The position numbers and the translations under genes are program-made. The notes beneath the pieces were generated by a model. That model did no database searches, was not told the DNA's origin, and was given only the letters and a program-made list of their open reading frames with translations. From Catenovulum agarivorans DS-2 (GTDB lineage Bacteria > Pseudomonadota > Gammaproteobacteria > Enterobacterales > Alteromonadaceae), in contig NZ_ARZY01000008.1 of the NCBI RefSeq assembly GCF_000568405.1, positions 1-64,000 on the forward strand: DNA of 64,000 bases, written 5' to 3'. Below, piece by piece: positions 1-64,000 of the stretch; the first letter of the stretch is position 1, and each line of letters opens with the position of its first letter.

Positions 1-69
1 CTATTTATTGCTTAACTGATCGGCATTACGCCGAAGCGGGTTTTTGTCATCTAGATAATAAAATCTAAA

Positions 70-750
70 TTATAGGTCGAAGTCTACAGCGTAAGAAACG
101 TAGTAACCTAAAGATTGACCGTCACGATCTGATTCCACAACACCGAATGTGAAACCGTCTTTAGAGATGCTTGCACCAAGGTCGATGCCTTCATTTGCAA
201 AGTCACCATCATATGAACCGATATGGAAAGCAGCTTCTAAACCTTCAGCAACTTCTAAAGAGTAATCAGCTGAGATATAAGTTGAATCACCAAAGCTTGC
301 GCCATCAGTTTCTGCATTTGCTAAAACAGCTAAACCCAAAGTTAAGTTATCGAAAGAAACGCTTGCGTAAATTTCACCGAAATCTAAATCAGTGGCGTTA
401 CCTGCTGGGATAGCAGATTTTTTAGGATATGCAAAGTAGACATAACCTACATCATAAGAAAAGCCTTCAAGCTCGCCAGCGTAGCCAACGTAATAGTCAA
501 CTTCTGAAGAAGCTGAAGTATTGCTTTCGCCAAGAGTTGAAACCCAAACACCTGCATAGGCACCAGACTCATCTGCATAATCGATACCGCCAGAAACAGC
601 CGCACCGTCATTTGATTGAGTCATACCACGCCAGTAGTAGTTAGAAGTTACTGCTGCGTTTGCTGATAAACCTTCTACTGCCATAGCAGAAGTAGAAGCC
701 ATAGTTGATACTGCGCCTAAGATAGAAGCTACAAGTAATGTTTTTTTCAT
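70..750 (-). CDS. TorF family putative porin (TIGR02001-type outer membrane protein)
   Basis: A 226-residue outer-membrane beta-barrel protein. Residues 1-24 form a signal peptide ending SAMA, followed by alternating aromatic/glycine strands such as NYYWRGMTQS, the typical start of the TIGR02001/TorF family, and a C-terminus ending in hydrophobic plus aromatic residues (VSYAVDFDL). The family is thought to form outer-membrane channels; the substrate is unknown. From general knowledge, relatives often sit beside glnK-amtB. The start codon is preceded by GGAG. A sigma-54 promoter (805-818) and an NtrC-like site lie upstream, so nitrogen control is inferred. The family call is firm; the transported substrate is not. 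Confidence 0.85.
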   Translation of the reverse strand: MKKTLLVASILGAVSTMASTSAMAVEGLSANAAVTSNYYWRGMTQSNDGAAVSGGIDYADESGAYAGVWVSTLGESNTSASSEVDYYVGYAGELEGFSYDVGYVYFAYPKKSAIPAGNATDLDFGEIYASVSFDNLTLGLAVLANAETDGASFGDSTYISADYSLEVAEGLEAAFHIGSYDGDFANEGIDLGASISKDGFTFGVVESDRDGQSLGYYVSYAVDFDL

Positions 751-803
751 GCTAGTTCTCCAAATTGGAATTTTTCAATTTGCTAAATGTGCTGCAGAGG
801 TAT

Positions 804-820
804 AGCAACCCCCGTGCCGA
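804..820 (-). promoter_or_regulatory. Sigma-54 (-24/-12) promoter for the TorF porin
   Basis: Minus strand reads TCGGCACGGGGGTTGCT. The invariant GG and GC are separated by exactly 10 bases, matching the sigma-54 consensus TGGCACG-N4-TTGC closely. It lies about 55 bases upstream of the porin start codon. This makes the porin dependent on RpoN and an enhancer-binding activator (inference). Confidence 0.75.
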
Positions 821-949
821 TTTTTTAATTTCCCTTAAAAAAAGCTTATAAAGCCCATTATATCGGGCGTTTTTGCTTTTTTTTCGTGAACTGCAACCGC
901 AGTTTATAGCACTTATTTGGCAAAATCACTACAAAATACTGATATTAGT

Positions 950-987
950 TGGTGCAAATGTGAACTGGCGTGTACTAATGTGGTGCA
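950..987. promoter_or_regulatory. Candidate NtrC enhancer sites upstream of the TorF porin
   Basis: TGGTGCA occurs at 950-956 and 981-987. The second copy has an upstream half TGTACTA with 3-base spacing (971-987), 5 of 7 bases matching the NtrC left half TGCACCA. The first copy is only a half site. The distance to the sigma-54 promoter, about 150 bases, suits an enhancer. Identity of the activator is inferred. Confidence 0.5.
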
Positions 988-1101
988 AATTAATTGGTCT
1001 GTAGTCATTTTTACGCTTTTATTGCATCTTTTTAGTTAATTGCCAATTAGATGAGAACTAATTGCGCAATTGGAACGCGCATAACTGCATTATCGCTATG
1101 T

Positions 1102-1130
1102 TTGGTTTGACTTGAGTTAGCGGGTAGAAT
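1102..1130 (+). promoter_or_regulatory. Candidate sigma-70 promoter for rpe
   Basis: TTGGTT, a 17-base spacer and TAGAAT lie about 33 bases before the rpe start codon. The boxes match 4 of 6 and 5 of 6 of the consensus. It is a sequence match only. Confidence 0.4.
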
Positions 1131-1162
1131 AAGCGAGATTAACCAAAACAAAATATGTAGGT

Positions 1163-1843
1163 ATGACAACTATGAACCCTTATTTTATAGCACCGTCGAT
1201 TTTAGCCGCGGATCTGGCTCGACTTGGTGAAGAAGTAGAGAATGTAGTAGCCGCGGGTGCTGACGTTATCCATTTTGATGTAATGGATAACCACTATGTA
1301 CCAAATTTAACTTTTGGTCCTGCCGTTTTACAGGCTTTAAAAAACTACGGCATAAAGGCTGATTTTGATGTTCATTTAATGGTAGAGCCAGTTGATGACT
1401 TAATTAACCAGTTTGCCGATGCTGGCGCTGCATATATTAGTTTTCATCCCGAAGCGAGCCGTCATGTTGATCGTTCTATTAATTTAATTAAACAACGTGG
1501 AATAAAAGCGGGTTTAGTGCTGAATCCTGCAACGCCGTTATCTGTACTAGACTACGTGCTGCCTCAATTAGACTTTGTGTTATTTATGTCTGTTAATCCT
1601 GGTTTTGGTGGTCAGTCGTTTATTCCTTATACCTTGGATAAAATTCGTCAGCTACGCGCACGTATAAATGAATTAGGCTTAAATACCCGCATTGAAGTTG
1701 ATGGTGGTGTTAAAACCAATAATATCGCTGAAGTTGCTGCTGCAGGTGCGGATATGTTTGTCGCTGGTACTGCTATTTTTGGTGCTGACGATTATAAAGT
1801 TGCTGTTGATGAAATGCGCAGTGAATTAGCTAAGGTTGGTTAA
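1163..1843 (+). CDS. rpe: Ribulose-phosphate 3-epimerase
   Basis: Interconverts ribulose 5-phosphate and xylulose 5-phosphate in the cytosolic pentose phosphate pathway. The 226-residue TIM-barrel has family signatures [15 protein letters not shown] near the start, [12 protein letters not shown] (His37 and Asp39 metal ligands), DVHLMVEP (His71), NPGFGGQSF and EVDGGV (catalytic Asp). Length equals the bacterial norm of about 225. Two in-frame ATGs four codons apart could serve as start; the first is used here. It is convergent with uvrA and not in the usual dam-rpe-gph operon on the visible side. The assignment is secure. Confidence 0.97.
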
Positions 1844-1980
1844 CCCAACCACCTCTCCCAGCATTTGTATTGTTATTTTTATAACGATAAAAATGCTGGA
1901 AGGGTGATTGGGCGTTGGGGACAATCAACTGCCAATTACGTGGATATAACCGGCGAGCAACGGCTATCCCAACCACCTCT
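1844..1980. repeat. 13-bp direct repeat flanking a long hairpin
   Basis: CCCAACCACCTCT is present at 1844-1856 and again at 1968-1980. Between them, CCAGCATTT (1858-1866) and AAATGCTGG (1891-1899) form a stem with a further inner GTTAT/ATAAC pairing. The stem could act as the rpe terminator, though no strong T run follows. The stretch lies between convergent rpe and uvrA. Confidence 0.5.
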
Positions 1981-2017
1981 TGTTACTTTTGTGTTGTTGC
2001 CTAGTTCAAACAAGTTC

Positions 2018-4837
2018 CTAGAGCAGCGGCTTTAAAAATCTTCCGGTATGACTGTTTTCTTGTTGAACTAAATCTTCTGGCGCACCAGCAAATAGGATTT
2101 CACCACCGCCGCTACCACCTTCGGGACCTAAATCGACGATCCAGTCGGCCGTTTTGATCACGTCTAAATTATGCTCAATAATCACCACAGTGTTGCCATG
2201 ATCCCTTAACCTATGGATAACCGACAGTAATTGTTCAATATCGTAAAAATGTAAACCTGTGGTGGGTTCGTCCAAAATATATAAGGTTTTGCCGGTATCG
2301 CGTTTGGATAACTCCCGGGCAAGCTTTACCCTTTGTGCTTCACCGCCAGATAATGTGGTTGCTGCTTGGCCCAATCGAATATAACTCAAACCAACGTCCA
2401 TTAACGTTTGTAGTTTGCGTGCAATCGCCGGGACAGCATCAAAAAATTCACGCGCATCTTCCACTGTCATATCCAATGTCTCGTGAATGTTTTTACCTTT
2501 ATACTTTATTTCTAAAGTTTCGCGGTTGTAACGTTTGCCTTTACATTCATCGCAAGCAACATATACGTCAGGCAAAAAGTGCATCTCTACCTTTATAACG
2601 CCATCACCTTGGCAAGCTTCGCAGCGTCCACCTTTAACATTAAAACTAAAACGGCCGGGTTTGTAGCCGCGTGAGCGTGCTTCTTGTGTTGCGGAAAACA
2701 GCTCTCTAATTGGCGTGAATATACCTGTATAAGTTGCAGGGTTGGATCTGGGTGTACGGCCAATAGGGCTTTGGTCAATATCAACAACTTTATCTAGGTG
2801 ATCTAAACCATGAATGCTTTTATAAGGAGCTGCTTGATTGGTTGTGGCTTTATTCAATTCGGTTTGTGCCAAACTAAATAAAGTGTCGTTGATTAAGGTT
2901 GATTTGCCCGAACCTGAGACACCTGTGATACAGGTTAGCAATCCAAATGGAATAGCCAAGTCAACATTTTTTAGATTATTACCACTGGCACCTTTTAACT
3001 CAATCCATTTATCATTTGGTTGATGTCGCTTTTTAGGGATTTCAATCTTTCTTTTACCTGACAGGTATTGTCCAGTAAGTGAGTGTTCACTACTCTTGAT
3101 GTCTTCGACAGTACCTTGCGCGACAATTTCACCACCATGCACGCCTGCTCTTGGTCCAATATCTAATACATGATCCGCACAACGAATAGCATCTTCATCA
3201 TGCTCAACCACTATCACAGTGTTACCCAAATCTCGTAAATGTGTCAGGGTTTTTAATAATCTTTCATTATCGCGTTGATGCAGGCCGATTGATGGTTCGT
3301 CTAACACATACATTACACCAACCAAACCTGCGCCAATTTGGCTAGCCAAGCGTATGCGCTGTGCTTCACCACCAGAGAGCGTATCTGCACTGCGTGATAA
3401 GGTTAAATAGTTTAAACCTACATTGACTAAAAAACCGAGCCTGTCGTTAATTTCTTTGAGGATTTTGTCGGCAATTTGTGCTTTTTGCCCAGTCAGTTGT
3501 AAGTTGGTAAAAAAGTTAGATGCTTGTTCAATGGATAAATCGGCCACTTGCGGTAAGCTTGTATCAGCGACAAAAACATTTCTCGCTTCTTCACGCAACC
3601 GTGTGCCTTTACAGCTAGGGCAGGCTTGATTGTTGAGGAACTTCGCCATTTCTTCGCGTACCGAATTAGATTCTGTTTCACGGTAACGTCGTTCCATATT
3701 GGGAATTATGCCCTCAAAAGGATGTTGGCGACGGATAATGTCACCTCTATCATTCATATAATTAAAATCTAGGCTGAGTTTTCCGGTGCCATACAACACA
3801 ACTTTTTGTTGTTCGTCATCGAGCGTTTGCCATGGTGCTGTAACATCAAAATCATAGTGTTCGGCTACCGTTTTTAGCATTTGAAAGTAATAAAAGCTGC
3901 GTTTATCCCAACCTTTAATTGCCCCTCCAGACAAACTTAACTCTGGATTGCTAACGACTCTGTTGGGATCAAAATATTGTTTTACCCCTAAGCCATCGCA
4001 ACTGCCGCAAGCGCCTGATGGGCTATTAAAAGAGAAGATTCTAGGTTCAATTTCCTGCATGCTATAGCCACAGTGTGGGCAGGAAAAATTAGCTGAAAAA
4101 ATCATTTCCGGCTGTTGTGGATCATCCATCCATGCAATAGTTGCCACACCGTTTGCAATATCGAGTGCGGTTTCAAAACTCTCAGCCAAACGAGTTTGCA
4201 AATCTTGTCGAACTTTAAAACGGTCAATAACAACTTCAATCGTGTGTTTTTTATGTAGTTCTAACGTTGGTGGATCAGACAAATCACAGATTTCTCCATT
4301 GACCCGTGCACGGATAAAACCTTGAGCTGCTAAACTTTCGAATGTTTTAATATGCTCGCCCTTACGGCCTTTAATAATGGGCGCCAACAACATTAGTTTG
4401 CTGCCTTCGGGTAAAGCCAAAACCTGATCAACCATCTGACTGACGGTTTGCGCGGCTAGCGGCTGTTTATGTGTTGGACATCTTGGTTCACCAACGCGGG
4501 CAAACAATAGTCTTAAATAATCATAAACTTCAGTAATGGTCCCAACTGTCGATCTTGGGTTGTGCGAAGTGCTTTTTTGTTCAATTGAAATTGCCGGCGA
4601 CAAACCTTCAATATGATCGACGTCGGGTTTTTCCATTAAGGATAAAAACTGACGAGCATACGCAGACAAAGACTCGACATAACGGCGTTGCCCTTCGGCA
4701 TACAGTGTGTCAAAAGCGAGAGATGACTTACCAGAACCAGATAAACCTGTGATAACGATTAATTTGTCACGCGGTAAAGTTAGGTCGATATTTTTTAGGT
4801 TGTGGGTACGTGCCCCTCTAACTTCGATGGTATCCAT
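2018..4837 (-). CDS. uvrA: Excinuclease ABC subunit A
   Basis: The DNA damage-sensing ATPase of nucleotide excision repair; a UvrA dimer loads UvrB at lesions. The 939 residues match E. coli UvrA (940). Two ABC ATPase modules are visible: Walker [10 protein letters not shown] at 31-39 and GVSGSGKST in the second half, with the ABC signature LSGGEAQR in both. The zinc motifs CPHCGY...CGSC and CEACQGDG...CDECKGKRY are intact. An exact SOS box lies 27 bases before the start codon, so LexA regulation is expected. Upstream and divergent is an MFS gene followed by ssb. Confidence 0.99.
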
Positions 4838-4863
4838 ATTTGCCCTGAAAAAATGAATGATAA

Positions 4864-4879
4864 CTGTAAATATAGACAG
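4864..4879. promoter_or_regulatory. LexA SOS box of uvrA
   Basis: CTGTAAATATAGACAG matches CTGT-N8-ACAG exactly, with AA/TT flanks extending the dyad. It lies 27 bases upstream of uvrA and about 150 bases upstream of the divergent MFS gene. LexA repression of uvrA is established in gammaproteobacteria; whether it also governs the MFS-ssb side is unknown. Confidence 0.88.
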
Positions 4880-5027
4880 TTATTATGGCACAGATTATTC
4901 TTAGCCTGCTACCTTTTATCGGTTACCTTACTTTCACAATTAAAAAAATCTGTTTAATTATACAGTACATCAGCTAATGGCATGTTATACTGCGTCGCTC
5001 GATAGTTAGTTCACTTATTGCAATTTT

Positions 5028-6404
5028 ATGTCAGAGACATTAACCCGATACGAAAAGAAAATTGCTGCAGTTTTAGCCGGCATATTTAGCCTGCGGATGA
5101 TGGGCTTGTTTATGATCATGCCTGTTATTGCAGTGTATGGCGAACAGTTATCTGGTGTATCGCCTTTGTGGATAGGCATTATTATAGGTGCATATGGGTT
5201 AACCCAAGCATTGTTGCAAATACCCATGGGCTTGTTGTCAGATAAAATTGGCCGCCGGCCAGTTATTTTGTTGGGCTTATGTTTATTCGCCATAGGTAGC
5301 TTAGTTGCTGGCATGGCTGAGCACGTCTATTGGGTTGCGGTCGGGCGTTTTTTACAAGGCACAGGCGCTATTGCCAGTGCGGTGCTTGCGTTAGCGTCAG
5401 ACTTAACCCGTGAGCAACAGCGTTCTAAAGTCATGGCTCTTATTGGCATGAGTATCGGCCTATCATTTGCCGCGGCTATGGTTGTTGGCCCGTTATTAGC
5501 AGAGCGATTTGGCTTATCAGGTTTGTTTTATTTAACAGCTGCATTCGCTGTTTTAGGTATGCTTCTAGTTTATTTTCAGGTGCCTGATTCTGTTAGCCGG
5601 GGCTCTAATCGAGACGCAATTCCCGTTCCCGCGCAACTGAAAAAACTTGCCAAGCACCCGCAATTGATCAAGCTAAATGTCGGCGTATTTATTTTGCATA
5701 TGCTATTAACTTGTTTATTTGTTGCCGTGCCTGGTTTATTGGTGAGCGCTGGTTTTGCTGCCAAAAGTCATTGGATGGTATATTTCCCCGCTTTATTGGC
5801 TTCTTTTGTATTAATGGCACCATTATTAATTTGGGCAGTTAAACATAATAAAGAATTAACGGTTTTTAAGTTAGCGATTGTGTTATTGGCTGTAGCCATG
5901 CTAATCGTTTATTTTAGCCAGCATGTATTAGTTGGGTTATTTGCTGCTCTGATTGTTTTTTTTGTTGCTTTCAATTATCTAGAAGCGAATTTGCCCGCAT
6001 GGGTAAGCAGAATTGCACCAGCAGGTCAGAAAGGCTCTGCAATGGGAATGTTTTCTAGTTGCCAGTTCGCTGGTGCATTTGCAGGCGGTATGATTGGTGG
6101 TTCTTTATTGCAATTGAGTTCAGTCAGTGGACTGCTAATTTTTTGTACTTTAATTTGTTTACCTTGGTTATGGTTAGCAAATAACTTAATATTACCTATT
6201 AGAACTAAACCCAAAGTGGTGAGCGTAGCGGTTGCTAGCCACCAAGTTGCAGAAGATATGGCTCAGGCGCTGATTCAAATTAAAGGAATAGAAGAAGCGG
6301 TTGTAATCGTTGAAGAACAATTAGCATATTTAAAAGTGTTACCTAAGCAGTTGGACGAAACGGCATTAGACAGCTATATAAACCAACATGCGAAACAGAA
6401 TTAG
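5028..6404 (+). CDS. MFS transporter, YajR-like with C-terminal ferredoxin-like domain
   Basis: A 458-residue inner-membrane drug:proton antiporter-type protein. About twelve hydrophobic segments span residues 15-390; the conserved loop motif after helix 2 reads GLLSDKIGRRPVI (motif A) and an RFLQGTGAI segment follows. The last 60 residues (HQVAEDMAQALIQIKGIEE...) form a soluble domain resembling the YAM domain of E. coli YajR. Substrate cannot be read from sequence. It sits between uvrA and ssb, ending 9 bases before ssb, so the two are probably cotranscribed. Confidence 0.88.
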   Translation: MSETLTRYEKKIAAVLAGIFSLRMMGLFMIMPVIAVYGEQLSGVSPLWIGIIIGAYGLTQALLQIPMGLLSDKIGRRPVILLGLCLFAIGSLVAGMAEHVYWVAVGRFLQGTGAIASAVLALASDLTREQQRSKVMALIGMSIGLSFAAAMVVGPLLAERFGLSGLFYLTAAFAVLGMLLVYFQVPDSVSRGSNRDAIPVPAQLKKLAKHPQLIKLNVGVFILHMLLTCLFVAVPGLLVSAGFAAKSHWMVYFPALLASFVLMAPLLIWAVKHNKELTVFKLAIVLLAVAMLIVYFSQHVLVGLFAALIVFFVAFNYLEANLPAWVSRIAPAGQKGSAMGMFSSCQFAGAFAGGMIGGSLLQLSSVSGLLIFCTLICLPWLWLANNLILPIRTKPKVVSVAVASHQVAEDMAQALIQIKGIEEAVVIVEEQLAYLKVLPKQLDETALDSYINQHAKQN

Positions 6405-6413
6405 GAGAAGAAG

Positions 6414-7007
6414 ATGGCATCTCGCGGCATCAACAAAGTGATATTAATCGGTAATTTAGGCCAAGACCCAGAAGTCCGTTATATGCCGAATGGCAATGCG
6501 GTTGCAAACCTAACGCTTGCAACATCAGAGAGCTGGAAGGATCGCAATTCTGGGCAAATGAATGAAAAGACTGAATGGCATCGTGTGGTGATTTTTGGCA
6601 AATTGGCTGAAATCGCAGGCGAATATTTACGTAAAGGCTCACAGGTCTATATTGAAGGCAAGTTGCAAACGCGTAAATGGCAAGATCAACAAGGCCAAGA
6701 TAGATACACAACTGAAGTTGTGGTAGATATGACGGGTAGCATGCAAATGTTGGATCGCCGCAACGATGGTGGCCAAGGCCAAGGTGCGCAAGGCGGTTAT
6801 GCTAATAACAATAACCAAGGTGGCTACAACCAAGCTCCGCAACAAGGTTACCAGCAGCCTGCTGCGCAACCTCAATATAACCAAGCTCCACAGCAAGGTG
6901 GTGGTTATCAACAACCAGCACAACAGCGTCCAGCGCCAGCTCCGGCTCCTCAAGCAGCACCACCTGCAGAGCCTAACTTAGATTTTGATGACGATATTCC
7001 ATTCTAA
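6414..7007 (+). CDS. ssb: Single-stranded DNA-binding protein
   Basis: Binds ssDNA as a tetramer during replication, recombination and repair. Residues 1-110 form the OB fold ([20 protein letters not shown], then [22 protein letters not shown]). Residues 115-185 are a Gln/Gly/Pro/Asn-rich disordered linker with repeated QAPQQG units. The acidic tip DFDDDIPF, the docking site for partner proteins, is intact. At 197 residues it is slightly longer than E. coli SSB (178) because of the linker. A good GGAG-type ribosome site precedes the ATG. A strong terminator follows. Confidence 0.98.
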
Positions 7008-7036
7008 AATCTAATTGTCGACGTTACCAATATTTC

Positions 7037-7063
7037 AAAGCCCAGCTCTTAGCTGGGCTTTTT
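7037..7063 (+). terminator. Intrinsic terminator of ssb
   Basis: AAAGCCCAGCT, a CTT loop and AGCTGGGCTTT give an 11-bp perfect stem followed by T residues, 30 bases after the ssb stop codon. Confidence 0.9.
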
Positions 7064-7115
7064 GGTTAATTTTACACTAGCTGTAAATTGAATAGGATAG
7101 ATTGGAATTTTTCAT

Positions 7116-7147
7116 AAAAAAATCCCGCTAAGAAAATCTTAGCGGGA
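7116..7147 (-). terminator. Terminator of small RNA copy 1
   Basis: TCCCGCTAAGA, a short loop and TCTTAGCGGGA form a perfect 11-bp stem. The seven As at 7116-7122 give a T run on the minus strand only; the other side has no T run, so it terminates minus-strand transcription. Confidence 0.85.
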
Positions 7148-7178
7148 CACAAGGGAGATACAACAGGAGCACATTTTC
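7116..7178 (-). ncRNA. Candidate small RNA, copy 1 of a two-member family
   Basis: On the minus strand a promoter-like region leads into a segment containing TCCTGTTGTATCTCCCTTGT (7168-7149) and then an 11-bp GC-rich hairpin with a 7-T tail. The same 20 bases, the same spacing to a terminator and a related upstream region recur on the plus strand at 37.6 kb. No open reading frame accounts for it, and the neighbours ssb and the CHRD gene have their own terminators. The transcript is estimated at about 63 nt from a -10-like TATATT/ATTTAT at 7193-7185. The pyrimidine-rich UCUCCCU could pair with Shine-Dalgarno sequences (inference). Confidence 0.7.
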
Positions 7179-7183
7179 AAACA

Positions 7184-7219
7184 CATAAATATAGAGTGCT
7201 AAATAGTTAGTTAGTTCAA
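7184..7219 (-). promoter_or_regulatory. Promoter region of small RNA copy 1
   Basis: TTGAACTAA at 7219-7211, then TCTAT and a -10-like TATATT/ATTTAT at 7193-7185. The same elements at nearly the same spacing precede the second copy at 37609-37643, which is the main evidence. The spacing between TTGAAC and the -10 exceeds 17 bases, so TTGAAC may be an activator site and not a -35 box. Confidence 0.5.
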
Positions 7220-7290
7220 AAAAATATAAAAAAACTTGGCTCGTTTATTTTGCTCAATATCGTATTGGTTGGAATACTGACCGTGCAAAC

Positions 7291-7330
7291 AAAAAAGCCG
7301 ATGCATGTTGGACTGCATCGGCTTGTTTTT
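7291..7330. terminator. Bidirectional terminator downstream of the CHRD gene
   Basis: AAGCCGATGCA and TGCATCGGCTT (7295-7305, 7314-7324) pair over 11 bp, with A residues on the left and T residues on the right, so it can stop transcription from either side. It lies 19 bases past the stop codon of the minus-strand CHRD gene. Confidence 0.85.
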
Positions 7331-7348
7331 CAGTAACTTAAGTTTCAA

Positions 7349-8602
7349 TTAGTACATAGAGCTGTTATTTCCCATGTGATCATCGTCATCATCTGGCATT
7401 AGCTGTCCACGCAACTCACCCGATGCATGGGTGGTAGAGTGCACATTAATGTAATACTCATCATCTAACAAGGTTTCTAGCTGGTCTTTGCTAAAGCTAT
7501 CCATCAATGAGAAATCGGTTAATGAGTCTGTGATAAAGTTTAAGGTAAAGACGGCGCCACCATTGGTACCTGCTGCACCTTCATGAATGTGTGCCATGCT
7601 TGCATCAGTTACTGTGGTGTGAACAAATAATGCAAAATCTGCACTGCCATCATCTTGTTCCATTACGGTTAACGAAGCTAAACCCATATTGTCCGTCGTT
7701 ACCGCTGGCACTTCTTGATCGCCTGTTAGCTCTGTATATAAAACGTGAGTTTTGCCAACGGTAATTTGTCCTCTAAGCTCCCCGCTAGCAAAATCGGAGC
7801 TATGAACGTTAACATATAACTGGCCTGTGTGGAGCAGGTCACTACTGTTTGTATCTAAATCCATCATTGCCCACCAATGATCCATATTGTTTGTGTCTTG
7901 GGTTAATGCCTGAACCACTCCACCATTTTCGCCGGCGTAACCTTCATGAATATGTGCTGCAGTAGCATTGTCTAAATCCATCGTGGTTACATGTACTTCT
8001 AGTGTTTCCATTTCGTGGTCAACGGTTACCCAACCATAACCCATGGCTTGGGTATCAACTACGGGTACCTCGTACATGCCCATTAATTTGAAGTGGCGAA
8101 TTTCGATGTGATGTGGCAATACCTGTCCACGTATTTCACCATTTGGATGCTCTGATGTGTGGAAATTTAAGTAGGTTTCACCGTTTAGTACCGCAGACAA
8201 CTCGTCTGCAGTTAGGCTGGTATCAGGTAATTCCCAAATATCTGCACTGTCATTGCTTTGATTTAATCCAACAATTACTCCACCATTTGTACCCGCTACA
8301 CCCATATGTAAATGCGCAGCATTTGGGGTTAAATTGTGAATGGTCACCATGCCTTTGATCATCATTTCGTCTTCATCGACCTTTATTTCACCCCAACCCC
8401 AAGCATCAGTATCGACCATTGGATTTTCTTGGTGGCCGTCTAATTTAACCTGTAACATGATATATTCGTCATGGTGAGGGTAGTCATCGTCGTCATCATC
8501 GGTATTTATTGATATATTACAAGCCATTAAACTTGATAAAAATAGAGCGGCTATCAGCATTCTAAACCACTGGATGCCTTGCCAATTGGTTGTTGCATTC
8601 AT
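7349..8602 (-). CDS. Lipoprotein with three CHRD domains
   Basis: A 417-residue exported protein. A signal peptide ends in a lipobox-like SLMAC, followed by an Asp-rich stretch (NTDDDDDD). Three repeats of about 120 residues each carry the CHRD features AHIHxGxAGxNGxV and VHSxxxxSGELRGQ: about 45-165, 170-290 and 295-405. CHRD domains were first described in chordin and occur in many bacterial surface proteins; their bacterial role is unknown. The mature protein is very acidic with many His and Asp residues, suggesting metal binding (inference). Transcribed alone, with its own terminator. Confidence 0.85.
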   Translation of the reverse strand: MNATTNWQGIQWFRMLIAALFLSSLMACNISINTDDDDDDYPHHDEYIMLQVKLDGHQENPMVDTDAWGWGEIKVDEDEMMIKGMVTIHNLTPNAAHLHMGVAGTNGGVIVGLNQSNDSADIWELPDTSLTADELSAVLNGETYLNFHTSEHPNGEIRGQVLPHHIEIRHFKLMGMYEVPVVDTQAMGYGWVTVDHEMETLEVHVTTMDLDNATAAHIHEGYAGENGGVVQALTQDTNNMDHWWAMMDLDTNSSDLLHTGQLYVNVHSSDFASGELRGQITVGKTHVLYTELTGDQEVPAVTTDNMGLASLTVMEQDDGSADFALFVHTTVTDASMAHIHEGAAGTNGGAVFTLNFITDSLTDFSLMDSFSKDQLETLLDDEYYINVHSTTHASGELRGQLMPDDDDDHMGNNSSMY

Positions 8603-8703
8603 TGTGCTATCTCCTATTGCGCTGACATGAACTTCTAAAGTGTAGACGCAAATGGGCGGCTTGCTTGTTTTTTATCCAACTTTTGTTAAACAGATTGCAA
8701 ATA

Positions 8704-9297
8704 ATGACAACAGAAATAACCGCTCGTCAGTTTGGTATTGATGATGCAGGGGCGATGGATTTAAATGAATTTGAGCATGCTGTGATATCCGCGGCATTGT
8801 CTTTATTAGATAAGCTTCCCGCCGAAGATATTACCATTCGCAAACTAAGCCAAGCGCTTAATTGTGCACCTTCGACCTTGTTGGCTCGCTATAAAAATTA
8901 TCAAAACTGTTGGCAATTTGTCGCCCAAAAACTGTTTGATTATTGGTTTGAGAACAAGATGGTTTGGTTAGATAGTCTAGATGCTGTATTAGAGCGACTG
9001 TTTGCGTTTAGCCAGCATCAGCCCTATGTGTGGCGCTTGTTGTTCGACTTTGCGCCAGATCAGCAAGCGCACTTAATTGACCATTCACATCGCCGTCAAC
9101 AACAGTTGGTCAGTTTAATACAAAAATTTATCCAACAGCCAGAACAAGGGATGACAGCCTACTATTGTTTATTTGCTTTTTGTCATTTGCAAGCTCGTGG
9201 TAGGCTAGTGGAAAGTATCGATGGTGTTGCGCAACAAAGTATACTGCGGCAACAATTGATGCAAATGACCCAACAAGATAATAAGGACACAGAGTGA
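8704..9297 (+). CDS. TetR-like transcriptional regulator
   Basis: A 197-residue protein. Residues 20-70 resemble the TetR-type helix-turn-helix (EDITIRKLSQALNCAPSTLLARYKNYQNCWQFV); the C-terminal helical part is unlike any family I can name. I start it at the ATG at 8704, because the upstream in-frame ATG at 8665 adds an unlikely hydrophobic stretch. Its stop codon overlaps the GTG start of the next MFS gene (GTGA), so the regulator, exporter and DUF2937 gene form an operon and it may regulate the exporter. Family call is moderate; the ligand is unknown. Confidence 0.65.
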   Translation: MTTEITARQFGIDDAGAMDLNEFEHAVISAALSLLDKLPAEDITIRKLSQALNCAPSTLLARYKNYQNCWQFVAQKLFDYWFENKMVWLDSLDAVLERLFAFSQHQPYVWRLLFDFAPDQQAHLIDHSHRRQQQLVSLIQKFIQQPEQGMTAYYCLFAFCHLQARGRLVESIDGVAQQSILRQQLMQMTQQDNKDTE

Positions 9298-10559
9298 AAA
9301 TTGTCGAACTGCTTAGGACGAGACGTTTTTTTCCCTATTTTGTTGTACAAGCTTTTGGTGCGCTAAACGATAATCTATATAAAAATATATTGTTGCTGTT
9401 TATCGCGTTTTTTTTGCCAAGCACCTCAACTGCTGATGCTTCTTTGCTAGTTAATCTTGCCGCTGGTTTGTTTATTCTGCCATTTTTTATTTTTTCTGGT
9501 CATGCTGGTTGGTTAGCGGATAAACACAACAAAGTTTGGCTCATTCGTCGACTCAAATTAGTCGAAATTGCCCTGATGTTGGCAGCTGCAATTAGCTTAT
9601 ATTTTGAATACTTAACCTTATTGTTTGCGTTGTTATTTTTTATGGGGGTGCAATCTGCCTATTTTGGCCCTGTTAAATATGCGATTTTACCTGATAGTTT
9701 GCCAAGAAGTGATTTGCTTGCCGCCAATTCATTAGTTGAAATGGGTACTTTTGTTGCCATTTTGTCTGGAACTTTGTTGGCTGGGGTGATTATGGCGTTT
9801 GATGGCGCACTGATTATTGCCAGTGTTGCTATTGTGATGTTTGCTGTATTCGGTTGGCTAGCTGCGATAAATATACCTAAGGTGACTAATCTTAATATTG
9901 AAAAGCGACAAACAGTTGAACGACTTGGTTTTTGGCAAGCGAGTAAAAACGCGCTGGCTATTGTTGGCAAAGATAAAAGCTTATTGAGCTGTGTTTTGCT
10001 TATCAGCTGGTTTTGGTTCATTGGTGCCAGCGTGTTGACCCAATTACCGAACTTGGTCAAAGTTTACTTGTCGGATAGCCCTGCTTATGTTTCATTGCTA
10101 CTCGCGGTATTTAGTATCGCTGTTGGGGTTGGCTCATTATTGAGTCAAAAGCTGACAAAAGGGTTTATTAAATTAGACTTTGTCGCGCCATCGGCAATTA
10201 TTTTGGCCTTGGCATTAATTGCTATGGTGTTTTTATCTGTTGTGCCATTCAGTGCCAATGTGACTACGCTTATAGTATGCATTTTGCTAGCAATATTGGG
10301 CTGTGCTGGAGGGGTATTTATTGTACCTCTATACACTTATTTGCAAGTGCAGGTTTGTTCAAGCGAACGCGCACAAGTGATTGCGGCCAATAATATTTTT
10401 AATGCCATATATATGGTGGCATCAGCAGTGCTGGCAATTGTATTGTTAGCACTAGTTGCTTTGCCTTTGGGGGGATATTTTGCAGTATTGGGTTGCTGTA
10501 CGCTAGTATATGTTTATTTGATGATGGCTCAATGGAGTAAACATGAGATTTTATCTTAG
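9294..10559 (+). CDS. MFS transporter, LplT/Aas-associated type
   Basis: A 421-residue, twelve-helix membrane protein starting at GTG. The N-terminus PYFVVQAFGALNDNLYKN and the segment FGPVKYAILPD are typical of the MFS branch that includes the lysophospholipid flippase LplT and the transporter parts fused to Aas acyltransferases. Here no acyltransferase domain is fused or adjacent. Lysophospholipid transport is plausible but only inferred from family. It overlaps the upstream regulator by 4 bases and the downstream DUF2937 gene by 17. Confidence 0.78.
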   Translation: MKIVELLRTRRFFPYFVVQAFGALNDNLYKNILLLFIAFFLPSTSTADASLLVNLAAGLFILPFFIFSGHAGWLADKHNKVWLIRRLKLVEIALMLAAAISLYFEYLTLLFALLFFMGVQSAYFGPVKYAILPDSLPRSDLLAANSLVEMGTFVAILSGTLLAGVIMAFDGALIIASVAIVMFAVFGWLAAINIPKVTNLNIEKRQTVERLGFWQASKNALAIVGKDKSLLSCVLLISWFWFIGASVLTQLPNLVKVYLSDSPAYVSLLLAVFSIAVGVGSLLSQKLTKGFIKLDFVAPSAIILALALIAMVFLSVVPFSANVTTLIVCILLAILGCAGGVFIVPLYTYLQVQVCSSERAQVIAANNIFNAIYMVASAVLAIVLLALVALPLGGYFAVLGCCTLVYVYLMMAQWSKHEILS

Positions 10560-11055
10560 ATTGATATGTTTTTCGTTTGCTCTGTTATATGGTTTGCAAA
10601 TTCCAGCGTTCGTTCAAATTTACAGTGTGATTGTGGATGCACGTTTAACTGAAGCTGAACAAAACTTAGCAGGGTTTCAGCAGACCGCAGATCTACATTT
10701 TGACGGCGACATGCTAGAAATGATTGAATATTATCAAACACACGCTGATAAATTGATTGAACAAACTGGTGAAAATATTCGGCAAATTCATCAATCAGTT
10801 ATGCGGCTTAAACAGCAGCAACAACATCTGTCCCAATCCGAAGTTAAAGCCGCGTGGTATGTATTGACTCAGTACAACAGCCCCATATGGCAACAAGCAC
10901 AATCAAAGTATAATTATCAGATTCAATTTAGCCCGGTCGTAATTAGTTGGGGTATCTCCATCGCTCTGCTTAGCCTTGTAGCAATTGATCTGATTTATGC
11001 GCTTCTTTTAATTATGTTTGCTTTGGTTAAACCCAAACGCATTGCAACTCAATAG
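10543..11055 (+). CDS. DUF2937 family membrane protein
   Basis: A 170-residue protein with an N-terminal hydrophobic segment (1-25), the family hallmark VDARLTEAEQNLAGFQ at about 30-46, a helical region to about 100 and a second hydrophobic region at about 130-160. Topology is two or three membrane helices with a periplasmic coiled coil. Function is unknown. GGAG lies ahead of the ATG, inside the end of the MFS gene, which indicates translational coupling. Confidence 0.8.
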   Translation: MRFYLRLICFSFALLYGLQIPAFVQIYSVIVDARLTEAEQNLAGFQQTADLHFDGDMLEMIEYYQTHADKLIEQTGENIRQIHQSVMRLKQQQQHLSQSEVKAAWYVLTQYNSPIWQQAQSKYNYQIQFSPVVISWGISIALLSLVAIDLIYALLLIMFALVKPKRIATQ

Positions 11056-11065
11056 GAATTTAATC

Positions 11066-11653
11066 ATGGTTATGACAGCATCCACTATGATGGAACTTGG
11101 TACAAAAGCAATTGATTTCAACTTACCCGCGACAGACGGCACAAGCGTGTCACTTGCAAGTTTGCAACCACGCAAAGCACTCGTTGTATTATTTATCTGC
11201 AATCATTGCCCTTATGTTATTCACATTGCTCCTAAACTAGCAGAATTGGCGAAAGCTTATCAGCAGCAAGGCGTTGCATTTGTGGCTATCAATAGTAACG
11301 ATGCTGAGCAATATCCAGACGATAGCTTTGATAAAATGAAAGAGGAAGCGCAGCGTCGTGGTTATACCTTCCCATATGCTTTTGATGAAACCCAACAAGT
11401 CGCTAAAGCTTACGATGCTGCTTGCACGCCAGACATTTTTGTTTTTGATGGACAGGATAGCTTGGTCTATCGTGGTCAATTCGATGATTCTCGCCCATTT
11501 AGAATTTCTAGTGGCAATTATGATAGTGAAAAAAATCCCGCGACAGGTGCTGACTTAGCTAAAGCATTAGATGAAATTTTAGCGGGCAAAACACCTAGCC
11601 CAGAGCAAACAGCCTCACTAGGGTGCAATATAAAATGGAAAGAGAGTGAATAA
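11066..11653 (+). CDS. Thioredoxin-fold peroxiredoxin-like protein
   Basis: A 195-residue AhpC/TSA-redoxin fold protein with GTKAIDFNLPATDG (first strand region), then FICNHCPYVIHIAPKLAEL, whose CNHC is a CxxC pair, and CTPDIFVFD. The family is found in many bacteria as a cytosolic thiol oxidoreductase or peroxiredoxin relative of unknown substrate; no signal peptide is visible. The start at 11066 is chosen because AGGAA precedes it, whereas an upstream in-frame codon at 11018 lies inside the DUF2937 gene without a ribosome site. A conserved C-terminal CNIKWK motif is typical of this group. Confidence 0.82.
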   Translation: MVMTASTMMELGTKAIDFNLPATDGTSVSLASLQPRKALVVLFICNHCPYVIHIAPKLAELAKAYQQQGVAFVAINSNDAEQYPDDSFDKMKEEAQRRGYTFPYAFDETQQVAKAYDAACTPDIFVFDGQDSLVYRGQFDDSRPFRISSGNYDSEKNPATGADLAKALDEILAGKTPSPEQTASLGCNIKWKESE

Positions 11654-12343
11654 CTAATTGGGGCGTTTAACCAAAAACACCCAATTGCGAAACCCTATTA
11701 TTTTCTCTCCCCACATTACCTCTAGGCCAGCTTGAGTTAAGTTGGCTTTTATCCATTCAGCCTCAAAATCGGTTTCTGGTAGGAAATTTATATACGCTAA
11801 CCCGTGTTTAACCAAACTCGCTTTTAATTGGATAAAATAGTCTAAACAAAAGGTCGACATTAATGACTGGTGAGCGGTAAATAAGTCTGTCACAATCAAT
11901 TGATATGCTTGTTGGTTGGCCATCAGAAAATTAAAGGCATCTTGTTGCACTATGTTGGCATTCAGCTTATTCGGGTTAAAGTAACGCGTGAACCATTCGA
12001 TAACTAGCGGACTTTTTTCGACAATAGTGACGTCACAAGCTGGCTTTTGTGCTTTTAAATAACGAAAGTTACTGCCTCCACCTAGACCAAACTCAAGCAC
12101 TTTTGCATCTGCTGGTAATTCATCTATAAGTCCTCGCAGAGGGTACTGGTGAGGAAAGGTCAGAGAATTGGGGTTGCGTTTGTCCATGACAGATTGAACG
12201 ATTTGGTCTAACTTAAGCCATAAATAACTCTCGTTTTGTAAAATTTGCCATTGTTGGTTAGCCTCTTTGTGGAGGGTAACAAGTTGACCATCAGATAGTG
12301 AGTTTTTAAGTTCGACAAGCACAATATAAACCGTTAATCTCAA
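11654..12343 (-). CDS. Spermidine-synthase-like methyltransferase-fold protein
   Basis: A 229-residue Rossmann-fold protein. VLEFGLGGGSNFRYLK (about 83-98) is the nucleotide-binding glycine loop, VTIVEKSPLVIEWF the acidic end of strand 2, and LIVTDLF the strand-4 motif, in the order seen in spermidine synthases. It is shorter than true SpeE (about 285) and lacks the N-terminal strand domain, so aminopropyl transfer is not assured. Start is uncertain: the first codon is TTG with no clear ribosome site, and a GTG at 12322 is an alternative. It ends one base after the redoxin gene and is convergent with it. Confidence 0.65.
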   Translation of the reverse strand: MRLTVYIVLVELKNSLSDGQLVTLHKEANQQWQILQNESYLWLKLDQIVQSVMDKRNPNSLTFPHQYPLRGLIDELPADAKVLEFGLGGGSNFRYLKAQKPACDVTIVEKSPLVIEWFTRYFNPNKLNANIVQQDAFNFLMANQQAYQLIVTDLFTAHQSLMSTFCLDYFIQLKASLVKHGLAYINFLPETDFEAEWIKANLTQAGLEVMWGEKIIGFRNWVFLVKRPN

Positions 12344-12374
12344 TTCAGCATCAATTTATATCAGAAGAAAAACG

Positions 12375-13301
12375 ATGTACCAAATAATCATTCCAAAAAG
12401 TCAGCAGCAACTTACTAGTTATTTTCACTTTAGGTGGCAGCAGCTCAAAAAACCTTTAGGCGCCCCTTTAGGCTCAGAGCGAGATGAATATGATAATTTA
12501 GCTGAGCATAGAATGATTTGTGACTCAGATGGGCTGCCGCTAGCTGTTGGTCGTTTGCATTTTGTTAGCCAAGAGGAAGCGCAAATACGCCATATAGCGG
12601 TTGCCGAATCATGTCGGGGCAAAGGTTTAGGTTCGATTATTATGACCGCGTTAGAACAAGCTGCCCGCAAACAAAATGCCAAGCGAGTGGTGACTTTTTC
12701 ACGTTTTGAAACAGTGCCATTTTTTGAACGCTGTGGTTATGAAGTTTTAAATAACCCTGTGATAGAGCACATGGCGGACCAAAATTTGAAAAGACGGCAG
12801 ATGTGCAAAAAGTTATCTGAGTTTGATGTTATTTTGCGCCAGCCTATTTGGTGCAAAGAGTTACAGCAAACTTGGAACAATCAAATTCCAATTTCAGCCG
12901 CTATGGGGATTAAGGTTCATCAATATACTGGTGCACAATTAGAGGTGCGTGCCGCACTCAATGCTAACATTAATTTGCACAATACTATGTTTGCTGGGTC
13001 TATCTACTGTTTAGCCACGCTGACAGGTTGGGGGATGGTCCACTTGCAAATGCGCGAGCAAGTAGTCAAAGGGGACATAGTATTGGCGAAGGGCGATATT
13101 AACTACCGTAAACCCATAACCAACTTACCTAGAGCGACCGTGCATATTAATGATGTTAAAGGCGAGGTATCAGCTTTAGCCAAGCAAAGAAAAGCCAAGC
13201 TAGAAGTGATGGTGCGACTGTTTGACGAACACGAAGAGTGTGGCCAGTTCCATGGCATATTTGTTGTCTTACCGCCGGCAGAGCGCGCTAAAGGGGGTTA
13301 A
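12375..13301 (+). CDS. yiiD: Bifunctional GNAT acetyltransferase / hotdog thioesterase-like protein (YiiD type)
   Basis: A 308-residue two-domain protein. Residues 1-145 are a GNAT N-acetyltransferase (IRHIAVAESCRGKGLGSIIMTALE contains the acetyl-CoA loop R-G-K-G-L-G). Residues 150-308 match the YiiD C-terminal hotdog domain (NINLHNTMFAGSIYCLATLTGWG). Domain order and length agree with E. coli YiiD (about 330), which has been linked to fatty-acid initiation. The ATG follows GAAGAAAAACG. Its stop codon overlaps the stop of the convergent gene by three bases. The architecture is certain; the in vivo substrate is not. Confidence 0.85.
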   Translation: MYQIIIPKSQQQLTSYFHFRWQQLKKPLGAPLGSERDEYDNLAEHRMICDSDGLPLAVGRLHFVSQEEAQIRHIAVAESCRGKGLGSIIMTALEQAARKQNAKRVVTFSRFETVPFFERCGYEVLNNPVIEHMADQNLKRRQMCKKLSEFDVILRQPIWCKELQQTWNNQIPISAAMGIKVHQYTGAQLEVRAALNANINLHNTMFAGSIYCLATLTGWGMVHLQMREQVVKGDIVLAKGDINYRKPITNLPRATVHINDVKGEVSALAKQRKAKLEVMVRLFDEHEECGQFHGIFVVLPPAERAKGG

Positions 13302-14203
13302 CGAGGCACAATGATGTGCATATCTCGTTTAAGGTTTTCATCGTACTGAACACCAAGGTGTGCTGCCGCACGTAAGTTTACTGCTACCTGGAATTTATCC
13401 ATTGGTTCAACTTTATAAATATGGTTCTTATTTAAGGTGTTTTCCGCCATAAGGATTAAGCGTTTTCCCAGTTGATAATTATCTGGGAATAGCGCGAATA
13501 GTGCCCCTCGTTTGGCATGGGTTGGTTTGCTTGAAAACAGCACAAATTTGCGCATCCAAGATGCTTCCAGCAGATAAGGTAAAACAACTTGATCGTTTGC
13601 AGTAACAGTATCAAGTGTTAACCAAATAGAATCTTGTTTAGGGTCAATGCGTTTAAAGAGTTGGTCGTAGTAGGTCATCGCTGCTTTAATGGTATCGGCT
13701 CGAGTGGCGATTAATTTAACACCATTTTTATTGGCAGCTGATTGTGCTCTGGGGATGATCCACTCAGTTGCTTGGCTATAAACCATGTAAACACGTTTAA
13801 TGTGAGGTGCAAGTTTATCGAGTTCTGAGAATACAATTTCAGGATCATTAGTCATACTTACACCACCAAAACCGTTTGGTTTTATTGGATAACCACCGAC
13901 CATAACTGGCATGTGTTTGACTATTTCGTGCGCATATTTAAAGCCGTAACCGCCAAGCAAAATAGCGGCGTCGGCATTTAGTTCGACCAATTCAGCCAAC
14001 AAAGCATCAGAACCGATACCTTGGTTAAATTCAAGTGGAAGCACTGACTCGGAAGCGTTTTCTTCAACGCCTTGTACTATCAGGTCAAATACCGCTCGAT
14101 AGGGTTCTTTTACGGCTGGGTATGCTACAACAATGTTTGCAGCTGTTGAAAACTTACAAACAAAACATAAGCATAACGAAATAAGTATCCAGTACTTTTT
14201 CAA
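13298..14203 (-). CDS. Periplasmic ABC-type substrate-binding-like protein (PF04392-like)
   Basis: A 301-residue exported protein with signal peptide 1-21 (FVCKFSTAA). The fold pattern (IVVAYPAV near the start, AAILLGGYGFKYA, VYMVYSQATEWIIPRAQSAA, VNLRAAAHLGV at the end) resembles the ABC substrate-binding family related to TrpX and uncharacterised YnjB/ribose-binding-like proteins. No transporter permease or ATPase lies next to it, so it may be an orphan sensor or scavenging protein. Substrate unknown. Confidence 0.65.
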   Translation of the reverse strand: MKKYWILISLCLCFVCKFSTAANIVVAYPAVKEPYRAVFDLIVQGVEENASESVLPLEFNQGIGSDALLAELVELNADAAILLGGYGFKYAHEIVKHMPVMVGGYPIKPNGFGGVSMTNDPEIVFSELDKLAPHIKRVYMVYSQATEWIIPRAQSAANKNGVKLIATRADTIKAAMTYYDQLFKRIDPKQDSIWLTLDTVTANDQVVLPYLLEASWMRKFVLFSSKPTHAKRGALFALFPDNYQLGKRLILMAENTLNKNHIYKVEPMDKFQVAVNLRAAAHLGVQYDENLKRDMHIIVPR

Positions 14204-14350
14204 TGTTGAGCCTTAACACAATTTAGTAATCGAAAAGCAAAATTGCCTCAGCCAGAGTTGAATTGACCGAGACCTTATATTCTGCGCTTTTAATTATAAA
14301 TGTTCAAGTTTCTTCACGTAATTAACCTCAACCCTAGATAACACCTTGCC

Positions 14351-17254
14351 TTAAATGGGGTCAAAAATACTTTGCCAAATAGCTTTTACGCTTTCGATGG
14401 CGTGTTTGAATGGGTCGAGCCGACTGATCACCTTAGTTTGTGCGAGTGCCAGTTTGTGTGATTCATTTCTAAATAACTTGTATGCGTCAATTAGTTGCTC
14501 TGCTTGTTGCGGTTCAATTACACCAACCTCTGCCGCTGTGGTTAAGATCCGAATATTGTCAGAATATTTACACAGCTCTGGGTATTTGTGAGCATTTGCG
14601 AGCACAAGGTATTGGGTAATAAATTCAATGTCTGCAATGCCGCCTCTATCTTGTTTGACATCAAACTCTTGTTGGTTGCCCTTGGCCAGGTGTTTAAACA
14701 TCTTCAGTCGCATGTCTGTGACATCTTTGTTCAATGCGCTGATATCTCTTGGTTGGCTTAAAATTTGTACTCGAACTTGTTCCAACTGCTCGACTAAATC
14801 TTTATCACCATACACACATCGAGCGCGTACCAGTGCTTGATGTTCCCAAGTCCAAGCGTCTTGCTGCTGATAGTTTTCAAACCCTTTTAGTGTTGCCACC
14901 AATAAACCTGAATTACCTGAGGGTCGTAGGCGCATATCGATTTCATACAATATACCCGCATGGGTTTGTGCCGAATAAATATGCATAATGCGTTGTGCCA
15001 AACGAATGTAGAATTGAGTGATACCAACCGCTCTTTCACCAGTGGTTTGTTGGTCAGATTGTTGATTATGGACAAACACCATATCTAAGTCGGATCCATA
15101 ACCAAATTCTAGGCCACCTAATTTCCCATAACCTAAGACGGCAAAACCTTTGTCGCTAGTACCTACTAATCCTTCCGGAATGCCATGCTTTTCTGTGGTG
15201 TGTTGCCAAGCAATATTCACAACTTGTGACAATATTGCTTCTGCCAGCCAAGTTAGATGGTCACTTACTTTCATCAAGGGTAAATGGCCGAGTATATCTG
15301 CAACTGCAATTCTTAATTGATATGCATGTTTAAATTGCCTGAGTGTGTCCATTATTGCTTCTAAATCTTCAGGGTCGATACGCAATAAACGCTCACGCAA
15401 GTCCGCTTGATATTTAGATGGATCTAGTTCCTTGTATAGCTGACGTGGGTCTAATAACTCGTCTAACAAGAAAGCTTGTTGGCTTAACTGTTGTGCTATC
15501 CAAGGACTGGCTTGCAAGCAATCTAATAAAATGGTCCGAGTTTGTGGATTTTCGAACAATAATTCTAAATAAGCCGTTCGAGTACAAATAGAGACAACTA
15601 ACTCGCGAATTCGGCTGATTAATATGTGTGCGCTAGGGTACTGCAAACACGCTACAATTAACCTAGGCATGAGTTTATCTATGATTTCCGCACCCCGTTT
15701 ACCGACAGCGCGTTTTTTGATTTGTTCATGGCATTGGCTTACTTGCTGCCAAAATGCCGCTGCATCTACTTCGTGGTAGTCGTGCTCAAGCTGGCTAATT
15801 GCTGCGTCTGTGTCTAAGTTGCACAACCAATAATCAAATTCGATATCTGCTTGTTCATCTTCGGCATCGCTTTTAATCACTTCTTTAAACACTTGGTTTA
15901 CCGCTTGGGTGTGTTGATCCAATATTTGTTTAAATTCTTGCCACGATGTGAAACCCATAGCAACGTACAGGCGAGCTTGGTCAATTTCGTTGTCTGGTAA
16001 AGTTTGTGTTTGTTTGTCGGCTATTTGTTGTAATACGTGTTCAGTTTTGCGTAAGAAGTAATAAGCTTGAGTTAATACTTGGATGTCTTCTTCACTCATC
16101 TCGCCCAGCAGATTGAGTTTTTCCAACGCTGTTCGTGTTGAGCGGGTACGCAATTCAACTTCTCGACCTCCGCGTATTAACTGGAAAGCTTGAACAATAA
16201 ATTCTACTTCTCGAATACCACCTTCACCGAGTTTAATATTATTAACAAGTCCGCGGCGTCTATTTTCTTGCACAATTAATTGTTTCATTTTGCGCAGTGA
16301 TTCAATCGCGGAAAAGTCAATATAACGTCGATAGACAAATGGACGAATTAAATTTTCTAAGTAGGCGTAGTCAGGGTGAGTTTGCCATTGTTTTGGGGTG
16401 ATTATCCGTGCTTTAAGCATGGCATATCTTTCCCAGTCACGGCCTTGCTCTTCATAATAGTCTTCCAACATATTGTAATTCATCACTAATGGACCACTAT
16501 CGCCATATGGGCGCAGTCGCATATCCACTCGGTAGACAAAACCGTCAGCGGTTTGTTGATTTAATGCGTTGATGAGCCTTTGCCCTAAGCGGGTAAAAAA
16601 TTCGTGATTGCTGAGTGAGCGACTGGCACCTTGGGTTTCACCTGCATCTGGATAGCAGAAGATCAAATCAATATCAGAGGAAAAATTCAGTTCGCTGCCA
16701 CCAAGTTTACCCATACCCAACACAAAAAATGGTTGTGTTTCACCTTGGTCATTAGTTGGTGTGCCTAATGTGGATGTTAAAATTTGGTACAAACGTTCTG
16801 TGGCAGTTTGAATTAACTCGTCAGCTAATTGTGAGATAAATTCGAATGCTTGGTCTAGGTCTATCGAACCGTTAAAATCCATCCAGGCTATCCAAGCCAT
16901 TTGTTGGAGGCGGTATTGTCTCAGTAATTTACCTAGCTTGATTTCATCTGTTATCGCATTAGCTTGTTGCTGAAAAGTTTCACTTTGTTGTGCAAAAAAC
17001 TCGCGCGGTTGCGTCGTTTGATTTAATACTTGTCCAAAGAATTGGGGTTGCTTTGTGACCGCTTCACGGATAAAGTCGCTCAGGGCACATTGCCATTTCA
17101 ACGTATTTTTTTCTTGGTCGCTGAATTGTTCAAATTCTTTATGAGCATATGTAAGTTGTTGCCAAGCTTTATCTCCAGCAGCTTGCAGTACAGCTGGCAA
17201 AGTTGAAAAGTCTAATGTGCTAGGAGAGAATTGATAAGGGCGATTTGAATCCAT
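14351..17254 (-). CDS. glnE: Bifunctional glutamine synthetase adenylyltransferase/adenylyl-removing enzyme
   Basis: Controls glutamine synthetase by adding or removing AMP in response to PII and glutamine. The 967 residues hold two nucleotidyltransferase domains: GMGKLGGSELNFSSDIDLIF in the N-terminal half (deadenylylation) and GYGKLGGLEFGYGSDLDMVF in the C-terminal half (adenylylation), joined by helical regulatory regions. E. coli GlnE has 946 residues. I start at the ATG at 17254, preceded by AAGG; an upstream codon at 17305 overlaps the divergent gene. Its presence with glnK-amtB 11 kb away is consistent with a full nitrogen control circuit. Identification is secure. Confidence 0.97.
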   Translation of the reverse strand: MDSNRPYQFSPSTLDFSTLPAVLQAAGDKAWQQLTYAHKEFEQFSDQEKNTLKWQCALSDFIREAVTKQPQFFGQVLNQTTQPREFFAQQSETFQQQANAITDEIKLGKLLRQYRLQQMAWIAWMDFNGSIDLDQAFEFISQLADELIQTATERLYQILTSTLGTPTNDQGETQPFFVLGMGKLGGSELNFSSDIDLIFCYPDAGETQGASRSLSNHEFFTRLGQRLINALNQQTADGFVYRVDMRLRPYGDSGPLVMNYNMLEDYYEEQGRDWERYAMLKARIITPKQWQTHPDYAYLENLIRPFVYRRYIDFSAIESLRKMKQLIVQENRRRGLVNNIKLGEGGIREVEFIVQAFQLIRGGREVELRTRSTRTALEKLNLLGEMSEEDIQVLTQAYYFLRKTEHVLQQIADKQTQTLPDNEIDQARLYVAMGFTSWQEFKQILDQHTQAVNQVFKEVIKSDAEDEQADIEFDYWLCNLDTDAAISQLEHDYHEVDAAAFWQQVSQCHEQIKKRAVGKRGAEIIDKLMPRLIVACLQYPSAHILISRIRELVVSICTRTAYLELLFENPQTRTILLDCLQASPWIAQQLSQQAFLLDELLDPRQLYKELDPSKYQADLRERLLRIDPEDLEAIMDTLRQFKHAYQLRIAVADILGHLPLMKVSDHLTWLAEAILSQVVNIAWQHTTEKHGIPEGLVGTSDKGFAVLGYGKLGGLEFGYGSDLDMVFVHNQQSDQQTTGERAVGITQFYIRLAQRIMHIYSAQTHAGILYEIDMRLRPSGNSGLLVATLKGFENYQQQDAWTWEHQALVRARCVYGDKDLVEQLEQVRVQILSQPRDISALNKDVTDMRLKMFKHLAKGNQQEFDVKQDRGGIADIEFITQYLVLANAHKYPELCKYSDNIRILTTAAEVGVIEPQQAEQLIDAYKLFRNESHKLALAQTKVISRLDPFKHAIESVKAIWQSIFDPI

Positions 17255-17290
17255 ATTTAAAGCCTTGGAATTGAGTAAGCAGAGGACCGC

Positions 17291-18280
17291 ATGGCCATGC
17301 CACAAATATTTAAATCAATCTGGGTTGTTATTTTCGTGTTGGGTTTGACCGCATGTGGTGACCCGTTAGATGCAAAAATAGAAAACCAGATCCAATTTGT
17401 TGATATGCAGTTAAAGAAACTGTCACAGTCTATCGATAATCAACAAATTCGCAACGCAAACCTAATTAAAGAATATGCACAGCATCTAAGTCAAGCCAAA
17501 CCTGATTTACAACGTATAGTTGATGAGCTTGCTAAAGATGCAACCACCAGTGGGCCTTTGTATCAAAGCCTGCTAAATCGTTATCAGTCTGCGGCCAAAT
17601 ACCCAGATTTATTTACCAGTAAAGAAGAACGCTTGGCTGAATTACAAAATCTCTATCAAGCGGCAGATACCACGTTGTTTAATGACGCTTTATCTGACCC
17701 ATTAAATGTGCTTGCAGATATGTCAGATGGGGCTTTACCTCGAGTAAATGCTGTTAGCCGAGCGGCGAGCATTGAAGCGAATCAAGCCACTGATTTTGGC
17801 GACGGTAGCCAATTAATCGGTAACCCGGCTTATGGCCAGTGGAGTACCGGAAGCAATGGCATGTCTTTTTGGGAATGGTATGGCATGTATGCTTTAATTA
17901 GCAATTTAACTGATAGACGCGTTCATTATCACGACTGGGCAGGACGACGCGATTATAGTTATTACCATGATTATGGCCGTTATCGTTACTCTTCTCCTAA
18001 GCAACTTCGCACGCAATATACTGTTGAATCAAGAGCGAAAAAAAGCTTTAAAGGAGGCCAGTTTAAAAGTGCTTATGCCAAACCTAAAGTGGGGGCGTCA
18101 CGTATTTCAACGGCCAGTCGAACTGCGCAAAATGCATCTAAGAAGTTTTCGAGCGCTTATGCTAAGCCAAAAAGCACCTTTAACAGTAACTACAGCCAAA
18201 ACAAAAAATCATCGTTTGGTCAATCTAGCTTTCGCAGTAGCTCGTCCGGTTTCAGCCGCGGCGGCTTTGGTGGTAAATAA
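17291..18280 (+). CDS. Hypothetical lipoprotein, first gene of the yjf-like cluster
   Basis: A 329-residue protein with lipobox GLTAC (Cys22), a helical region with coiled-coil character (residues 25-130), a middle segment with WEWYGMYALISNL, a Tyr/Arg/His-rich part (HYHDWAGRRDYSYYHDYGRY) and a Ser/Phe/Gly/Lys-rich C-terminus ending RGGFGGK. I do not recognise the family. In E. coli the equivalent position of the yjf cluster holds the DUF1190 lipoprotein YjfM, whose low-complexity tail looks similar; relationship is only suggested. Followed after 23 bases by the DUF350 gene, so it is the probable head of an operon. Confidence 0.7.
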   Translation: MAMPQIFKSIWVVIFVLGLTACGDPLDAKIENQIQFVDMQLKKLSQSIDNQQIRNANLIKEYAQHLSQAKPDLQRIVDELAKDATTSGPLYQSLLNRYQSAAKYPDLFTSKEERLAELQNLYQAADTTLFNDALSDPLNVLADMSDGALPRVNAVSRAASIEANQATDFGDGSQLIGNPAYGQWSTGSNGMSFWEWYGMYALISNLTDRRVHYHDWAGRRDYSYYHDYGRYRYSSPKQLRTQYTVESRAKKSFKGGQFKSAYAKPKVGASRISTASRTAQNASKKFSSAYAKPKSTFNSNYSQNKKSSFGQSSFRSSSSGFSRGGFGGK

Positions 18281-18303
18281 CAAGGATTATTAAGGTACAT
18301 ATA

Positions 18304-19206
18304 ATGAACAGTTTTAATTTTTTACAGTATATTCGACCAGAGCTGTTAACTTTGCTGGCAATCGACCTAGTGATTGCTATCGCACTGTTATCGCTAATGC
18401 GCTTTATATCGGGTTTGTGGGCTAAGGTGAACACCACGCATGAATTGTCAGAAAAAGATAACTTTGCATTTGGTATCAGTATTGCTGGTGGCATTATCGC
18501 AATGGGGATTGTGCTGACTGGTGCTATAACTGGTGAGGCGGCAAATAGTTATCTGGCAGAAGCGATTGGCGTAGCAAGCTATGGTTTGGTCGGATTATCG
18601 TTGATCAAAATAGGTCGTTTTATCCACGATAAAGTATCGCTACATCACATAGACAAAGCGGAGCAGATTCGTCAAGAAAATATAAGTGTCGCCATTGTTG
18701 ATGCGGCAGCGGTTATTGCAACTGCGATTATTATTCGCTCGGTATTGCTGTGGGTTGAAGGGATTAATGCTTACACTTTTATTGCGATTGTAAGTGGGTT
18801 TGCAGTTTCTCAAGCCGTGTTGGTTTTTGTGACTCGATTGCGCGAACATCAGTATGCAAAAAACAACCAAGATGCATCATTTCAACAAGCTTTGTTAGAC
18901 GGCCAAACCGCATTAGCGATTCGCCACGCGGGTCATATGATAGCGACAGCATTGGCCGTTAAAGCTGCCAGCTATTTTTTAATTTATCAACCCACCGAAA
19001 TTCTTGGCAATTTAATTGGCTGGTTAGGAATTTCGCTGGCTATGGCCGCAGTGATTTACGTATTAAATAAGCTTGCCCGAGCAATTATTTTAATGGGTAT
19101 AAATACCAGTGTCGAAGTTGACCAACAAGAAAATATCGGTGTGGCTGCAGCAGAGTTTGCAATTGTTGTCTCTATTGCCCTGATTACAGTGTCGTTAATG
19201 GCATAA
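18304..19206 (+). CDS. DUF350 family membrane protein (YjfL-like, duplicated)
   Basis: A 300-residue inner-membrane protein of about eight helices formed by two DUF350 units (about 10-145 and 155-300). Each has the GISIAGGIIAMGIVLTGAI or NIGVAAAEFAIVVSIALI type helix characteristic of the family; YjfL of E. coli has one unit of about 130 residues. A good AAGG ribosome site precedes the ATG. The stop codon is directly followed by the start of the spermidine synthase gene. Function unknown; DUF350 genes recur beside PspA and polyamine enzymes. Confidence 0.85.
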   Translation: MNSFNFLQYIRPELLTLLAIDLVIAIALLSLMRFISGLWAKVNTTHELSEKDNFAFGISIAGGIIAMGIVLTGAITGEAANSYLAEAIGVASYGLVGLSLIKIGRFIHDKVSLHHIDKAEQIRQENISVAIVDAAAVIATAIIIRSVLLWVEGINAYTFIAIVSGFAVSQAVLVFVTRLREHQYAKNNQDASFQQALLDGQTALAIRHAGHMIATALAVKAASYFLIYQPTEILGNLIGWLGISLAMAAVIYVLNKLARAIILMGINTSVEVDQQENIGVAAAEFAIVVSIALITVSLMA

Positions 19207-20964
19207 ATGACTGAACAAACTACTGGCCGCTTAAAAGTTCGACTAGTTGACGGCCTGCTAATACTGATTATGGCCGTGTTGGCTGGCTGTGGGTTAATAT
19301 ACGAATATTTATTATCCCACTACGCTGGGCGCGTGCTCGGGGCTGTGGAGCACGCTATATTTGCCACTATTGGCATTATGATTGTGGCAATGGGATTTGG
19401 CGCTTTTGCTGCACGCAAAATTAAAGATGCTTTTAGTGGTTTTGCATGGCTAGAATTGTATATTTGTTTTATCGGTGCGAGCAGTATCTTATTTATTGCT
19501 GCCGCCATTGGTTTTACCTTTCATTTACCGCAATTAATTTCCGATACCTTCAATTTACCAGCCGACGTTTTGCCGCGCGGTGGCTGGGTAGAGCAGCTAC
19601 ATCAGATAGCACGTTATTTACCCTATGTCAGTGCGGCTTGTTTAGGTTTCTTTATTGGGATTGAAATCCCATTAATTGCACGGGTACGTGAAGCGCTTTA
19701 TCAAAAGCACTTAACGCATAATGCTGGTACGGTATATGGTGCCGATTATATTGGTGCCGGGATTGGAGCAGCCTTGTGGATAGGTTGGATGATGTCGCTT
19801 GATATCAACCAAGCCGCCGTTATCACTGCATCAACAAATTTGTTAATTGGCTTTTTGATTTTATTGTTGTTCTGGCAAAAGATCCGTTGGCGTTTGCTGC
19901 TTACAGCATGCCAGTTATTGATGTTGGCTTTTGTTATTGTATTGTCGGCCTATGGGCAAAACTGGATGAATAGTTTCACTGACATGCTCTATCGGGATCA
20001 AGTTGTATTGCAACAACAAACTCAATATCAGCAAATTGTTCTGACCGAGCGCAATCTTCAACTAAACAACAATCCAACACAAACATCCGTGCTGCAATTA
20101 TATTTAAACGGTCGCTTACAATTTTCGAGTATGGATGAGCGCATCTACCATGAAATGCTCATTCACCCTGTGATGGCATCAGCACCAAAACACGACTCGG
20201 TTTTACTTATTGGTGGCGGCGACGGTTTAGCATTACGAGAAATTTTTAAGTGGCCTGTGCATTCAGTCGACATGGTAGAGTTAGATCCTATGATGATTAG
20301 CTTATTTAAGCAGCCACGCCAGTTTTTGCCAATTAGACTCGCTAAGCAGGTTATTGAGCTTAACGCCAATTCGTTAAGCGATGAGCGGCTTAACCTGATG
20401 TATGCAGACGCTTTTAATCAAGTTGATCAATTGGTTGCGCAAGGGCGCATTTATGATGTGATTGTAGTCGACCTGCCAGATCCTAACCACCCAGATTTAA
20501 ATAAACTGTATACCAACCATTTTTATACACGGTTGCAGCAGCTGCTAAACGCGGATGGTGTGCTTGTTGTTCAATCGACATCACCCTATCATGCGCAAGA
20601 CGCGTTTATCGCTATTGGTAAAACGATTGCTGATGCAAATTTTAGTGCAGTTGAACAATATCACCAGAATGTACCGAGTTTTGGTCAATGGGGCTGGTCT
20701 GTTGCGGTGAAACAAGGTTTGCCTGTGAGTGAAAGGTTAAAACATAGCTTAGCGGCACAGACCATGCCTGTTATCAAAACTCAATGGCTAACTTGGCCAA
20801 TTGTGCTGGCGAGTTTTAACTTTCCACAGGGGTTTTATAAAAATTACGTCAATATCAAGGTTAATCGTTTGGGTAGTCAGCAGTTGTTCAACTATCATGA
20901 CCAAGCATGGCGTAAACAACAAGGTATGGTAAACCTGAATTCTAACCAACAAATTTCTCCATAG
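19207..20964 (+). CDS. Membrane-integral spermidine synthase (polyamine aminopropyltransferase)
   Basis: A 585-residue protein with two parts. Residues 15-235 contain about seven membrane helices; residues 270-540 form the spermidine synthase catalytic fold, with LLIGGGDGLALREIFK (glycine loop), SVDMVELDPMMISLFK, and VIVVDLPDPNHPDLNKLYT (the catalytic DxxDP-type motif). This membrane-fused form is separate from soluble SpeE and its product is not established; aminopropyl transfer to a polyamine at the membrane is inferred. It abuts the DUF350 gene without a gap, supporting cotranslation. A weak 11-bp inverted repeat covers its end. Confidence 0.85.
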   Translation: MTEQTTGRLKVRLVDGLLILIMAVLAGCGLIYEYLLSHYAGRVLGAVEHAIFATIGIMIVAMGFGAFAARKIKDAFSGFAWLELYICFIGASSILFIAAAIGFTFHLPQLISDTFNLPADVLPRGGWVEQLHQIARYLPYVSAACLGFFIGIEIPLIARVREALYQKHLTHNAGTVYGADYIGAGIGAALWIGWMMSLDINQAAVITASTNLLIGFLILLLFWQKIRWRLLLTACQLLMLAFVIVLSAYGQNWMNSFTDMLYRDQVVLQQQTQYQQIVLTERNLQLNNNPTQTSVLQLYLNGRLQFSSMDERIYHEMLIHPVMASAPKHDSVLLIGGGDGLALREIFKWPVHSVDMVELDPMMISLFKQPRQFLPIRLAKQVIELNANSLSDERLNLMYADAFNQVDQLVAQGRIYDVIVVDLPDPNHPDLNKLYTNHFYTRLQQLLNADGVLVVQSTSPYHAQDAFIAIGKTIADANFSAVEQYHQNVPSFGQWGWSVAVKQGLPVSERLKHSLAAQTMPVIKTQWLTWPIVLASFNFPQGFYKNYVNIKVNRLGSQQLFNYHDQAWRKQQGMVNLNSNQQISP

Positions 20965-21011
20965 TGGTCATTTTGATACTTGCGCTTACTTGTTATTTAC
21001 AATTCAGGTTT
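20931..21011. repeat. Possible degenerate copy D of the miniature element
   Basis: AAACCTGAATT (20931-20941) and AATTCAGGTTT (21001-21011) are perfect inverted 11-mers resembling the AACCTGAAC ends of the clear copies elsewhere. The inner right part CTTGTTAT also matches. It overlaps the last codons of the spermidine synthase gene. No target duplication can be seen. Confidence 0.4.
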
Positions 21012-21051
21012 GTATTGTTAAATCTGTCACAAAAAAACTGATAATTCGATT

Positions 21052-21064
21052 GACATATAATGTC
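21052..21064. promoter_or_regulatory. Candidate operator 1 before the PspA-type operon
   Basis: GACATATAATGTC has GACAT and ATGTC arms around three bases. Extended flanks ATTGAC...GTCG match the site before the QmcA-type gene at 36105-36117. It lies 68 bases before the DUF2170 start codon. Confidence 0.5.
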
Positions 21065-21084
21065 GAGGTGCTAATGTTTACCTA

Positions 21085-21101
21085 AAGACATAATATGTCT
21101 T
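21085..21101. promoter_or_regulatory. Candidate operator 2 before the PspA-type operon
   Basis: AAGACATAATATGTCTT is a 17-base perfect palindrome with one central base. Its inner 13 bases are identical to 36105-36117 upstream of the QmcA/NfeD operon. Together with operator 1 (35 bases upstream) it suggests cooperative binding of a dimeric regulator. The regulator is unknown. Confidence 0.6.
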
Positions 21102-21132
21102 CTTGTAGAGAGCTAACTAACAGAGGATAGCG

Positions 21133-21546
21133 ATGAATATACACACAATTGCACAATACCTAAATGATCTTGCAGATAAATCTGATACAGGTCATTCATT
21201 TGATTGTCAGCCTATTGCTGGTGAAGTGGATGTGCTACAAATCAGCTTAATTGGTCGTGAAGAACTGCCAATATTTGTATCTGTAACGGACGATCAAATT
21301 TTGTGTATTACCTATTTATGGGATGAAAGCGAAATGCTCAGCGAACGCAGAGCGGATATGATGGAAACCATGTTGGAAATGAATATGCCAATGCCATTGT
21401 CTTCGTTTGCAAAAATTGGTGATAAATATGCAGTGTTTGGCGCTTTGTCTATTCACTCTAGTTTATCTGATATCGAGCATGAACTCGCTGTTTTAAGCGA
21501 TAACGCCATTGATGTTATCGATGACTTTAGTGAATTTTTGAAATAA
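21133..21546 (+). CDS. DUF2170 family protein (YjfI-like)
   Basis: A 137-residue acidic cytosolic protein. The segments EELPIFVSVTDDQILCITYLWDESE and MNMPMPLSSFAKIGDKYAVFG are the family signature of DUF2170, and the length equals E. coli YjfI (133). In many proteobacteria it directly precedes a PspA/IM30 gene, as here (13-base gap). Function unknown; a chaperone-like or regulatory role for the PspA-type partner is inferred from linkage. Two palindromes precede it. Confidence 0.88.
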   Translation: MNIHTIAQYLNDLADKSDTGHSFDCQPIAGEVDVLQISLIGREELPIFVSVTDDQILCITYLWDESEMLSERRADMMETMLEMNMPMPLSSFAKIGDKYAVFGALSIHSSLSDIEHELAVLSDNAIDVIDDFSEFLK

Positions 21547-21559
21547 TCGGGAGCAAAAC

Positions 21560-22249
21560 ATGAGCATTTTTAAGAAGATATTTACTGCAATTCGTGGTGG
21601 TGCAACCGAAGTCGGCGAGGCGATTGTTGACGCCAACTCTACGCGTATTTTTGAACAAGAAATTCGTGATGCTGAAAATCACCTAACCAAAGCCAAGCGT
21701 GATCTAACCGAAGTCATGGCGAAACAAATGCAAACTAGCCGTGAAGTTGAGCGATTGAAAAAAGAGATTCAAACGCATGAAGGGTATGCGTCACAAGCGC
21801 TAAATCAAGGGAATGAAGCGTTAGCACTTGAGGTTGCTGAGAAAATTGCTAGTTTAGAAACAGAATTAGCTACTCAACAAAATGCACTACAGAGCTTTGA
21901 TGCAAGTGTGGTTCGCTTAAAAGATTTAATTAAAAAATCAGAGCGTCAATTGGCCGATTATAAACGCCAACTGAGTGTGGTAAAAACAACCGACAGTGTG
22001 CACAAGGCGACTGCGGCAATTACCGACAACTTTGTGTCAGGTAATAGTAAGCTGCTTAATGCTAAAGAATCGTTAGAACGTATTAAAACTAAGCAACAAA
22101 ACTATGAAGATAGAATGGCAGCATCAGAGCAGCTACAGGCTGAATCAGGTGATGCGTCGTTAGAAGCTAAGCTTAAGCAAGCGGGCATAGGCGACCAGTC
22201 TAGTTCCGCGGATTCAATTTTGGCAAGGCTAAAATCGCAGCAAAAATAG
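21560..22249 (+). CDS. PspA/IM30 family protein (YjfJ-like)
   Basis: A 229-residue, almost entirely helical coiled-coil protein of the ESCRT-III-like PspA family, which coats and stabilises damaged inner membrane. The N-terminus MSIFKKIFTAIRGGATEVGEAIVDANSTRIFEQEIRDAE has the amphipathic helix and the family turn. It resembles YjfJ, not the classic PspA, because DUF2170 precedes and DUF2491 follows it and no pspBC or pspF genes are adjacent. A GGGAG ribosome site precedes the ATG. Membrane-protective function is inferred from family. Confidence 0.9.
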   Translation: MSIFKKIFTAIRGGATEVGEAIVDANSTRIFEQEIRDAENHLTKAKRDLTEVMAKQMQTSREVERLKKEIQTHEGYASQALNQGNEALALEVAEKIASLETELATQQNALQSFDASVVRLKDLIKKSERQLADYKRQLSVVKTTDSVHKATAAITDNFVSGNSKLLNAKESLERIKTKQQNYEDRMAASEQLQAESGDASLEAKLKQAGIGDQSSSADSILARLKSQQK

Positions 22250-22377
22250 TTTGCTAGTAAGGTTTGTTAGCCTTATGCAATAACAATTTGGCACGTTTGA
22301 GCAATTTCAGTTCGCACTTGGCTGAAGTTGCTTTTTTGCGTTGTAGTCAGTTCTGTTGGGTTTAACACGAGGGTAAA

Positions 22378-23031
22378 ATGGGATTTTTTTCAAAACTATT
22401 TGGTGGCGATTCATCCACACAAGTCAGCAAAATTAGTCATCCGAACCAACTCAAACAAGGCGATGTCGTTAATTTTTGCGATAGCTTTGCGCTACCAGAG
22501 TTGATCCGCAAACAAAGTTACCAAGTGGCAAAAGTAAATACATACCAATTTGAGCATCAAGTGATCAATGAGTTTGTATTGCAGGGTGGCCATCACCAAC
22601 AAGTTTTTATGTCGATAGAATCGGATGATGAAGAATGGCTAAACTTATCGATTAAGCTTAAACGTAGCCAAGTAGGGCAATTATTTGATTTAGAGCAGTT
22701 TGCCGAAATTTTTGAGGAGGAGAGCCAACCTGAGCTCGCTCTGCAGGTTGAAGAGCCTGAGCTGAATAATTGGTTGGCGCCAGTCTATTTTCGTCAAAAT
22801 TATGCACAGCGCGGTTACTTTTATGATCAAGACTTTCGTCCAAATAAGCCTTCGCTTGAAGAAGACGACGGCAGTGAACCTTTTGATTACTTCAGCCTAA
22901 GCAATGCAGACGAGAGCCACAGTGTCGAGATTGAGGTATGGCAAGACGGTGACACTGATGTACTACTGTCAATTCATAGGCCTTTAACAGATATTGTTGA
23001 CATGTATCCTGGAGCAAGTCGTGACCAATAA
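22378..23031 (+). CDS. DUF2491 family protein (YjfK-like)
   Basis: A 217-residue protein of the DUF2491 family: FKSLFGG-like start MGFFSKLFGGDSS, then LKQGDVVNFCDSF and NWLAPVYFRQNYAQRGYFYD in the second half. YjfK of E. coli has the same length (219) and position after YjfJ. The role is unknown. It is 128 bases past the PspA-type gene, so a separate promoter is possible, but no clear one is seen. Start codon is supported by GAGGG upstream. Confidence 0.85.
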   Translation: MGFFSKLFGGDSSTQVSKISHPNQLKQGDVVNFCDSFALPELIRKQSYQVAKVNTYQFEHQVINEFVLQGGHHQQVFMSIESDDEEWLNLSIKLKRSQVGQLFDLEQFAEIFEEESQPELALQVEEPELNNWLAPVYFRQNYAQRGYFYDQDFRPNKPSLEEDDGSEPFDYFSLSNADESHSVEIEVWQDGDTDVLLSIHRPLTDIVDMYPGASRDQ

Positions 23032-23350
23032 GTCAGATAAAGCAAAGTGGGCAAGTAGCAACAAAGCAATTAAAGCCGTTCAAGTTGCGTTTGATATGGA
23101 TGAAAAGCTGCAATACGTAATTCGTAAAGAAGCATTGGATGCTGGGTTAGGTCCGTCAGATCAAATTAGAAATATATTAGCTTTGCCTGTGAGTAAACGG
23201 CCAAAGCGTCCGCGTTTGACCGTTTCATTGTCGGTTGATGACTATCGTGTTTTAGCCGAAAAATATGGTTTGCAAGCCGACGACCAATTAGAAATTAAAA
23301 AGCGTGTAATGCAAGAGCTCATTGAACACGCTAGTAAAGCGATTGAGTAG
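23021..23350 (+). CDS. Small conserved-looking protein, last gene of the yjf-like cluster
   Basis: A 109-residue basic protein beginning at GTG 23021, with GGAG nine bases ahead and the last 11 bases of the DUF2491 gene overlapping it. This start was preferred to an upstream TTG at 22994. Segments AFDMDEKLQYVIRKEALDAGLGPSDQIR and LTVSLSVDDYRVLAEKYG look like two helix-rich repeats of ribbon-helix-helix type (a DNA- or protein-binding guess). I do not recognise the family. Its coupling to the DUF2491 gene implies a related role. Confidence 0.6.
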   Translation: MTNKSDKAKWASSNKAIKAVQVAFDMDEKLQYVIRKEALDAGLGPSDQIRNILALPVSKRPKRPRLTVSLSVDDYRVLAEKYGLQADDQLEIKKRVMQELIEHASKAIE

Positions 23351-23351
23351 T

Positions 23352-23987
23352 TTATTTCGCAACTGGGATTATTCTTAATTCAACCCGACGGTTTTGCGAT
23401 CTAGCTGCGGCCGTTTGATTACTTGCCACAGGCGATGATTCACCCATGCCAATCGTTCTTAGGCGCTGATCTGCAACATTTTGTTGTGAGAGATAGTGTG
23501 CAACGCTGTTTGCTCGGGCTTCAGACAAAGATTGGTTATACAATGCATCACCAGTCGAGTCTGTGTGTCCTTCGATACTTAATTTGGTTTTGTCAAACTT
23601 CTTAAGGACCACTGCGACATCGTTTAAGATCGGATGGAAGTTTGATTTAACAATTGAACTGCCGCTATCAAAGGTTAAGTTACCTGGCATGATAAGTTTA
23701 AGTTGGTCGCCATCCCTTACCACGTCTACCCCACTGTCAGCTAACTCTTTTTTAAACGCTTGTTCTTGTTGGTCCATATAAGCACCTATTGCGGAACCTG
23801 CAATTGCACCAATGGCCGCACCCCAAGCATAACGGCTTTTGTCATGGTCGCCTGTGGCTTTACCTGCTACCGCACCAATTACTGCGCCAATACCAGCTCC
23901 TTTTTGGGTATTTGATGAGTTTGCACAGCCAAGTAATGCGACAGAAGTAACGGCTGCAGTCAAAATAGGTAATTTAAAATATTTCAT
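23352..23987 (-). CDS. OmpA family lipoprotein with glycine zipper
   Basis: A 211-residue lipoprotein: lipobox SVALLGC (Cys21), a glycine-zipper region at about 30-75 (GAGIGAVIGAVAGKATG and AIGAIAGSAIGAYMD), then an OmpA-type peptidoglycan-binding domain at about 105-208 with IEGHTDSTGDALYNQSLSEARA. It probably links the outer membrane to peptidoglycan. The architecture equals the YiaD family of E. coli. It stands alone and is divergent to the PagL-like gene, with a 529-base region between them. Confidence 0.9.
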   Translation of the reverse strand: MKYFKLPILTAAVTSVALLGCANSSNTQKGAGIGAVIGAVAGKATGDHDKSRYAWGAAIGAIAGSAIGAYMDQQEQAFKKELADSGVDVVRDGDQLKLIMPGNLTFDSGSSIVKSNFHPILNDVAVVLKKFDKTKLSIEGHTDSTGDALYNQSLSEARANSVAHYLSQQNVADQRLRTIGMGESSPVASNQTAAARSQNRRVELRIIPVAK

Positions 23988-24112
23988 GCTCTACGTCCTC
24001 TTATTCATTAGCGTCATCTTGTATGTAGCAACATTTATACCTTGGATGAGATTTTAAAAAGGTTTTATTAAACAAATGCTTATATGCATTGGCTAGTGTG
24101 TAGACGGAATGT

Positions 24113-24136
24113 GCAGAGTGTAACTTTCACACTCTG
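24113..24136. other. Inverted repeat in the OmpA-PagL intergenic region
   Basis: CAGAGTGT and ACACTCTG pair with an eight-base loop. It lies about 130 bases upstream of the OmpA-type gene. Without a T run it is not a terminator; a regulatory or structural role is only possible. Confidence 0.35.
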
Positions 24137-24297
24137 TGTAAAAGTTACATTGGCTTTAGTGAGTCAGTAATATATTCACTCTATGCCTGTTATATTTACC
24201 ACCCTAGGTTGTCGATGATGGTTGGGTTTTGCTTATCATTTTGATTTTAAAGTGCTTTTTATTTGGTTTGAAGTTTGCAATCTAAAAATTGCTAACA

Positions 24298-24493
24298 AAC
24301 CTGAACTCTGGATAACAAGTTAGCTAACCCATTGTTATTTACTACTAAGTTTATGGTAGTCATTCTAGAGAGATAGTTATTCTTAGAGCAAGGCGAATTT
24401 GCGTACGTAATAGCTGGCTATTACTAGCGAATTCAACGCAGTTATAAGGATAAATAGCCTCTAGAAAGCAAGTTGTTATCTAGAGTTCAGGTT
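24298..24493. mobile_element. Miniature inverted-repeat element, copy A (196 bp)
   Basis: The ends AACCTGAACTCTGGATAACA and, on the other strand, AACCTGAACTCTAGATAACA are 19 of 20 identical. The element is flanked on both sides by AACA, a 4-bp target duplication. Inside are AT-rich inverted segments, including GTAATAGC/GCTATTAC. It has no coding capacity and so depends on a transposase elsewhere. Two further copies lie in this window. It sits immediately upstream of the PagL-like gene. Confidence 0.85.
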
Positions 24494-24516
24494 AACAATT
24501 AAAATGAGGTTAACCA

Positions 24517-25086
24517 ATGCATTTATTCCATTTAAATCAGGCCAAAGCATTATTTCCGGCCATTTTGTTTACGTTGAGTGCTACCCATGTTTATAGCCGA
24601 GACAATCAGTCTGCGGGGCAGGTGATTTCGTTTGAGTACATGATGGGTACTGCCGATATGCAGGGTGCTCGATTTGGCTACCGACCTAATACCAGCCACC
24701 AATTGGATATACCTTGGCTAGGCCAAACTCAGATAGAATACGAATTGGCTGTTCATTTATTCGATTTACATGGCAGTGCAGACAATGAAGCCAGTTACGG
24801 GGCAGCGGTTACACCGATATTTATAAAAAACCTCGGTACTGTTGCAGGTAAACCTCTGCAACTTGAGTTCGCTATCGGACTGGCATATGTGCATGATCGT
24901 CAGTTTGGTGGGGTCGATATTGGTAGTTATTATCAGTTTGAAGATCGCATTGGTCTAACAATGCAGTTGGATCCTGCGAGCGATTCGCATCTAGGGATTA
25001 GATATATGCATTATTCTAACGGTGGTCTTAACACTAAAAATCCTGGGTTAGATTTCCTTAATTTATTTTATATGCGTCGCTTTTAA
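24517..25086 (+). CDS. PagL-like lipid A deacylase (acyloxyacyl hydrolase family)
   Basis: A 189-residue outer-membrane protein with an N-terminal signal peptide (to about residue 27) and beta-strand pattern. The C-terminal RYMHYSNGG gives the His-x-Ser-Asn motif (His165, Ser167) of PagL-type lipid A 3-O-deacylases. The third catalytic residue, Glu in PagL, appears to be Asp179 in GLDFLN; this needs an alignment to confirm. It would remove the 3-position acyl chain of lipid A. Copy A of the miniature element lies directly upstream and may affect its promoter. Confidence 0.75.
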   Translation: MHLFHLNQAKALFPAILFTLSATHVYSRDNQSAGQVISFEYMMGTADMQGARFGYRPNTSHQLDIPWLGQTQIEYELAVHLFDLHGSADNEASYGAAVTPIFIKNLGTVAGKPLQLEFAIGLAYVHDRQFGGVDIGSYYQFEDRIGLTMQLDPASDSHLGIRYMHYSNGGLNTKNPGLDFLNLFYMRRF

Positions 25087-25109
25087 TTGCTGACGATAGC
25101 CCCACTCAT

Positions 25110-26729
25110 TTAAGTGGGGACCAAGATAGATAAGCTGGCTGATTTGACTTTGATATCTAACGAGTCAGCCGTTCTGGGCTCGCCGTCGATGACATATTTT
25201 ATCGGTGTTTTTTGTTCAATAGTTACTGCTGTAGCCAGAAAGTGCTCAACGCCCAAGTTGTCCGCTTGGCTAATGTCTGTATTGGTCAAGCCTCTAATGC
25301 CTAAAGTCGCTAGCGCAATTGCTGTGTTTTCTTTGGTACTGAGAATGGTGCCATTTAGTTTGCCGTCAAATGGGTCTGGAGAGCCACCGCCTTGTGCTAA
25401 GATGGTTGAAAAAGGTGCTGCATTAGCTAACACCAGAGATGTTGCTTCTATGGTTTTACTTGGTTGTTTATCAATGATTAGTTGATATTTAAACGCTTCG
25501 TCTTCACCAAAGGCTTCAATTAGAGCTTCAATATAAGCGAGCTCACCTTTGGCCTTTTTTTGTTCGCGACTTGCAGCTGATATCATTTTTTCTTCAAATC
25601 CAAGGCCAACCAACAACAAAGCCACTTCACCATTACAAGATAAGGTGTCAATTTTTTTTGTTTCGCCGTGAATAATGACATCACAGGCGGTTTCGATCGG
25701 CGAAAGTTTTGCTCGGACACCATACAATACATGGCTCAATGCATTGGTTGTACCAAGCGGTATGATGGCTAGAGTTTGCTGATGGTCGACTAATTGAGAT
25801 GCAACTTCATTGACTGTGCCATCTCCGCCACAGGCGATCACCACATCGTATTTGATATGATTATGCTGTTGATAAATTTGTTTTGCAGACCGAGACTCGG
25901 TGGTTTGTTCAATCGTTAAATTAAAATGTTTACTTAAACGGCTTTCGATCTCTTGTCGATGAGCTGACCAGCTACCATTGCCTGAAACTGGATTGGCTAT
26001 TAATAACGCCTTTTTTTGCTGACTTTGTTTATAGCGATGCAGATATTGTTCGAGCTTTCTGCGTTGATAACGATTTAAGTTAGACGTAGTACGAGTTTTA
26101 CCAATTAGACTGAGCGCCTGTTTAACTGAGCGACAGGTATTGCTGGCAACTAGGTAAGCAGCGAGCAAGAATACTGAGCGTCCTCGACCTAGAGCACAAT
26201 GTACCACTACACCTCGATTATGCTTTAAGTGATGATCAATCCAATTGATGGCTCGTTTTACATCTGCATATGTCGACGCGCTATGATCCAAAATTGGAAT
26301 ATTTAGATAGCTGACATCAGCGTCAACTGAGCTCCAATCTAGAGCACTAAACTCAGAGGTTGCATCCAGTACCGCATCGACATTTTGTGCTTTTAAGTAG
26401 GTGAGGTCGTCATAAAACAAGCGGCAACCTAAATACAGCTGAGGGGTAATTTGCTGAATTGCTGGTACCGAGTCATTTTTACGCGCCCATGTATTGTAGA
26501 CTTGCGTCGCAAGGAAAAATGGCAAGAACAGCCATTTTATGTAAGTTGGGATACGTCCATCTGAACGCTTACGAAAAATTTTTGGCTTGTTCAACATGTA
26601 TGCCAGCGAAACTGCGTATAAAGACAAAGCAGTCCATCCGAGCATAGTGGATAGGAAAATGCCCTCAATCCAATAGGTAAATAGTGTTAGCAAAAATGCA
26701 GCTGATAAATAGTAAGATCCTAAACGCAT
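25110..26729 (-). CDS. Fusion of dual-specificity phosphatase and diacylglycerol-kinase-type lipid kinase
   Basis: A 539-residue protein. Residues 5-80 hold about three membrane helices. Residues 90-235 are a dual-specificity phosphatase with the active-site motif HCALGRGRS (Cys178 and Arg184 of C-x5-R) and the acid loop ILDHS. Residues 240-539 are a DAGK/LCB5-type kinase domain with NPVSGNG (246-252) and the nucleotide motif GGDGTVNEV (301-309). Both catalytic signatures are intact. It probably acts on phospholipid or sphingoid-like substrates at the inner membrane; the exact chemistry is unknown. Related fusions occur in Vibrionaceae and Alteromonadales. Confidence 0.88.
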   Translation of the reverse strand: MRLGSYYLSAAFLLTLFTYWIEGIFLSTMLGWTALSLYAVSLAYMLNKPKIFRKRSDGRIPTYIKWLFLPFFLATQVYNTWARKNDSVPAIQQITPQLYLGCRLFYDDLTYLKAQNVDAVLDATSEFSALDWSSVDADVSYLNIPILDHSASTYADVKRAINWIDHHLKHNRGVVVHCALGRGRSVFLLAAYLVASNTCRSVKQALSLIGKTRTTSNLNRYQRRKLEQYLHRYKQSQQKKALLIANPVSGNGSWSAHRQEIESRLSKHFNLTIEQTTESRSAKQIYQQHNHIKYDVVIACGGDGTVNEVASQLVDHQQTLAIIPLGTTNALSHVLYGVRAKLSPIETACDVIIHGETKKIDTLSCNGEVALLLVGLGFEEKMISAASREQKKAKGELAYIEALIEAFGEDEAFKYQLIIDKQPSKTIEATSLVLANAAPFSTILAQGGGSPDPFDGKLNGTILSTKENTAIALATLGIRGLTNTDISQADNLGVEHFLATAVTIEQKTPIKYVIDGEPRTADSLDIKVKSASLSILVPT

Positions 26730-26775
26730 ATCGACTTCCTAAAAAATACAGTGGTTAAGTAGAAGCAATATATGC

Positions 26776-26808
26776 ACCACCTGAAATATCCATTATAAAT
26801 CAGGTGGT
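26776..26808. other. Inverted repeat upstream of the phosphatase-kinase gene
   Basis: ACCACCTGA (26776-26784) and TCAGGTGGT (26800-26808) are perfect 9-bp arms with a 15-base AT-rich loop. It lies in the 5-prime region of the phosphatase-kinase gene on the minus strand; no T run follows on either strand. Possible operator or RNA hairpin. Confidence 0.4.
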
Positions 26809-26907
26809 TATGAATAGGTGTCGACGTTCGCTTGTGTTTCTGCTATCAGATGCATGTAATATTTTCGAAGTTAATGTAGTTATTACTAAGCTTAGTAAGT
26901 TGCAGCT

Positions 26908-26928
26908 AAGCGCCAGTAATCGGCGCTT
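26908..26928 (-). terminator. Hairpin at the end of the DUF3016 gene
   Basis: AAGCGCC and GGCGCTT pair with a seven-base loop just past the DUF3016 stop codon. There is no T run, so termination is weakly supported. Confidence 0.35.
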
Positions 26929-27422
26929 TAGAACTGACTATCAGTAAAGGTTTTTTTAAACCAATTGTTGAGCATGGAAAACTCATACTTAAACTGATCT
27001 TCTAACGGTTTAGTTAAATAGCTAGTGGTCATACTCATATTTTTCAAATCAGCATCACCGGCCTGCAATTCGTTGCCTTGACTATCAAATAACTGATAGC
27101 TGAATTTCATTCTCGGAATATAAGGTTCTTTAATTACCCTAATTTCTTCAAAGTTGAATCGTGTTTCACCTGCTAAATCTAAATCGGTTACAACTAATTT
27201 TAACTTTTGCTCATCTGGCAGCTTCGCCGCTCTGTGGGTAAGAAACTGCTCGAAGCGGTTAAATACATGCTGTTGGTAAGCTGAGCGAGTGTAGGTATTA
27301 CCTTCATTAATATCTGTATATTCTTCAGGGTTTTGCCATTCAACCTCAAGCTGGGCGGCGTTGAGCATTTGGCTATACGCCAAAGTTAAACTGATAACAC
27401 TGTATTTGAGCAGTTTAATCAT
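26928..27422 (-). CDS. DUF3016 family exported protein
   Basis: A 164-residue protein with a signal peptide ending QMLNAA (about residue 22). The mature part has VEWQNPEEYTDINEGN near its start and FNEIRVIKE-like and DLKNMSMTTSYLTKPL segments typical of DUF3016, a periplasmic or envelope family of unknown function. Good GGAGG ribosome site. It lies between the LETM1-like gene and the phosphatase-kinase gene, 49 bases past the former. Confidence 0.8.
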   Translation of the reverse strand: MIKLLKYSVISLTLAYSQMLNAAQLEVEWQNPEEYTDINEGNTYTRSAYQQHVFNRFEQFLTHRAAKLPDEQKLKLVVTDLDLAGETRFNFEEIRVIKEPYIPRMKFSYQLFDSQGNELQAGDADLKNMSMTTSYLTKPLEDQFKYEFSMLNNWFKKTFTDSQF

Positions 27423-27471
27423 ATTTGCCTCCTAATATCCGAGCGATGTCAATTAACTATAGACCACCAAG

Positions 27472-27858
27472 TTAGCGATTTTGTTCCGGTTCTGTTGGTT
27501 TTTTCGGCTGCTTTTGTGGTGCAAAAGAACTAGGCATCACTTCAACCCCAACCCAACGGCCAAGTTTAACAATCAATGGAATCGTGATAGGTGCAAAAGG
27601 CAGTACCGCAAAAATACCTAAACCTAAACCGCGGAGTAAATCGAAAAACTGATTATTGGCAAATTCTAGTTCTTCTTTACTGGCCAAGCCTTTAGCATGG
27701 CGACGATATATTTGCATCATTTGCTTGGTTTCTTCACGCTCTTGACGCATTGCGGCACGCAAATTTAACATAGAACGACGCAACCTTAAGCGGTAGCTTG
27801 TGCGTCGGACTTTAATCAATCGTACCGTGCGGCTTTTCGGTTTACGGCGAATAGACAT
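27472..27858 (-). CDS. LETM1-like domain protein
   Basis: A 128-residue protein. An Arg-rich basic N-terminus (residues 1-45) precedes a helix; near residue 75 come FFDLLRGLGLGIFAVLPFAPITIPLIVKLG and VMPSSF, which resemble the ring/hydrophobic core and LP-S-F motif of LETM1, the mitochondrial K+/H+ exchange factor. The likeness is to a short bacterial form with one hydrophobic hairpin. The start at ATG 27858 is chosen because AAGG lies nine bases ahead; the longer TTG start at 27876 adds six residues. It ends in a Pro/Lys/Gln-rich tail. Function unknown. Confidence 0.65.
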   Translation of the reverse strand: MSIRRKPKSRTVRLIKVRRTSYRLRLRRSMLNLRAAMRQEREETKQMMQIYRRHAKGLASKEELEFANNQFFDLLRGLGLGIFAVLPFAPITIPLIVKLGRWVGVEVMPSSFAPQKQPKKPTEPEQNR

Positions 27859-27951
27859 GGAAACAAACCTTAGCAAATAGTAGTTTGACAGTTTGACGCA
27901 AACTTAATGATTGTCAATTTATTCGATATCACGACAAGGCTTGTTGCAAAT

Positions 27952-27983
27952 AAAAAAGCCGCTGTATCCTACAGCGGCTTTTT
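27952..27983. terminator. Bidirectional terminator after amtB
   Basis: GCCGCTGTA and TACAGCGGC form a 9-bp stem with a TCC loop, flanked by an A run and a T run. It lies 35 bases past the amtB stop on the minus strand. Confidence 0.88.
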
Positions 27984-28017
27984 ACATTGGGTAAGGATAT
28001 TCTAACTAAGGGCTAAA

Positions 28018-29283
28018 TTACTTAGCTGACTTAGTGAATTCTGGGTAAGCTTCGATACCACATTCTGCGATATCAACACCTTCATACTCTTCTTCTTCAG
28101 TTACGCGTAAGCCGATAACTGTTTTGATGATAATCCAAGTAATGAATGACGCTGCAAATACCCATACAAAGATAACGATTGCACCGAAGATTTGGTCACC
28201 GAAGTTAGCACCATCGTTTGTAACTGGTACTAATAGTAAACCTAATAAACCAACAACACCATGCACAGAGATAGCACCTACTGGGTCGTCAATTTTAAGT
28301 TTATCTAAACCAATGATTGAGAATACAACTAATACACCACCGATAGCACCGAAGATAGTAGCTTCTAATGCGCTAGGGGTAGAAGGCTCAGCAGTGATAG
28401 CAACTAAACCTGCTAATGCACCGTTTAATGCCATAGTTAAATCAGCTTTCTTGAATAAGATACGCGCTGTAATTAATGCTGCTACCACACCACCAGCTGC
28501 TGCTGCGTTAGTGTTTAAGAATACCATAGCAACTGAGTTGGCATTTGCGATATCACCTAATTTAAGAACTGAACCGCCGTTGAAACCGAACCAGCCCATC
28601 CATAAGATGAAAGTACCTAAAGTAGCCATTGGTAAGTTACAACCAGGGATTGCGTTTACGCGACCGTCAGCTGTGTATTTACCTTTACGTGCACCTAAAA
28701 GTAAAACACCTGCTAAAGCTGCTGCAGCACCGGCCATATGAACGATACCTGAACCAGCGAAGTCAGAGAAATCGCCTAAACCGAACATACCGAATACTTC
28801 GTTGCCGCCCCAAGTCCAGCTACCTTCCATTGGGTAGATGAAACCAGTCATAACAACTGCGAAAGCTAAGAAAGCCCAAAGCTTCATGCGCTCAGCAACC
28901 GCACCAGAAACGATTGACATTGCTGTCGCTACGAAAACAACTTGGAAGAAGAAATCAGAAGCACCTGAGTAAATTGATCCACCTTCAAAACCGTCTTCAC
29001 GAGCTGCGAAGTCACCTAAAGTAGCTGCTACGTCTACGTCTTGAATACCTGTTAAGAAGTATTCGCCACCGTACATGATTGCGTAACCAGACACTAAGTA
29101 CATGATACAAGAGATCGCAAATAGCGCGATGTTCTTAGTTAATATTTCTGTTGTGTTTTTAGCGCGTACTAAACCCGCCTCTAACATTGCGAAACCCGCG
29201 GCCATCCACATTACTAGTGCACCGCAGACTAGGAAATAGAAAGTATCCATTGCGTACTGCAAGTGAAATACGTTGTTTTCCAT
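28018..29283 (-). CDS. amtB: Ammonium transporter
   Basis: An inner-membrane ammonium channel of 421 residues with about eleven helices. GFAMLEAGLVRAKNT near the start is the Amt signature, with the conserved pore histidines in SGIVHMAGAAAALAG and ISVHGVVGLLG. Its C-terminal tail (LRVTEEEEYEGVDIAECGIEAYPEF) carries the D-x-x-E-x-G-x-x-A-Y-like segment that interacts with PII. It is 43 bases downstream of the PII gene, the usual pairing, and shares its sigma-54 promoter. No cleavable signal peptide, unlike E. coli AmtB. Confidence 0.97.
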   Translation of the reverse strand: MENNVFHLQYAMDTFYFLVCGALVMWMAAGFAMLEAGLVRAKNTTEILTKNIALFAISCIMYLVSGYAIMYGGEYFLTGIQDVDVAATLGDFAAREDGFEGGSIYSGASDFFFQVVFVATAMSIVSGAVAERMKLWAFLAFAVVMTGFIYPMEGSWTWGGNEVFGMFGLGDFSDFAGSGIVHMAGAAAALAGVLLLGARKGKYTADGRVNAIPGCNLPMATLGTFILWMGWFGFNGGSVLKLGDIANANSVAMVFLNTNAAAAGGVVAALITARILFKKADLTMALNGALAGLVAITAEPSTPSALEATIFGAIGGVLVVFSIIGLDKLKIDDPVGAISVHGVVGLLGLLLVPVTNDGANFGDQIFGAIVIFVWVFAASFITWIIIKTVIGLRVTEEEEYEGVDIAECGIEAYPEFTKSAK

Positions 29284-29326
29284 TGTAGTCTCCTAAATAG
29301 TATTTAAAATTTATTAAAAGGGATAA

Positions 29327-29677
<351 letters not shown>

Positions 29678-29712
29678 CTAAGTATGTTTATTGAAATGGC
29701 TTGGTTCTTCTT

Positions 29713-29727
29713 ACAATCCTTGTGCCA
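29713..29727 (-). promoter_or_regulatory. Sigma-54 promoter of glnK-amtB
   Basis: Minus strand TGGCACAAGGATTGT: GG and GT are separated by exactly ten bases, and TGGCAC is the consensus -24 element. The -12 element is TTGT instead of TTGC. It lies about 48 bases before the glnK start. Confidence 0.82.
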
Positions 29728-29790
29728 AAGTTTAAAAAATCATTAAAAACAATGAGATAGAATAAGTTGTGACAGGCTTAACAATTTGTT

Positions 29791-29837
29791 GCGCATATAT
29801 GGTGCGGCTAAAAATACGTCAGGCACCATGATGGTGC
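29791..29837. promoter_or_regulatory. NtrC binding sites upstream of glnK-amtB
   Basis: GCACCATGATGGTGC at 29823-29837 matches GCACCA-N3-TGGTGC exactly. A second site, GCGCATATATGGTGC at 29791-29805, has a perfect right half and a partial left half. A further TGCACCA half occurs at 29844-29850. They are 64-110 bases upstream of the -24 box, as expected for an enhancer. Confidence 0.82.
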
Positions 29838-29960
29838 TTTGCTTGCACCAATATTAAAATTGTGTAGAAAATGTTGTCTATTAAGGTGCTTGTTGTTAAG
29901 CGCAAAGCATTTAGGCTTTTGTTATAATCCGCATAATTGAAGCTTTTTTAAGAACTATAT

Positions 29961-30776
29961 ATGCCAGAGTTACCAGAAGTTGAAGTGACGCGCATGGGGA
30001 TTGAACCTATGCTGCAGGGACAAAATATTGCGCAGATTAATATTTATCACAAGCAATTGCGTTGGCCCATTGTCGATGACCTTAAATCTTTGGTTGGTCA
30101 AACAATTAAGGCGGTTAGTCGCAGAGCCAAATATCTCGTTATTGAGGTAGAAGCGGCATATGTGCTTATCCATCTGGGGATGTCTGGTAAGTTGTGTGTT
30201 GTCGATAAATGCATAGATAGACTGAAGCATGATCACTTCGAAATGATTTTAACTACAGGTCAAGCGCTGAGGTTAAATGACCCGCGCAGATTTGGTGCAG
30301 TGTTAATGTTCCATACATCCGCCGAACTTGAACTATGGTTAGCTAAACTTGGACCGGAGCCTTTATCCGATGCTTTCAACCCAAGCTATTTATTTAGCTG
30401 GACCCGAAAACGCCAAGTCGCAATTAAAAATTGCATAATGGATAATAAAGTTGTGGTTGGGGTAGGCAACATTTACGCGACAGAATCTTTATTTAAAGCG
30501 GGGATCCATCCACAAACGCCTGCAAATACAATTAGCCAAGCACAATGTCATCAATTGGTTGATGAGATTAAGATGGTATTGGCGCGAGCGATTAAGCAGG
30601 GCGGCACGACACTTAAAGATTTTGCCAAAGCTGATGGTAAACCCGGTTATTTTGCTCAGGAGCTATTGGTATATGGCCGCAGCGGTGAAAAGTGCAAAAA
30701 CTGCGATGCTACTATTCAAACCATGGTGATAGGGCAAAGAGCAAGTGCGTTTTGCCCAAGTTGTCAGCCGCTTTAA
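29961..30776 (+). CDS. mutM: Formamidopyrimidine-DNA glycosylase
   Basis: Excises 8-oxoguanine and formamidopyrimidines in base-excision repair. The 271-residue protein begins M-P-E-L-P-E-V-E, so Pro2 (the Schiff-base nucleophile) and Glu3 are intact; Lys57 lies in RAKYLVIEV. The C-terminal zinc finger C-x2-C...C-x2-C (KCKNCD...FCPSCQ) is complete. Length matches E. coli MutM (269). It is divergent from glnK and followed three bases later by the convergent chromate transporter gene. Confidence 0.98.
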   Translation: MPELPEVEVTRMGIEPMLQGQNIAQINIYHKQLRWPIVDDLKSLVGQTIKAVSRRAKYLVIEVEAAYVLIHLGMSGKLCVVDKCIDRLKHDHFEMILTTGQALRLNDPRRFGAVLMFHTSAELELWLAKLGPEPLSDAFNPSYLFSWTRKRQVAIKNCIMDNKVVVGVGNIYATESLFKAGIHPQTPANTISQAQCHQLVDEIKMVLARAIKQGGTTLKDFAKADGKPGYFAQELLVYGRSGEKCKNCDATIQTMVIGQRASAFCPSCQPL

Positions 30777-30779
30777 CTG

Positions 30780-31952
30780 TTAGATAAATATCACAGCAAG
30801 TAAACCGCTGGCGACGACCAGCAGCCATGCCGGAGCCCACTTTTTATGCAAAACTAACGTTAAAAGCAGCACTAAGGCTACTTGCCAATGTTCATTGATG
30901 GCACTGGTTAATATGGGATCATAAAAGGCTGCTAGCAAAAAGCCGACAACACTGGCATTAATACCCACTAGGGCTTTTTGCACCTGCGTATTGTTTGATA
31001 TTTTTTGCCAAAAATAGAAGCAGCAGTTAATCAGTAAAAATGATGGTAAAAATATAGCGATTAAACATAATGCAGCAGTTGCTGCCATTGGTAAACCTAG
31101 TTGATTAACCCCACCTAAAAATGCGGCGAAGGTGAAAATAGGTCCTGGCATTGCTTGAGTAATGCCATATCCTGCTAAAAAGTCATCTAGTGTTACCCAT
31201 TTATTGGCAACAACTTCATTTTCGAGCATAGGCAACACCACATGTCCGCCACCAAAAACCGTTGCGCCAATACGGAAGAAGCTATCAAACAACAGGAGCA
31301 GAGGGTGTTCTGATGCTTGGGCAAAGAGGGGCAGACATACCAGCAGCACAAGTAGCATTGCAAAGCTTATCCAAGCCAATGAAGGTGATAAGCCCAATTG
31401 CACCCTTGAGGTGTTTTTTTCTAGCGGTTGAGCGAATAACACTGAACACAGTGCCGCGGTGGCTATGATCAGAAATTGAACAGCAAAATGATTAAATAAT
31501 ATCATGGTGCTCGTGCTCAAAATTAATAGCATCCAGCCTAGTGCTGAGGTACAAAACTGTCTGCTCATGGAATAACAGGCATGCAATACAATCGCTGCAG
31601 TAGCGAGTTTGAGTCCAGTGATCATCGCTGGTAGTTGGTCATTTTGCCATTGGGTTAAACCATAAGCGGCACACACAAGCAACAGTGCAGTAGGCAAAGT
31701 GAAACCTAACCAAGCGACAAAACCACCTAATTGACCTGCACGTAACATACCTAGGCAGATGCCAACCTGACTGCTTGCGGGGCCAGGCATAAACTGTGAA
31801 ATTGCCATTATTTGCGCGTAGTTATCTGCGGACAACCATTGTTTTTCATCAACAAAAGTTTGTTTGAATAACGCCAAATGGGCAGCCGGACCACCAAAAG
31901 CGACACAGCCTAATCGGAAAAAAGTCAAAAACAGGCTAAATAATTCTTTCAT
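30780..31952 (-). CDS. chrA: Chromate transporter (CHR family)
   Basis: A 390-residue, inner-membrane protein of about ten helices in two homologous halves. Each half has the family motif: FGGPAAHLALF with AISQFMPGPASSQVG in the first and FGGGHVVLPMLENE with GITQAMPGPIFTFA in the second. ChrA proteins export chromate or related oxyanions; the bulk of the family is not tested. It ends 4 bases past mutM and starts one base before the divergent neighbour. Confidence 0.9.
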   Translation of the reverse strand: MKELFSLFLTFFRLGCVAFGGPAAHLALFKQTFVDEKQWLSADNYAQIMAISQFMPGPASSQVGICLGMLRAGQLGGFVAWLGFTLPTALLLVCAAYGLTQWQNDQLPAMITGLKLATAAIVLHACYSMSRQFCTSALGWMLLILSTSTMILFNHFAVQFLIIATAALCSVLFAQPLEKNTSRVQLGLSPSLAWISFAMLLVLLVCLPLFAQASEHPLLLLFDSFFRIGATVFGGGHVVLPMLENEVVANKWVTLDDFLAGYGITQAMPGPIFTFAAFLGGVNQLGLPMAATAALCLIAIFLPSFLLINCCFYFWQKISNNTQVQKALVGINASVVGFLLAAFYDPILTSAINEHWQVALVLLLTLVLHKKWAPAWLLVVASGLLAVIFI

Positions 31953-32054
31953 TTGGAAAAAAATTACCGATATAAGTGCAATGTTTGTTTGAATTTCCTA
32001 GTATATACAACCTTACAGCAGCGAAAAAGCTTTTACAGGACATTGCGCAGGCCC

Positions 32055-33374
32055 ATGAAGTTTATTGGTTTTTTATTTAAGTTAGTTATTTGGCTGGTTA
32101 TTCTAGCTACCATAGGGGTAGCTGTTTCTGTTTATTTGATCCGCTCTGACCGCCCTTTAATCACGCAAAAACAGCATATTTCTGCGGAGCGTGTGTCGCA
32201 AGCCCGTCAATCGTTGCAGCAAATTGCTAAAGAGCTCAACAATACAGTTGGCCCTGCTTATTTTCAATTCCATCAATCTGAAGTGGATGCGATGATGGCG
32301 GTTGTTTCATACACTGTACCTTCAACCAAAGTCCGTGCGTTTTTATCTAAACAAGGGGTGAACTTGGTTGCCACAACTGAAATTAAAACACCTTATACTA
32401 CTCAATACGTTAATTTGCATTGCATGTTACTGCCGTCGGAAACTCGCAAAAACATGTTGTCATTGGACTACTGCGATTTAGGTAAAATTAAATTGCCAAA
32501 ATGGATGATTGAGCCAGCTTATGTTTATGTTTTGCAGCAATTATTGGATGACGGTTTGGCCGACAGTGTGTTGTCTATGGTTAGGGCGGTTAAGTTAGCC
32601 GATGACAGTATCGGCATCGACCTATTTATTCAAGATGGTTTAAAACAACAAGTTTTGACTGCTATTCAAAGTAAAGCTAAAGGTGGAGCAATTAACAACC
32701 TCGTTGGCGTATCTGGCGTTAAAGCCGCAACGGTTAAGATTTATTTAAATGAAATTCAATCTTTATACCAGATGAATAACCCAAGTAATAAAGCGCAATC
32801 TTTAGCGTTTTATTTAGGCAATGTATTTTATTTAGCGTCATTGCGCAGTGAATTTGAAGACGCGGAAACAGAAAACCAAGCAGCTTTATGGGCGCTAGTC
32901 ATCGCATTTGGCAATCGAAAGTTTGGGCATTTTTTATCGCTACCACGCGAGTTATTAAATCAATTTGGTGGCGACAGATTAACCTTGATGAATCGTGGTG
33001 ATTTAAAACTGCACTTTTTATTTTCTGCTGCACTTGAGCGTCTGGTACAAGCAAACATGGGTTTAAAAGTTGGTGAACTAAAAGAGTTGATGGATATGGA
33101 CAAAGGTGGCTCGGGTTTTAGTTTTGCTGATTTAGCTGCTGATAAAGCAGGGATAAAGTTTGCGCAGTTTGTATTAGAGCAGCCAGAGCTGGCGCAACAA
33201 AGGTTAACAGGTAATTTAGCTGAAGCAGAATTTTTCCCATCTATTGCCGATTTACCTGAGGGGTTAGCTGAAAAAGCATTTAATCAAAGTTATGGCAATA
33301 CTGAGTCGGCAGAATATAAGCAGTTGGAAGCGATTATTGATCAACGCATTGCCCAACTGGCCTTATATCAATAA
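32055..33374 (+). CDS. Uncharacterised membrane-anchored protein
   Basis: A 439-residue protein with a single N-terminal transmembrane helix (MKFIGFLFKLVIWLVILATIGV) and a large periplasmic part. I begin at the ATG at 32055; an earlier in-frame codon at 31953 adds a 34-residue stretch without a ribosome site. The central region includes a predicted beta-rich part and a helical half with NRKFGHFLSLPRELLNQFGGDRLT, and repeated SLYQMNNPSNKAQ. I do not recognise the family. It looks like a conserved Alteromonadales protein with envelope function; this is a guess. Confidence 0.75.
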   Translation: MKFIGFLFKLVIWLVILATIGVAVSVYLIRSDRPLITQKQHISAERVSQARQSLQQIAKELNNTVGPAYFQFHQSEVDAMMAVVSYTVPSTKVRAFLSKQGVNLVATTEIKTPYTTQYVNLHCMLLPSETRKNMLSLDYCDLGKIKLPKWMIEPAYVYVLQQLLDDGLADSVLSMVRAVKLADDSIGIDLFIQDGLKQQVLTAIQSKAKGGAINNLVGVSGVKAATVKIYLNEIQSLYQMNNPSNKAQSLAFYLGNVFYLASLRSEFEDAETENQAALWALVIAFGNRKFGHFLSLPRELLNQFGGDRLTLMNRGDLKLHFLFSAALERLVQANMGLKVGELKELMDMDKGGSGFSFADLAADKAGIKFAQFVLEQPELAQQRLTGNLAEAEFFPSIADLPEGLAEKAFNQSYGNTESAEYKQLEAIIDQRIAQLALYQ

Positions 33375-33398
33375 AGTGATGTTGCGTGTCTGCAGTGG

Positions 33399-34586
33399 TT
33401 ATTTGCACTGACCAAATTGATAGATACGCAAATCAAAATAGTCGGCTGCACATAATAAATGATCAATAATATCAGCCTGCACAGCTTCGTACCTTTTCCA
33501 ATCAACTTCAGTAAAACAGTAGACTTCTAGCGGTAAACCATTTTCTGTCGCCGCCAGTTGGCGACACATAATCAACATATCACTGCGTATTTCTTTTTTG
33601 GCATCAAGGTAGCGCTCGACATAAGCTCGAAATGTGCCTAGGTTAGACAAAGTACGTTGGTTTGGTAAATTTTCAGAACTCGCCACGGTTACACCGTCAT
33701 CAAGCTTTTGTTGTAAATATTCTTGTAATAACGGGTGCTTTTTTAGTTTATCGAAATCTTCTTGGGTGAGGTGGCGAACTGAATTTTGGTCAATATACAG
33801 GGCACGTTTCATGCGCCGAGCGCCTGTTTCTTGCATGCCGCGCCAGTTGGTAAAACTGTTAGAAACTAAATCGTAAACAGGCACTGAGGTTATAGTATTG
33901 TCAAAGTTGCGTACTTTAACTACGGTTAAACCAACTGATATGACGGTGCCATCTGCACCACCTGGCGTGTAGACGATCCAATCGCCGACTCGAACTAAAC
34001 GATTGAGTGATAGTTGAACGCCAGCAACAAAGCCTAAAATAACATCTTTAAAAATCAATAAAACTAACGCCATTGCAGCAGAGATGCCGGTTAATAATGC
34101 GAGTGGTGATTTATTAAAAGTAATTGACACAATAAATATTACCGTGACGATATAAACAGTCAGCACCGCCAGTTGACGAACATTGTCTATTGGCAGGGTG
34201 CGTAGGGTTTCACTGCGGTCAAAAACATCTCGGATGGTATGAATAATACTGAGAACGACAGAGGCAACGAGCACAGTTAATGTAATGCTGATAAATTGAT
34301 TAAATATATCGTGTTGTGCTTGGTTAAACTCAAATAATGTGTGGGCACTTTTTTCCATTGCTATGATAGGTACACACCAAAGGATTCGATTCAAAAATTT
34401 GTTGTTAAGTAATAAGTCATCCCACTGTAATCGGGTTTTTCGAATTGCGCTGCTAATAAGTGGGCTGATAATTTTAAATGTGACTATGCCAACAGTTGCA
34501 ACCAATAAAAAAATGATGCCAATACGAGATGCGGTATAAGCAACTCCCTGTTCTGGTAACCAAGCTAACCACGAAATATCTTGCAT
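33399..34586 (-). CDS. MscS family mechanosensitive channel (YbdG type)
   Basis: A 395-residue protein with five or six hydrophobic helices (residues 20-200) then an MscS beta domain: AALVLLIFKDVILGFVAGVQLS is the pore helix and RVGDWIVYTPGGADGTV the beta-domain start, followed by the SVPVYDLVSNSFTNWRGMQ segment specific to the YbdG branch. Length is near E. coli YbdG (415). Opens on hypo-osmotic shock to release solutes. Followed by the NfeD/QmcA pair after a 103-base gap. Confidence 0.85.
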   Translation of the reverse strand: MQDISWLAWLPEQGVAYTASRIGIIFLLVATVGIVTFKIISPLISSAIRKTRLQWDDLLLNNKFLNRILWCVPIIAMEKSAHTLFEFNQAQHDIFNQFISITLTVLVASVVLSIIHTIRDVFDRSETLRTLPIDNVRQLAVLTVYIVTVIFIVSITFNKSPLALLTGISAAMALVLLIFKDVILGFVAGVQLSLNRLVRVGDWIVYTPGGADGTVISVGLTVVKVRNFDNTITSVPVYDLVSNSFTNWRGMQETGARRMKRALYIDQNSVRHLTQEDFDKLKKHPLLQEYLQQKLDDGVTVASSENLPNQRTLSNLGTFRAYVERYLDAKKEIRSDMLIMCRQLAATENGLPLEVYCFTEVDWKRYEAVQADIIDHLLCAADYFDLRIYQFGQCK

Positions 34587-34689
34587 AGAATGACCTTTAC
34601 TACAGATAAAAAACGCCTGATATGTTACTCGTTAGCCTTGCTAGTAACAATCAAGCGTTTGTTTAATTTATATTTTTCTAATACTAAGT

Positions 34690-35145
34690 TTAAACGGCTT
34701 TAACCCAAAAAGTGCCAACCTCTACTTTGACTACTTCAACCTCGCAACCTGCTGGAATGGGCGAGTCGCTTTTTAGTTTCCACTCAATTCCAGAATATTT
34801 ATGTGTGGTTAAGCCTTTATTGTCTATTGCGTGCTCAGCGAAAAAGCGCACACCGTCAAAATCACTTTTAACTTGTTTGTTTTCGCTTTGCCCTTGTAAG
34901 TTTTTCAATGGCTTCCATAAACCTATCGCCAACAAGGCACTGATGACTGCATTGCTCAACAGAATCGCCATCAAACTATCTGGGATAATACCAAACCAAA
35001 TGAGGCTGCCAGACAAAACCATGGACATGCCAACAAAAAACAACACAAAAGTAGCAAAACCTAAGATTGCTACCTCAACGGCCAGCAGGATAATACCAGC
35101 GGCTATCAACAGCTGCGGTATATAAGGGGTTAAAGATTCGATCAT
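34690..35145 (-). CDS. NfeD family protein
   Basis: A 151-residue protein with three hydrophobic helices (about 10-85) and an OB-fold tail (about 95-151, ending GTFWVKAV) facing the cytosol. It is the short NfeD form that partners SPFH proteins of the QmcA type. Its start ATG overlaps the stop of the SPFH gene (ATGA), implying translational coupling and complex formation. Confidence 0.88.
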   Translation of the reverse strand: MIESLTPYIPQLLIAAGIILLAVEVAILGFATFVLFFVGMSMVLSGSLIWFGIIPDSLMAILLSNAVISALLAIGLWKPLKNLQGQSENKQVKSDFDGVRFFAEHAIDNKGLTTHKYSGIEWKLKSDSPIPAGCEVEVVKVEVGTFWVKAV

Positions 35146-36086
35146 GCTTTTTGCCCTTGGTTTAAACTATTAATAATGGTAGTGGCTTGGGCGACAATAG
35201 ATGCAGCTTCCGTTGAGTTATCTGGCAGCAATACTACACTTGATTCTTTAGCTATTGCTTGTTTAGCTTCTATCGCTTTAGTGGCTAGGTCAAGTTGCAC
35301 GGCTTTTTGACCTTCCGCTGTTGCGGCCGCTTTACCTACAACTTCTAATGCGTCAGCTTGCGCATCCGCTACTGCAATAATGGCTTTTGCTTCACCTTCA
35401 GCTTTTAATACTTGTTCTTGTTTTTCGGCTTCTGCGGCTAATACCCGAGCTTGTTTTTCGCCTTCTGCAATATTAATGGCTGCTTGCTTTTCACCTTCAG
35501 ATTCTAAGATTTTCGCACGACGTTCACGCTCGGCCTTCATCTGCGATTCCATCGCATCCATAATCGTTGCCGGTGGGGTAATATCTTTAATTTCGTATCT
35601 AAGTACCGCAACACCCCAAGATTCAGATGCTTCGTTAATTGATTGAACAATTTTAGCATTGAGCATGTCGCGCTCTTCAAATGTTTTATCTAAATCAATC
35701 TTACCAATCTCTGAACGCATGGTAGTTTGCGCCAATTGTGTTACCGCAAATACGTAATCTTCAACCCCATAAGTTGCTTTGTACGGGTCAAGCACACGGA
35801 AATATAAAACACCGTCTACCGTCAATGAGATATTGTCTTTAGTAATAGCCGCTTGGCTAGGGACATCATATGCTTGTTCTTTAAGTGAGCGGTCAGCCGA
35901 AATTTTATCAACAAACGGGATAATAAAATTGATACCAGCTTCTTTAGTTGATTGGTACTTGCCAAAACGTTCAACTATCCAAGCGCGGTTTTGTGGGACA
36001 AATTTGATTGATGATTTAAGTGTAACTATTACAAATACTAATAGTGCAAACTGGGTGGTAAAAATGTATTCAAATAAAATATCCAT
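35142..36086 (-). CDS. qmcA: SPFH/band-7 protein, QmcA type
   Basis: A 314-residue flotillin/stomatin-like protein with an N-terminal membrane helix (residues 6-28) and a band-7 domain (VPQNRAWIVERFGKYQSTKEAGINF and SLTVDGVLYFRVLDPYKATYGVEDY). A helical coiled-coil with EAEKQEQVLKAEGEAKAI repeats follows. It forms membrane-associated oligomers with NfeD. Translated from an ATG with AAGGAAG ahead of it. A palindrome identical to one before the PspA-type operon lies 19 bases upstream. Confidence 0.9.
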   Translation of the reverse strand: MDILFEYIFTTQFALLVFVIVTLKSSIKFVPQNRAWIVERFGKYQSTKEAGINFIIPFVDKISADRSLKEQAYDVPSQAAITKDNISLTVDGVLYFRVLDPYKATYGVEDYVFAVTQLAQTTMRSEIGKIDLDKTFEERDMLNAKIVQSINEASESWGVAVLRYEIKDITPPATIMDAMESQMKAERERRAKILESEGEKQAAINIAEGEKQARVLAAEAEKQEQVLKAEGEAKAIIAVADAQADALEVVGKAAATAEGQKAVQLDLATKAIEAKQAIAKESSVVLLPDNSTEAASIVAQATTIINSLNQGQKA

Positions 36087-36104
36087 GTGTCTTCCTTTTT
36101 AATT

Positions 36105-36117
36105 GACATAATATGTC
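36105..36117. promoter_or_regulatory. Candidate operator 3 before qmcA-nfeD
   Basis: GACATAATATGTC is identical to the core at 21087-21099, and the flanks ATTGAC and GTCG match site 1 at 21052. It lies about 19 bases upstream of the qmcA start codon, where a bound dimer would block transcription or initiation. Confidence 0.6.
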
Positions 36118-36283
36118 GGTTAATTGCAGTATTAACTGAATTCCAATTTGGTGCATTTATTTTAGCCACAAATTGTAAAAAAGTGTGAGGAAGATCACAT
36201 TTATAGGGGGGGATGCCACCGGCCTAAAGGCGATTCTGCAGGAAAATAGGAGGTAAACCATGCAGACGGCGGCAAAATTGTGC

Positions 36284-36547
36284 TTATTCGCTTTTGTCCG
36301 ATTCAGCAAGTTTAGCTTCTAAATCAGCCATTTTTTGTTCTAGATCTGCGAGTTTTTCACGTGTGCGCATTAATACTCGGGTTTGTACATCAAACTCTTC
36401 ACGCGTAACTAAATCTAGTTGCGCCAGTTTGCTTTGCAACACTTGTTTAGTTTTTTCTTCCATTTCTCCAGCAAACTGCTTTATGCCGCTTGGCATAGAT
36501 TCACTGATTTGATGAGCTATCTCTTCTAATTTTTTCGCGTTGATCAT
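36284..36547 (-). CDS. ubiK: Ubiquinone biosynthesis accessory factor UbiK (YqiC/BMFP family)
   Basis: A small coiled-coil protein of 87 residues that binds UbiJ and aids ubiquinone synthesis at the membrane. [21 protein letters not shown] at the start and [21 protein letters not shown] in the middle are the family signature, and the C-terminal coil ([13 protein letters not shown]) is intact. The gene stands alone between qmcA and the DMT exporter gene. Confidence 0.9.
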
Positions 36548-36606
36548 AATCTTTATCGTCTCAAATGAATTACTTTTATTGTAGCTAGTTCGACTAACAA
36601 ATTAAA

Positions 36607-37551
36607 TTAAGATTTATGTTTTTTTGACAGATAATAAATACCGGCAATAACCAAAGTCATGCCAACTGCATGAACAAAGGTAAAAATTTCATCCAATAAG
36701 AAAATCGCAAAAACAGTGGTTAAAACAGGCCCCAAGCTCCCTGAAATAGACGCATTGTTAGCGCCTATTTTCTCTATAGCCGCGTTCATTAAAAATGATG
36801 GAATAACCGTTGCGATTATGGCAATTGCAGCTGCATATACTAGTACGGGCAGAGGTTGAAGTAGATCAGTTAAACTATGAGTTATTGCAAAATGGCTTAC
36901 AATTGCAGCGGTTGCCGCAAGCATGGCGACACAAGTAAAAAATTTACTGCCGTATTTACCACTATATTTTTGGCTGCCCACTACATAAAACGAAAAGCTT
37001 AAGCTGCTAGCCAGCACCAATAAAGTGCCAGTGATCACCGCCTCGCCGAGGTTGGATAAATCGTAATAAAAAATCAGCAACAAACCAGTATAAGCCAAAG
37101 TCAAACTACTCAATTCGACCAACCGAATGGGCCGTTTTTGCCACAAGGCGTTGATAATCAATACAAATGCAGGGTAGGTGTACAACACGATTCGTTCGTA
37201 ATGTGCGGTAATAAAATTAAGTGCGTATAAATCTAACCAGCTGGCGGCATAATACCCCATTAAACCCAATACAATCATGCTGCTGACAGAGTTTACCGAA
37301 ATTGGCTGGCGCATGGGGTGTTGTAACACCCGCAATAGCATGTATAGATAAAAAGGCATGGCCAACAACATTCGCCAGGTCATCAAGGTTGTTGTATCGA
37401 CGCCGTACTCGTATGCGAGTTTGATAAAAATCGATTTACTTGAAAACATCGCCACTGCGATAAAAGCTAGGGTGAAACCAGAGTTAAAAAAAGGGCGTGA
37501 TTTAAACACAAATTTCCTTGTGAACAGCAGCAAAAATAATTGAAAACCCAT
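36607..37551 (-). CDS. EamA/DMT family transporter
   Basis: A 314-residue, ten-helix membrane protein made of two EamA repeats (about 25-155 and 165-310). YYLSKKHKS ends the protein. The second half has FLLDEIFTFVHAVGMTLVIAGI, typical of the RhaT/EamA exporters. Substrate unknown. The start codon lacks a strong ribosome site, so an internal start is possible. Confidence 0.8.
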   Translation of the reverse strand: MGFQLFLLLFTRKFVFKSRPFFNSGFTLAFIAVAMFSSKSIFIKLAYEYGVDTTTLMTWRMLLAMPFYLYMLLRVLQHPMRQPISVNSVSSMIVLGLMGYYAASWLDLYALNFITAHYERIVLYTYPAFVLIINALWQKRPIRLVELSSLTLAYTGLLLIFYYDLSNLGEAVITGTLLVLASSLSFSFYVVGSQKYSGKYGSKFFTCVAMLAATAAIVSHFAITHSLTDLLQPLPVLVYAAAIAIIATVIPSFLMNAAIEKIGANNASISGSLGPVLTTVFAIFLLDEIFTFVHAVGMTLVIAGIYYLSKKHKS

Positions 37552-37560
37552 TGTATCAAG

Positions 37561-37602
37561 CTCAATAAAAAATAAATTGAGATTTTTTTAAATTTTATTG
37601 AG
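37561..37602. repeat. AT-rich inverted repeat upstream of small RNA copy 2
   Basis: CTCAATAAAA (37561-37570) and TTTTATTGAG (37593-37602) pair over 10 bases, with a second TTTTTATTGA copy directly after. The region is over 80 percent A+T and lies just before the small RNA promoter and the divergent DMT gene start. Confidence 0.45.
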
Positions 37603-37608
37603 TTTTTA

Positions 37609-37643
37609 TTGAACTAAGATGAAGTAGCGCAGTCTATTATAAT
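37609..37643 (+). promoter_or_regulatory. Promoter region of small RNA copy 2
   Basis: TTGAACTAA at 37609-37617 and a perfect TATAAT at 37638-37643 precede the small RNA. The same arrangement (TTGAACTAA, TCTAT, -10-like box) precedes copy 1. The spacing between TTGAAC and TATAAT is longer than for a standard -35, so an activator may be needed. Confidence 0.55.
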
Positions 37644-37649
37644 GAATTT

Positions 37650-37715
37650 AAAGTGTGTTCCTGTTGTATCTCCCTTGTATGCCGCCTTTAGTTAAGCTGT
37701 AGGCGGCTTTTTTTT
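37650..37715 (+). ncRNA. Candidate small RNA, copy 2 of a two-member family
   Basis: The 20 bases TCCTGTTGTATCTCCCTTGT (37659-37678) are identical to those of copy 1 on the opposite strand 30 kb away. They are followed by a GC-rich hairpin and an 8-T tail. The estimated transcript is about 66 nt, starting about 7 bases after the TATAAT. The terminator hairpins of the two copies have different sequences while the single-stranded 5-prime part is conserved, a common pattern for a trans-acting small RNA. Target unknown; UCUCCCU could pair with purine-rich ribosome sites. Confidence 0.72.
37681..37715 (+). terminator. Terminator of small RNA copy 2
   Basis: GCCGCCT and AGGCGGC pair over 7 bp, with an inner AG/CT pairing, followed by eight Ts. 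The other strand lacks a T run, so it serves plus-strand transcription. Confidence 0.88.
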
Positions 37716-37721
37716 GCCTGT

Positions 37722-38606
37722 TTAATTGTCACTTTCCAAGATGCGAATCGAAATGGTTGCAGCTGCGGTGCGGTTATCTACATCTAATTTTTTAAATATC
37801 TGTTCTAAGTGTTTATTAACTGTTCTAGGACTCATTTCGAGTATTTGCGATATTTCCCAATTTGATTTAGCGTGCGACAACCAATATAAAACTTCAGCTT
37901 CTCGTTTCGTGATAGGCAAATTTTCTTTTAAATCGGTTGCGCTGCGTTTGATTCGTTGTTTGCCTAACCTTAGCAGGTGTAAACCGTCTTGCTGGCGTTC
38001 ATACAAGATTTGTAGTTGAGGTTGGGAGTTGTGTAAATTAAGCGGTTCTTTTGGGTCCGCTTGGTTTAACCATTGTTGAATTTGTGGTTGTATGTTTGTC
38101 CAAGGTGAAACTGTATCGGCAAATGCTTGTTCCATCAACTCGTAAACTTGCGGCGTTGCCCAGGCTAGTTCTCCTTGAGGATTTACACAAAAAACATTTT
38201 TGCCAGCATGATCTAATGCTGTATGCGCACTTAAGGTTAATCTGGCGGTATTTAAGTGCGTTTTTATTCTAATTAACACTTCATCGGTTGAAATGGGTTT
38301 AGTGACATAATCTACACCACCCGCTTCAAAACCTTTAACTACATCTTCCGAGTCGGTTAAACCTGTCATAAAAATAACTGGAATATGCGGAAAGGCTTGT
38401 TTAAAGCGCTTACAGGTTTCAAAACCATCTAGCTCGGGCATTATTGCATCCATTAGAATAATGTCGGGTTCCATTTTTTCCGCAATATTCAGCGCTTGTA
38501 AGCCATTTAATGCAACTAACGCAGTATAGCCTGCTGTGTTTAGCGCGACGTTTAGCATACCAAGAGATTCTGGCGAGTCATCTACCACTAAAACAATATT
38601 ATTCAT
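37722..38606 (-). CDS. Response regulator with LuxR-type DNA-binding domain
   Basis: A 294-residue regulator. Residues 1-115 form a receiver domain with VLVVDDSPESLGM, phospho-acceptor Asp in IILMDAIMPELDG and the lysine in YVTKPIS. The middle holds a small unrecognised segment (about 120-225) and residues 228-290 the LuxR-type HTH (PITKREAEVLYWLSHAKSNWEISQILEMSPRTVNKHLEQIF). Start at ATG 38606 overlaps the kinase stop by eight bases, so kinase and regulator are a coupled pair. A GTG at 38618 would add four residues. Confidence 0.88.
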   Translation of the reverse strand: MNNIVLVVDDSPESLGMLNVALNTAGYTALVALNGLQALNIAEKMEPDIILMDAIMPELDGFETCKRFKQAFPHIPVIFMTGLTDSEDVVKGFEAGGVDYVTKPISTDEVLIRIKTHLNTARLTLSAHTALDHAGKNVFCVNPQGELAWATPQVYELMEQAFADTVSPWTNIQPQIQQWLNQADPKEPLNLHNSQPQLQILYERQQDGLHLLRLGKQRIKRSATDLKENLPITKREAEVLYWLSHAKSNWEISQILEMSPRTVNKHLEQIFKKLDVDNRTAAATISIRILESDN

Positions 38607-41600
38607 CTGCTTGTTCACCAATGAGTTTACTTAAGTACTGGCATATTTGCGAAAAATGACAGCCTTGTACCAATTCATTTATTTTAGCGAGCGTTTCGCT
38701 TGGAAATTCATGTGTTTTGGTTAATTCAGTCAACTTATCTTTAAAACCAGTTAGATAACCAATCTCGGCCAATGATAACAAACTTTGATATTGCTCGGCC
38801 GCTGCGGGTGGTTTATTTGTTTGCTCTGTTGCGGTTGGTACTGAGCTTGTTTCTTCATAGAGAAATTGATACATCCACTCTAAATCTAGCTGTTGGCCTA
38901 TTTTGCGTAACAATAAATCTGTATTGATAGGTTTGGCCATATAGTCATCATGGTAACCTGCATCTTGTTCTGTGTCAGTATCTCGTGCATTGGCTGAAAC
39001 CATAATAATGGGCATCACATATTTTTTCTCGCGAAGTATGCGCGCAAGTTGCCAGCCGGTCATTTCTGGCATGGTGACATCCAGCAAGATTAAATCAATA
39101 TGATTTTGTTCCAATACCGCTAACGCTTGAGATGGTTTTTCTGCCATTTGTAAGTTAAAGCCGAGTGGATTCAAAAAGTCAGCCATTAATCGACGTTGGT
39201 TAGGGTCATCTTCAACCACTAAAATTGATTTGTTTTGGCCCTCATAAGCCACGGCACGTGCTTTTTGGAAATCTGCTTCCTTATTACTGCTATCCACTTT
39301 TGCCAACATTAGGCTTAATTTAAATGTACTGCCTTGGCCGAGCTGGCTGGTTACGGCAATTTCGCCGCCCATTAGTTGGGCGAGCGACTGTGAAATAGTC
39401 AAACCTAAGCCAGTGCCGCTTATTGCTTGAGTTTGGCTGTTTTTTACGCGTTCGAAAGGTTTGAAAATTTGCTGCAGATCAGCTGGCGAAATGCCCATAC
39501 CTGTATCTGCCACTTCAAAATGTGCGACTTGATTGCGGTATGACACTCTAAACGTAATTGAGCCTTGATGGGTAAATTTGATCGCGTTCGACAATAAATT
39601 AATCAAGATTTGTCTAAACCTTTGTTTATCTGTTGCAACCATTTCGGGTAGATTGCTGCAGCATTCAAAAGTAAATACCAGTCCTTTGTTATTCGCTTGC
39701 AGTTTAAACATGTCGGCAAGCTGATTTAAGAAGGGTTTTATTTGCACCTCATCACGCTGTAAGTGCATGCGGCCAGCTTCAATTTTAGAAATCTCCAACA
39801 AACCTTCAATTAAGTCGGCTAGGTGCTCACCGCTGCGTTTTAAAATACCAATCGACTCGCGTTGTTTATCTGGAATCGCATTGTCTTGGCTGAGTAGCTG
39901 TGCATAACCAAGCAATACATTTAGTGGTGTTCTAAGTTCATGGCTCAAGCCGGTTAGATACCGGCTTTTTGCTTGGTTAGCTGATTCGGCAGCTTCTTTT
40001 GCTTGCTGTAGTGCTTGATAGGTATTTTCGTGGGCTTCTATTTCATGCGCCAGTGCTTTAGTTTGGCTGCGCAGCTCTAGCAGGGCCGAACGATTGCTGC
40101 TTCTTGCTAAAATAAACAGCCAGCTGACGATACCGATAATAATCAGCAACAAGAAAAATATTTTTACTAAAGTAGCGCCAAAAACGGCTTTCAGCTCAAT
40201 GTTGGCATCTGGTACCTGCAAGTAGATTAAAAATAAAATACCTGCGCCAATGCAACTCAACAACAAGGTCACACCAACAAACTGCATGGTTGGTGAACTC
40301 AATGTTTTTAGCTGTTGACGCGTTAATAGTCGTTGGAAAAAATGTTGAGCTTGAGCAAATAAGGTCGCGTCTTCTCGGCATTGGTCGCCACAGCGCACGT
40401 CTAAACTACAACATAAAGAACAAATAACTTTGCCATATGCAGGGCAATATGTAATGTCTTCTTCGTCAAAGGTATTTTCACAAATATGACATTTGCTTGG
40501 TTGGGTAATATTGTAGTTTCTATTCGGCAATAAATAATATTTACTTCGAGTCGCAATCGCGATGATCGGCGCGGTAATTAACGGTAAGAAGAATGCAAGA
40601 TAAGAAGCGTAAGCTTCAACCCAAATACCATACCAGCCAAAGTGACCGGTAAAGCCGAAAAACGACGCTATTAACATAGAGCCAACACCAACTGGGTTGA
40701 TGTCGTATAGATGAGAGCGTTTAAATTCTATATGCTTAGGGCTTAACCCTAGCGGTTTATTTATAATTAAATCCGCAACTACAGAGCTCAACCAAGCTAA
40801 CACCAATACAGAATACACTTGCAACATGCTTTCTATGGTTTGATATATGCCTAATTCCATCAGCAACAAAGCTATCGCTACATTAAAGAACATCCAAACT
40901 ACCCGGCCTGGGTGGTTGTGGGTTACGCGAGAAAAGAAGTTAGACCATGCCAGTGAACCAGCATAGGCATTGGCAACATTGATTTTAAGTTGCGAAATCA
41001 CAACGAAAGTAGCGGCTAAAATGACGGCGATGGTCGAATTATCAATGACATAACCAAACGCAACTTGATACATGTGCGCTGGATCATCGGCGACATCGGC
41101 AGGGATACCTTGTTTTAATGCCAGCCAAGCTAAAAAAGAACCTAAAAATAACTTGGCGGCACCAAATATCATCCAGCCAGGGCCAGCTAAAACCAGCGCG
41201 GTCCACCAACGCCACGCATTTTTTTGTGGCTTTTCGGGTAAAAAGCGCAAAAAGTCGACCTGCTCACCAATTTGTGCAACCAGTGACAATAAAATGGCTG
41301 AGGCTGCGCCAAATAGAAGTGGATTGAAGCTGCTTGCCGCTTCGCCAGCATTTCCAGTGAACTGAAACCATTCGTCTAATTGACTGTCAGGGTGATTAAA
41401 CACATAAATGAGCGGGACAATTTGTAAAATTATCCAAATCGGCTGAGTCCAAACCTGAAAGCGGCTAATATTGGTAATACCATGGGTCACTAGTGGTAAT
41501 ACGATAAGCGCACTGATCACATAGCCAATTGCTAATGGCAGATCAAACAGTAGCTTGAGTGCCATTGACATAACAGCAGCTTCAAGGGCAAAAAAGATAA

Positions 41601-41979
41601 AAGTAAACGAAGCATAAATCAGCGAAGCGATAGTAGAGCCGATATAACCAAAACCAGCACCTCGGCTGAGTAAGTCGATATCTACCCCATATTTAGCTGC
41701 GTAATAACTAATGGGCAAGCCACTAAAAAATACCACAGCAACAACAGCAATAATTGCCCAGGCAGCATTTGCAAACCCGTAGTTGAGGGTAACCGCACCA
41801 CCTATGGCTTCTAAAACTAAAAACGACACTATGCCAAGTGCGGTATTAGCTATCCATAATGAAGACCACTTGCGCGCACGTTTTGCGGTAAAACGCAGTG
41901 CGAAATCTTCCATCATTTCATTGGCGACAAGTTTATTGTAGGTGCGCCGAGTGTGACGAATTTTTTGCCTAGAATGCAT
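38599..41979 (-). CDS. Hybrid histidine kinase with N-terminal NCS1-like permease domain
   Basis: A 1126-residue fusion. Residues 40-490 form about twelve helices resembling NCS1 cytosine/purine/allantoin permeases (GGAVTLNYGFANAAWAII, FLPLITAPIIAIATRSKYYL). Residues 505-550 hold a Cys-rich zinc-ribbon-like segment (CHICENTFDEEDITYCPAYG, then CSLCCSLDVRCGDQC). After two more helices (575-635) come a HisKA domain (LSHELRTPLNVLLGYAQ), a HATPase domain (GTGLGLTISQSLAQL) and a receiver domain (LILLDVTMPEMTG). It resembles the solute-symporter-fused sensors CbrA and MxtR in layout. It probably senses transported solute, possibly a nitrogen compound. Confidence 0.87.
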   Translation of the reverse strand: MHSRQKIRHTRRTYNKLVANEMMEDFALRFTAKRARKWSSLWIANTALGIVSFLVLEAIGGAVTLNYGFANAAWAIIAVVAVVFFSGLPISYYAAKYGVDIDLLSRGAGFGYIGSTIASLIYASFTFIFFALEAAVMSMALKLLFDLPLAIGYVISALIVLPLVTHGITNISRFQVWTQPIWIILQIVPLIYVFNHPDSQLDEWFQFTGNAGEAASSFNPLLFGAASAILLSLVAQIGEQVDFLRFLPEKPQKNAWRWWTALVLAGPGWMIFGAAKLFLGSFLAWLALKQGIPADVADDPAHMYQVAFGYVIDNSTIAVILAATFVVISQLKINVANAYAGSLAWSNFFSRVTHNHPGRVVWMFFNVAIALLLMELGIYQTIESMLQVYSVLVLAWLSSVVADLIINKPLGLSPKHIEFKRSHLYDINPVGVGSMLIASFFGFTGHFGWYGIWVEAYASYLAFFLPLITAPIIAIATRSKYYLLPNRNYNITQPSKCHICENTFDEEDITYCPAYGKVICSLCCSLDVRCGDQCREDATLFAQAQHFFQRLLTRQQLKTLSSPTMQFVGVTLLLSCIGAGILFLIYLQVPDANIELKAVFGATLVKIFFLLLIIIGIVSWLFILARSSNRSALLELRSQTKALAHEIEAHENTYQALQQAKEAAESANQAKSRYLTGLSHELRTPLNVLLGYAQLLSQDNAIPDKQRESIGILKRSGEHLADLIEGLLEISKIEAGRMHLQRDEVQIKPFLNQLADMFKLQANNKGLVFTFECCSNLPEMVATDKQRFRQILINLLSNAIKFTHQGSITFRVSYRNQVAHFEVADTGMGISPADLQQIFKPFERVKNSQTQAISGTGLGLTISQSLAQLMGGEIAVTSQLGQGSTFKLSLMLAKVDSSNKEADFQKARAVAYEGQNKSILVVEDDPNQRRLMADFLNPLGFNLQMAEKPSQALAVLEQNHIDLILLDVTMPEMTGWQLARILREKKYVMPIIMVSANARDTDTEQDAGYHDDYMAKPINTDLLLRKIGQQLDLEWMYQFLYEETSSVPTATEQTNKPPAAAEQYQSLLSLAEIGYLTGFKDKLTELTKTHEFPSETLAKINELVQGCHFSQICQYLSKLIGEQADE

Positions 41980-42038
41980 AATTTACTTTTTCAACTAACT
42001 TAGCTGCAGTTTAGCAGGCGAGCAACTTAGCTGTATAT

Positions 42039-42052
42039 GCGTAAATTGACGT
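42039..42052. promoter_or_regulatory. Candidate operator upstream of the permease-kinase gene
   Basis: GCGTAAATTGACGT matches the palindrome core ACGTCATTTGACGT before the porin at 60.6 kb in 11 of 14 positions. It lies about 60 bases upstream of the permease-kinase start, which would suit autoregulation by the partner LuxR-type regulator (inference). Confidence 0.4.
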
Positions 42053-42227
42053 AAGTTAAACATGAAATAATTTCACTGTGTCGGAAAATATTACATAAGT
42101 TTATTGGCCATTTCTTAATGATAGTAAATTAATTTGTTTAAAATCAGACTGTTATATTGTTGGGCAGTATATTGCAACAACCTAAGGGCGAACATGATTT
42201 AGTCATCAATAAATATTGGAGGAAGAA

Positions 42228-42515
42228 ATGGCTACAGCAAAAGCAAATTCATCAACTCCCATTAGCGACAAGATGTCAGATGCATTACACCAAGGGGTCG
42301 ATTCTATATCTGAGCGCTCAGCCAAAACTGAAAGCGCTGTAAGAGAAGGCGCTCAACATTCGGCTGAAGCGCTTAAAGATAAACAGCAGCAAGCTAAAAG
42401 CGCTTGGCAATCTTCCGCACTGAAAAATTATGTAGATGAAAACCCAGTCGCTACTGCAGGTATTGCATTTGCAGCAGGTGCGTTGTTGTCTTCGTTACTG
42501 GTCAAAAAGAAATAG
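42228..42515 (+). CDS. DUF883 family protein (YqjD-like)
   Basis: A 95-residue protein with a helical amphipathic N-terminal part (SDKMSDALHQGVDSISERSAK) and a C-terminal membrane helix with a Gly/Ala zipper (PVATAGIAFAAGALLSSLLVKKK). This is the DUF883 layout of E. coli YqjD and ElaB, which anchor ribosomes at the inner membrane in stationary phase. Start at 42228 is fixed by GGAGG at 42218-42222. The following two genes match the yqjE and yqjK positions of the E. coli operon. Confidence 0.87.
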   Translation: MATAKANSSTPISDKMSDALHQGVDSISERSAKTESAVREGAQHSAEALKDKQQQAKSAWQSSALKNYVDENPVATAGIAFAAGALLSSLLVKKK

Positions 42516-42521
42516 TCAGCT

Positions 42522-42920
42522 ATGACTGTCGACTCAGATACAAACACATCCAGCCAAGAAAGCCACAATGATACTCAACATGGCGTATCTTGGCTGCAGC
42601 TAGTGCGCTCATTTGAGCGCCGCTATGCTGCATTAATCCAACTGGTGATGGCAGATGTGCAACTATCGGTGAAAGCATTGTTCGTCTGTCTGTTTTGTCT
42701 GCTGTTGATGTCAGGTTTAGCGCTGGTCAGTTGGTGTGGACTGCTGGCCATTGTCGCCTTTGCTTTACATGCGATTGGCCTAAATTGGTTTACAGTCGCT
42801 ACACTTGTGTTGGCGTTTAATATTGTTATGTTACTGGTAGTTAGAAGCATTTTTAACTCATCAAAGAAAGAACTCGCGCTTTCACAGTCATTAAAGGCAA
42901 TTTTTCAAAAAACATCCTAG
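42522..42920 (+). CDS. Two-helix membrane protein, DUF1469/YqjE-like
   Basis: A 132-residue protein with a soluble N-terminus (residues 1-45), two hydrophobic helices (about 52-78 and 85-108) and a basic tail. Position and layout match YqjE of the phage-holin superfamily III (DUF1469). It starts 6 bases after the YqjD-like gene. Function unknown in E. coli as well. Confidence 0.68.
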   Translation: MTVDSDTNTSSQESHNDTQHGVSWLQLVRSFERRYAALIQLVMADVQLSVKALFVCLFCLLLMSGLALVSWCGLLAIVAFALHAIGLNWFTVATLVLAFNIVMLLVVRSIFNSSKKELALSQSLKAIFQKTS

Positions 42921-42930
42921 GAGACGCACT

Positions 42931-43176
42931 ATGTTGAATGTGTTAGCCAAGGAAAAATCAAATTTAACCGCTGCTAAAGCAAAGTATCAAGCAGCGTTGT
43001 TGGCCAACAAAGTTGCAGTAGACAGGGCTATAACTCAGGCAAAATCAAGTGCTTCATCGCCCAAAGGGTGTTTAGTTCTATTTTCAGCTGGTTTTGTCAT
43101 TGGTGCAATTGAGAGACGTACTTCATCTGCGTACTTGAGAAAGTTAGCTGTGCTTTTTAAAACACTGCCGGTATAG
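42931..43176 (+). CDS. Small membrane-associated protein at the yqjK position
   Basis: An 81-residue basic protein with an N-terminal helical region (AKEKSNLTAAKAKYQAALLANKVAVDRAITQAK) and one hydrophobic helix (GCLVLFSAGFVIGAI). By place, after the YqjD- and YqjE-like genes, it corresponds to yqjK, but sequence likeness is weak. AGGAG precedes the ATG. Confidence 0.6.
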   Translation: MLNVLAKEKSNLTAAKAKYQAALLANKVAVDRAITQAKSSASSPKGCLVLFSAGFVIGAIERRTSSAYLRKLAVLFKTLPV

Positions 43177-43209
43177 GTTTTTACGGATAACTTTGCAAGG
43201 AACCAGATT

Positions 43210-43788
43210 ATGAGTGATGTAATTAAGATCGAATCGATTATTAATGGGATAGATGATACCGCGCAAGTTGAAGATGTGCAGTTTGGTCAATTAATCGCGG
43301 CATTCGAAAAACGCGGATTCGGTGCATTGTTAATGTTACCCGCATTGATAGCTTTGTCTCCTTTAAGTGTGGTACCTGGTATTCCCACTGTTTGTGGTTT
43401 AAGCATAATGTTGATTTCTGTGCAACTACTCTATGGACGCCAGCATATTTGGTTACCTAGCAAATTAAGCAAAGTAAAGCTGAAAGCGAGCCGTGTTAAA
43501 AAAGCGGCTCAAATTTTAAGGCCAATTGGTCGACGGTTAGACTTAATGCTTATTCCAAGGTGGGAGTTTGTTGATTCAAAAGCCTTTTTTTGGTTAGCGG
43601 CGATTATCTGTGCCGTGTCTGGTTTGTTTATGGTGCCGTTGGAGGTTGTGCCTTTTGCCGTGACCATTCCTAATTTAATTGTATTTGTAATCGCATTGGG
43701 CATTTGTACCAATGATGGGGTGGTTGCATTAGTTGGGGTTGGAATTGCTATGCTGGCGGTCGCAACGGCTATTTCTATGCTGTTATAA
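43210..43788 (+). CDS. ExoD family protein
   Basis: A 192-residue inner-membrane protein of the ExoD family: GFGALLMLPALIALSPLSVVPGIPTVCGLSIMLISVQLLYGRQHIWLP is the hallmark region (FGxLLLLxAL...PGxxT/S...). Four or five helices span the rest. ExoD was first studied in Rhizobium exopolysaccharide synthesis; its biochemical role is unclear. Good ribosome site AAGGA. Lies between the yqjDEK-like genes and MscS. Confidence 0.85.
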   Translation: MSDVIKIESIINGIDDTAQVEDVQFGQLIAAFEKRGFGALLMLPALIALSPLSVVPGIPTVCGLSIMLISVQLLYGRQHIWLPSKLSKVKLKASRVKKAAQILRPIGRRLDLMLIPRWEFVDSKAFFWLAAIICAVSGLFMVPLEVVPFAVTIPNLIVFVIALGICTNDGVVALVGVGIAMLAVATAISMLL

Positions 43789-43826
43789 CCCAAGATTTAG
43801 CGATTATTTACAGGAGGAGAAGACTG

Positions 43827-44771
43827 ATGGAATTGATTAATGTTGAGAAGTTTTGGTCGCTAATCAATGAGCGAATTGATGTGTGGATAGAAACAGCGAT
43901 AAAAAACTTACCTAATCTCGCTGTAGCAGTGTTTGTTGTGCTGTGTTTTGCCGTTTTATCCAAGCTGGTCGGCAAATATAGCAACAAGTTATTGCGCCAA
44001 GTTTTAGAGTCTCGTCAAACCGCTGATTTACTCTCTGCTATTATCAAAGTGTGTGTACTGATTGCCGGTATATTTATAAGTTTAGATTTAATTGGTCTTA
44101 AAGGCACAGTCACTTCGTTGTTGGCTGGTGCCGGGATTATCGGTTTAGCCATAGGTTTTGCTTTTCAAGATATGACAGAAAACCTTATCGCTGGTATCGC
44201 TATGGGTATACGCAAACCCTTTTTAGTCGGCGATATTATTGAAACAGACAGTGTGTTTGGCACGGTAAAAGCGATTAATTTACGCAACACCTTAGTTGAA
44301 ACTTTTTTTGGCCAACTAGAGGTGGTGCCAAATAAAATTTTATTTCGCAATATTTTGACTAACTACACTGTATTAGGCCAACGCCGCATTGAAGTGGAAG
44401 TTGGGATTTCTTACGCGGATGATCCTGAAGAAGCACGAGAGGTGATTGTTAAAGCATTAAACAAATTTGATTTTGTCATCAATAAAGACGAAACCGATGT
44501 ATATGCAAAAGGGTTTGGCGACAGTTCAGTTAATTTATTGGTGTGGTTTTGGATTGAATATCCAGGTGAAACTGGTTTTATGGTCGCACGCCATAAAGCA
44601 ATTACAGCAATCCGTAAAGCTTTAGCACAAGCAGATATCTTAATCCCATTCCCTATTAGAACTTTGGATTTTGGCATTAAGGGCGGAGAAAAACTTGAGG
44701 CTATGTTGTCACATCGAGCTGACAACTCAAAGCCGCAAGAAAATAAGCCGCATAGTGAAGAAGTCAGCTAA
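43827..44771 (+). CDS. mscS: Small-conductance mechanosensitive channel (MscS)
   Basis: A 314-residue channel. Three helices (residues 22-130), the last being the Gly/Ala-rich pore helix (TSLLAGAGIIGLAIGFAFQDMTENLIAGIAM), are followed by the beta domain (GDIIETDSVFGTV) and the C-terminal alpha/beta domain (RRIEVEVGISYADDPEEA). The MscS signature is clear and length close to E. coli MscS (286). GGAGGAGA lies seven bases before the ATG, a strong ribosome site. Confidence 0.9.
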   Translation: MELINVEKFWSLINERIDVWIETAIKNLPNLAVAVFVVLCFAVLSKLVGKYSNKLLRQVLESRQTADLLSAIIKVCVLIAGIFISLDLIGLKGTVTSLLAGAGIIGLAIGFAFQDMTENLIAGIAMGIRKPFLVGDIIETDSVFGTVKAINLRNTLVETFFGQLEVVPNKILFRNILTNYTVLGQRRIEVEVGISYADDPEEAREVIVKALNKFDFVINKDETDVYAKGFGDSSVNLLVWFWIEYPGETGFMVARHKAITAIRKALAQADILIPFPIRTLDFGIKGGEKLEAMLSHRADNSKPQENKPHSEEVS

Positions 44772-44804
44772 GCTCAACGAGCATGGATAATAAGGAGTGG
44801 GCAG

Positions 44805-45662
44805 ATGAAGATATTGGTTAGATTGCCAGTTAAACTTACAACACTGATACAGATAGTGTTGGTAATGACTACTTTGTCTGCATGCTCTTCATCTATAAAC
44901 AATCAACCAAAGCAAGTTGAGCTAAACAAACAAAGCGAGCTTGGCCCTTACCAACAAATGGTGAAGGGGCCTAGTGTTGTTTCTTATCCACAAGTCGACG
45001 ATCCGTGGCGAAGCGTTAATGAGCCAATTTTTAAGTTTAACCATGTGTTTTATCGCTACGCATTGTCACCACTGAGTCGCGGCTATAACGCAGTGGTTCC
45101 AGACCCAGTAGATAACAGCATAGGCAACTTTTTTAATAATTTGCGTGAACCCTTATTTGCACTTAATCATTTGTTCCAAGGTCAGTTGTCTACTTCAGGC
45201 AAAAGTGTTGGGCGGTTTTTATTGAATAGCACTCTAGGTGTATTGGGGTTATTTGATCCCGCCGATGCTTGGTTTGAACTTAAGCCGAATAAAACTACTT
45301 TTAGCAATACCCTTGCTTATTATGGTGTAGGTCAAGGGGCCTATTTAGTTTTACCTGTGTTAGGGCCATCCAATTATCGTGATATGGGCTCTTTTACCTT
45401 TGACTATTTACTTCACCCAATAAACCAAATAAACGACAAGCAAAGTGCGACAGCGATTCGCACCAGTGGCAGTGTACACGACCAGCTACCTTTTTTAGCT
45501 AATTATCCAGAGGTATTGCAAGGGGTTGAAGACCCATATGAATTTGTCCGCAATTTATATATGCAAACCAGCCAGCGAGATGCGCAATTTTACCAAAATA
45601 AAAATTTGTCTACCGCGCATTCGAGCAATACAGCCGAGCAGCAAACAAGCAGTAAGGAATAA
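44805..45662 (+). CDS. mlaA: MlaA (VacJ) family lipoprotein
   Basis: A 285-residue outer-membrane lipoprotein: lipobox TTLSAC (Cys27), then DPWRSVNEPIFKFNHVFYRYALSPLSRGY, NFFNNLREPLFALNHLFQG and a DPADAWFELKPNK region, typical of MlaA. MlaA removes misplaced phospholipids from the outer leaflet. No other mla genes lie here; instead the next gene, three bases on, is an RND exporter. This VacJ-like/MMPL pairing recurs in other gammaproteobacteria and may be a distinct lipid-export pair. Confidence 0.9.
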   Translation: MKILVRLPVKLTTLIQIVLVMTTLSACSSSINNQPKQVELNKQSELGPYQQMVKGPSVVSYPQVDDPWRSVNEPIFKFNHVFYRYALSPLSRGYNAVVPDPVDNSIGNFFNNLREPLFALNHLFQGQLSTSGKSVGRFLLNSTLGVLGLFDPADAWFELKPNKTTFSNTLAYYGVGQGAYLVLPVLGPSNYRDMGSFTFDYLLHPINQINDKQSATAIRTSGSVHDQLPFLANYPEVLQGVEDPYEFVRNLYMQTSQRDAQFYQNKNLSTAHSSNTAEQQTSSKE

Positions 45663-45664
45663 AG

Positions 45665-48037
45665 ATGAATACAGGCGCAAAATTACCCCGCTTATCTTGG
45701 TTGGTACTTACTGTATTTGCAGGTTTGTTGATTGTGCTTGGTTGGCAAGCTCAATATTTTGAGATAGATGCGTCGGCTGACACCTTATTGGTTGAAAATA
45801 ACCGCCAGCATATTCAAACGCAAATCGTTGATGAAAAGTTTGGCACACAAGAGTTTATTTTAATTGCGTTTAAGCCATCAAGACAAGATATCTTTGCCCA
45901 GGATACACTGCAAACACTTGCATCTATTGGTGAAGAGATACAACAGATATCACGAGTTAAGCAGGTGCGTAGCATAGTTAATGTGCCTATCTTTACCCAA
46001 GCGGATAACATGACTGCAGATGTAAACAGCTTAAGCTGGCAACAACAGCAATATAGTGCAGATGTTTTGTCTAAAAGCTTAACCAATCATCCCTTGTACG
46101 AAGGATTGCTGATAAATCAATCACAAACGGCACTATCACTGCAGGTGGTTTTTAATACGCCAGAAAAACTTGCCCAACTATATTCTCAAAGTGTAGAACT
46201 TAAATCGAACTTACTCCATCGTCAGTTAACTGAGCAAGAGCGAGCTGAGCTGGCGCAATTGCAGCAACAAATTAGCGGCATAAATAAACAGCTTGATAAA
46301 AAACGTATCGAAGAGATAGAACAAATTCGCCAAACTTTGCAGCCCTATGCCGAAAAAGGTGAATTTTATTTAGGTGGCAATAATCTATTGGCATATGAGC
46401 TAATAAAGATAATCCAGAGTGATTTGGTTATTTTTGGCAGTGCCATATTGTTGGTGGTGGTTGTATTGTTATGGTACTTATTTCGCCAGTTTAGTTGGGT
46501 ATTTTTACCCGTGTTTTGTTGTGCGGTCAGCGTGTTACTTACGCTTGGTTTATTGGCAACCTTTGGGCTAAAAGTCACGGTCATTTCAGCAAATGTCATT
46601 GCGCTACAAATTATTTTAACCTTGGCTATGATTATTCACTTGATTGTTCACTACCAAGAATTAGTTGCAACGAGTGAGTATAAATCACAAAGTCACATTG
46701 TTTACCAAACCATTAAAGACAAAATCAAACCCTGCTTTTTTGCTGGGGTGACCACCACCATAGGCTTTGGCACCTTGATTCTCAGCACAGTTCAACCCGT
46801 TATTAGTTTTGGTTGGATGATGGTACTGGCGATGTCGGTTAGTTTTGTTGTCAGTTTATTGCTGTTCCCGGCGCTCCTGATTGCACTCTTCTCACTGAAA
46901 ACGCATGTTGAAAAACATAGATATATTGAAAAAAGCATGCGTGGATTTGCCAACATAACAAATCAGTCAGCAACAGCTGTGGTTATTATTACCATTGTGG
47001 CGACAACTGGTTTGGGCATTGGCTGCCTGCAATTAACCGCTGAGAATAGCTTTTTGAACTATTTTGCTCAATCAACTGATGTTAGGCGAGAGCTAACTTA
47101 TATTGACCAAGAGTTTGGTGGTTCAACCAGCTTAGATATCGTTTATAAAATTCCGCAATCAGAGCAGACTCGCGACCTAGTGATAACCGCAGATGCGGTC
47201 GCTTCGGTCAGCAAAATACAAGATATGCTAGAACGGCATGCAGCTGTTGGTAATATTACATCTTTGGTTGACTTTACCCGCATTGCTCAAGTGGTGAATC
47301 AAAAGCCACTAACTGAATACGAACTGACAGCATTATATAAAAGCTTAGATAAGGATTTGCGCCAAGATTTATTTGCCAGTTATTTTTCTGCAGTCGATGA
47401 TGAGGTTCGTGTTTCTACTCGCATACAAGACAGCCACCCCGAGCTAAATCGCGCTCAATTGTTAGTTGATATTAAACAGCAGCTGGCAAATATGGGCATT
47501 GAGCAGCAAAACTATCAATTAACTGGCTTGTTTGTGCTGTATCAAGATATTTTGGATAAACTGGTTGATTCACAAATTACCACCTTGGTTGTGGTATATA
47601 TCGCGATGGCGATAGTTTTGTTATTTATCTTTTCCTCGTTAAAAATTGCGCTAATTGCCTTGGTGCCCAATATTATCACAACAGCTGTTGTGATGGGGCT
47701 GATGGGCTGGTTGCGCATACCGCTAGATTTAATGACCATGACAATTGCCACTGTTGCAATGGGGATTTCTATGGACGACACCATTCACTATGTTCATAGG
47801 TATCTAAAAGAGTTAACGTCGAATTCACAGCATGAAGTTGTCTCAGCAACTAATCTATCTGTAGGTTATGCGCTTATTTATACCAGTGTCATTATTATAT
47901 TTGGATTTGGCATGCTGGTATTTTCTAATTTTGTTCCAAGCATGTTATTTGGCTTGTTAACTGGCGTGGCTATGCTGGTTGCACTGGTTACTGATATCAG
48001 TATATTGCCGGTCATGCTGAAAAAATTCTGCAAATAA
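45665..48037 (+). CDS. RND/MMPL family exporter
   Basis: A 790-residue protein with twelve helices in two halves (helices 2-6 at about 255-415, 8-12 at about 640-785) and two large periplasmic loops. Motifs include IVHYQELV in the helix-4 region and MGISMDDTIHYVHRYLKEL, with the paired acidic residues of the proton relay. It belongs to the hydrophobe/amphiphile or HpnN-like MMPL family that moves lipids. Pairing with MlaA suggests phospholipid or hydrophobe transport. Substrate unknown. Confidence 0.87.
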   Translation: MNTGAKLPRLSWLVLTVFAGLLIVLGWQAQYFEIDASADTLLVENNRQHIQTQIVDEKFGTQEFILIAFKPSRQDIFAQDTLQTLASIGEEIQQISRVKQVRSIVNVPIFTQADNMTADVNSLSWQQQQYSADVLSKSLTNHPLYEGLLINQSQTALSLQVVFNTPEKLAQLYSQSVELKSNLLHRQLTEQERAELAQLQQQISGINKQLDKKRIEEIEQIRQTLQPYAEKGEFYLGGNNLLAYELIKIIQSDLVIFGSAILLVVVVLLWYLFRQFSWVFLPVFCCAVSVLLTLGLLATFGLKVTVISANVIALQIILTLAMIIHLIVHYQELVATSEYKSQSHIVYQTIKDKIKPCFFAGVTTTIGFGTLILSTVQPVISFGWMMVLAMSVSFVVSLLLFPALLIALFSLKTHVEKHRYIEKSMRGFANITNQSATAVVIITIVATTGLGIGCLQLTAENSFLNYFAQSTDVRRELTYIDQEFGGSTSLDIVYKIPQSEQTRDLVITADAVASVSKIQDMLERHAAVGNITSLVDFTRIAQVVNQKPLTEYELTALYKSLDKDLRQDLFASYFSAVDDEVRVSTRIQDSHPELNRAQLLVDIKQQLANMGIEQQNYQLTGLFVLYQDILDKLVDSQITTLVVVYIAMAIVLLFIFSSLKIALIALVPNIITTAVVMGLMGWLRIPLDLMTMTIATVAMGISMDDTIHYVHRYLKELTSNSQHEVVSATNLSVGYALIYTSVIIIFGFGMLVFSNFVPSMLFGLLTGVAMLVALVTDISILPVMLKKFCK

Positions 48038-48311
48038 CAATAGTATCTCGATTATATCTAAGCCACAGAATTGACTTCCTGTGGCTTACTCTTGTTCCCA
48101 ACCACCATTACAAACTTCTTTGTTGACTATTGCGATTAAGCTCTGTGACTTGAGCTTGATATGTATTTTTTACATGGAAAGCCTGTAAAAAGCACTCACC
48201 AGTTGGAAAGAATTCGTTGTTAAATTGTATTTTTATATATTTATCAGTGGTTTATGTTTTGGCCTGCCAGTTGCATTTAGCATTAGTGAACCCGAAACAA
48301 AGGAGAGTGAT

Positions 48312-48872
48312 ATGAAACGTTCATTTAGCAAGTTATTAATCGCTGGTGCTTTTTCAAGTTTGATTGTTGCAAACGGTGCTTATGCAGATAGCAACGAGTG
48401 GAAGGAGCAGTCATTAGATGCGTGGATCGATGGAAAAGCAGAATCGGTTTTACTGTTTAATACACATCTAAGCGCCTTTGATATCAACACAGACGTAGAA
48501 CAAGGGGTTGTTACTTTAACTGGTAAAGTAGACCGCAGTGTTGATAAAGCTTTAGCTGAGGAGCTTGTTGAAAGTTTGCAAGGGGTACAAGATGTAAACA
48601 ACCACCTCGTTGTAGTGAATAAACAACAGCAACAAGATAGCGCATTAATCAATTCTTGGACAGATACTAAAGTGGCGACAGTGGTTAAAACTAAGCTGTT
48701 GTTAGAGTCTGAAGTATCTGGCTCTGCCATTAATGTTGAAGTTGAAGAAGGTGTGGTTACCTTAGCGGGTGAGGTTGATTCTGCCGCTGAAAAAGCACTG
48801 GCGATAAAAATTGCGCAAAACACTAACGATGTTGAAGACGTAGTGAGTAAATTGGCTGTCACTAATAGCTAA
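48312..48872 (+). CDS. Periplasmic BON-domain protein (OsmY-like)
   Basis: A 186-residue protein with signal peptide 1-23 (ANGAYA) and two BON domains, residues 35-105 (LFNTHLSAFDINTDVEQGVVTLTGKVDRS) and 115-185 (LLESEVSGSAINVEVEEGVVTLAGEVDSA). BON domains bind phospholipid surfaces. OsmY of E. coli has the same two-domain form and is induced by osmotic stress. The start at 48312 is supported by AAAGGAG; an upstream in-frame codon at 48225 adds a second, unlikely hydrophobic start. Confidence 0.88.
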   Translation: MKRSFSKLLIAGAFSSLIVANGAYADSNEWKEQSLDAWIDGKAESVLLFNTHLSAFDINTDVEQGVVTLTGKVDRSVDKALAEELVESLQGVQDVNNHLVVVNKQQQQDSALINSWTDTKVATVVKTKLLLESEVSGSAINVEVEEGVVTLAGEVDSAAEKALAIKIAQNTNDVEDVVSKLAVTNS

Positions 48873-48942
48873 TTAAGCTGTTAGCGTGCAAGGGACTTGA
48901 GACATGGATGTTGTTAACCGCAACGCACTTAAAGGAATCAAG

Positions 48943-49959
48943 ATGAATAATTTAGCTCAGCATAGTGCCAATAAACAGTTAGGTCAGGTGTTATCGATAA
49001 CGACGCACAATTCAGAGATGCAGGCAGTAGATATAGAGTTTGAATCCAAATTTACTTTGCTGCTTGTCCATCCCGATATTGAAAAGCTCATTGAATGGAA
49101 ACAGCAATTTGAGCCTCAAGTCGAGGTTGAGTTGGCGCAAGATGGTTATACTGCTTTGCAGAAAACGTTACAGCAAAATATCGACTTTGTTGTGTGTTGT
49201 GCAAACATTTTGGTTATATGTGGATTAAATCTGTGTTATGCGCTACAGCGTAATTTAAATAGCACAACCGTGCCAGTCATGCTGGTGAGCAACCAACCTC
49301 ATGAGCAAGAAGAAGCAGAGGTATTAAAAGCTGGAGCGTTAGATTATGTAAGTTCCAATATATCTAACCAAGTATTATTTCATCGAGTCAATAATCACAT
49401 GGAGGTATTTAAACGCAACAAGCAATTAGAGAAAGTTTCGGTAACCGATGCCTTAACTGGTTTAGCAAACCGCAAATATTTGCTTGAACAGTTGGAATCT
49501 GCACTAGATAAAGCCAACCGAGGTGGCTACTCACTGACATTTATGATGATAGATATCGATGATTTTAAAAAATTTAACGATGCTTATGGTCATCTCAATG
49601 GCGATAAATGTTTGCTTAAAGTTGCGAGAACCTTAACCAAGGTGCAAAAACGAACCTGTGATTTGGCCGCGCGATATGGTGGCGAGGAATTTGCTGTGTT
49701 GCTGCCATTTACCGACCAAAACGGCGCCAATAGAATGGCCGAACTACTGCGTCAGCAAGTTGAAAATTTAGCGATTGCACATGCGGATAATGCAAGCCAT
49801 AACCATGTTTCTGTCAGTGTTGGGGTCGTAACTTACCTCGCGGGTCATGCCACCCGTATTACTAACTATGAACAAATTATCCAAACCGCTGACGAAAATT
49901 TGTATGCGGCGAAGTCAGATGGGCGAAATACAGTTCAGAGCACCACAATAGGAGAATAA
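48943..49959 (+). CDS. Diguanylate cyclase with degenerate receiver domain
   Basis: A 338-residue protein. The C-terminal GGDEF domain (about 175-335) has an active-site GGEEF motif (RYGGEEFAVLLPF) and, five residues ahead, RTCD, a putative inhibitory I-site for product feedback. It makes cyclic di-GMP. Residues 30-150 resemble a receiver domain, but where the phospho-acceptor aspartate is expected the sequence reads FVVCCANILVICG, so it cannot be phosphorylated in the usual way. AAAGGAATCAAG precedes the ATG; an upstream ATG at 48904 is less likely. Confidence 0.85.
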   Translation: MNNLAQHSANKQLGQVLSITTHNSEMQAVDIEFESKFTLLLVHPDIEKLIEWKQQFEPQVEVELAQDGYTALQKTLQQNIDFVVCCANILVICGLNLCYALQRNLNSTTVPVMLVSNQPHEQEEAEVLKAGALDYVSSNISNQVLFHRVNNHMEVFKRNKQLEKVSVTDALTGLANRKYLLEQLESALDKANRGGYSLTFMMIDIDDFKKFNDAYGHLNGDKCLLKVARTLTKVQKRTCDLAARYGGEEFAVLLPFTDQNGANRMAELLRQQVENLAIAHADNASHNHVSVSVGVVTYLAGHATRITNYEQIIQTADENLYAAKSDGRNTVQSTTIGE

Positions 49960-49961
49960 AT

Positions 49962-50390
49962 ATGAGTAGTATTTTTGAAGCACTTAGAGAAGATCATGAT
50001 AAACAACGAGCTTTGTTGTCTGCTTTGGTTGAAACACAAGGTGATAGCAAAGCGCGCGCTGATTTATACCAAACGTTAAAAGATAACTTAGAGCAACACG
50101 CAGTTGCAGAAGAAAGGTATTTTTATGCGCCATTGATTAAGTTTGAACGAACTATAGGTCAATCTAGACATGGTATCGCTGAGCATCACACCATTGATAA
50201 GCTGATAGCTGAGTTAGATTCGTTAGAATTTAGTGATCCAAACTGGTTAAAAGTGATGAAGAAGCTGCAAGATAAAGTATTGCATCATCTTGCTGAGGAA
50301 GAGAAAGAATTTTTCCCACAAGCAGGCATTGTTTTGAGCGAAAACGACAAAGCTAAATTAGGCAAAGAGTACGCACAAGAAATGGATTGA
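49962..50390 (+). CDS. Hemerythrin-like domain protein
   Basis: A 142-residue four-helix protein with conserved iron-binding pattern: REDHDKQRALLSAL, EQHAVAEERYFYAPL, AEHHTIDKLIAEL and HHLAEEEKEFFPQAG. This is the hemerythrin HHE cation-binding family (PF01814), which binds a di-iron centre and handles oxygen, iron or redox stress. It starts three bases after the cyclase stop with GGAG ahead. It is probably cotranscribed with the cyclase and the next membrane gene. Confidence 0.9.
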   Translation: MSSIFEALREDHDKQRALLSALVETQGDSKARADLYQTLKDNLEQHAVAEERYFYAPLIKFERTIGQSRHGIAEHHTIDKLIAELDSLEFSDPNWLKVMKKLQDKVLHHLAEEEKEFFPQAGIVLSENDKAKLGKEYAQEMD

Positions 50391-50397
50391 TCTATAG

Positions 50398-50847
50398 ATG
50401 AACGCACGAACTACAACAATTTTGCGAACTGGATTTGCAAAATTATTTACTGTGATATTTCTTGGGTTAGCCGTGGCCATTGTCGGATCTTTGGTCTCCG
50501 ACATATACCAAGAAGCACAGTTAGGCTCAGATGTGATGCAAATATTTTTGCGCAGCATCAATACTGGCATTATTGCTTTGGCCGTTTTCGAGCTTGCTTT
50601 GGTGATTAACAAAGAGTATTCAGGCAATGAAGACAAGCGAGAGGATGTGATAGATAGTTTAAGAAGAACTTTGCCGCAATTTATTGGCACTGTTTGTGTC
50701 GCTTTATCACTTGAAGGATTAATAATGGTGATTAAATATAGCCAGTTAGAATTAGCCGGTAACCTTATGTACCCGGTTGCGATTATTTCAGCCACTGGTT
50801 TTTTATTAATAGCGCTCTCGATTTTTATTTATTTAACGCGCAAATAA
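50398..50847 (+). CDS. Four-helix membrane protein, unknown function
   Basis: A 149-residue protein with four predicted helices (FAKLFTVIFLGLAVAIVGSLV, TGIIALAVFELALVI, FIGTVCVALSLEGLIMVI, VAIISATGFLLIALSIFIYL). The soluble loop between helices 2 and 3 (NKEYSGNEDKREDVIDSLRRTLPQ) is conserved-looking. I recall similar proteins annotated only as hypothetical. Last gene of the operon before a strong terminator. Confidence 0.7.
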   Translation: MNARTTTILRTGFAKLFTVIFLGLAVAIVGSLVSDIYQEAQLGSDVMQIFLRSINTGIIALAVFELALVINKEYSGNEDKREDVIDSLRRTLPQFIGTVCVALSLEGLIMVIKYSQLELAGNLMYPVAIISATGFLLIALSIFIYLTRK

Positions 50848-50869
50848 CCTCCTTCCATCCCGACCTTTT

Positions 50870-50893
50870 GGCTGCACTATGCAGCCTTTTTTT
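50870..50893 (+). terminator. Terminator after the hemerythrin operon
   Basis: GGCTGC, loop ACTAT, GCAGCC and seven Ts, 22 bases past the last stop codon. Confidence 0.9.
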
Positions 50894-50919
50894 GTTTTAG
50901 TCCCCTGATAAATTTAGTT

Positions 50920-51020
50920 AACCTGAACTTTGGGTAAAAACGACCTCTCTAGAATTATTAAGAATAGACTTTGCTATCAATTTCAATGTGTTAGCTAACT
51001 CGTTATCCGGGGTTCAGGTT
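50920..51020. mobile_element. Miniature inverted-repeat element, copy B (101 bp)
   Basis: Left end AACCTGAACTTTGGGTAA and right end (other strand) AACCTGAACCCCGGATAACG match copy A. The flanks are AGTT on both sides, a 4-bp target duplication. It lies just after the hemerythrin operon terminator. It is about half the length of copy A, so probably an internal deletion form. Confidence 0.8.
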
Positions 51021-51168
51021 AGTTATGTATAAATTGCAATGGGCTGGGAAATTTTTACCAAGTTGAAAAAGGGGGGGTCTTTAAAGTGCTGATATTTCAA
51101 TGGCTTAAGTTTTGGCATGCAATTGGCAACTGAATATTCGAAACCTAGTTAATTAAGAGGTATTGATA

Positions 51169-52221
51169 ATGAAAAAACGCGCACTCAAAAATTGTATGTT
51201 CCCACTAGTCCTTGCCACCATACCGCAAGCCAATGCTGATGAAGCTAACCTATTCGATAATGTCCAAGACCAGTGGATTGCTGTTTTCGGCCAATATTAT
51301 AAAGCGGATGACGACAAGCTGCCAAGCAAACAAATGTTCGAAGAAGGTGAAGTTTTGGGTGGTGAATACGGTGTTCGTTTTAACGCTAACTGGGGTAGCC
51401 GATTAGAGTTGTCGAATATTTATTTAGACCAAGGTAATGGCTCAGACAACGACGAAAAAGCGGCTTCAATAGGCTTAGATGCTTTGTATTATTTAGCTAA
51501 AAGTGACTATTACTTGTTAGGCGGCCTGCGCTTACAAAACTTTGATGATGCCAGACGCGCAATGACCGCAGGGGTGGGTCGTCACTGGGCAATTAATCAA
51601 GATTGGCGCATTGTGACCGAGCTTGCCGCTCTGCATGATTTTGGCCAAAGCCATAACGATATGACGGCTAAACTTGGTATTGCATACCATTTCGGTGGTA
51701 GTGAGAACTCTAGCTCGAAGAGTGATCGAGCACGTAGCCGTTTAAACGCTGATCGCGACCAAGATGGTGTGGCCAACCGTTATGACAAATGTGCTAATAC
51801 GCCGAATGCTGATGAGGTTGACCAGTTTGGTTGTAGTCAGTTTGTAGAAGCCACTAAAACCAGCGAGTTTAAAATTTTCTTTGCCAAAGAGAGTGCCGAG
51901 TTAAACAGCATTAATCGCGAAGAGGTTGAAGATTTTGTTGCGTTTATGAAAAACAACCCTGAAGTAGAGGCGGTAATTGAGGGGCATGCCTCCAAGCCAG
52001 GGGATAAACAATTCAATATGGCATTGTCAGCCGACAGAGCTAAAGCCGTCAAGCAAATGTTGGTCAATCAGTATGGCATTTCTAGCGGTCGTATACGCGA
52101 AGAAGCATATGGTGAAAGCGATCCAGTTATGGACAGTGGTAGCAAATTAGCTAGAAAAGTTAACCGTAGAGCGGAAGCGACAGTTTCTAAAACCATCAAA
52201 GTTAAATTGACCGAGCAGTAA
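51169..52221 (+). CDS. OmpA family protein with beta-barrel and thrombospondin-3-like repeat
   Basis: A 350-residue outer-membrane protein. A signal peptide (to about residue 22) and an eight-strand barrel (about 30-180) are followed by a calcium-binding TSP3-like linker (DRDQDGVANRYDKCANTPN, about 200-218) and an OmpA peptidoglycan-binding domain (about 240-345, with IEGHASKPGDKQFNMALSADRA). The start codon at 51169 has GAGG ahead; an upstream TTG is unlikely. OprF-like in layout. Next gene 48 bases on is another barrel protein. Confidence 0.9.
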   Translation: MKKRALKNCMFPLVLATIPQANADEANLFDNVQDQWIAVFGQYYKADDDKLPSKQMFEEGEVLGGEYGVRFNANWGSRLELSNIYLDQGNGSDNDEKAASIGLDALYYLAKSDYYLLGGLRLQNFDDARRAMTAGVGRHWAINQDWRIVTELAALHDFGQSHNDMTAKLGIAYHFGGSENSSSKSDRARSRLNADRDQDGVANRYDKCANTPNADEVDQFGCSQFVEATKTSEFKIFFAKESAELNSINREEVEDFVAFMKNNPEVEAVIEGHASKPGDKQFNMALSADRAKAVKQMLVNQYGISSGRIREEAYGESDPVMDSGSKLARKVNRRAEATVSKTIKVKLTEQ

Positions 52222-52268
52222 TTGTTTACGCAAAAATAGTTTTAAAATTAGATTAATGGAGACTAGCT

Positions 52269-52844
52269 ATGAAATTACCCCATGTACTTTGTTTAACTTC
52301 ATCATTGTTAATGACTTCTGCTGCAGTCAGCGCGGATACGAGCGATGATGTTGATCATTTTGGCCCATATGTCGGTGCAGGTTATGGTTTATTGAATGTT
52401 GATGGTGATGACTTTGACGAGGAAGATAACGCCTATACGCTTTATGTTGGTAAACAAGTACACCAAATGTTCTCAATTGAAGGGGGATATATCGACTTTG
52501 GTCAGTATGGCAATGACAGTTACAACAGTGAGTTAGATGGATACACCCTAGGGTTTAAGTTGGGCTTACCAGTTCATGATGCTGTTACTGTATTTGCCAA
52601 AGGTGGGCGGCTTTGGTGGGATGCTGAACTAAATGCGGCGACTGCAAATGGTGAAGTAGATGGTTCAGACAACTTCTATGGTGTGGGGGCAAGTTTTGCC
52701 GTCAGCCAAGGTTGGGACTTGCGATTAGACTACACTCGTTTTGATGTTGAGTTTGAACGTGATGAAATTGGTATTTTGGCTGAGATTGATGACTTAGATA
52801 GAAAAGTCGATTTAGCCAGCATCAGCGTACAATATACTTTTTAA
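52269..52844 (+). CDS. Outer-membrane beta-barrel protein (OmpA-like transmembrane domain)
   Basis: A 191-residue protein with signal peptide 1-22 (SAAVSA), then an eight-strand barrel pattern: GPYVGAGYGLLNVDG, AYTLYVGKQVHQMFSIEGGYIDFG, DGYTLGFKLGL and the terminal VDLASISVQYTF ending in Phe. The acidic loops (DDFDEEDN) point outward. It resembles the OmpA-N/OMP_b-brl family. Likely cotranscribed with the preceding OmpA gene and closed by a strong terminator. Confidence 0.83.
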   Translation: MKLPHVLCLTSSLLMTSAAVSADTSDDVDHFGPYVGAGYGLLNVDGDDFDEEDNAYTLYVGKQVHQMFSIEGGYIDFGQYGNDSYNSELDGYTLGFKLGLPVHDAVTVFAKGGRLWWDAELNAATANGEVDGSDNFYGVGASFAVSQGWDLRLDYTRFDVEFERDEIGILAEIDDLDRKVDLASISVQYTF

Positions 52845-52865
52845 TTTCTCATGATTGGCAATTCG

Positions 52866-52906
52866 AATACGTAACCACTGCCAATGTGGTTACGTATTGT
52901 CTTTTT
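52866..52906 (+). terminator. Strong terminator between convergent barrel and PA2778-type genes
   Basis: AATACGTAACCAC and GTGGTTACGTATT form a 13-bp perfect stem with a seven-base loop, followed by GTCTTTTT. Confidence 0.88.
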
Positions 52907-52933
52907 CATTCCTTTCCTTTCATTTAGCAGGCA

Positions 52934-53920
52934 CTAGTGACATTTTTTGCTAGCCACATCAGAAAGCACACTTTTACTAGCCGATAAAATTTCTTGATAG
53001 CTTGAGGTTAAACTTGTGTCATTTGGTTTAAGCAACAAAGCTTGCTCAATGGTTTCAACCGCTTGTTTATGGCAGCCTAGTTGGCTTAAGGTGTAGGCGT
53101 AATTATTTAGGTAATCAGTATGCGTTTTGCCATATTCTAACCCTTGGCTAAACCATTTTAGTGCGAGTTCTGGCTGTTGTTGCTGTAAATAATGATTTGC
53201 CAGCATAAAATAACTTAACCAATAATCTGGCCAGTTAATGATAGCTTGCTGTAGAAAATTCACGGCGTGGGAGTGTTGCTTTACCTTGCTAAAATCGTGT
53301 GCGGCAGTAAGATAAGTCAGCGGCTCGAGCGCTTGGCTGTTTTTTTCAATTGTTAGTGGAGCTAACAACCAATAATCGGCTCGACGCCAAGTGCGTTCAA
53401 ATACTGCCATATCTACTGCTCTTGCCTGGTTTGTACCCGAATGCATAATGATTTTTTTCCGTGGAATATCAAAGCCTATCACCACTGCATAATGCCATAG
53501 TGGTTGCCATTCAACCGATAAATTTTGCAATACAATCACTGGGATGTTGTCGTGCACCAGTTGCACTAATTGCTCTAGCGAGCCATTGACTGAATAAGCC
53601 AACAAGCCATTTTTACGCGTTGCTGCGGTCATTTCTATTTGTAAACTGCCTTGGCGTTTAGGTAAAAAAACGGTTGGTGCTACTTGTTCTGGTGTTGTTG
53701 AATGGCCGTAATAATTGAATATTTCAGCTAAGGTGGTAGGGCCACAAAAATAGTCTTGTTGTGCAAAAAAAGGCACATTGAGTTGCTTAGTGAGTTGGTT
53801 ATTTAAGCTACTCGGCGGGTTGTGTATTAATGATTGTGTTTGTGGGGTGGATGAACAGCCAACCACAAACGCAAGAAGCGCAGCAATTGTTACCAATTGC
53901 TGCGCGAGTCGCAAAAGCAT
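52934..53920 (-). CDS. PA2778 family cysteine peptidase (C39-like with TPR domain)
   Basis: A 328-residue lipoprotein: lipobox VVGC (Cys22), a papain-like C39 peptidase domain with catalytic Cys59 in QQDYFCGPTTLAEIFNYYG and His in LWHYAVVIGFD (about 143), then tetratricopeptide repeats (about 205-320, AVNFLQQAIINWPDYWLSYFMLAN). The family takes its name from a Pseudomonas aeruginosa gene next to PA2779, whose relative lies just upstream here. The peptide substrate is unknown. Confidence 0.87.
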   Translation of the reverse strand: MLLRLAQQLVTIAALLAFVVGCSSTPQTQSLIHNPPSSLNNQLTKQLNVPFFAQQDYFCGPTTLAEIFNYYGHSTTPEQVAPTVFLPKRQGSLQIEMTAATRKNGLLAYSVNGSLEQLVQLVHDNIPVIVLQNLSVEWQPLWHYAVVIGFDIPRKKIIMHSGTNQARAVDMAVFERTWRRADYWLLAPLTIEKNSQALEPLTYLTAAHDFSKVKQHSHAVNFLQQAIINWPDYWLSYFMLANHYLQQQQPELALKWFSQGLEYGKTHTDYLNNYAYTLSQLGCHKQAVETIEQALLLKPNDTSLTSSYQEILSASKSVLSDVASKKCH

Positions 53921-53943
53921 ATTAACTCCTAATATGATTCAAT

Positions 53944-54047
53944 AACCTGAACTACTGAATAACAACTTGCTTTCTAGGCGCCGCTTATCCTTAAAACTGC
54001 GTTGAATAATTATCACCTTAGCTAACTTGTTATCCGGATTTTAGCTT
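53944..54047. mobile_element. Miniature inverted-repeat element, copy C (104 bp)
   Basis: The left 68 bases closely follow the right half of copy A on the other strand (AACCTGAAC..., ATAACAACTTGCTTTCTAG, TTATCCTTAAAACTGCGTTG). The right end GCTAACTTGTTATCCGGATT fits the left end of copy A, but the terminal bases have diverged. Flanks CAAT/AAAT agree in three of four bases. It supplies the last two bases of the PA2779-type stop codon. Confidence 0.78.
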
Positions 54048-54411
54048 AAATGGGCTCGATAAAACTGTATGCATCAGTTACCCCTAAAATGTCGAGCACA
54101 GCAACCACTATCAGCACAGAAAATATTAAGTCGATAACGCCACCGGCCGGCGCATTGTTTATCTGCTGATTTAATGATTTGAGCTCTGCTGGCGTTAAAC
54201 TGGCGATGCGTTTGGCTGCTTCGTCACGACTTACGCCTAGAGCGACCAATTTATCTTGCACTTGTTGGTCATCTAAATAAGCTAAAATGTGTGCTTGATT
54301 GACAGCCTGGAGCTCTGAGGTTAACACTGTGTTTGAATCAACAATACCCGCATACACAGTGTTGCACATTAAGCTGAAGGCCAGCATTAAACTAGTAATC
54401 AATCTTTTCAT
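54046..54411 (-). CDS. PA2779 family protein
   Basis: A 121-residue exported protein. A signal peptide (SLMCNTVYA) precedes DSNTVLTSELQAVNQAHILAYLDDQQVQDKLVALGVSRDEAAKRIASLT, the hallmark of the PA2779 family (DUF6627), and a C-terminal membrane helix (GVIDLIFSVLIVVAVLDILGVTD). Its neighbour is the PA2778-type peptidase, as in Pseudomonas, so the two probably work together. Its stop codon lies at the edge of miniature element copy C. Confidence 0.85.
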   Translation of the reverse strand: MKRLITSLMLAFSLMCNTVYAGIVDSNTVLTSELQAVNQAHILAYLDDQQVQDKLVALGVSRDEAAKRIASLTPAELKSLNQQINNAPAGGVIDLIFSVLIVVAVLDILGVTDAYSFIEPI

Positions 54412-54484
54412 GGTAAACTCCCAATCTTTGCTGGATAAAAACGCGTTAAGCGCAGTGAGACACTGCGCTAATTAAATCGACCGA

Positions 54485-54712
54485 CTAACAGTCTTGGTCT
54501 TTGGCGTTTACACCTTCTTTCACCTCTTCGCATGCATCTTCCACTGCATTGCCTGCGTCTGTAGCGGCATCTTCAATTTTGTCGCCTGCGGACTCCATTG
54601 CTGAGTCAATTTTCTCGCCCGCGTCTTCAGCATTGCTTTCACCGCAAGCTGACAAAGTTAAACTGGCTAAAATAGCGGCTAAAATACTGGTTGATTTAAC
54701 AAAATTATTCAT
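54485..54712 (-). CDS. Small lipoprotein, entericidin-like
   Basis: A 75-residue lipoprotein: signal peptide with lipobox TLSAC (Cys23), then an acidic helix with repeated DKIE/DAG units (EDAGEKIDSAMESAGDKIEDAATDAG). Entericidin-like small lipoproteins are common in stationary-phase or stress regulons. It follows the DUF1328 gene on the same strand (46 bases on). The family is not certain. Confidence 0.75.
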   Translation of the reverse strand: MNNFVKSTSILAAILASLTLSACGESNAEDAGEKIDSAMESAGDKIEDAATDAGNAVEDACEEVKEGVNAKDQDC

Positions 54713-54758
54713 AATATTTCTCCTAAATAAATAAACTTACCTGTTACTTAACAATGTT

Positions 54759-54935
54759 TTAGTTTTTGGGCGGGTTACCACGAAGCGCGTTGGCAAATAG
54801 CGAAATAACCAGCAGTACCACAAAAATGAAGAAGATTATTTTGGCAATATCTGCCGCCGCCCCTGCAATACCACCAAAGCCAAACAGTGCAGCAATGATT
54901 GCGATAACTAAAAACGTTAATGCCCACCTCAACAT
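54759..54935 (-). CDS. DUF1328 family small membrane protein (YtjA-like)
   Basis: A 58-residue protein translated from an ATG at 54935 with AGGAGG six bases ahead. The first helix [20 protein letters not shown] and [25 protein letters not shown] are the DUF1328 signature. This family is widespread, induced by stress in some bacteria, and of unknown function. It is read just ahead of the small lipoprotein gene. Confidence 0.93.
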
Positions 54936-55078
54936 GAGTGCCTCCTAATTGAATGCGTTGAATGTGTTCGCTTTAGATGTAGCTATAAATGTGCCATTTT
55001 TAACCTGCTGTTTTTAAATGGTTTTTTATATTTGGGGTATGTTTGGCTTGCAAATATTACACACTCGGTGTGTAGCTA

Positions 55079-57028
55079 TTACTTTGCTAGGCGATCTAAG
55101 CATTGTTGGAGAATTTGTAAGTTTACTGGTTTAAGCAATTTAGCTTTTGCGCCAGCTTGTTCGACCGAGCTATCCGATAACTCGCTGCCTGTTAACATGA
55201 TAATTTGAATATGTGGATGGTTATGACTAATTTGGCTTGCCAGTTGCAAACCGTTGCAGTCAGGTAGGTTTAGGTCTAGTAAAATTGTGCTGATAGAGTT
55301 GTGCGTCGCAAGTGCTGCCAAACATTGTTCACCTGTATGGGCTGTATGTGTGGTTAAATCAAGAGATTCCAATAACATAGCGGTTATTTGTGCAGCGTCA
55401 TGATCATCATCCACCACAAGAATATCATTGACTTGGTTCGATTGACTTGTCGCTGGCTGCTGTGCAAGTAGATACTTGTGCAAGCTATTGTACAAAGACA
55501 TTTTTTCTATGGGTTTTGCCACTACATCATTAAAGCCAATTTCCTTTAATTCTTGTTGCACGCCCTTCATGGTCGCGGCGGTAATGGCCAGTATAGGTTG
55601 CTTGATGCCCATATCGCGTATTTTGCTAATCGCACGCTTACCATCTAACTTAGGCATATGAATGTCCATTAGTATTAGATCATATGGCGCATTTGTTTGT
55701 TGTGCTCTAATCATATCGATAGCACTTTGGCCATTGTCTGCATAGTCGACTTCCAAACCAAATGATTGGCAGAAATAACCAATTAACTGGCGAATATCAG
55801 CTATATCATCGACAACTAGCACTTTGCCCTGCAAAGCACTTACTTGGTTACTCGTTTCATATATCTGTTTATGTGCAAGATTCAAGTGTTCAAAGGCTTG
55901 GCTTTCGGGGCTTTTCGGCGGAAATTTAATGCTGAAGCAGCTGCCATGCCCAACTTCAGAAGTTACTGAAATTGAGCCTTGCATTAATTTTACCAGTTCA
56001 GAGCAAATGGCTAATCCTAACCCTGCGCCTTCTTCATTACGTGAGATAACATCTTCAATTTGTTCAAAAGGCTTAAATATATTGCTAACCAAAGATTCAG
56101 GAATGCCTATACCTGTGTCTTGTACATCAAAGCAGAGCATGTCCGTTAGTTCTGATGTTTGCATGTACACATTAATGGTTATGCCACCGTCGCTGGTAAA
56201 TTTTATTGCGTTGTGGATCACATTGATTAAAATTTGCCGCAGGCGTACTGGGTCATTGTTAATGGTTTGCGGAATAGGGGTTAGCGAGTTAACTGTAAAG
56301 TTTAGTCCTTTGTCTTTGGCGGTAATTTCCATCAGATCAAATATACTCGATAAAAATGGCGGTAGCTCGATTGTTGCTTCGTTCAGTTCGAGTTTATTCG
56401 CGGCTATTTTTGACAAGTCGAGCACATTGTTTAACAGTCCTAATAAATGTTTGCCGTTGTTTAAAATGGTATTCAACTCATTTGTTAACGGTTTAGCGTC
56501 TTGTTTGTTTAACAGCAATTCTGTGTAACCAAGGATAGAAGTTAACGGCGTACGCAGCTCATGGCTTAGGTGGGCTAAAAATTTATCTTTAGAGCGATTG
56601 CTGGCTTCAGCTTTTATGCGTTCTAAGCGTTCATTTTCAAAATCTTTTCTTGCTAAAGCATAACGAATGGCTCTGGTAAATAACGTCAGTGTTATTTCGT
56701 TTTTAATGAGATAGTCGGCGGCACCCGCATCTAGCGCACTATCATCTAAGCTTCGGTCAGATTGACCGGTTAACATAATAATTGGGGTGGCGCAGCCAGC
56801 TTCTATGGCTTTACGTAAAACCGTTAAACCATTGGTACTGCCGAGTTGATAATCCAGTAAGCATAAATCATGTTGATTTTTTAGCAGTACATCTAGCGCA
56901 GCCATAGGCGAGCTAATCCAGTCAATACTAAAAGTGTGTGAGCTCATCTCATTGAGGTAGTCGCTTGATAGGATAAAGTCGTCTTCATCGTCATCTACTA
57001 TCAATACTTTTGTCAGTTTGTCTGTCAT
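55079..57028 (-). CDS. Hybrid histidine kinase with three receiver domains
   Basis: A 649-residue soluble protein with no membrane helix. Order: receiver (residues 5-125; LCLLDYQLGSTNG), HisKA (about 145-210; LSHELRTPLTSILGYTELL), HATPase (about 250-365; GAGLGLAICSELVKL), receiver 2 (about 400-515; LILMDIHMPKLDG) and receiver 3 (about 535-649; ILLDLNLPDCNG). All phospho-acceptor aspartates and the His appear intact. It is last in a five-gene operon and may collect signals from the upstream kinase. Output unknown, as no DNA-binding domain is present. Confidence 0.88.
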   Translation of the reverse strand: MTDKLTKVLIVDDDEDDFILSSDYLNEMSSHTFSIDWISSPMAALDVLLKNQHDLCLLDYQLGSTNGLTVLRKAIEAGCATPIIMLTGQSDRSLDDSALDAGAADYLIKNEITLTLFTRAIRYALARKDFENERLERIKAEASNRSKDKFLAHLSHELRTPLTSILGYTELLLNKQDAKPLTNELNTILNNGKHLLGLLNNVLDLSKIAANKLELNEATIELPPFLSSIFDLMEITAKDKGLNFTVNSLTPIPQTINNDPVRLRQILINVIHNAIKFTSDGGITINVYMQTSELTDMLCFDVQDTGIGIPESLVSNIFKPFEQIEDVISRNEEGAGLGLAICSELVKLMQGSISVTSEVGHGSCFSIKFPPKSPESQAFEHLNLAHKQIYETSNQVSALQGKVLVVDDIADIRQLIGYFCQSFGLEVDYADNGQSAIDMIRAQQTNAPYDLILMDIHMPKLDGKRAISKIRDMGIKQPILAITAATMKGVQQELKEIGFNDVVAKPIEKMSLYNSLHKYLLAQQPATSQSNQVNDILVVDDDHDAAQITAMLLESLDLTTHTAHTGEQCLAALATHNSISTILLDLNLPDCNGLQLASQISHNHPHIQIIMLTGSELSDSSVEQAGAKAKLLKPVNLQILQQCLDRLAK

Positions 57029-57050
57029 AGCTCGTTATTATCCGTTATGT

Positions 57051-57509
57051 TTATTGGTCTTGTGCTGGTAGCTCGACAAATTCCACCCAATATTTACCGA
57101 GTGCTTTCATCAAATCAACTAAACCTTCAAAATTAACCGGTTTGGTAATATAAGACGCGGCGCCCAAGTTGTAGCCTTTAATTTTATCTTCCTCTTCTTT
57201 TGAGGTAGTTAAAATAACAATTGGGATAGATTTTAAATTATCGTCGGCTTTAATTTCCCGCAGTGCCTCTCGGCCATCTTTACGAGGCATGTTTAGGTCC
57301 AATAAGATTAGCCCTGGGCGAGGTGAAGTCGACTTATCTTGATATTTCCCTTCTCTGCGTAAATATTCTAATAACTCAACACCATCTTCGACACACTTTA
57401 ACTCGTTTAATACTCGGCTTTCGCGCAAAGCATCTTCGGCTAGTAACCTGTCGTCTTCATCATCATCGGCCATTAAAATGGTAATGGTTTTTTTAGCTAT
57501 TGTGCTCAT
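57051..57509 (-). CDS. Single-domain response regulator (Rcp1-like)
   Basis: A 152-residue receiver-only regulator with ILMADDDEDDRLLAEDALRE, LILLDLNMPRKDG (phospho-acceptor Asp), VILTTSKEEEDKIKGYNLGAASYITKPV (conserved Thr and Lys). The DDEDD and KPV region is typical of the Rcp1 group, which partners phytochrome or CHASE3 kinases. It overlaps the kinase gene ahead by 17 bases. No output domain. Confidence 0.92.
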   Translation of the reverse strand: MSTIAKKTITILMADDDEDDRLLAEDALRESRVLNELKCVEDGVELLEYLRREGKYQDKSTSPRPGLILLDLNMPRKDGREALREIKADDNLKSIPIVILTTSKEEEDKIKGYNLGAASYITKPVNFEGLVDLMKALGKYWVEFVELPAQDQ

Positions 57510-58980
57510 CTGTTTGGGTTCCGTAAAGGTTGGCTAATTGATAATTTTCAGGCAGCTCTATGGTAAAGGTTGAACCTTCTCCGGCTGTGCTGGTGGCGGT
57601 AATTGTGCCACCATGGCGCTCGACAATACGGCGACAAACAGCTAAGCCTATACCTGTACCTGCATAGGCACTTTTGGCGTGTAATCGCTGAAAAGGGGTA
57701 AATATTTTATCGGCAAACTCCTGCGCAAAGCCAATGCCGTTATCGGTAATGGTTACAATATGTATTTTGCCATCGCTGGATTGGCTTTCACTATACTGGA
57801 TGTTTACGACAGGTGGTTTATCTTGTTTTCGAAACTTCAATGCATTAGATATCAGGTTTTGAAATAGCTGACCCATTTGGCTCTCATCAGCTTCGATAAC
57901 TGGCAGTTGTGCAAAATTGATTGTGGCGTTGGTTTCTTCAATAGGGATTTCTAAATCGTCTAATACTGCTGTGATAACTTGCTCAAGTTCGACCTGTTTG
58001 AATGGTTTACCACGTGATGATACGCGAGAGTACTCTAAAAGATCTGTGATTAAATTAGACATTCTGGTGGCGGCTTTTTGCATACGCTGAATAAAGTCGG
58101 CACCTCGCTCATCTAACTTATCTGCGTAGTTTGTTGCTAGCCGATCACCAAACGCTCTTATTTTACGCAAGGGTTCTTGTAGATCGTGTGATGCGACAAA
58201 AGCAAAACTTTCTAGCTCTCGGTTACTTTGTTCTAACTCATCTGCATAGGCTGCTAGCTCTTTGGTTTTTTCTTCAACATTTAACTTTAACGCTTCATTT
58301 TGGCTGCGCAAAATCTCTTGGGTTTTGCGTTCTTGAGATATTAGTGAGTAAGCTAAGCGCATAATGCCAATTAACAATAATAAGCTGGTGGCTGCCGATA
58401 CAGAAAAAATCATGGTGGCACTTTTTTCAATATTGAGCAGCTGCAAAAATAATTGGTCTCGGTAGGTAACTTCCATCGACAGCAGCGCGTCAAAATGCTC
58501 TTTGATTTCGTTGTATAAATTGCGCCCTCTGCCTGACATCACCATCTTTAATGCGGTGCGTTCTTTATTTTTTTTCGCAAGCTCCACTGTGGTAATTAAT
58601 TCTTCAATTTTGTCGCCAATAAGCGTGAGCAAAGCATCAATTTTCTCAGGTTGCTGAGGTATTTCTGATTCTAATGTTCGTATATTTTCTATTTGCTGCT
58701 GCAAATTGGCTAAGGCTTGCTGGTAAGGTGCTAAATATTGTTCATTTTCTGTTAGTAAATAGCCTCTTTGGCCAGTTTCGGCCGATAGCACCAATAGGTG
58801 TAGCTTATCCAACTGGCTAATAATTTCCCCTGTGTTGTACAAGGAAACTTGGGTTTTCGACAGCTTATTGGTGATGTTAAATGCTAAGGTAAGGTTGAGC
58901 ACTATGGTAAACAGCACCACGCTAAAAATCAGCCACCAGTTGGCACTTTTGCTGGCAAAAATTGGCTTGAGGTTTTTCAT
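57493..58980 (-). CDS. CHASE3-domain sensor histidine kinase
   Basis: A 495-residue membrane kinase. An N-terminal helix (15-38), a CHASE3 sensor region in the periplasm (about 40-180, ETGQRGYLLTENEQYLAPYQQAL), a second helix (185-210), a coiled coil (210-250), HisKA (VASHDLQEPLRKIRAFGDRL) and HATPase (GTGIGLAVCRRIVERHGG). The target regulator is almost surely the Rcp1-like gene that overlaps it. The periplasmic signal is unknown. Confidence 0.92.
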   Translation of the reverse strand: MKNLKPIFASKSANWWLIFSVVLFTIVLNLTLAFNITNKLSKTQVSLYNTGEIISQLDKLHLLVLSAETGQRGYLLTENEQYLAPYQQALANLQQQIENIRTLESEIPQQPEKIDALLTLIGDKIEELITTVELAKKNKERTALKMVMSGRGRNLYNEIKEHFDALLSMEVTYRDQLFLQLLNIEKSATMIFSVSAATSLLLLIGIMRLAYSLISQERKTQEILRSQNEALKLNVEEKTKELAAYADELEQSNRELESFAFVASHDLQEPLRKIRAFGDRLATNYADKLDERGADFIQRMQKAATRMSNLITDLLEYSRVSSRGKPFKQVELEQVITAVLDDLEIPIEETNATINFAQLPVIEADESQMGQLFQNLISNALKFRKQDKPPVVNIQYSESQSSDGKIHIVTITDNGIGFAQEFADKIFTPFQRLHAKSAYAGTGIGLAVCRRIVERHGGTITATSTAGEGSTFTIELPENYQLANLYGTQTDEHNS

Positions 58981-59213
58981 TTACGCGCCTGCTCAGAAAT
59001 CTTCGATAATTCCTCACTACACTTTTGGCAATTTTGGATTATCTTTGCTGCAGTTTGCTGAATTTTATCTAGCGGCGCGTTTTGCTCAACCATCATTTTG
59101 ATCAACTCTGCTTGCATAGATATTTGATTGAGTGGTGCGCGTGCATCGTGGACTAATTTTGTGATGCTTTGTTGCTGTTGCACAATAAGCTCCTTATTAA
59201 TTTTCGTATGCAT
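58977..59213 (-). CDS. Stand-alone histidine-kinase dimerisation-domain protein
   Basis: A 78-residue helical protein. LVHDARAPLNQISMQAELI (His22) is the H-box of a HisKA domain, and QTAAKIIQNCQKCSEELSKI the second helix. No ATP-binding domain follows: the next gene, overlapping by 4 bases, is a complete kinase. It could be a phosphotransfer protein or a decoy for the kinase dimer. Overlaps the sigma-54 regulator gene by 17 bases. This domain alone is unusual. Confidence 0.7.
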   Translation of the reverse strand: MHTKINKELIVQQQQSITKLVHDARAPLNQISMQAELIKMMVEQNAPLDKIQQTAAKIIQNCQKCSEELSKISEQARK

Positions 59214-60534
59214 TTAAACGGTTATACAAGGTTTTAGTGCTGATACCGAGCATTTCCGCTGCTAGCGTTTTATTACCATCTACTTCTTCGAGCGTGACTT
59301 TGATCAATTCTTTTTCAACATCTTCAATTGTTTGCCCTGCGGTTAAGCCATGGCTGAGCGTGGTATTTTTCTGTGTAGAAAAAGGAGAATGCAATCTCTC
59401 AGGTAAAACAATCTCCTGACTATCTGTATCCGCCATAATAAAAGCTCGGTGAATAACATGCCTGAGTTCACGCACATTACCTGGCCAATCATAAGATTGT
59501 AGTTTGTCTAACTGTTGCTGATTAATCGAGATATTTTGTTGCGATTCTTGGTTCATCTGCATCAAAAAGTAATTGACCAACAAAGGTATATCGTCTTTAC
59601 GTTGGCGTAGCTGTGGTATTTCAATTGGAAAAACGGCGAGGCGAAAATAGATGTCTTCACGTAAAATATTGTTACTGGCGATATCTTCAATGCTGCGGTT
59701 GGTCGCTGAGATCACTCGACAATTTACTTTAACTTGTTTGGTGCTACCCAAAGGTACGACTGTTTTATTTTCAAGTACACGCAGCAAATTAGGCTGCATG
59801 TCTATGGGCATTTCGGTAACTTCGTCCAAAAACAGCGTGCTGTCATTTGCTTGCTCAAACACACCTTTTTTACTAGCAACGGCGCCGGTAAATGCGCCTT
59901 TTTCATGGCCAAATAATTCGCTGCCAATTAGGTCTTTGCTTAATGCGCCACAGTTGGTTGCAACAAGTGGTTTATCTAAATTACTGGCATTATGAATCGC
60001 TTGGGCAACCACTTCTTTACCTACACCACTTTCGCCCATTAACATCACATTGGCGTTGGTTTTTGCAACTTGTTCAATCATTTTATACAAGGACTGCATG
60101 GCTGGTGATTCGCCAATTAGGCAGTCGAAATGTTGGCTAAACTCTTGTTGCTTGGTTTTGGTAACAGTGGTTTTTTTGGCTGATTTGTTTTGTGAGAGCA
60201 CGGCTTCGAAATCAGCCCGTTCAACGGGTTTGGTGATGTAACCAATATCTGGAATTGATAAGTCAGCGATAATTGACTTTATTAGCGGGTGACCTGTTAT
60301 TAGCGTAATGCGGGGCTTTTTATCAAGTTGATTAGCATGTTCAATAACATGTAAACCACTGCCATCGGGCAACATAAAGTCGAGGAAAATATGGTCAAAA
60401 GTTTCCACCGACAACCATTGTTTTGCATCAGCAACACTATTTGCAATATAGGTGTCATGCCCAATAAATTCGAGAATCTGGCTACTGATATCTGCAAATT
60501 CGCTGTCATCATCCACTATCAGAACTTTCAACAT
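59197..60534 (-). CDS. Sigma-54-dependent response regulator (NtrC family)
   Basis: A 445-residue transcription activator: receiver (residues 1-115; IFLDFMLPDGSG), AAA+ domain (about 145-370; GESGVGKEVVAQAIH and the sigma-54 contact motif GHEKGAFTGAV), and a Fis-type HTH at the C-terminus (NKTLAAEMLGISTKTLYNRLNAYE). The GAFTGA motif is intact, so it should act with RpoN. It heads the operon with the mini HisKA protein and CHASE3 kinase. It is closer to AtoC/ZraR than to NtrC itself. Target promoters are not known. Confidence 0.93.
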   Translation of the reverse strand: MLKVLIVDDDSEFADISSQILEFIGHDTYIANSVADAKQWLSVETFDHIFLDFMLPDGSGLHVIEHANQLDKKPRITLITGHPLIKSIIADLSIPDIGYITKPVERADFEAVLSQNKSAKKTTVTKTKQQEFSQHFDCLIGESPAMQSLYKMIEQVAKTNANVMLMGESGVGKEVVAQAIHNASNLDKPLVATNCGALSKDLIGSELFGHEKGAFTGAVASKKGVFEQANDSTLFLDEVTEMPIDMQPNLLRVLENKTVVPLGSTKQVKVNCRVISATNRSIEDIASNNILREDIYFRLAVFPIEIPQLRQRKDDIPLLVNYFLMQMNQESQQNISINQQQLDKLQSYDWPGNVRELRHVIHRAFIMADTDSQEIVLPERLHSPFSTQKNTTLSHGLTAGQTIEDVEKELIKVTLEEVDGNKTLAAEMLGISTKTLYNRLNAYEN

Positions 60535-60841
60535 TTGGTTCCCTCTGAGTTATAGAACTGCGCTTTTAATGTGGGGCCGCAAAAGCATAATTCAAGTTGT
60601 AATGAACTTTTTTGGTGCAAATTGCTGGCCAAGATACAGGTAGAGTTATTTTATACGTCATTTGACGTATATCTCTGCGCAGTTTGACGAATACCCCCTC
60701 TAGCGCTTTCGCGTAATACTAACCACAGTCGTAAATAAGGCAGCACTCATAAGCCAATTTCCCATTTGTGATGGCTGTTTTGTTTACGACCCCAAACACT
60801 GCAAATTACAAGGTTAAGCAAATTACATCAGGGGTAACACA
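60535..60841. other. Intergenic region between the two-component operon and the porin
   Basis: The 307 bases hold the palindrome described separately and a TGGTGCA half site at 60613-60619, with an imperfect left half (TGAACTT). No sigma-54 promoter with GG-N10-GC was found for the porin. Confidence 0.55.
60652..60671. promoter_or_regulatory. Candidate operator upstream of porin-urtA
   Basis: TATACGTCATTTGACGTATA is a perfect 20-base palindrome apart from the central TT. A partial copy TTTGACGA follows at 60683-60690, and a related sequence lies before the permease-kinase gene at 42039-42052. LuxR-type regulators bind such dyads. It is 170 bases upstream of the porin start. Confidence 0.55.
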
Positions 60842-61783
60842 ATGCGAAAATTCAAACGTACAGCTTTAAGTATCGCAGCAGCGCTAGCAACAGTAACGGC
60901 ATCACCAGCGGTTAACGCTAGCGATTTTAGTTTAACAGACAGCTTATCAGTAACTGGTTTTATTGATATGTCTTATGTATACACAGATGCAGATGGCGCA
61001 AGCTCAACCTCTACTTCTGGTTTAGACCAATTTGAGATTGATTTGTTATATAGCTTTGATGACAAATTAAATGCGCAAGTTGACTTAGAGTACAAAGATA
61101 GCAAAGGGGCAGTTGCACTTGAGCAAGCCTTTTTCACTTACGCGGTTACCGACGAATTCACCTTTAAAGCTGGTCGCTTTTTAAGCTACTCAGGTTGGGA
61201 AACTGAAGAACCAACCGGTTTATTCCAATACTCAGGTACTGGCTATGCTAAACACTTTTATGGCTACTACCAACAAGGTATCTCAGGTTTATATAGCACT
61301 GATGGTTTTGCTGCTGCACTTTCAATAATCAACAGCCCATACAGCCCAACAGACACTAACTCAGAAAAGCCTGGTTACGAAGCTATGGTGGCTGTAATGC
61401 CAACAGACGCTATTACAGTGAAAGCTTTCTACTTAGCAGACGGTGATACAAATACAACCAACGTTTGGGGTTCTTACTCTGCTGGCGACTTAACTTTAGC
61501 TGCTGAATATAACCTTGGTGATTACGAAGATGGCAGCGATGGTTCTGGTTATTTATTTATGGCGAACTATGCCATGGGCTCTGCTGGTATCACAGTTCGT
61601 TACCACGATTATGAAGTTGAAAATGCTGATGGTTCAACTAAAGACGACGGCAGCGCAATTACTATCTCTCCTAGCTACGCAGTAAGCGATAACTTACTTA
61701 TGGTATTCGAATACCGTATGGATGAAAGTGATGTGAACGGCGACAGCGATACCATCGCACTTGAAGCTCTAGTCTCTTTCTAA
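60842..61783 (+). CDS. Porin upstream of the urea transporter
   Basis: A 313-residue outer-membrane protein with signal peptide 1-26 (ASPAVNA) and about sixteen strands (SVTGFIDMSYVYTDADG, FEIDLLYSFDDKLNAQVDLEYKDSK, terminal DSDTIALEALVSF ending in Phe). It belongs to a group of porins found next to urtA in other Gram-negatives and may pass urea or amides. AGGGG precedes the ATG. It lies 30 bases before urtA, likely the same operon. Confidence 0.82.
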   Translation: MRKFKRTALSIAAALATVTASPAVNASDFSLTDSLSVTGFIDMSYVYTDADGASSTSTSGLDQFEIDLLYSFDDKLNAQVDLEYKDSKGAVALEQAFFTYAVTDEFTFKAGRFLSYSGWETEEPTGLFQYSGTGYAKHFYGYYQQGISGLYSTDGFAAALSIINSPYSPTDTNSEKPGYEAMVAVMPTDAITVKAFYLADGDTNTTNVWGSYSAGDLTLAAEYNLGDYEDGSDGSGYLFMANYAMGSAGITVRYHDYEVENADGSTKDDGSAITISPSYAVSDNLLMVFEYRMDESDVNGDSDTIALEALVSF

Positions 61784-61813
61784 GCACTACACATAACTTG
61801 AGGAATTAATATT

Positions 61814-63097
61814 ATGAAACTTAAAAAACTGATAGCAGCCAGTTCTATTATTGCAAGTAGTCTAGTAAGCCAAATGGCTATGGCAGCAGACACAATTAAA
61901 GTTGGTGTTTTGCACTCATTATCCGGCACTATGGCAATCTCTGAAACAACGTTAAAAGACACTGTTTTAATGATGATTGAAGAGCAAAATAAAGCCGGTG
62001 GTTTATTAGGTAAAAAGTTAGAGCCAGTGGTAGTTGACCCTGCATCTAACTGGCCTTTATTCGCGGAAAAAACTCGTGAATTGTTAGCTAAAGAAAAAGT
62101 AGACGTAATCTTTGGTTGTTGGACTTCAGTATCACGTAAATCTGTGTTGCCAGTCATCGAAGAATTAAACGGCTTAATGTTCTACCCGGTACAGTATGAA
62201 GGTGAAGAATCATCGAAAAATGTATTCTACACAGGTGCTGCGCCAAATCAGCAAGCGATTCCAGCAGTTGATTATTTAATGAATGATATCGGTGCAGAGC
62301 GCTGGGTATTATTAGGTACTGACTATGTTTATCCACGTACCACCAATAAAATCTTAGAAGCTTACTTGAAAGCACAAGGTGTTGCGGATAAAGACATTAT
62401 GATCAACTACACACCTTTCGGTCACTCTGACTGGCAGAGCATTGTAGCTGAAGTTAAAAAGTTCGGTTCTAAAGGTAAGAAAACCGCGGTTGTTTCAACC
62501 ATTAATGGTGATGCAAATGTACCTTTCTACAAAGAGTTAGGTAACCAAGGTATCTCAGCAGAAGATATCCCTGTTGTTGCATTCTCTGTAGGTGAAGAAG
62601 AGTTATCTGGCTTTGACACTAGCCCATTAGTTGGTCACTTGGCGGCTTGGAACTACTTCCAAAGTGTTGAAAGTGATGAAAACACTCAATTCATCAAAGC
62701 ATGGAAAAAATACATTGGTGATAGCAAGCGTGTAACCAATGATCCAATGGAAGCTACATACATTGGTTTCAAAATGTGGGCAAAAGCGGTTGAGAAAGCC
62801 GGTACGACAGAGGTTGATGCTGTTGAGCAAGCTATGATTGGTATTACTGTGCCTAACTTAACTGGCGGTATTGCAGTTATGAATGCAAACCATCATTTAT
62901 CTAAGCCTGTGTTAATTGGTGAAATTCAAGAAAATGGTCAATTCGAAGTTGTTTGGGAAACACCAGACACAGTAATTGGTGACGCTTGGTCTGACTTCTT
63001 ACCTAGCTCGAAAAACTTAATTGCTGATTGGACAGCACCAGTTAAATGCGGCAACTTCGACATTAAATCTGGTAAGTGTTCAGGCCAAAACTTCTAA
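61814..63097 (+). CDS. urtA: Urea ABC transporter substrate-binding protein
   Basis: A periplasmic binding protein of 427 residues for high-affinity urea uptake. Signal peptide 1-24 (MAMAA), then DTIKVGVLHSLSGTMAISETTLKD and the UrtA signatures FGCWTSVSRKSVLPVIEE, FYPVQYEGEESSKNVFYTGAAPNQQ and RVTNDPMEATYIGFKMWA. Length and content match UrtA closely. Followed by urtB with a 305-base intergenic region that is longer than usual and strongly structured. Confidence 0.96.
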   Translation: MKLKKLIAASSIIASSLVSQMAMAADTIKVGVLHSLSGTMAISETTLKDTVLMMIEEQNKAGGLLGKKLEPVVVDPASNWPLFAEKTRELLAKEKVDVIFGCWTSVSRKSVLPVIEELNGLMFYPVQYEGEESSKNVFYTGAAPNQQAIPAVDYLMNDIGAERWVLLGTDYVYPRTTNKILEAYLKAQGVADKDIMINYTPFGHSDWQSIVAEVKKFGSKGKKTAVVSTINGDANVPFYKELGNQGISAEDIPVVAFSVGEEELSGFDTSPLVGHLAAWNYFQSVESDENTQFIKAWKKYIGDSKRVTNDPMEATYIGFKMWAKAVEKAGTTEVDAVEQAMIGITVPNLTGGIAVMNANHHLSKPVLIGEIQENGQFEVVWETPDTVIGDAWSDFLPSSKNLIADWTAPVKCGNFDIKSGKCSGQNF

Positions 63098-63120
63098 TAA
63101 TAACAAGACATTAAATGTGC

Positions 63121-63149
63121 TGTGTGTTTGTTGTGCTAGCAAACACACA
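63121..63149 (+). other. Hairpin immediately after urtA
   Basis: TGTGTGTTTG and CAAACACACA pair over 10 bp with a nine-base loop. It is 24 bases past the urtA stop. There is no T run, so it is more likely an mRNA 3-prime-end stabiliser or partial attenuator than a full terminator. It would favour UrtA over the downstream transporter parts. Confidence 0.6.
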
Positions 63150-63189
63150 AGGGCAAAGCTTAAAGTGAGTTGAGCAACAAACAGAGGGG

Positions 63190-63283
63190 GAAGGTAAGTT
63201 AATCACAAAGTCTCATTCGCATGGATGCGAATGCGAAGCTTACAAGGACGTATTCACAGCGCCTTTGTGAGGAATTTACCTTC
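63190..63283 (+). ncRNA. Candidate structured RNA element between urtA and urtB
   Basis: Outer stem: 63190-63200 (GAAGGTAAGTT) pairs with 63273-63283 (AATTTACCTTC) over 11 pairs, one a G-U. After an AA/GG mismatch pair, TCACAAAG (63203-63210) pairs with CTTTGTGA (63263-63270). Within this, CATTCGCA and TGCGAATG (63214-63221 and 63226-63233) form a tight hairpin, leaving 29 unpaired bases on the 3-prime side. Three nested stems in 94 bases are far beyond ordinary intergenic sequence. Could be a riboswitch or processing element; no known class is recognised. Confidence 0.6.
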
Positions 63284-63402
63284 ACCCCGTAAAAACTCGC
63301 GAAACACAAGCTTGCCCAAAAAACTCCCAAGGTGTTGCTGTTAGCTAGTTGCAGCGGCACCAACCCAACTAAGAAGTAACCCAAAACATGAAGGATGCCG
63401 CA

Positions 63403-64000
63403 ATGCTGCGAATATTCTGTCTCACATTCTCCATACTGCTGGCGAGTTTTTCGGTGCAAGCCGATGAATTTTCCGGGCTGGTCAACCAACTCCCCAGCAA
63501 ATCTCTGCGCAACATTACCCCTTTATTGGAAAAAATTGCGGCTCACCCAGATGAGCGAACCAAAACAGTTTTAACTGAAATTTTAAATGGCGATCTTTAC
63601 TACAAAAAAAATAATAAACAAGTGGTAAGCATTCGCAAACATCCAGATGGCGATTACCAATTAACCGACGTGTTAACAGGCGACAGCTTAGGTGTCGCTA
63701 GTAAGTCATCGATGAAAAAAATTAGAACCAGCAATCGCATTCGTAGCACCATTCGTGGGTTAATCGCTCAGCTTGATTTAACCCATAAGGATGCACAGGT
63801 GCGCCTAGCTGCGGTTAAACAAATATTGGACGACCCAGATAAACAGTCGATAGCTTTGTTAAAAACATTAGCCTCACAGGAGCAAGACACTGATGTGGCT
63901 GAGTTAATGGAAACAGCCATTGGGGTAAACCAACTTAAGCGTGGCAATACCGACGAGCAGTTGGCTGCAGCTAAACAGTTGCGTGAAAGTTTAGAGCCAG
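63403..64000 (+). CDS. urtB: Urea ABC transporter permease UrtB (N-terminal part)
   Basis: The open frame continues past the right edge. The start ATG 63403 has AAGGA seven bases ahead, unlike the ATG at 63388. A signal peptide (LTFSILLASFSVQA) precedes a helical, repeat-like region (SLRNITPLLEKIAAHPDERTK, DAQVRLAAVKQILDDPDKQS) of the type that extends the N-terminus of UrtB in Gram-negative bacteria ahead of the permease helices. Urea permease identity is inferred from gene order after urtA and this known extension; the membrane part is beyond the edge. Confidence 0.85.
   Translation, partial: MLRIFCLTFSILLASFSVQADEFSGLVNQLPSKSLRNITPLLEKIAAHPDERTKTVLTEILNGDLYYKKNNKQVVSIRKHPDGDYQLTDVLTGDSLGVASKSSMKKIRTSNRIRSTIRGLIAQLDLTHKDAQVRLAAVKQILDDPDKQSIALLKTLASQEQDTDVAELMETAIGVNQLKRGNTDEQLAAAKQLRESLEP

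Follow-up and report, generated by a model that had tools for sequence, protein, structure and literature searches.

The window, a stretch of 64,000 nucleotides of Catenovulum agarivorans DS-2, raises the question of whether the gap between an exporter gene and a LuxR-type regulator gene holds one of two copies of a small RNA (sRNA) gene and, if so, what would drive the transcription of such an RNA and on what it would act. The original prediction described a 20-base core, duplicated on opposite strands. This 20-mer, TCCTGTTGTATCTCCCTTGT, is present at both sites without a mismatch (Table 1), and a search allowing up to 3 mismatches found only these 2 matches in the window, against a mean of 0.00 in 100 shuffles. 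In the whole genome there is no further copy at up to 2 mismatches and one third match at 3 mismatches (L003 1501-1520), the opposite strand of which covers the Shine-Dalgarno sequence and ATG of a chemotaxis-receptor-like gene, as judged by eye. Copy 2 lies, as proposed, in the intergenic region between a DMT exporter gene (EamA) and the gene of a response regulator with a LuxR-type domain, while the neighbours of copy 1 are ssb and a gene with a CHRD domain. A convergent gene stands at the 3' end of each window copy. The covariance model R1, which was built from 12 copies, matches the whole of copy 2 (E 4.7e-21 for the genome) and nucleotides 7116-7183 in copy 1 (E 9.1e-18), both copies being themselves members of the model.

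Table 1. Features of the window, numbered from its first nucleotide, and related loci outside it.
Feature	Location	Strand	Remarks
Putative sRNA, copy 1	7116..7184	-	Inferred 69 nt; R1 match plus inferred start
Core, copy 1	7149..7168	-	Identical to copy 2; partly inside a weak predicted stem
Putative sigma-E type promoter, copy 1	7191..7217	-	GAACT-N17-TCTAT
Putative sigma-E type promoter, copy 2	37611..37637	+	GAACT 37611-37615, 17-nt gap, TCTAT 37633-37637
Putative sRNA, copy 2	37644..37715	+	Inferred 72 nt; R1 match
Core, copy 2	37659..37678	+	Predicted unpaired
Intrinsic terminator, copy 2	37681..37715	+	Hairpin from ~37681, followed by eight Ts at 37708-37715
Porin_4 gene, candidate target	60818..61780	+	Pfam PF13609; ribosome-binding region gives the third strongest copy-2 duplex among 55 window start regions
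Diverged third locus (L268, L312)	G000 C1:261707-261806		E 8e-4; GAACA-N17-TCTGA; AATGTGCTCTTGTT; without UCUCCC
Tandem array (L046)	G005:C4:189086-190125		Six copies
Tandem array (L131)	G066:C18:58160-58883		Five copies
Tandem array (L245)	G382:C16		Three copies and a weaker fourth

The core was found at up to 2 mismatches in this genome (G000) and in 6 of its 7 congeners in the genus Catenovulum/Gayadomonas; none of the 52 genomes searched beyond these contained it. R1 also finds the seventh congener (G005), in which six copies stand in tandem at a spacing of ~194 bp, and gives a total of 28 matches across the genus (8 genomes, E 0.01). The genus counts of promoter, frames and seed given below use 24 of these. 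The four excluded matches are G000 C4:18728, G004 C3:236614, G002 C7:553890 and G003 C1:3587112; three are without a promoter element and the one of G003 has GAACA. At G000:C4:18728-18797 (L045), as well as in G004 (L050), a core-like stretch and a terminator are located directly 3' of the stop codon of a TonB-receptor gene, with no sigma-E-type promoter in the 60 nt read; this stretch may be a 3'UTR-derived RNA or may be due to chance. A search with a short pattern of the core returned 22 matches, 10 of which fall on contigs of G001-G004 and G006, within the genus or an Alteromonadaceae bin; the remaining 12 are in unrelated bacteria and may be chance occurrences, the pattern being so short.

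At least one homolog of the genes flanking copy 1 (ssb, the CHRD gene or the gene at 9285) is found at that locus in 7 of 7 congeners, and the LuxR-type gene at the copy-2 locus is retained in G004, G003 and G002. The presence of multiple and tandem copies could also be explained by a dispersed mobile element instead of a functional RNA gene, a reading that is hardly tenable because the copies are few, they occupy loci with flanking genes kept between species, and only outside the preserved promoter, core and terminator does the sequence diverge. A phage origin was considered and rejected: a single match of 32 bp to an Alteromonas phage, with an E value of 0.1, was taken as chance. Viral contigs scanned with the window core, and with a CCTTG-variant pattern that does not fit the window copies, gave 0 matches each.

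The original prediction had placed the promoter at a TATAAT box and had listed TTGAACTAA and TCTAT as bases shared by both copies. The shared bases were confirmed; TATAAT, which is found at 37638-37643 in copy 2, is missing from copy 1 and does not hold as a conserved promoter box. The shared bases belong to an element with GAACT and TCTAT separated by 17 nucleotides. A whole-genome search for GAACTW-N16-TCTAT identified exactly 3 sites, located before rpoE, copy 1 and copy 2; the reversed control pattern has 7 sites in the genome, and it is therefore the identity of the three sites that carries weight, not their count. In each of the 8 genomes of the genus, GAACTTTTT..GTCTAT stands before rpoE, and the gap is the same. 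A like element precedes rpoE of G062 and G078, and a scripted search before rpoE of G080 did not find a sigma-E-type element. GAACT-N16-18-TCTW is found at most 110 nt upstream of 23 of the 24 genus copies, those with longer leaders included, for a chance expectation of 0.0017 per 122-nt stretch that was derived from a background including both window copies. The 24th copy has GAACC with a 17-nt gap (by eye). R1, with which the genus copies were gathered, was built without the promoter. The Salmonella sigma-E consensus is GGAACTTTT / GTCAAA (excerpt of PMC1804206), and the promoter of E. coli rybB reads GAACT-N17-TCTTA. That the promoter of both copies is of the sigma-E (RpoE) type is well supported by these comparisons, and a promoter of the type found before rpoE makes TATAAT unlikely to be the -10 box. 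A housekeeping sigma-70 sRNA, transcribed from TATAAT and carrying UCUCCCU as an anti-Shine-Dalgarno seed, would agree with the box in copy 2 and with the presence of UCUCCC in 19 of the 24 genus copies, but we consider it very improbable because TATAAT occurs in 2/24 copies versus 23/24 for GAACT-N16-18-TCTW; this count goes against the promoter part of that reading and leaves its seed part untouched. Placed at the distance from the promoter of what we take to be the RybB 5' end in E. coli, the start site would be a G in both copies.

A hairpin followed by a T-run terminates both copies, with different sequences in each, so that the position of the terminator is kept and its sequence is not, exactly as had been noted from the window, and the eight Ts proposed for copy 2 are present. 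In the alignment of the terminators, 90% of the cells are paired and the covariation score is 0.369 versus 0.128, neither value being reached in 500 shuffles, with the structure drawn from the same sequences that were used in the covariation count. Double-sided changes are found in 3 of the 8 pairs of the helix (16 cells versus 5.8 in shuffles, 0/500), 4 of the 8 are invariant, and the remaining one is open in 8 of the 12 rows. Of the five summary measures, two were unexceptional, namely the number of double-change pairs (equalled in 235 of 500 shuffles) and of further pair types (88 of 500). The terminators of both copies, as read from the sequence, are well supported.

Short frames exist in single copies, such as one of 17 codons in copy 2, as would be expected of a small peptide gene or a leader-peptide attenuator. 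However, the frames across the core are open with a start codon in 16, 13 and 12 of the 24 genus copies and none is open in all 24, and the convergent gene at the end of both window copies leaves nothing downstream to attenuate; there is next to no chance that either of these readings is correct. The conservation in the genus, the covarying terminator, the kept promoter and the absence of an ORF common to all copies uphold the proposal of a duplicated, terminator-ended gene for a putative trans-acting sRNA.

A second covariance model, R2, includes the promoter and the RNA; it favours the promoter by construction, and its matches consequently weigh less than those of R1. R2 matches 31 of 295 genomes of the family at E <=1e-4, in 12 of 52 genera, and GAACT/C-N16-18-TC is found in all 39 of the outside-genus R2 loci read. 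Genome G066 has nine copies (five in tandem, two, and two), there are three each in G169, G206 and G146 (genus g7) and four in G262, and G382, which belongs to another family, carries three tandem copies and a weaker fourth. Leaving aside this weaker fourth, every array unit read has its own promoter and terminator. The claim of two copies therefore stands as regards the twin core, but not as regards their number, considering the diverged third locus of this genome and the arrays in its relatives (Table 1). The third locus is flanked by a gene matching the GGDEF gene of the window and by a TetR-type gene (by eye), and its G003 counterpart (L051) has matching neighbours. At the level of the order, R2 has matches at 1e-3 in 23 of 394 genomes, of which 15 belong to other families; the cores of these matches are diverged, some have another -10, and they are only possible homologs. 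The outside-genus R1 matches are mixed: of the 9 read, 4 show a sigma-E promoter on inspection by eye (G078, G062 and two loci of G080), 5 are without one (G067, G160, G194, G144 and G008), and several matches cover the terminator part only. Loci L243, L247, L249 and L254 of genus g39 include a terminator-ended RNA with a GAACT -35, a GACTAA or GACAAA -10 and a core of CTTCTT or CTTCCTT, which possibly represents a separate sRNA family.

In G062, G078 and at one G169 locus the sRNA gene is situated, by eye, between polA and the gene of a YihA/EngB-type GTPase. Spot 42 is found within 1 kb at three order-level loci (L258, L259, L261); at gathering score it had no match in L056, L063 and L136, which are polA-engB loci by eye. 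A tentative reading, to which we give somewhat less than an even chance, is that Alteromonadaceae have one expandable multicopy RNA family as the noncoding branch of their envelope stress response, with copies that would move from the polA-engB site, beside or replacing Spot 42, amplify, and diversify their seeds. Changes in copy number would then drive the evolution of dosage and target set, perhaps in step with the large repertoire of TonB receptors; this genome has 55 matches to the Plug domain.

The mostly unpaired 5' half of the sRNA (GUGUUCCUGUUGUAUCUCCC) would be the pairing region, in which GUGUUCCUGUU and UCUCCC are separable candidate seed parts. UCUCCCU had been suggested as the seed, and UCUCCC is indeed kept in most genus copies, as mentioned above, with 5 of the 6 G005 copies lacking it; 6 of the 39 loci outside the genus have the motif, and the third locus lacks it. 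A 5' part of the GUGUGUU/AUGUGUU type is present in 19 of the 24 genus copies, the five that lack it belonging to G001, G006 and G007, and UGUGUUU or GUGUGUU, which occurs in 23 of the 39 outside loci, prevails there. Either part may be the seed.

Pairing was evaluated with positions -32 to +12 of an outer-membrane set (56 genes: 55 for TonB receptors, 1 for a porin) and of a background of 130 other genes taken from the window and from five stretches of 20 kb each. The background retained its envelope genes, among them the porin of the window, and genes of OmpA type did not enter the test set. An uncontrolled difference between the sets is that their start codons were assigned under separate rules. 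For copy 2 the mean duplex energy was -14.0 with the outer-membrane genes versus -12.4 with the others (p 0.009), the longest run gave p 0.0009, and 0 of 100 shuffled sRNAs reached the energy difference. Copy 1 gave a weaker signal: p was 0.10 for the energy and 0.02 for the run, with 0 of 200 shuffles. Reversed-sequence controls gave p 0.048 for copy 1 and p 0.27 for copy 2, the anti-Shine-Dalgarno strength was equal in both sets, and E. coli RybB showed no outer-membrane preference (p 0.98). The outer-membrane leaders are A-richer than the background, which favours a U-rich RNA. An earlier comparison, limited to 30 TonB receptors, had not reached significance by rank (p 0.32; 8 of 300 shuffles). 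Among individual sites, the main porin (C22) offers 10 contiguous pairs, one of them G-U, over AGGA, a run that a shuffled sRNA reaches in 56 of 2000 cases, and TonB receptor L160 offers 14 pairs, three of them G-U. Pairing at the main-porin site is good in G000, G004 and G002, moderate in G003 and G006, and weak in G005, G001 and G007, and across the 8 genus genomes the site has no preference for its cognate sRNA; a single porin site serving as target in all 8 is not supported. Nor is OmpA supported as a target throughout the genus; the OmpA-type leader of G000 pairs poorly (-10.0). A search for 13-mer complements led to no convincing target at a start site among the 11 non-sRNA loci read, one match being without a locus.

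As a class, the results suggest pairing of the predicted sRNA with outer-membrane mRNAs. The main targets of a sigma-E-driven sRNA could also be of another kind, such as the mRNAs of chemotaxis proteins, lipoproteins or regulators; MicL mainly targets lpp. The outer-membrane signal is weak, some other genes pair equally well, and the extra 3-mismatch core match is complementary to the start region of the chemotaxis-receptor-like gene. We nevertheless regard such targets as unlikely, as outer-membrane start regions are somewhat enriched and known RpoE sRNAs mostly act on outer-membrane proteins (excerpts of PMC7602753 and PMC11005410).

We propose, as the likely function, an RpoE-dependent, trans-acting sRNA of 69-72 nt that would, like MicA, RybB, VrrA and MicV, damp the synthesis of outer-membrane proteins under envelope stress. 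Misfolded outer-membrane proteins would free RpoE from its anti-sigma factor, and RNA polymerase carrying RpoE would transcribe both copies up to the intrinsic terminator of each, where the U-tail could also bind Hfq. The family is probably Hfq-assisted; hfq is present in the genome (E 1.9e-28). The 5' half would pair over the Shine-Dalgarno region of TonB-dependent receptor and porin mRNAs, block their translation and promote their decay, and the envelope load would fall for as long as RpoE is active, with extra copies raising the dosage. If this is true, marine bacteria with many TonB receptors have a distinct, multicopy and fast-changing sRNA family; its natural gradation, from one copy up to arrays of six, would let sRNA dosage and seed drift be related to the load of outer-membrane proteins.

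Much is known about the RpoE-dependent sRNAs of enteric bacteria and Vibrio. Three traits of this class are seen here at the level of sequence: a sigma-E promoter immediately upstream, a short intergenic RNA with a Rho-independent terminator, and hfq in the genome. No Rfam family was matched by the sRNA at gathering score in the window or in 20 loci of the family, VrrA, which is presumably present in the Rfam library, included; this agrees with the earlier remark that the core belongs to no named family. No published report of the family was found in the literature searched, of which subscription papers were partially covered. Most likely this is a new RNA family of a known functional kind, which Rfam would gain as a missing family. 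The rybB locus of E. coli (RybB, RF00110) obtains 15.3 bits with R2 (E 0.15). MicA (RF00078) and the Neisseria sigma-E sRNA nse_sRNA (RF02270) are of the same class by name, with chance-level scores of 14.3 bits versus a gathering score of 41 and 17.7 bits versus 75. The sibling sRNAs Qrr, AbcR and OmrA/B differ from the proposed RpoE sRNA in their regulators and targets. They likewise exist in more than one closely related copy (excerpt of PMC4211561). RybB of Escherichia coli and Salmonella has the same GAACT-N17-TCTTA-type promoter directly before an intergenic RNA of ~80 nt with a terminator (excerpt of PMC1804206); unlike it, the window RNA has no match to RybB at gathering score and at least 2 copies per genome. 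Fusobacterium nucleatum, of another phylum, also has two RpoE-dependent sRNAs, FoxI and FoxJ, with C-rich seeds, which repress the porin gene fomA (excerpt of PMC11005410), a likeness drawn by description only. VrrA of Vibrio cholerae represses ompA and, at 140 nt (excerpt of PMC2628432), is longer than the window sRNA. Together with MicV, which was compared by description only, it forms a pair of RpoE-dependent sRNAs with shared seed and targets in one genome (excerpt of PMC7602753), as is proposed here for the window twins in having two RpoE-type sRNAs per genome.
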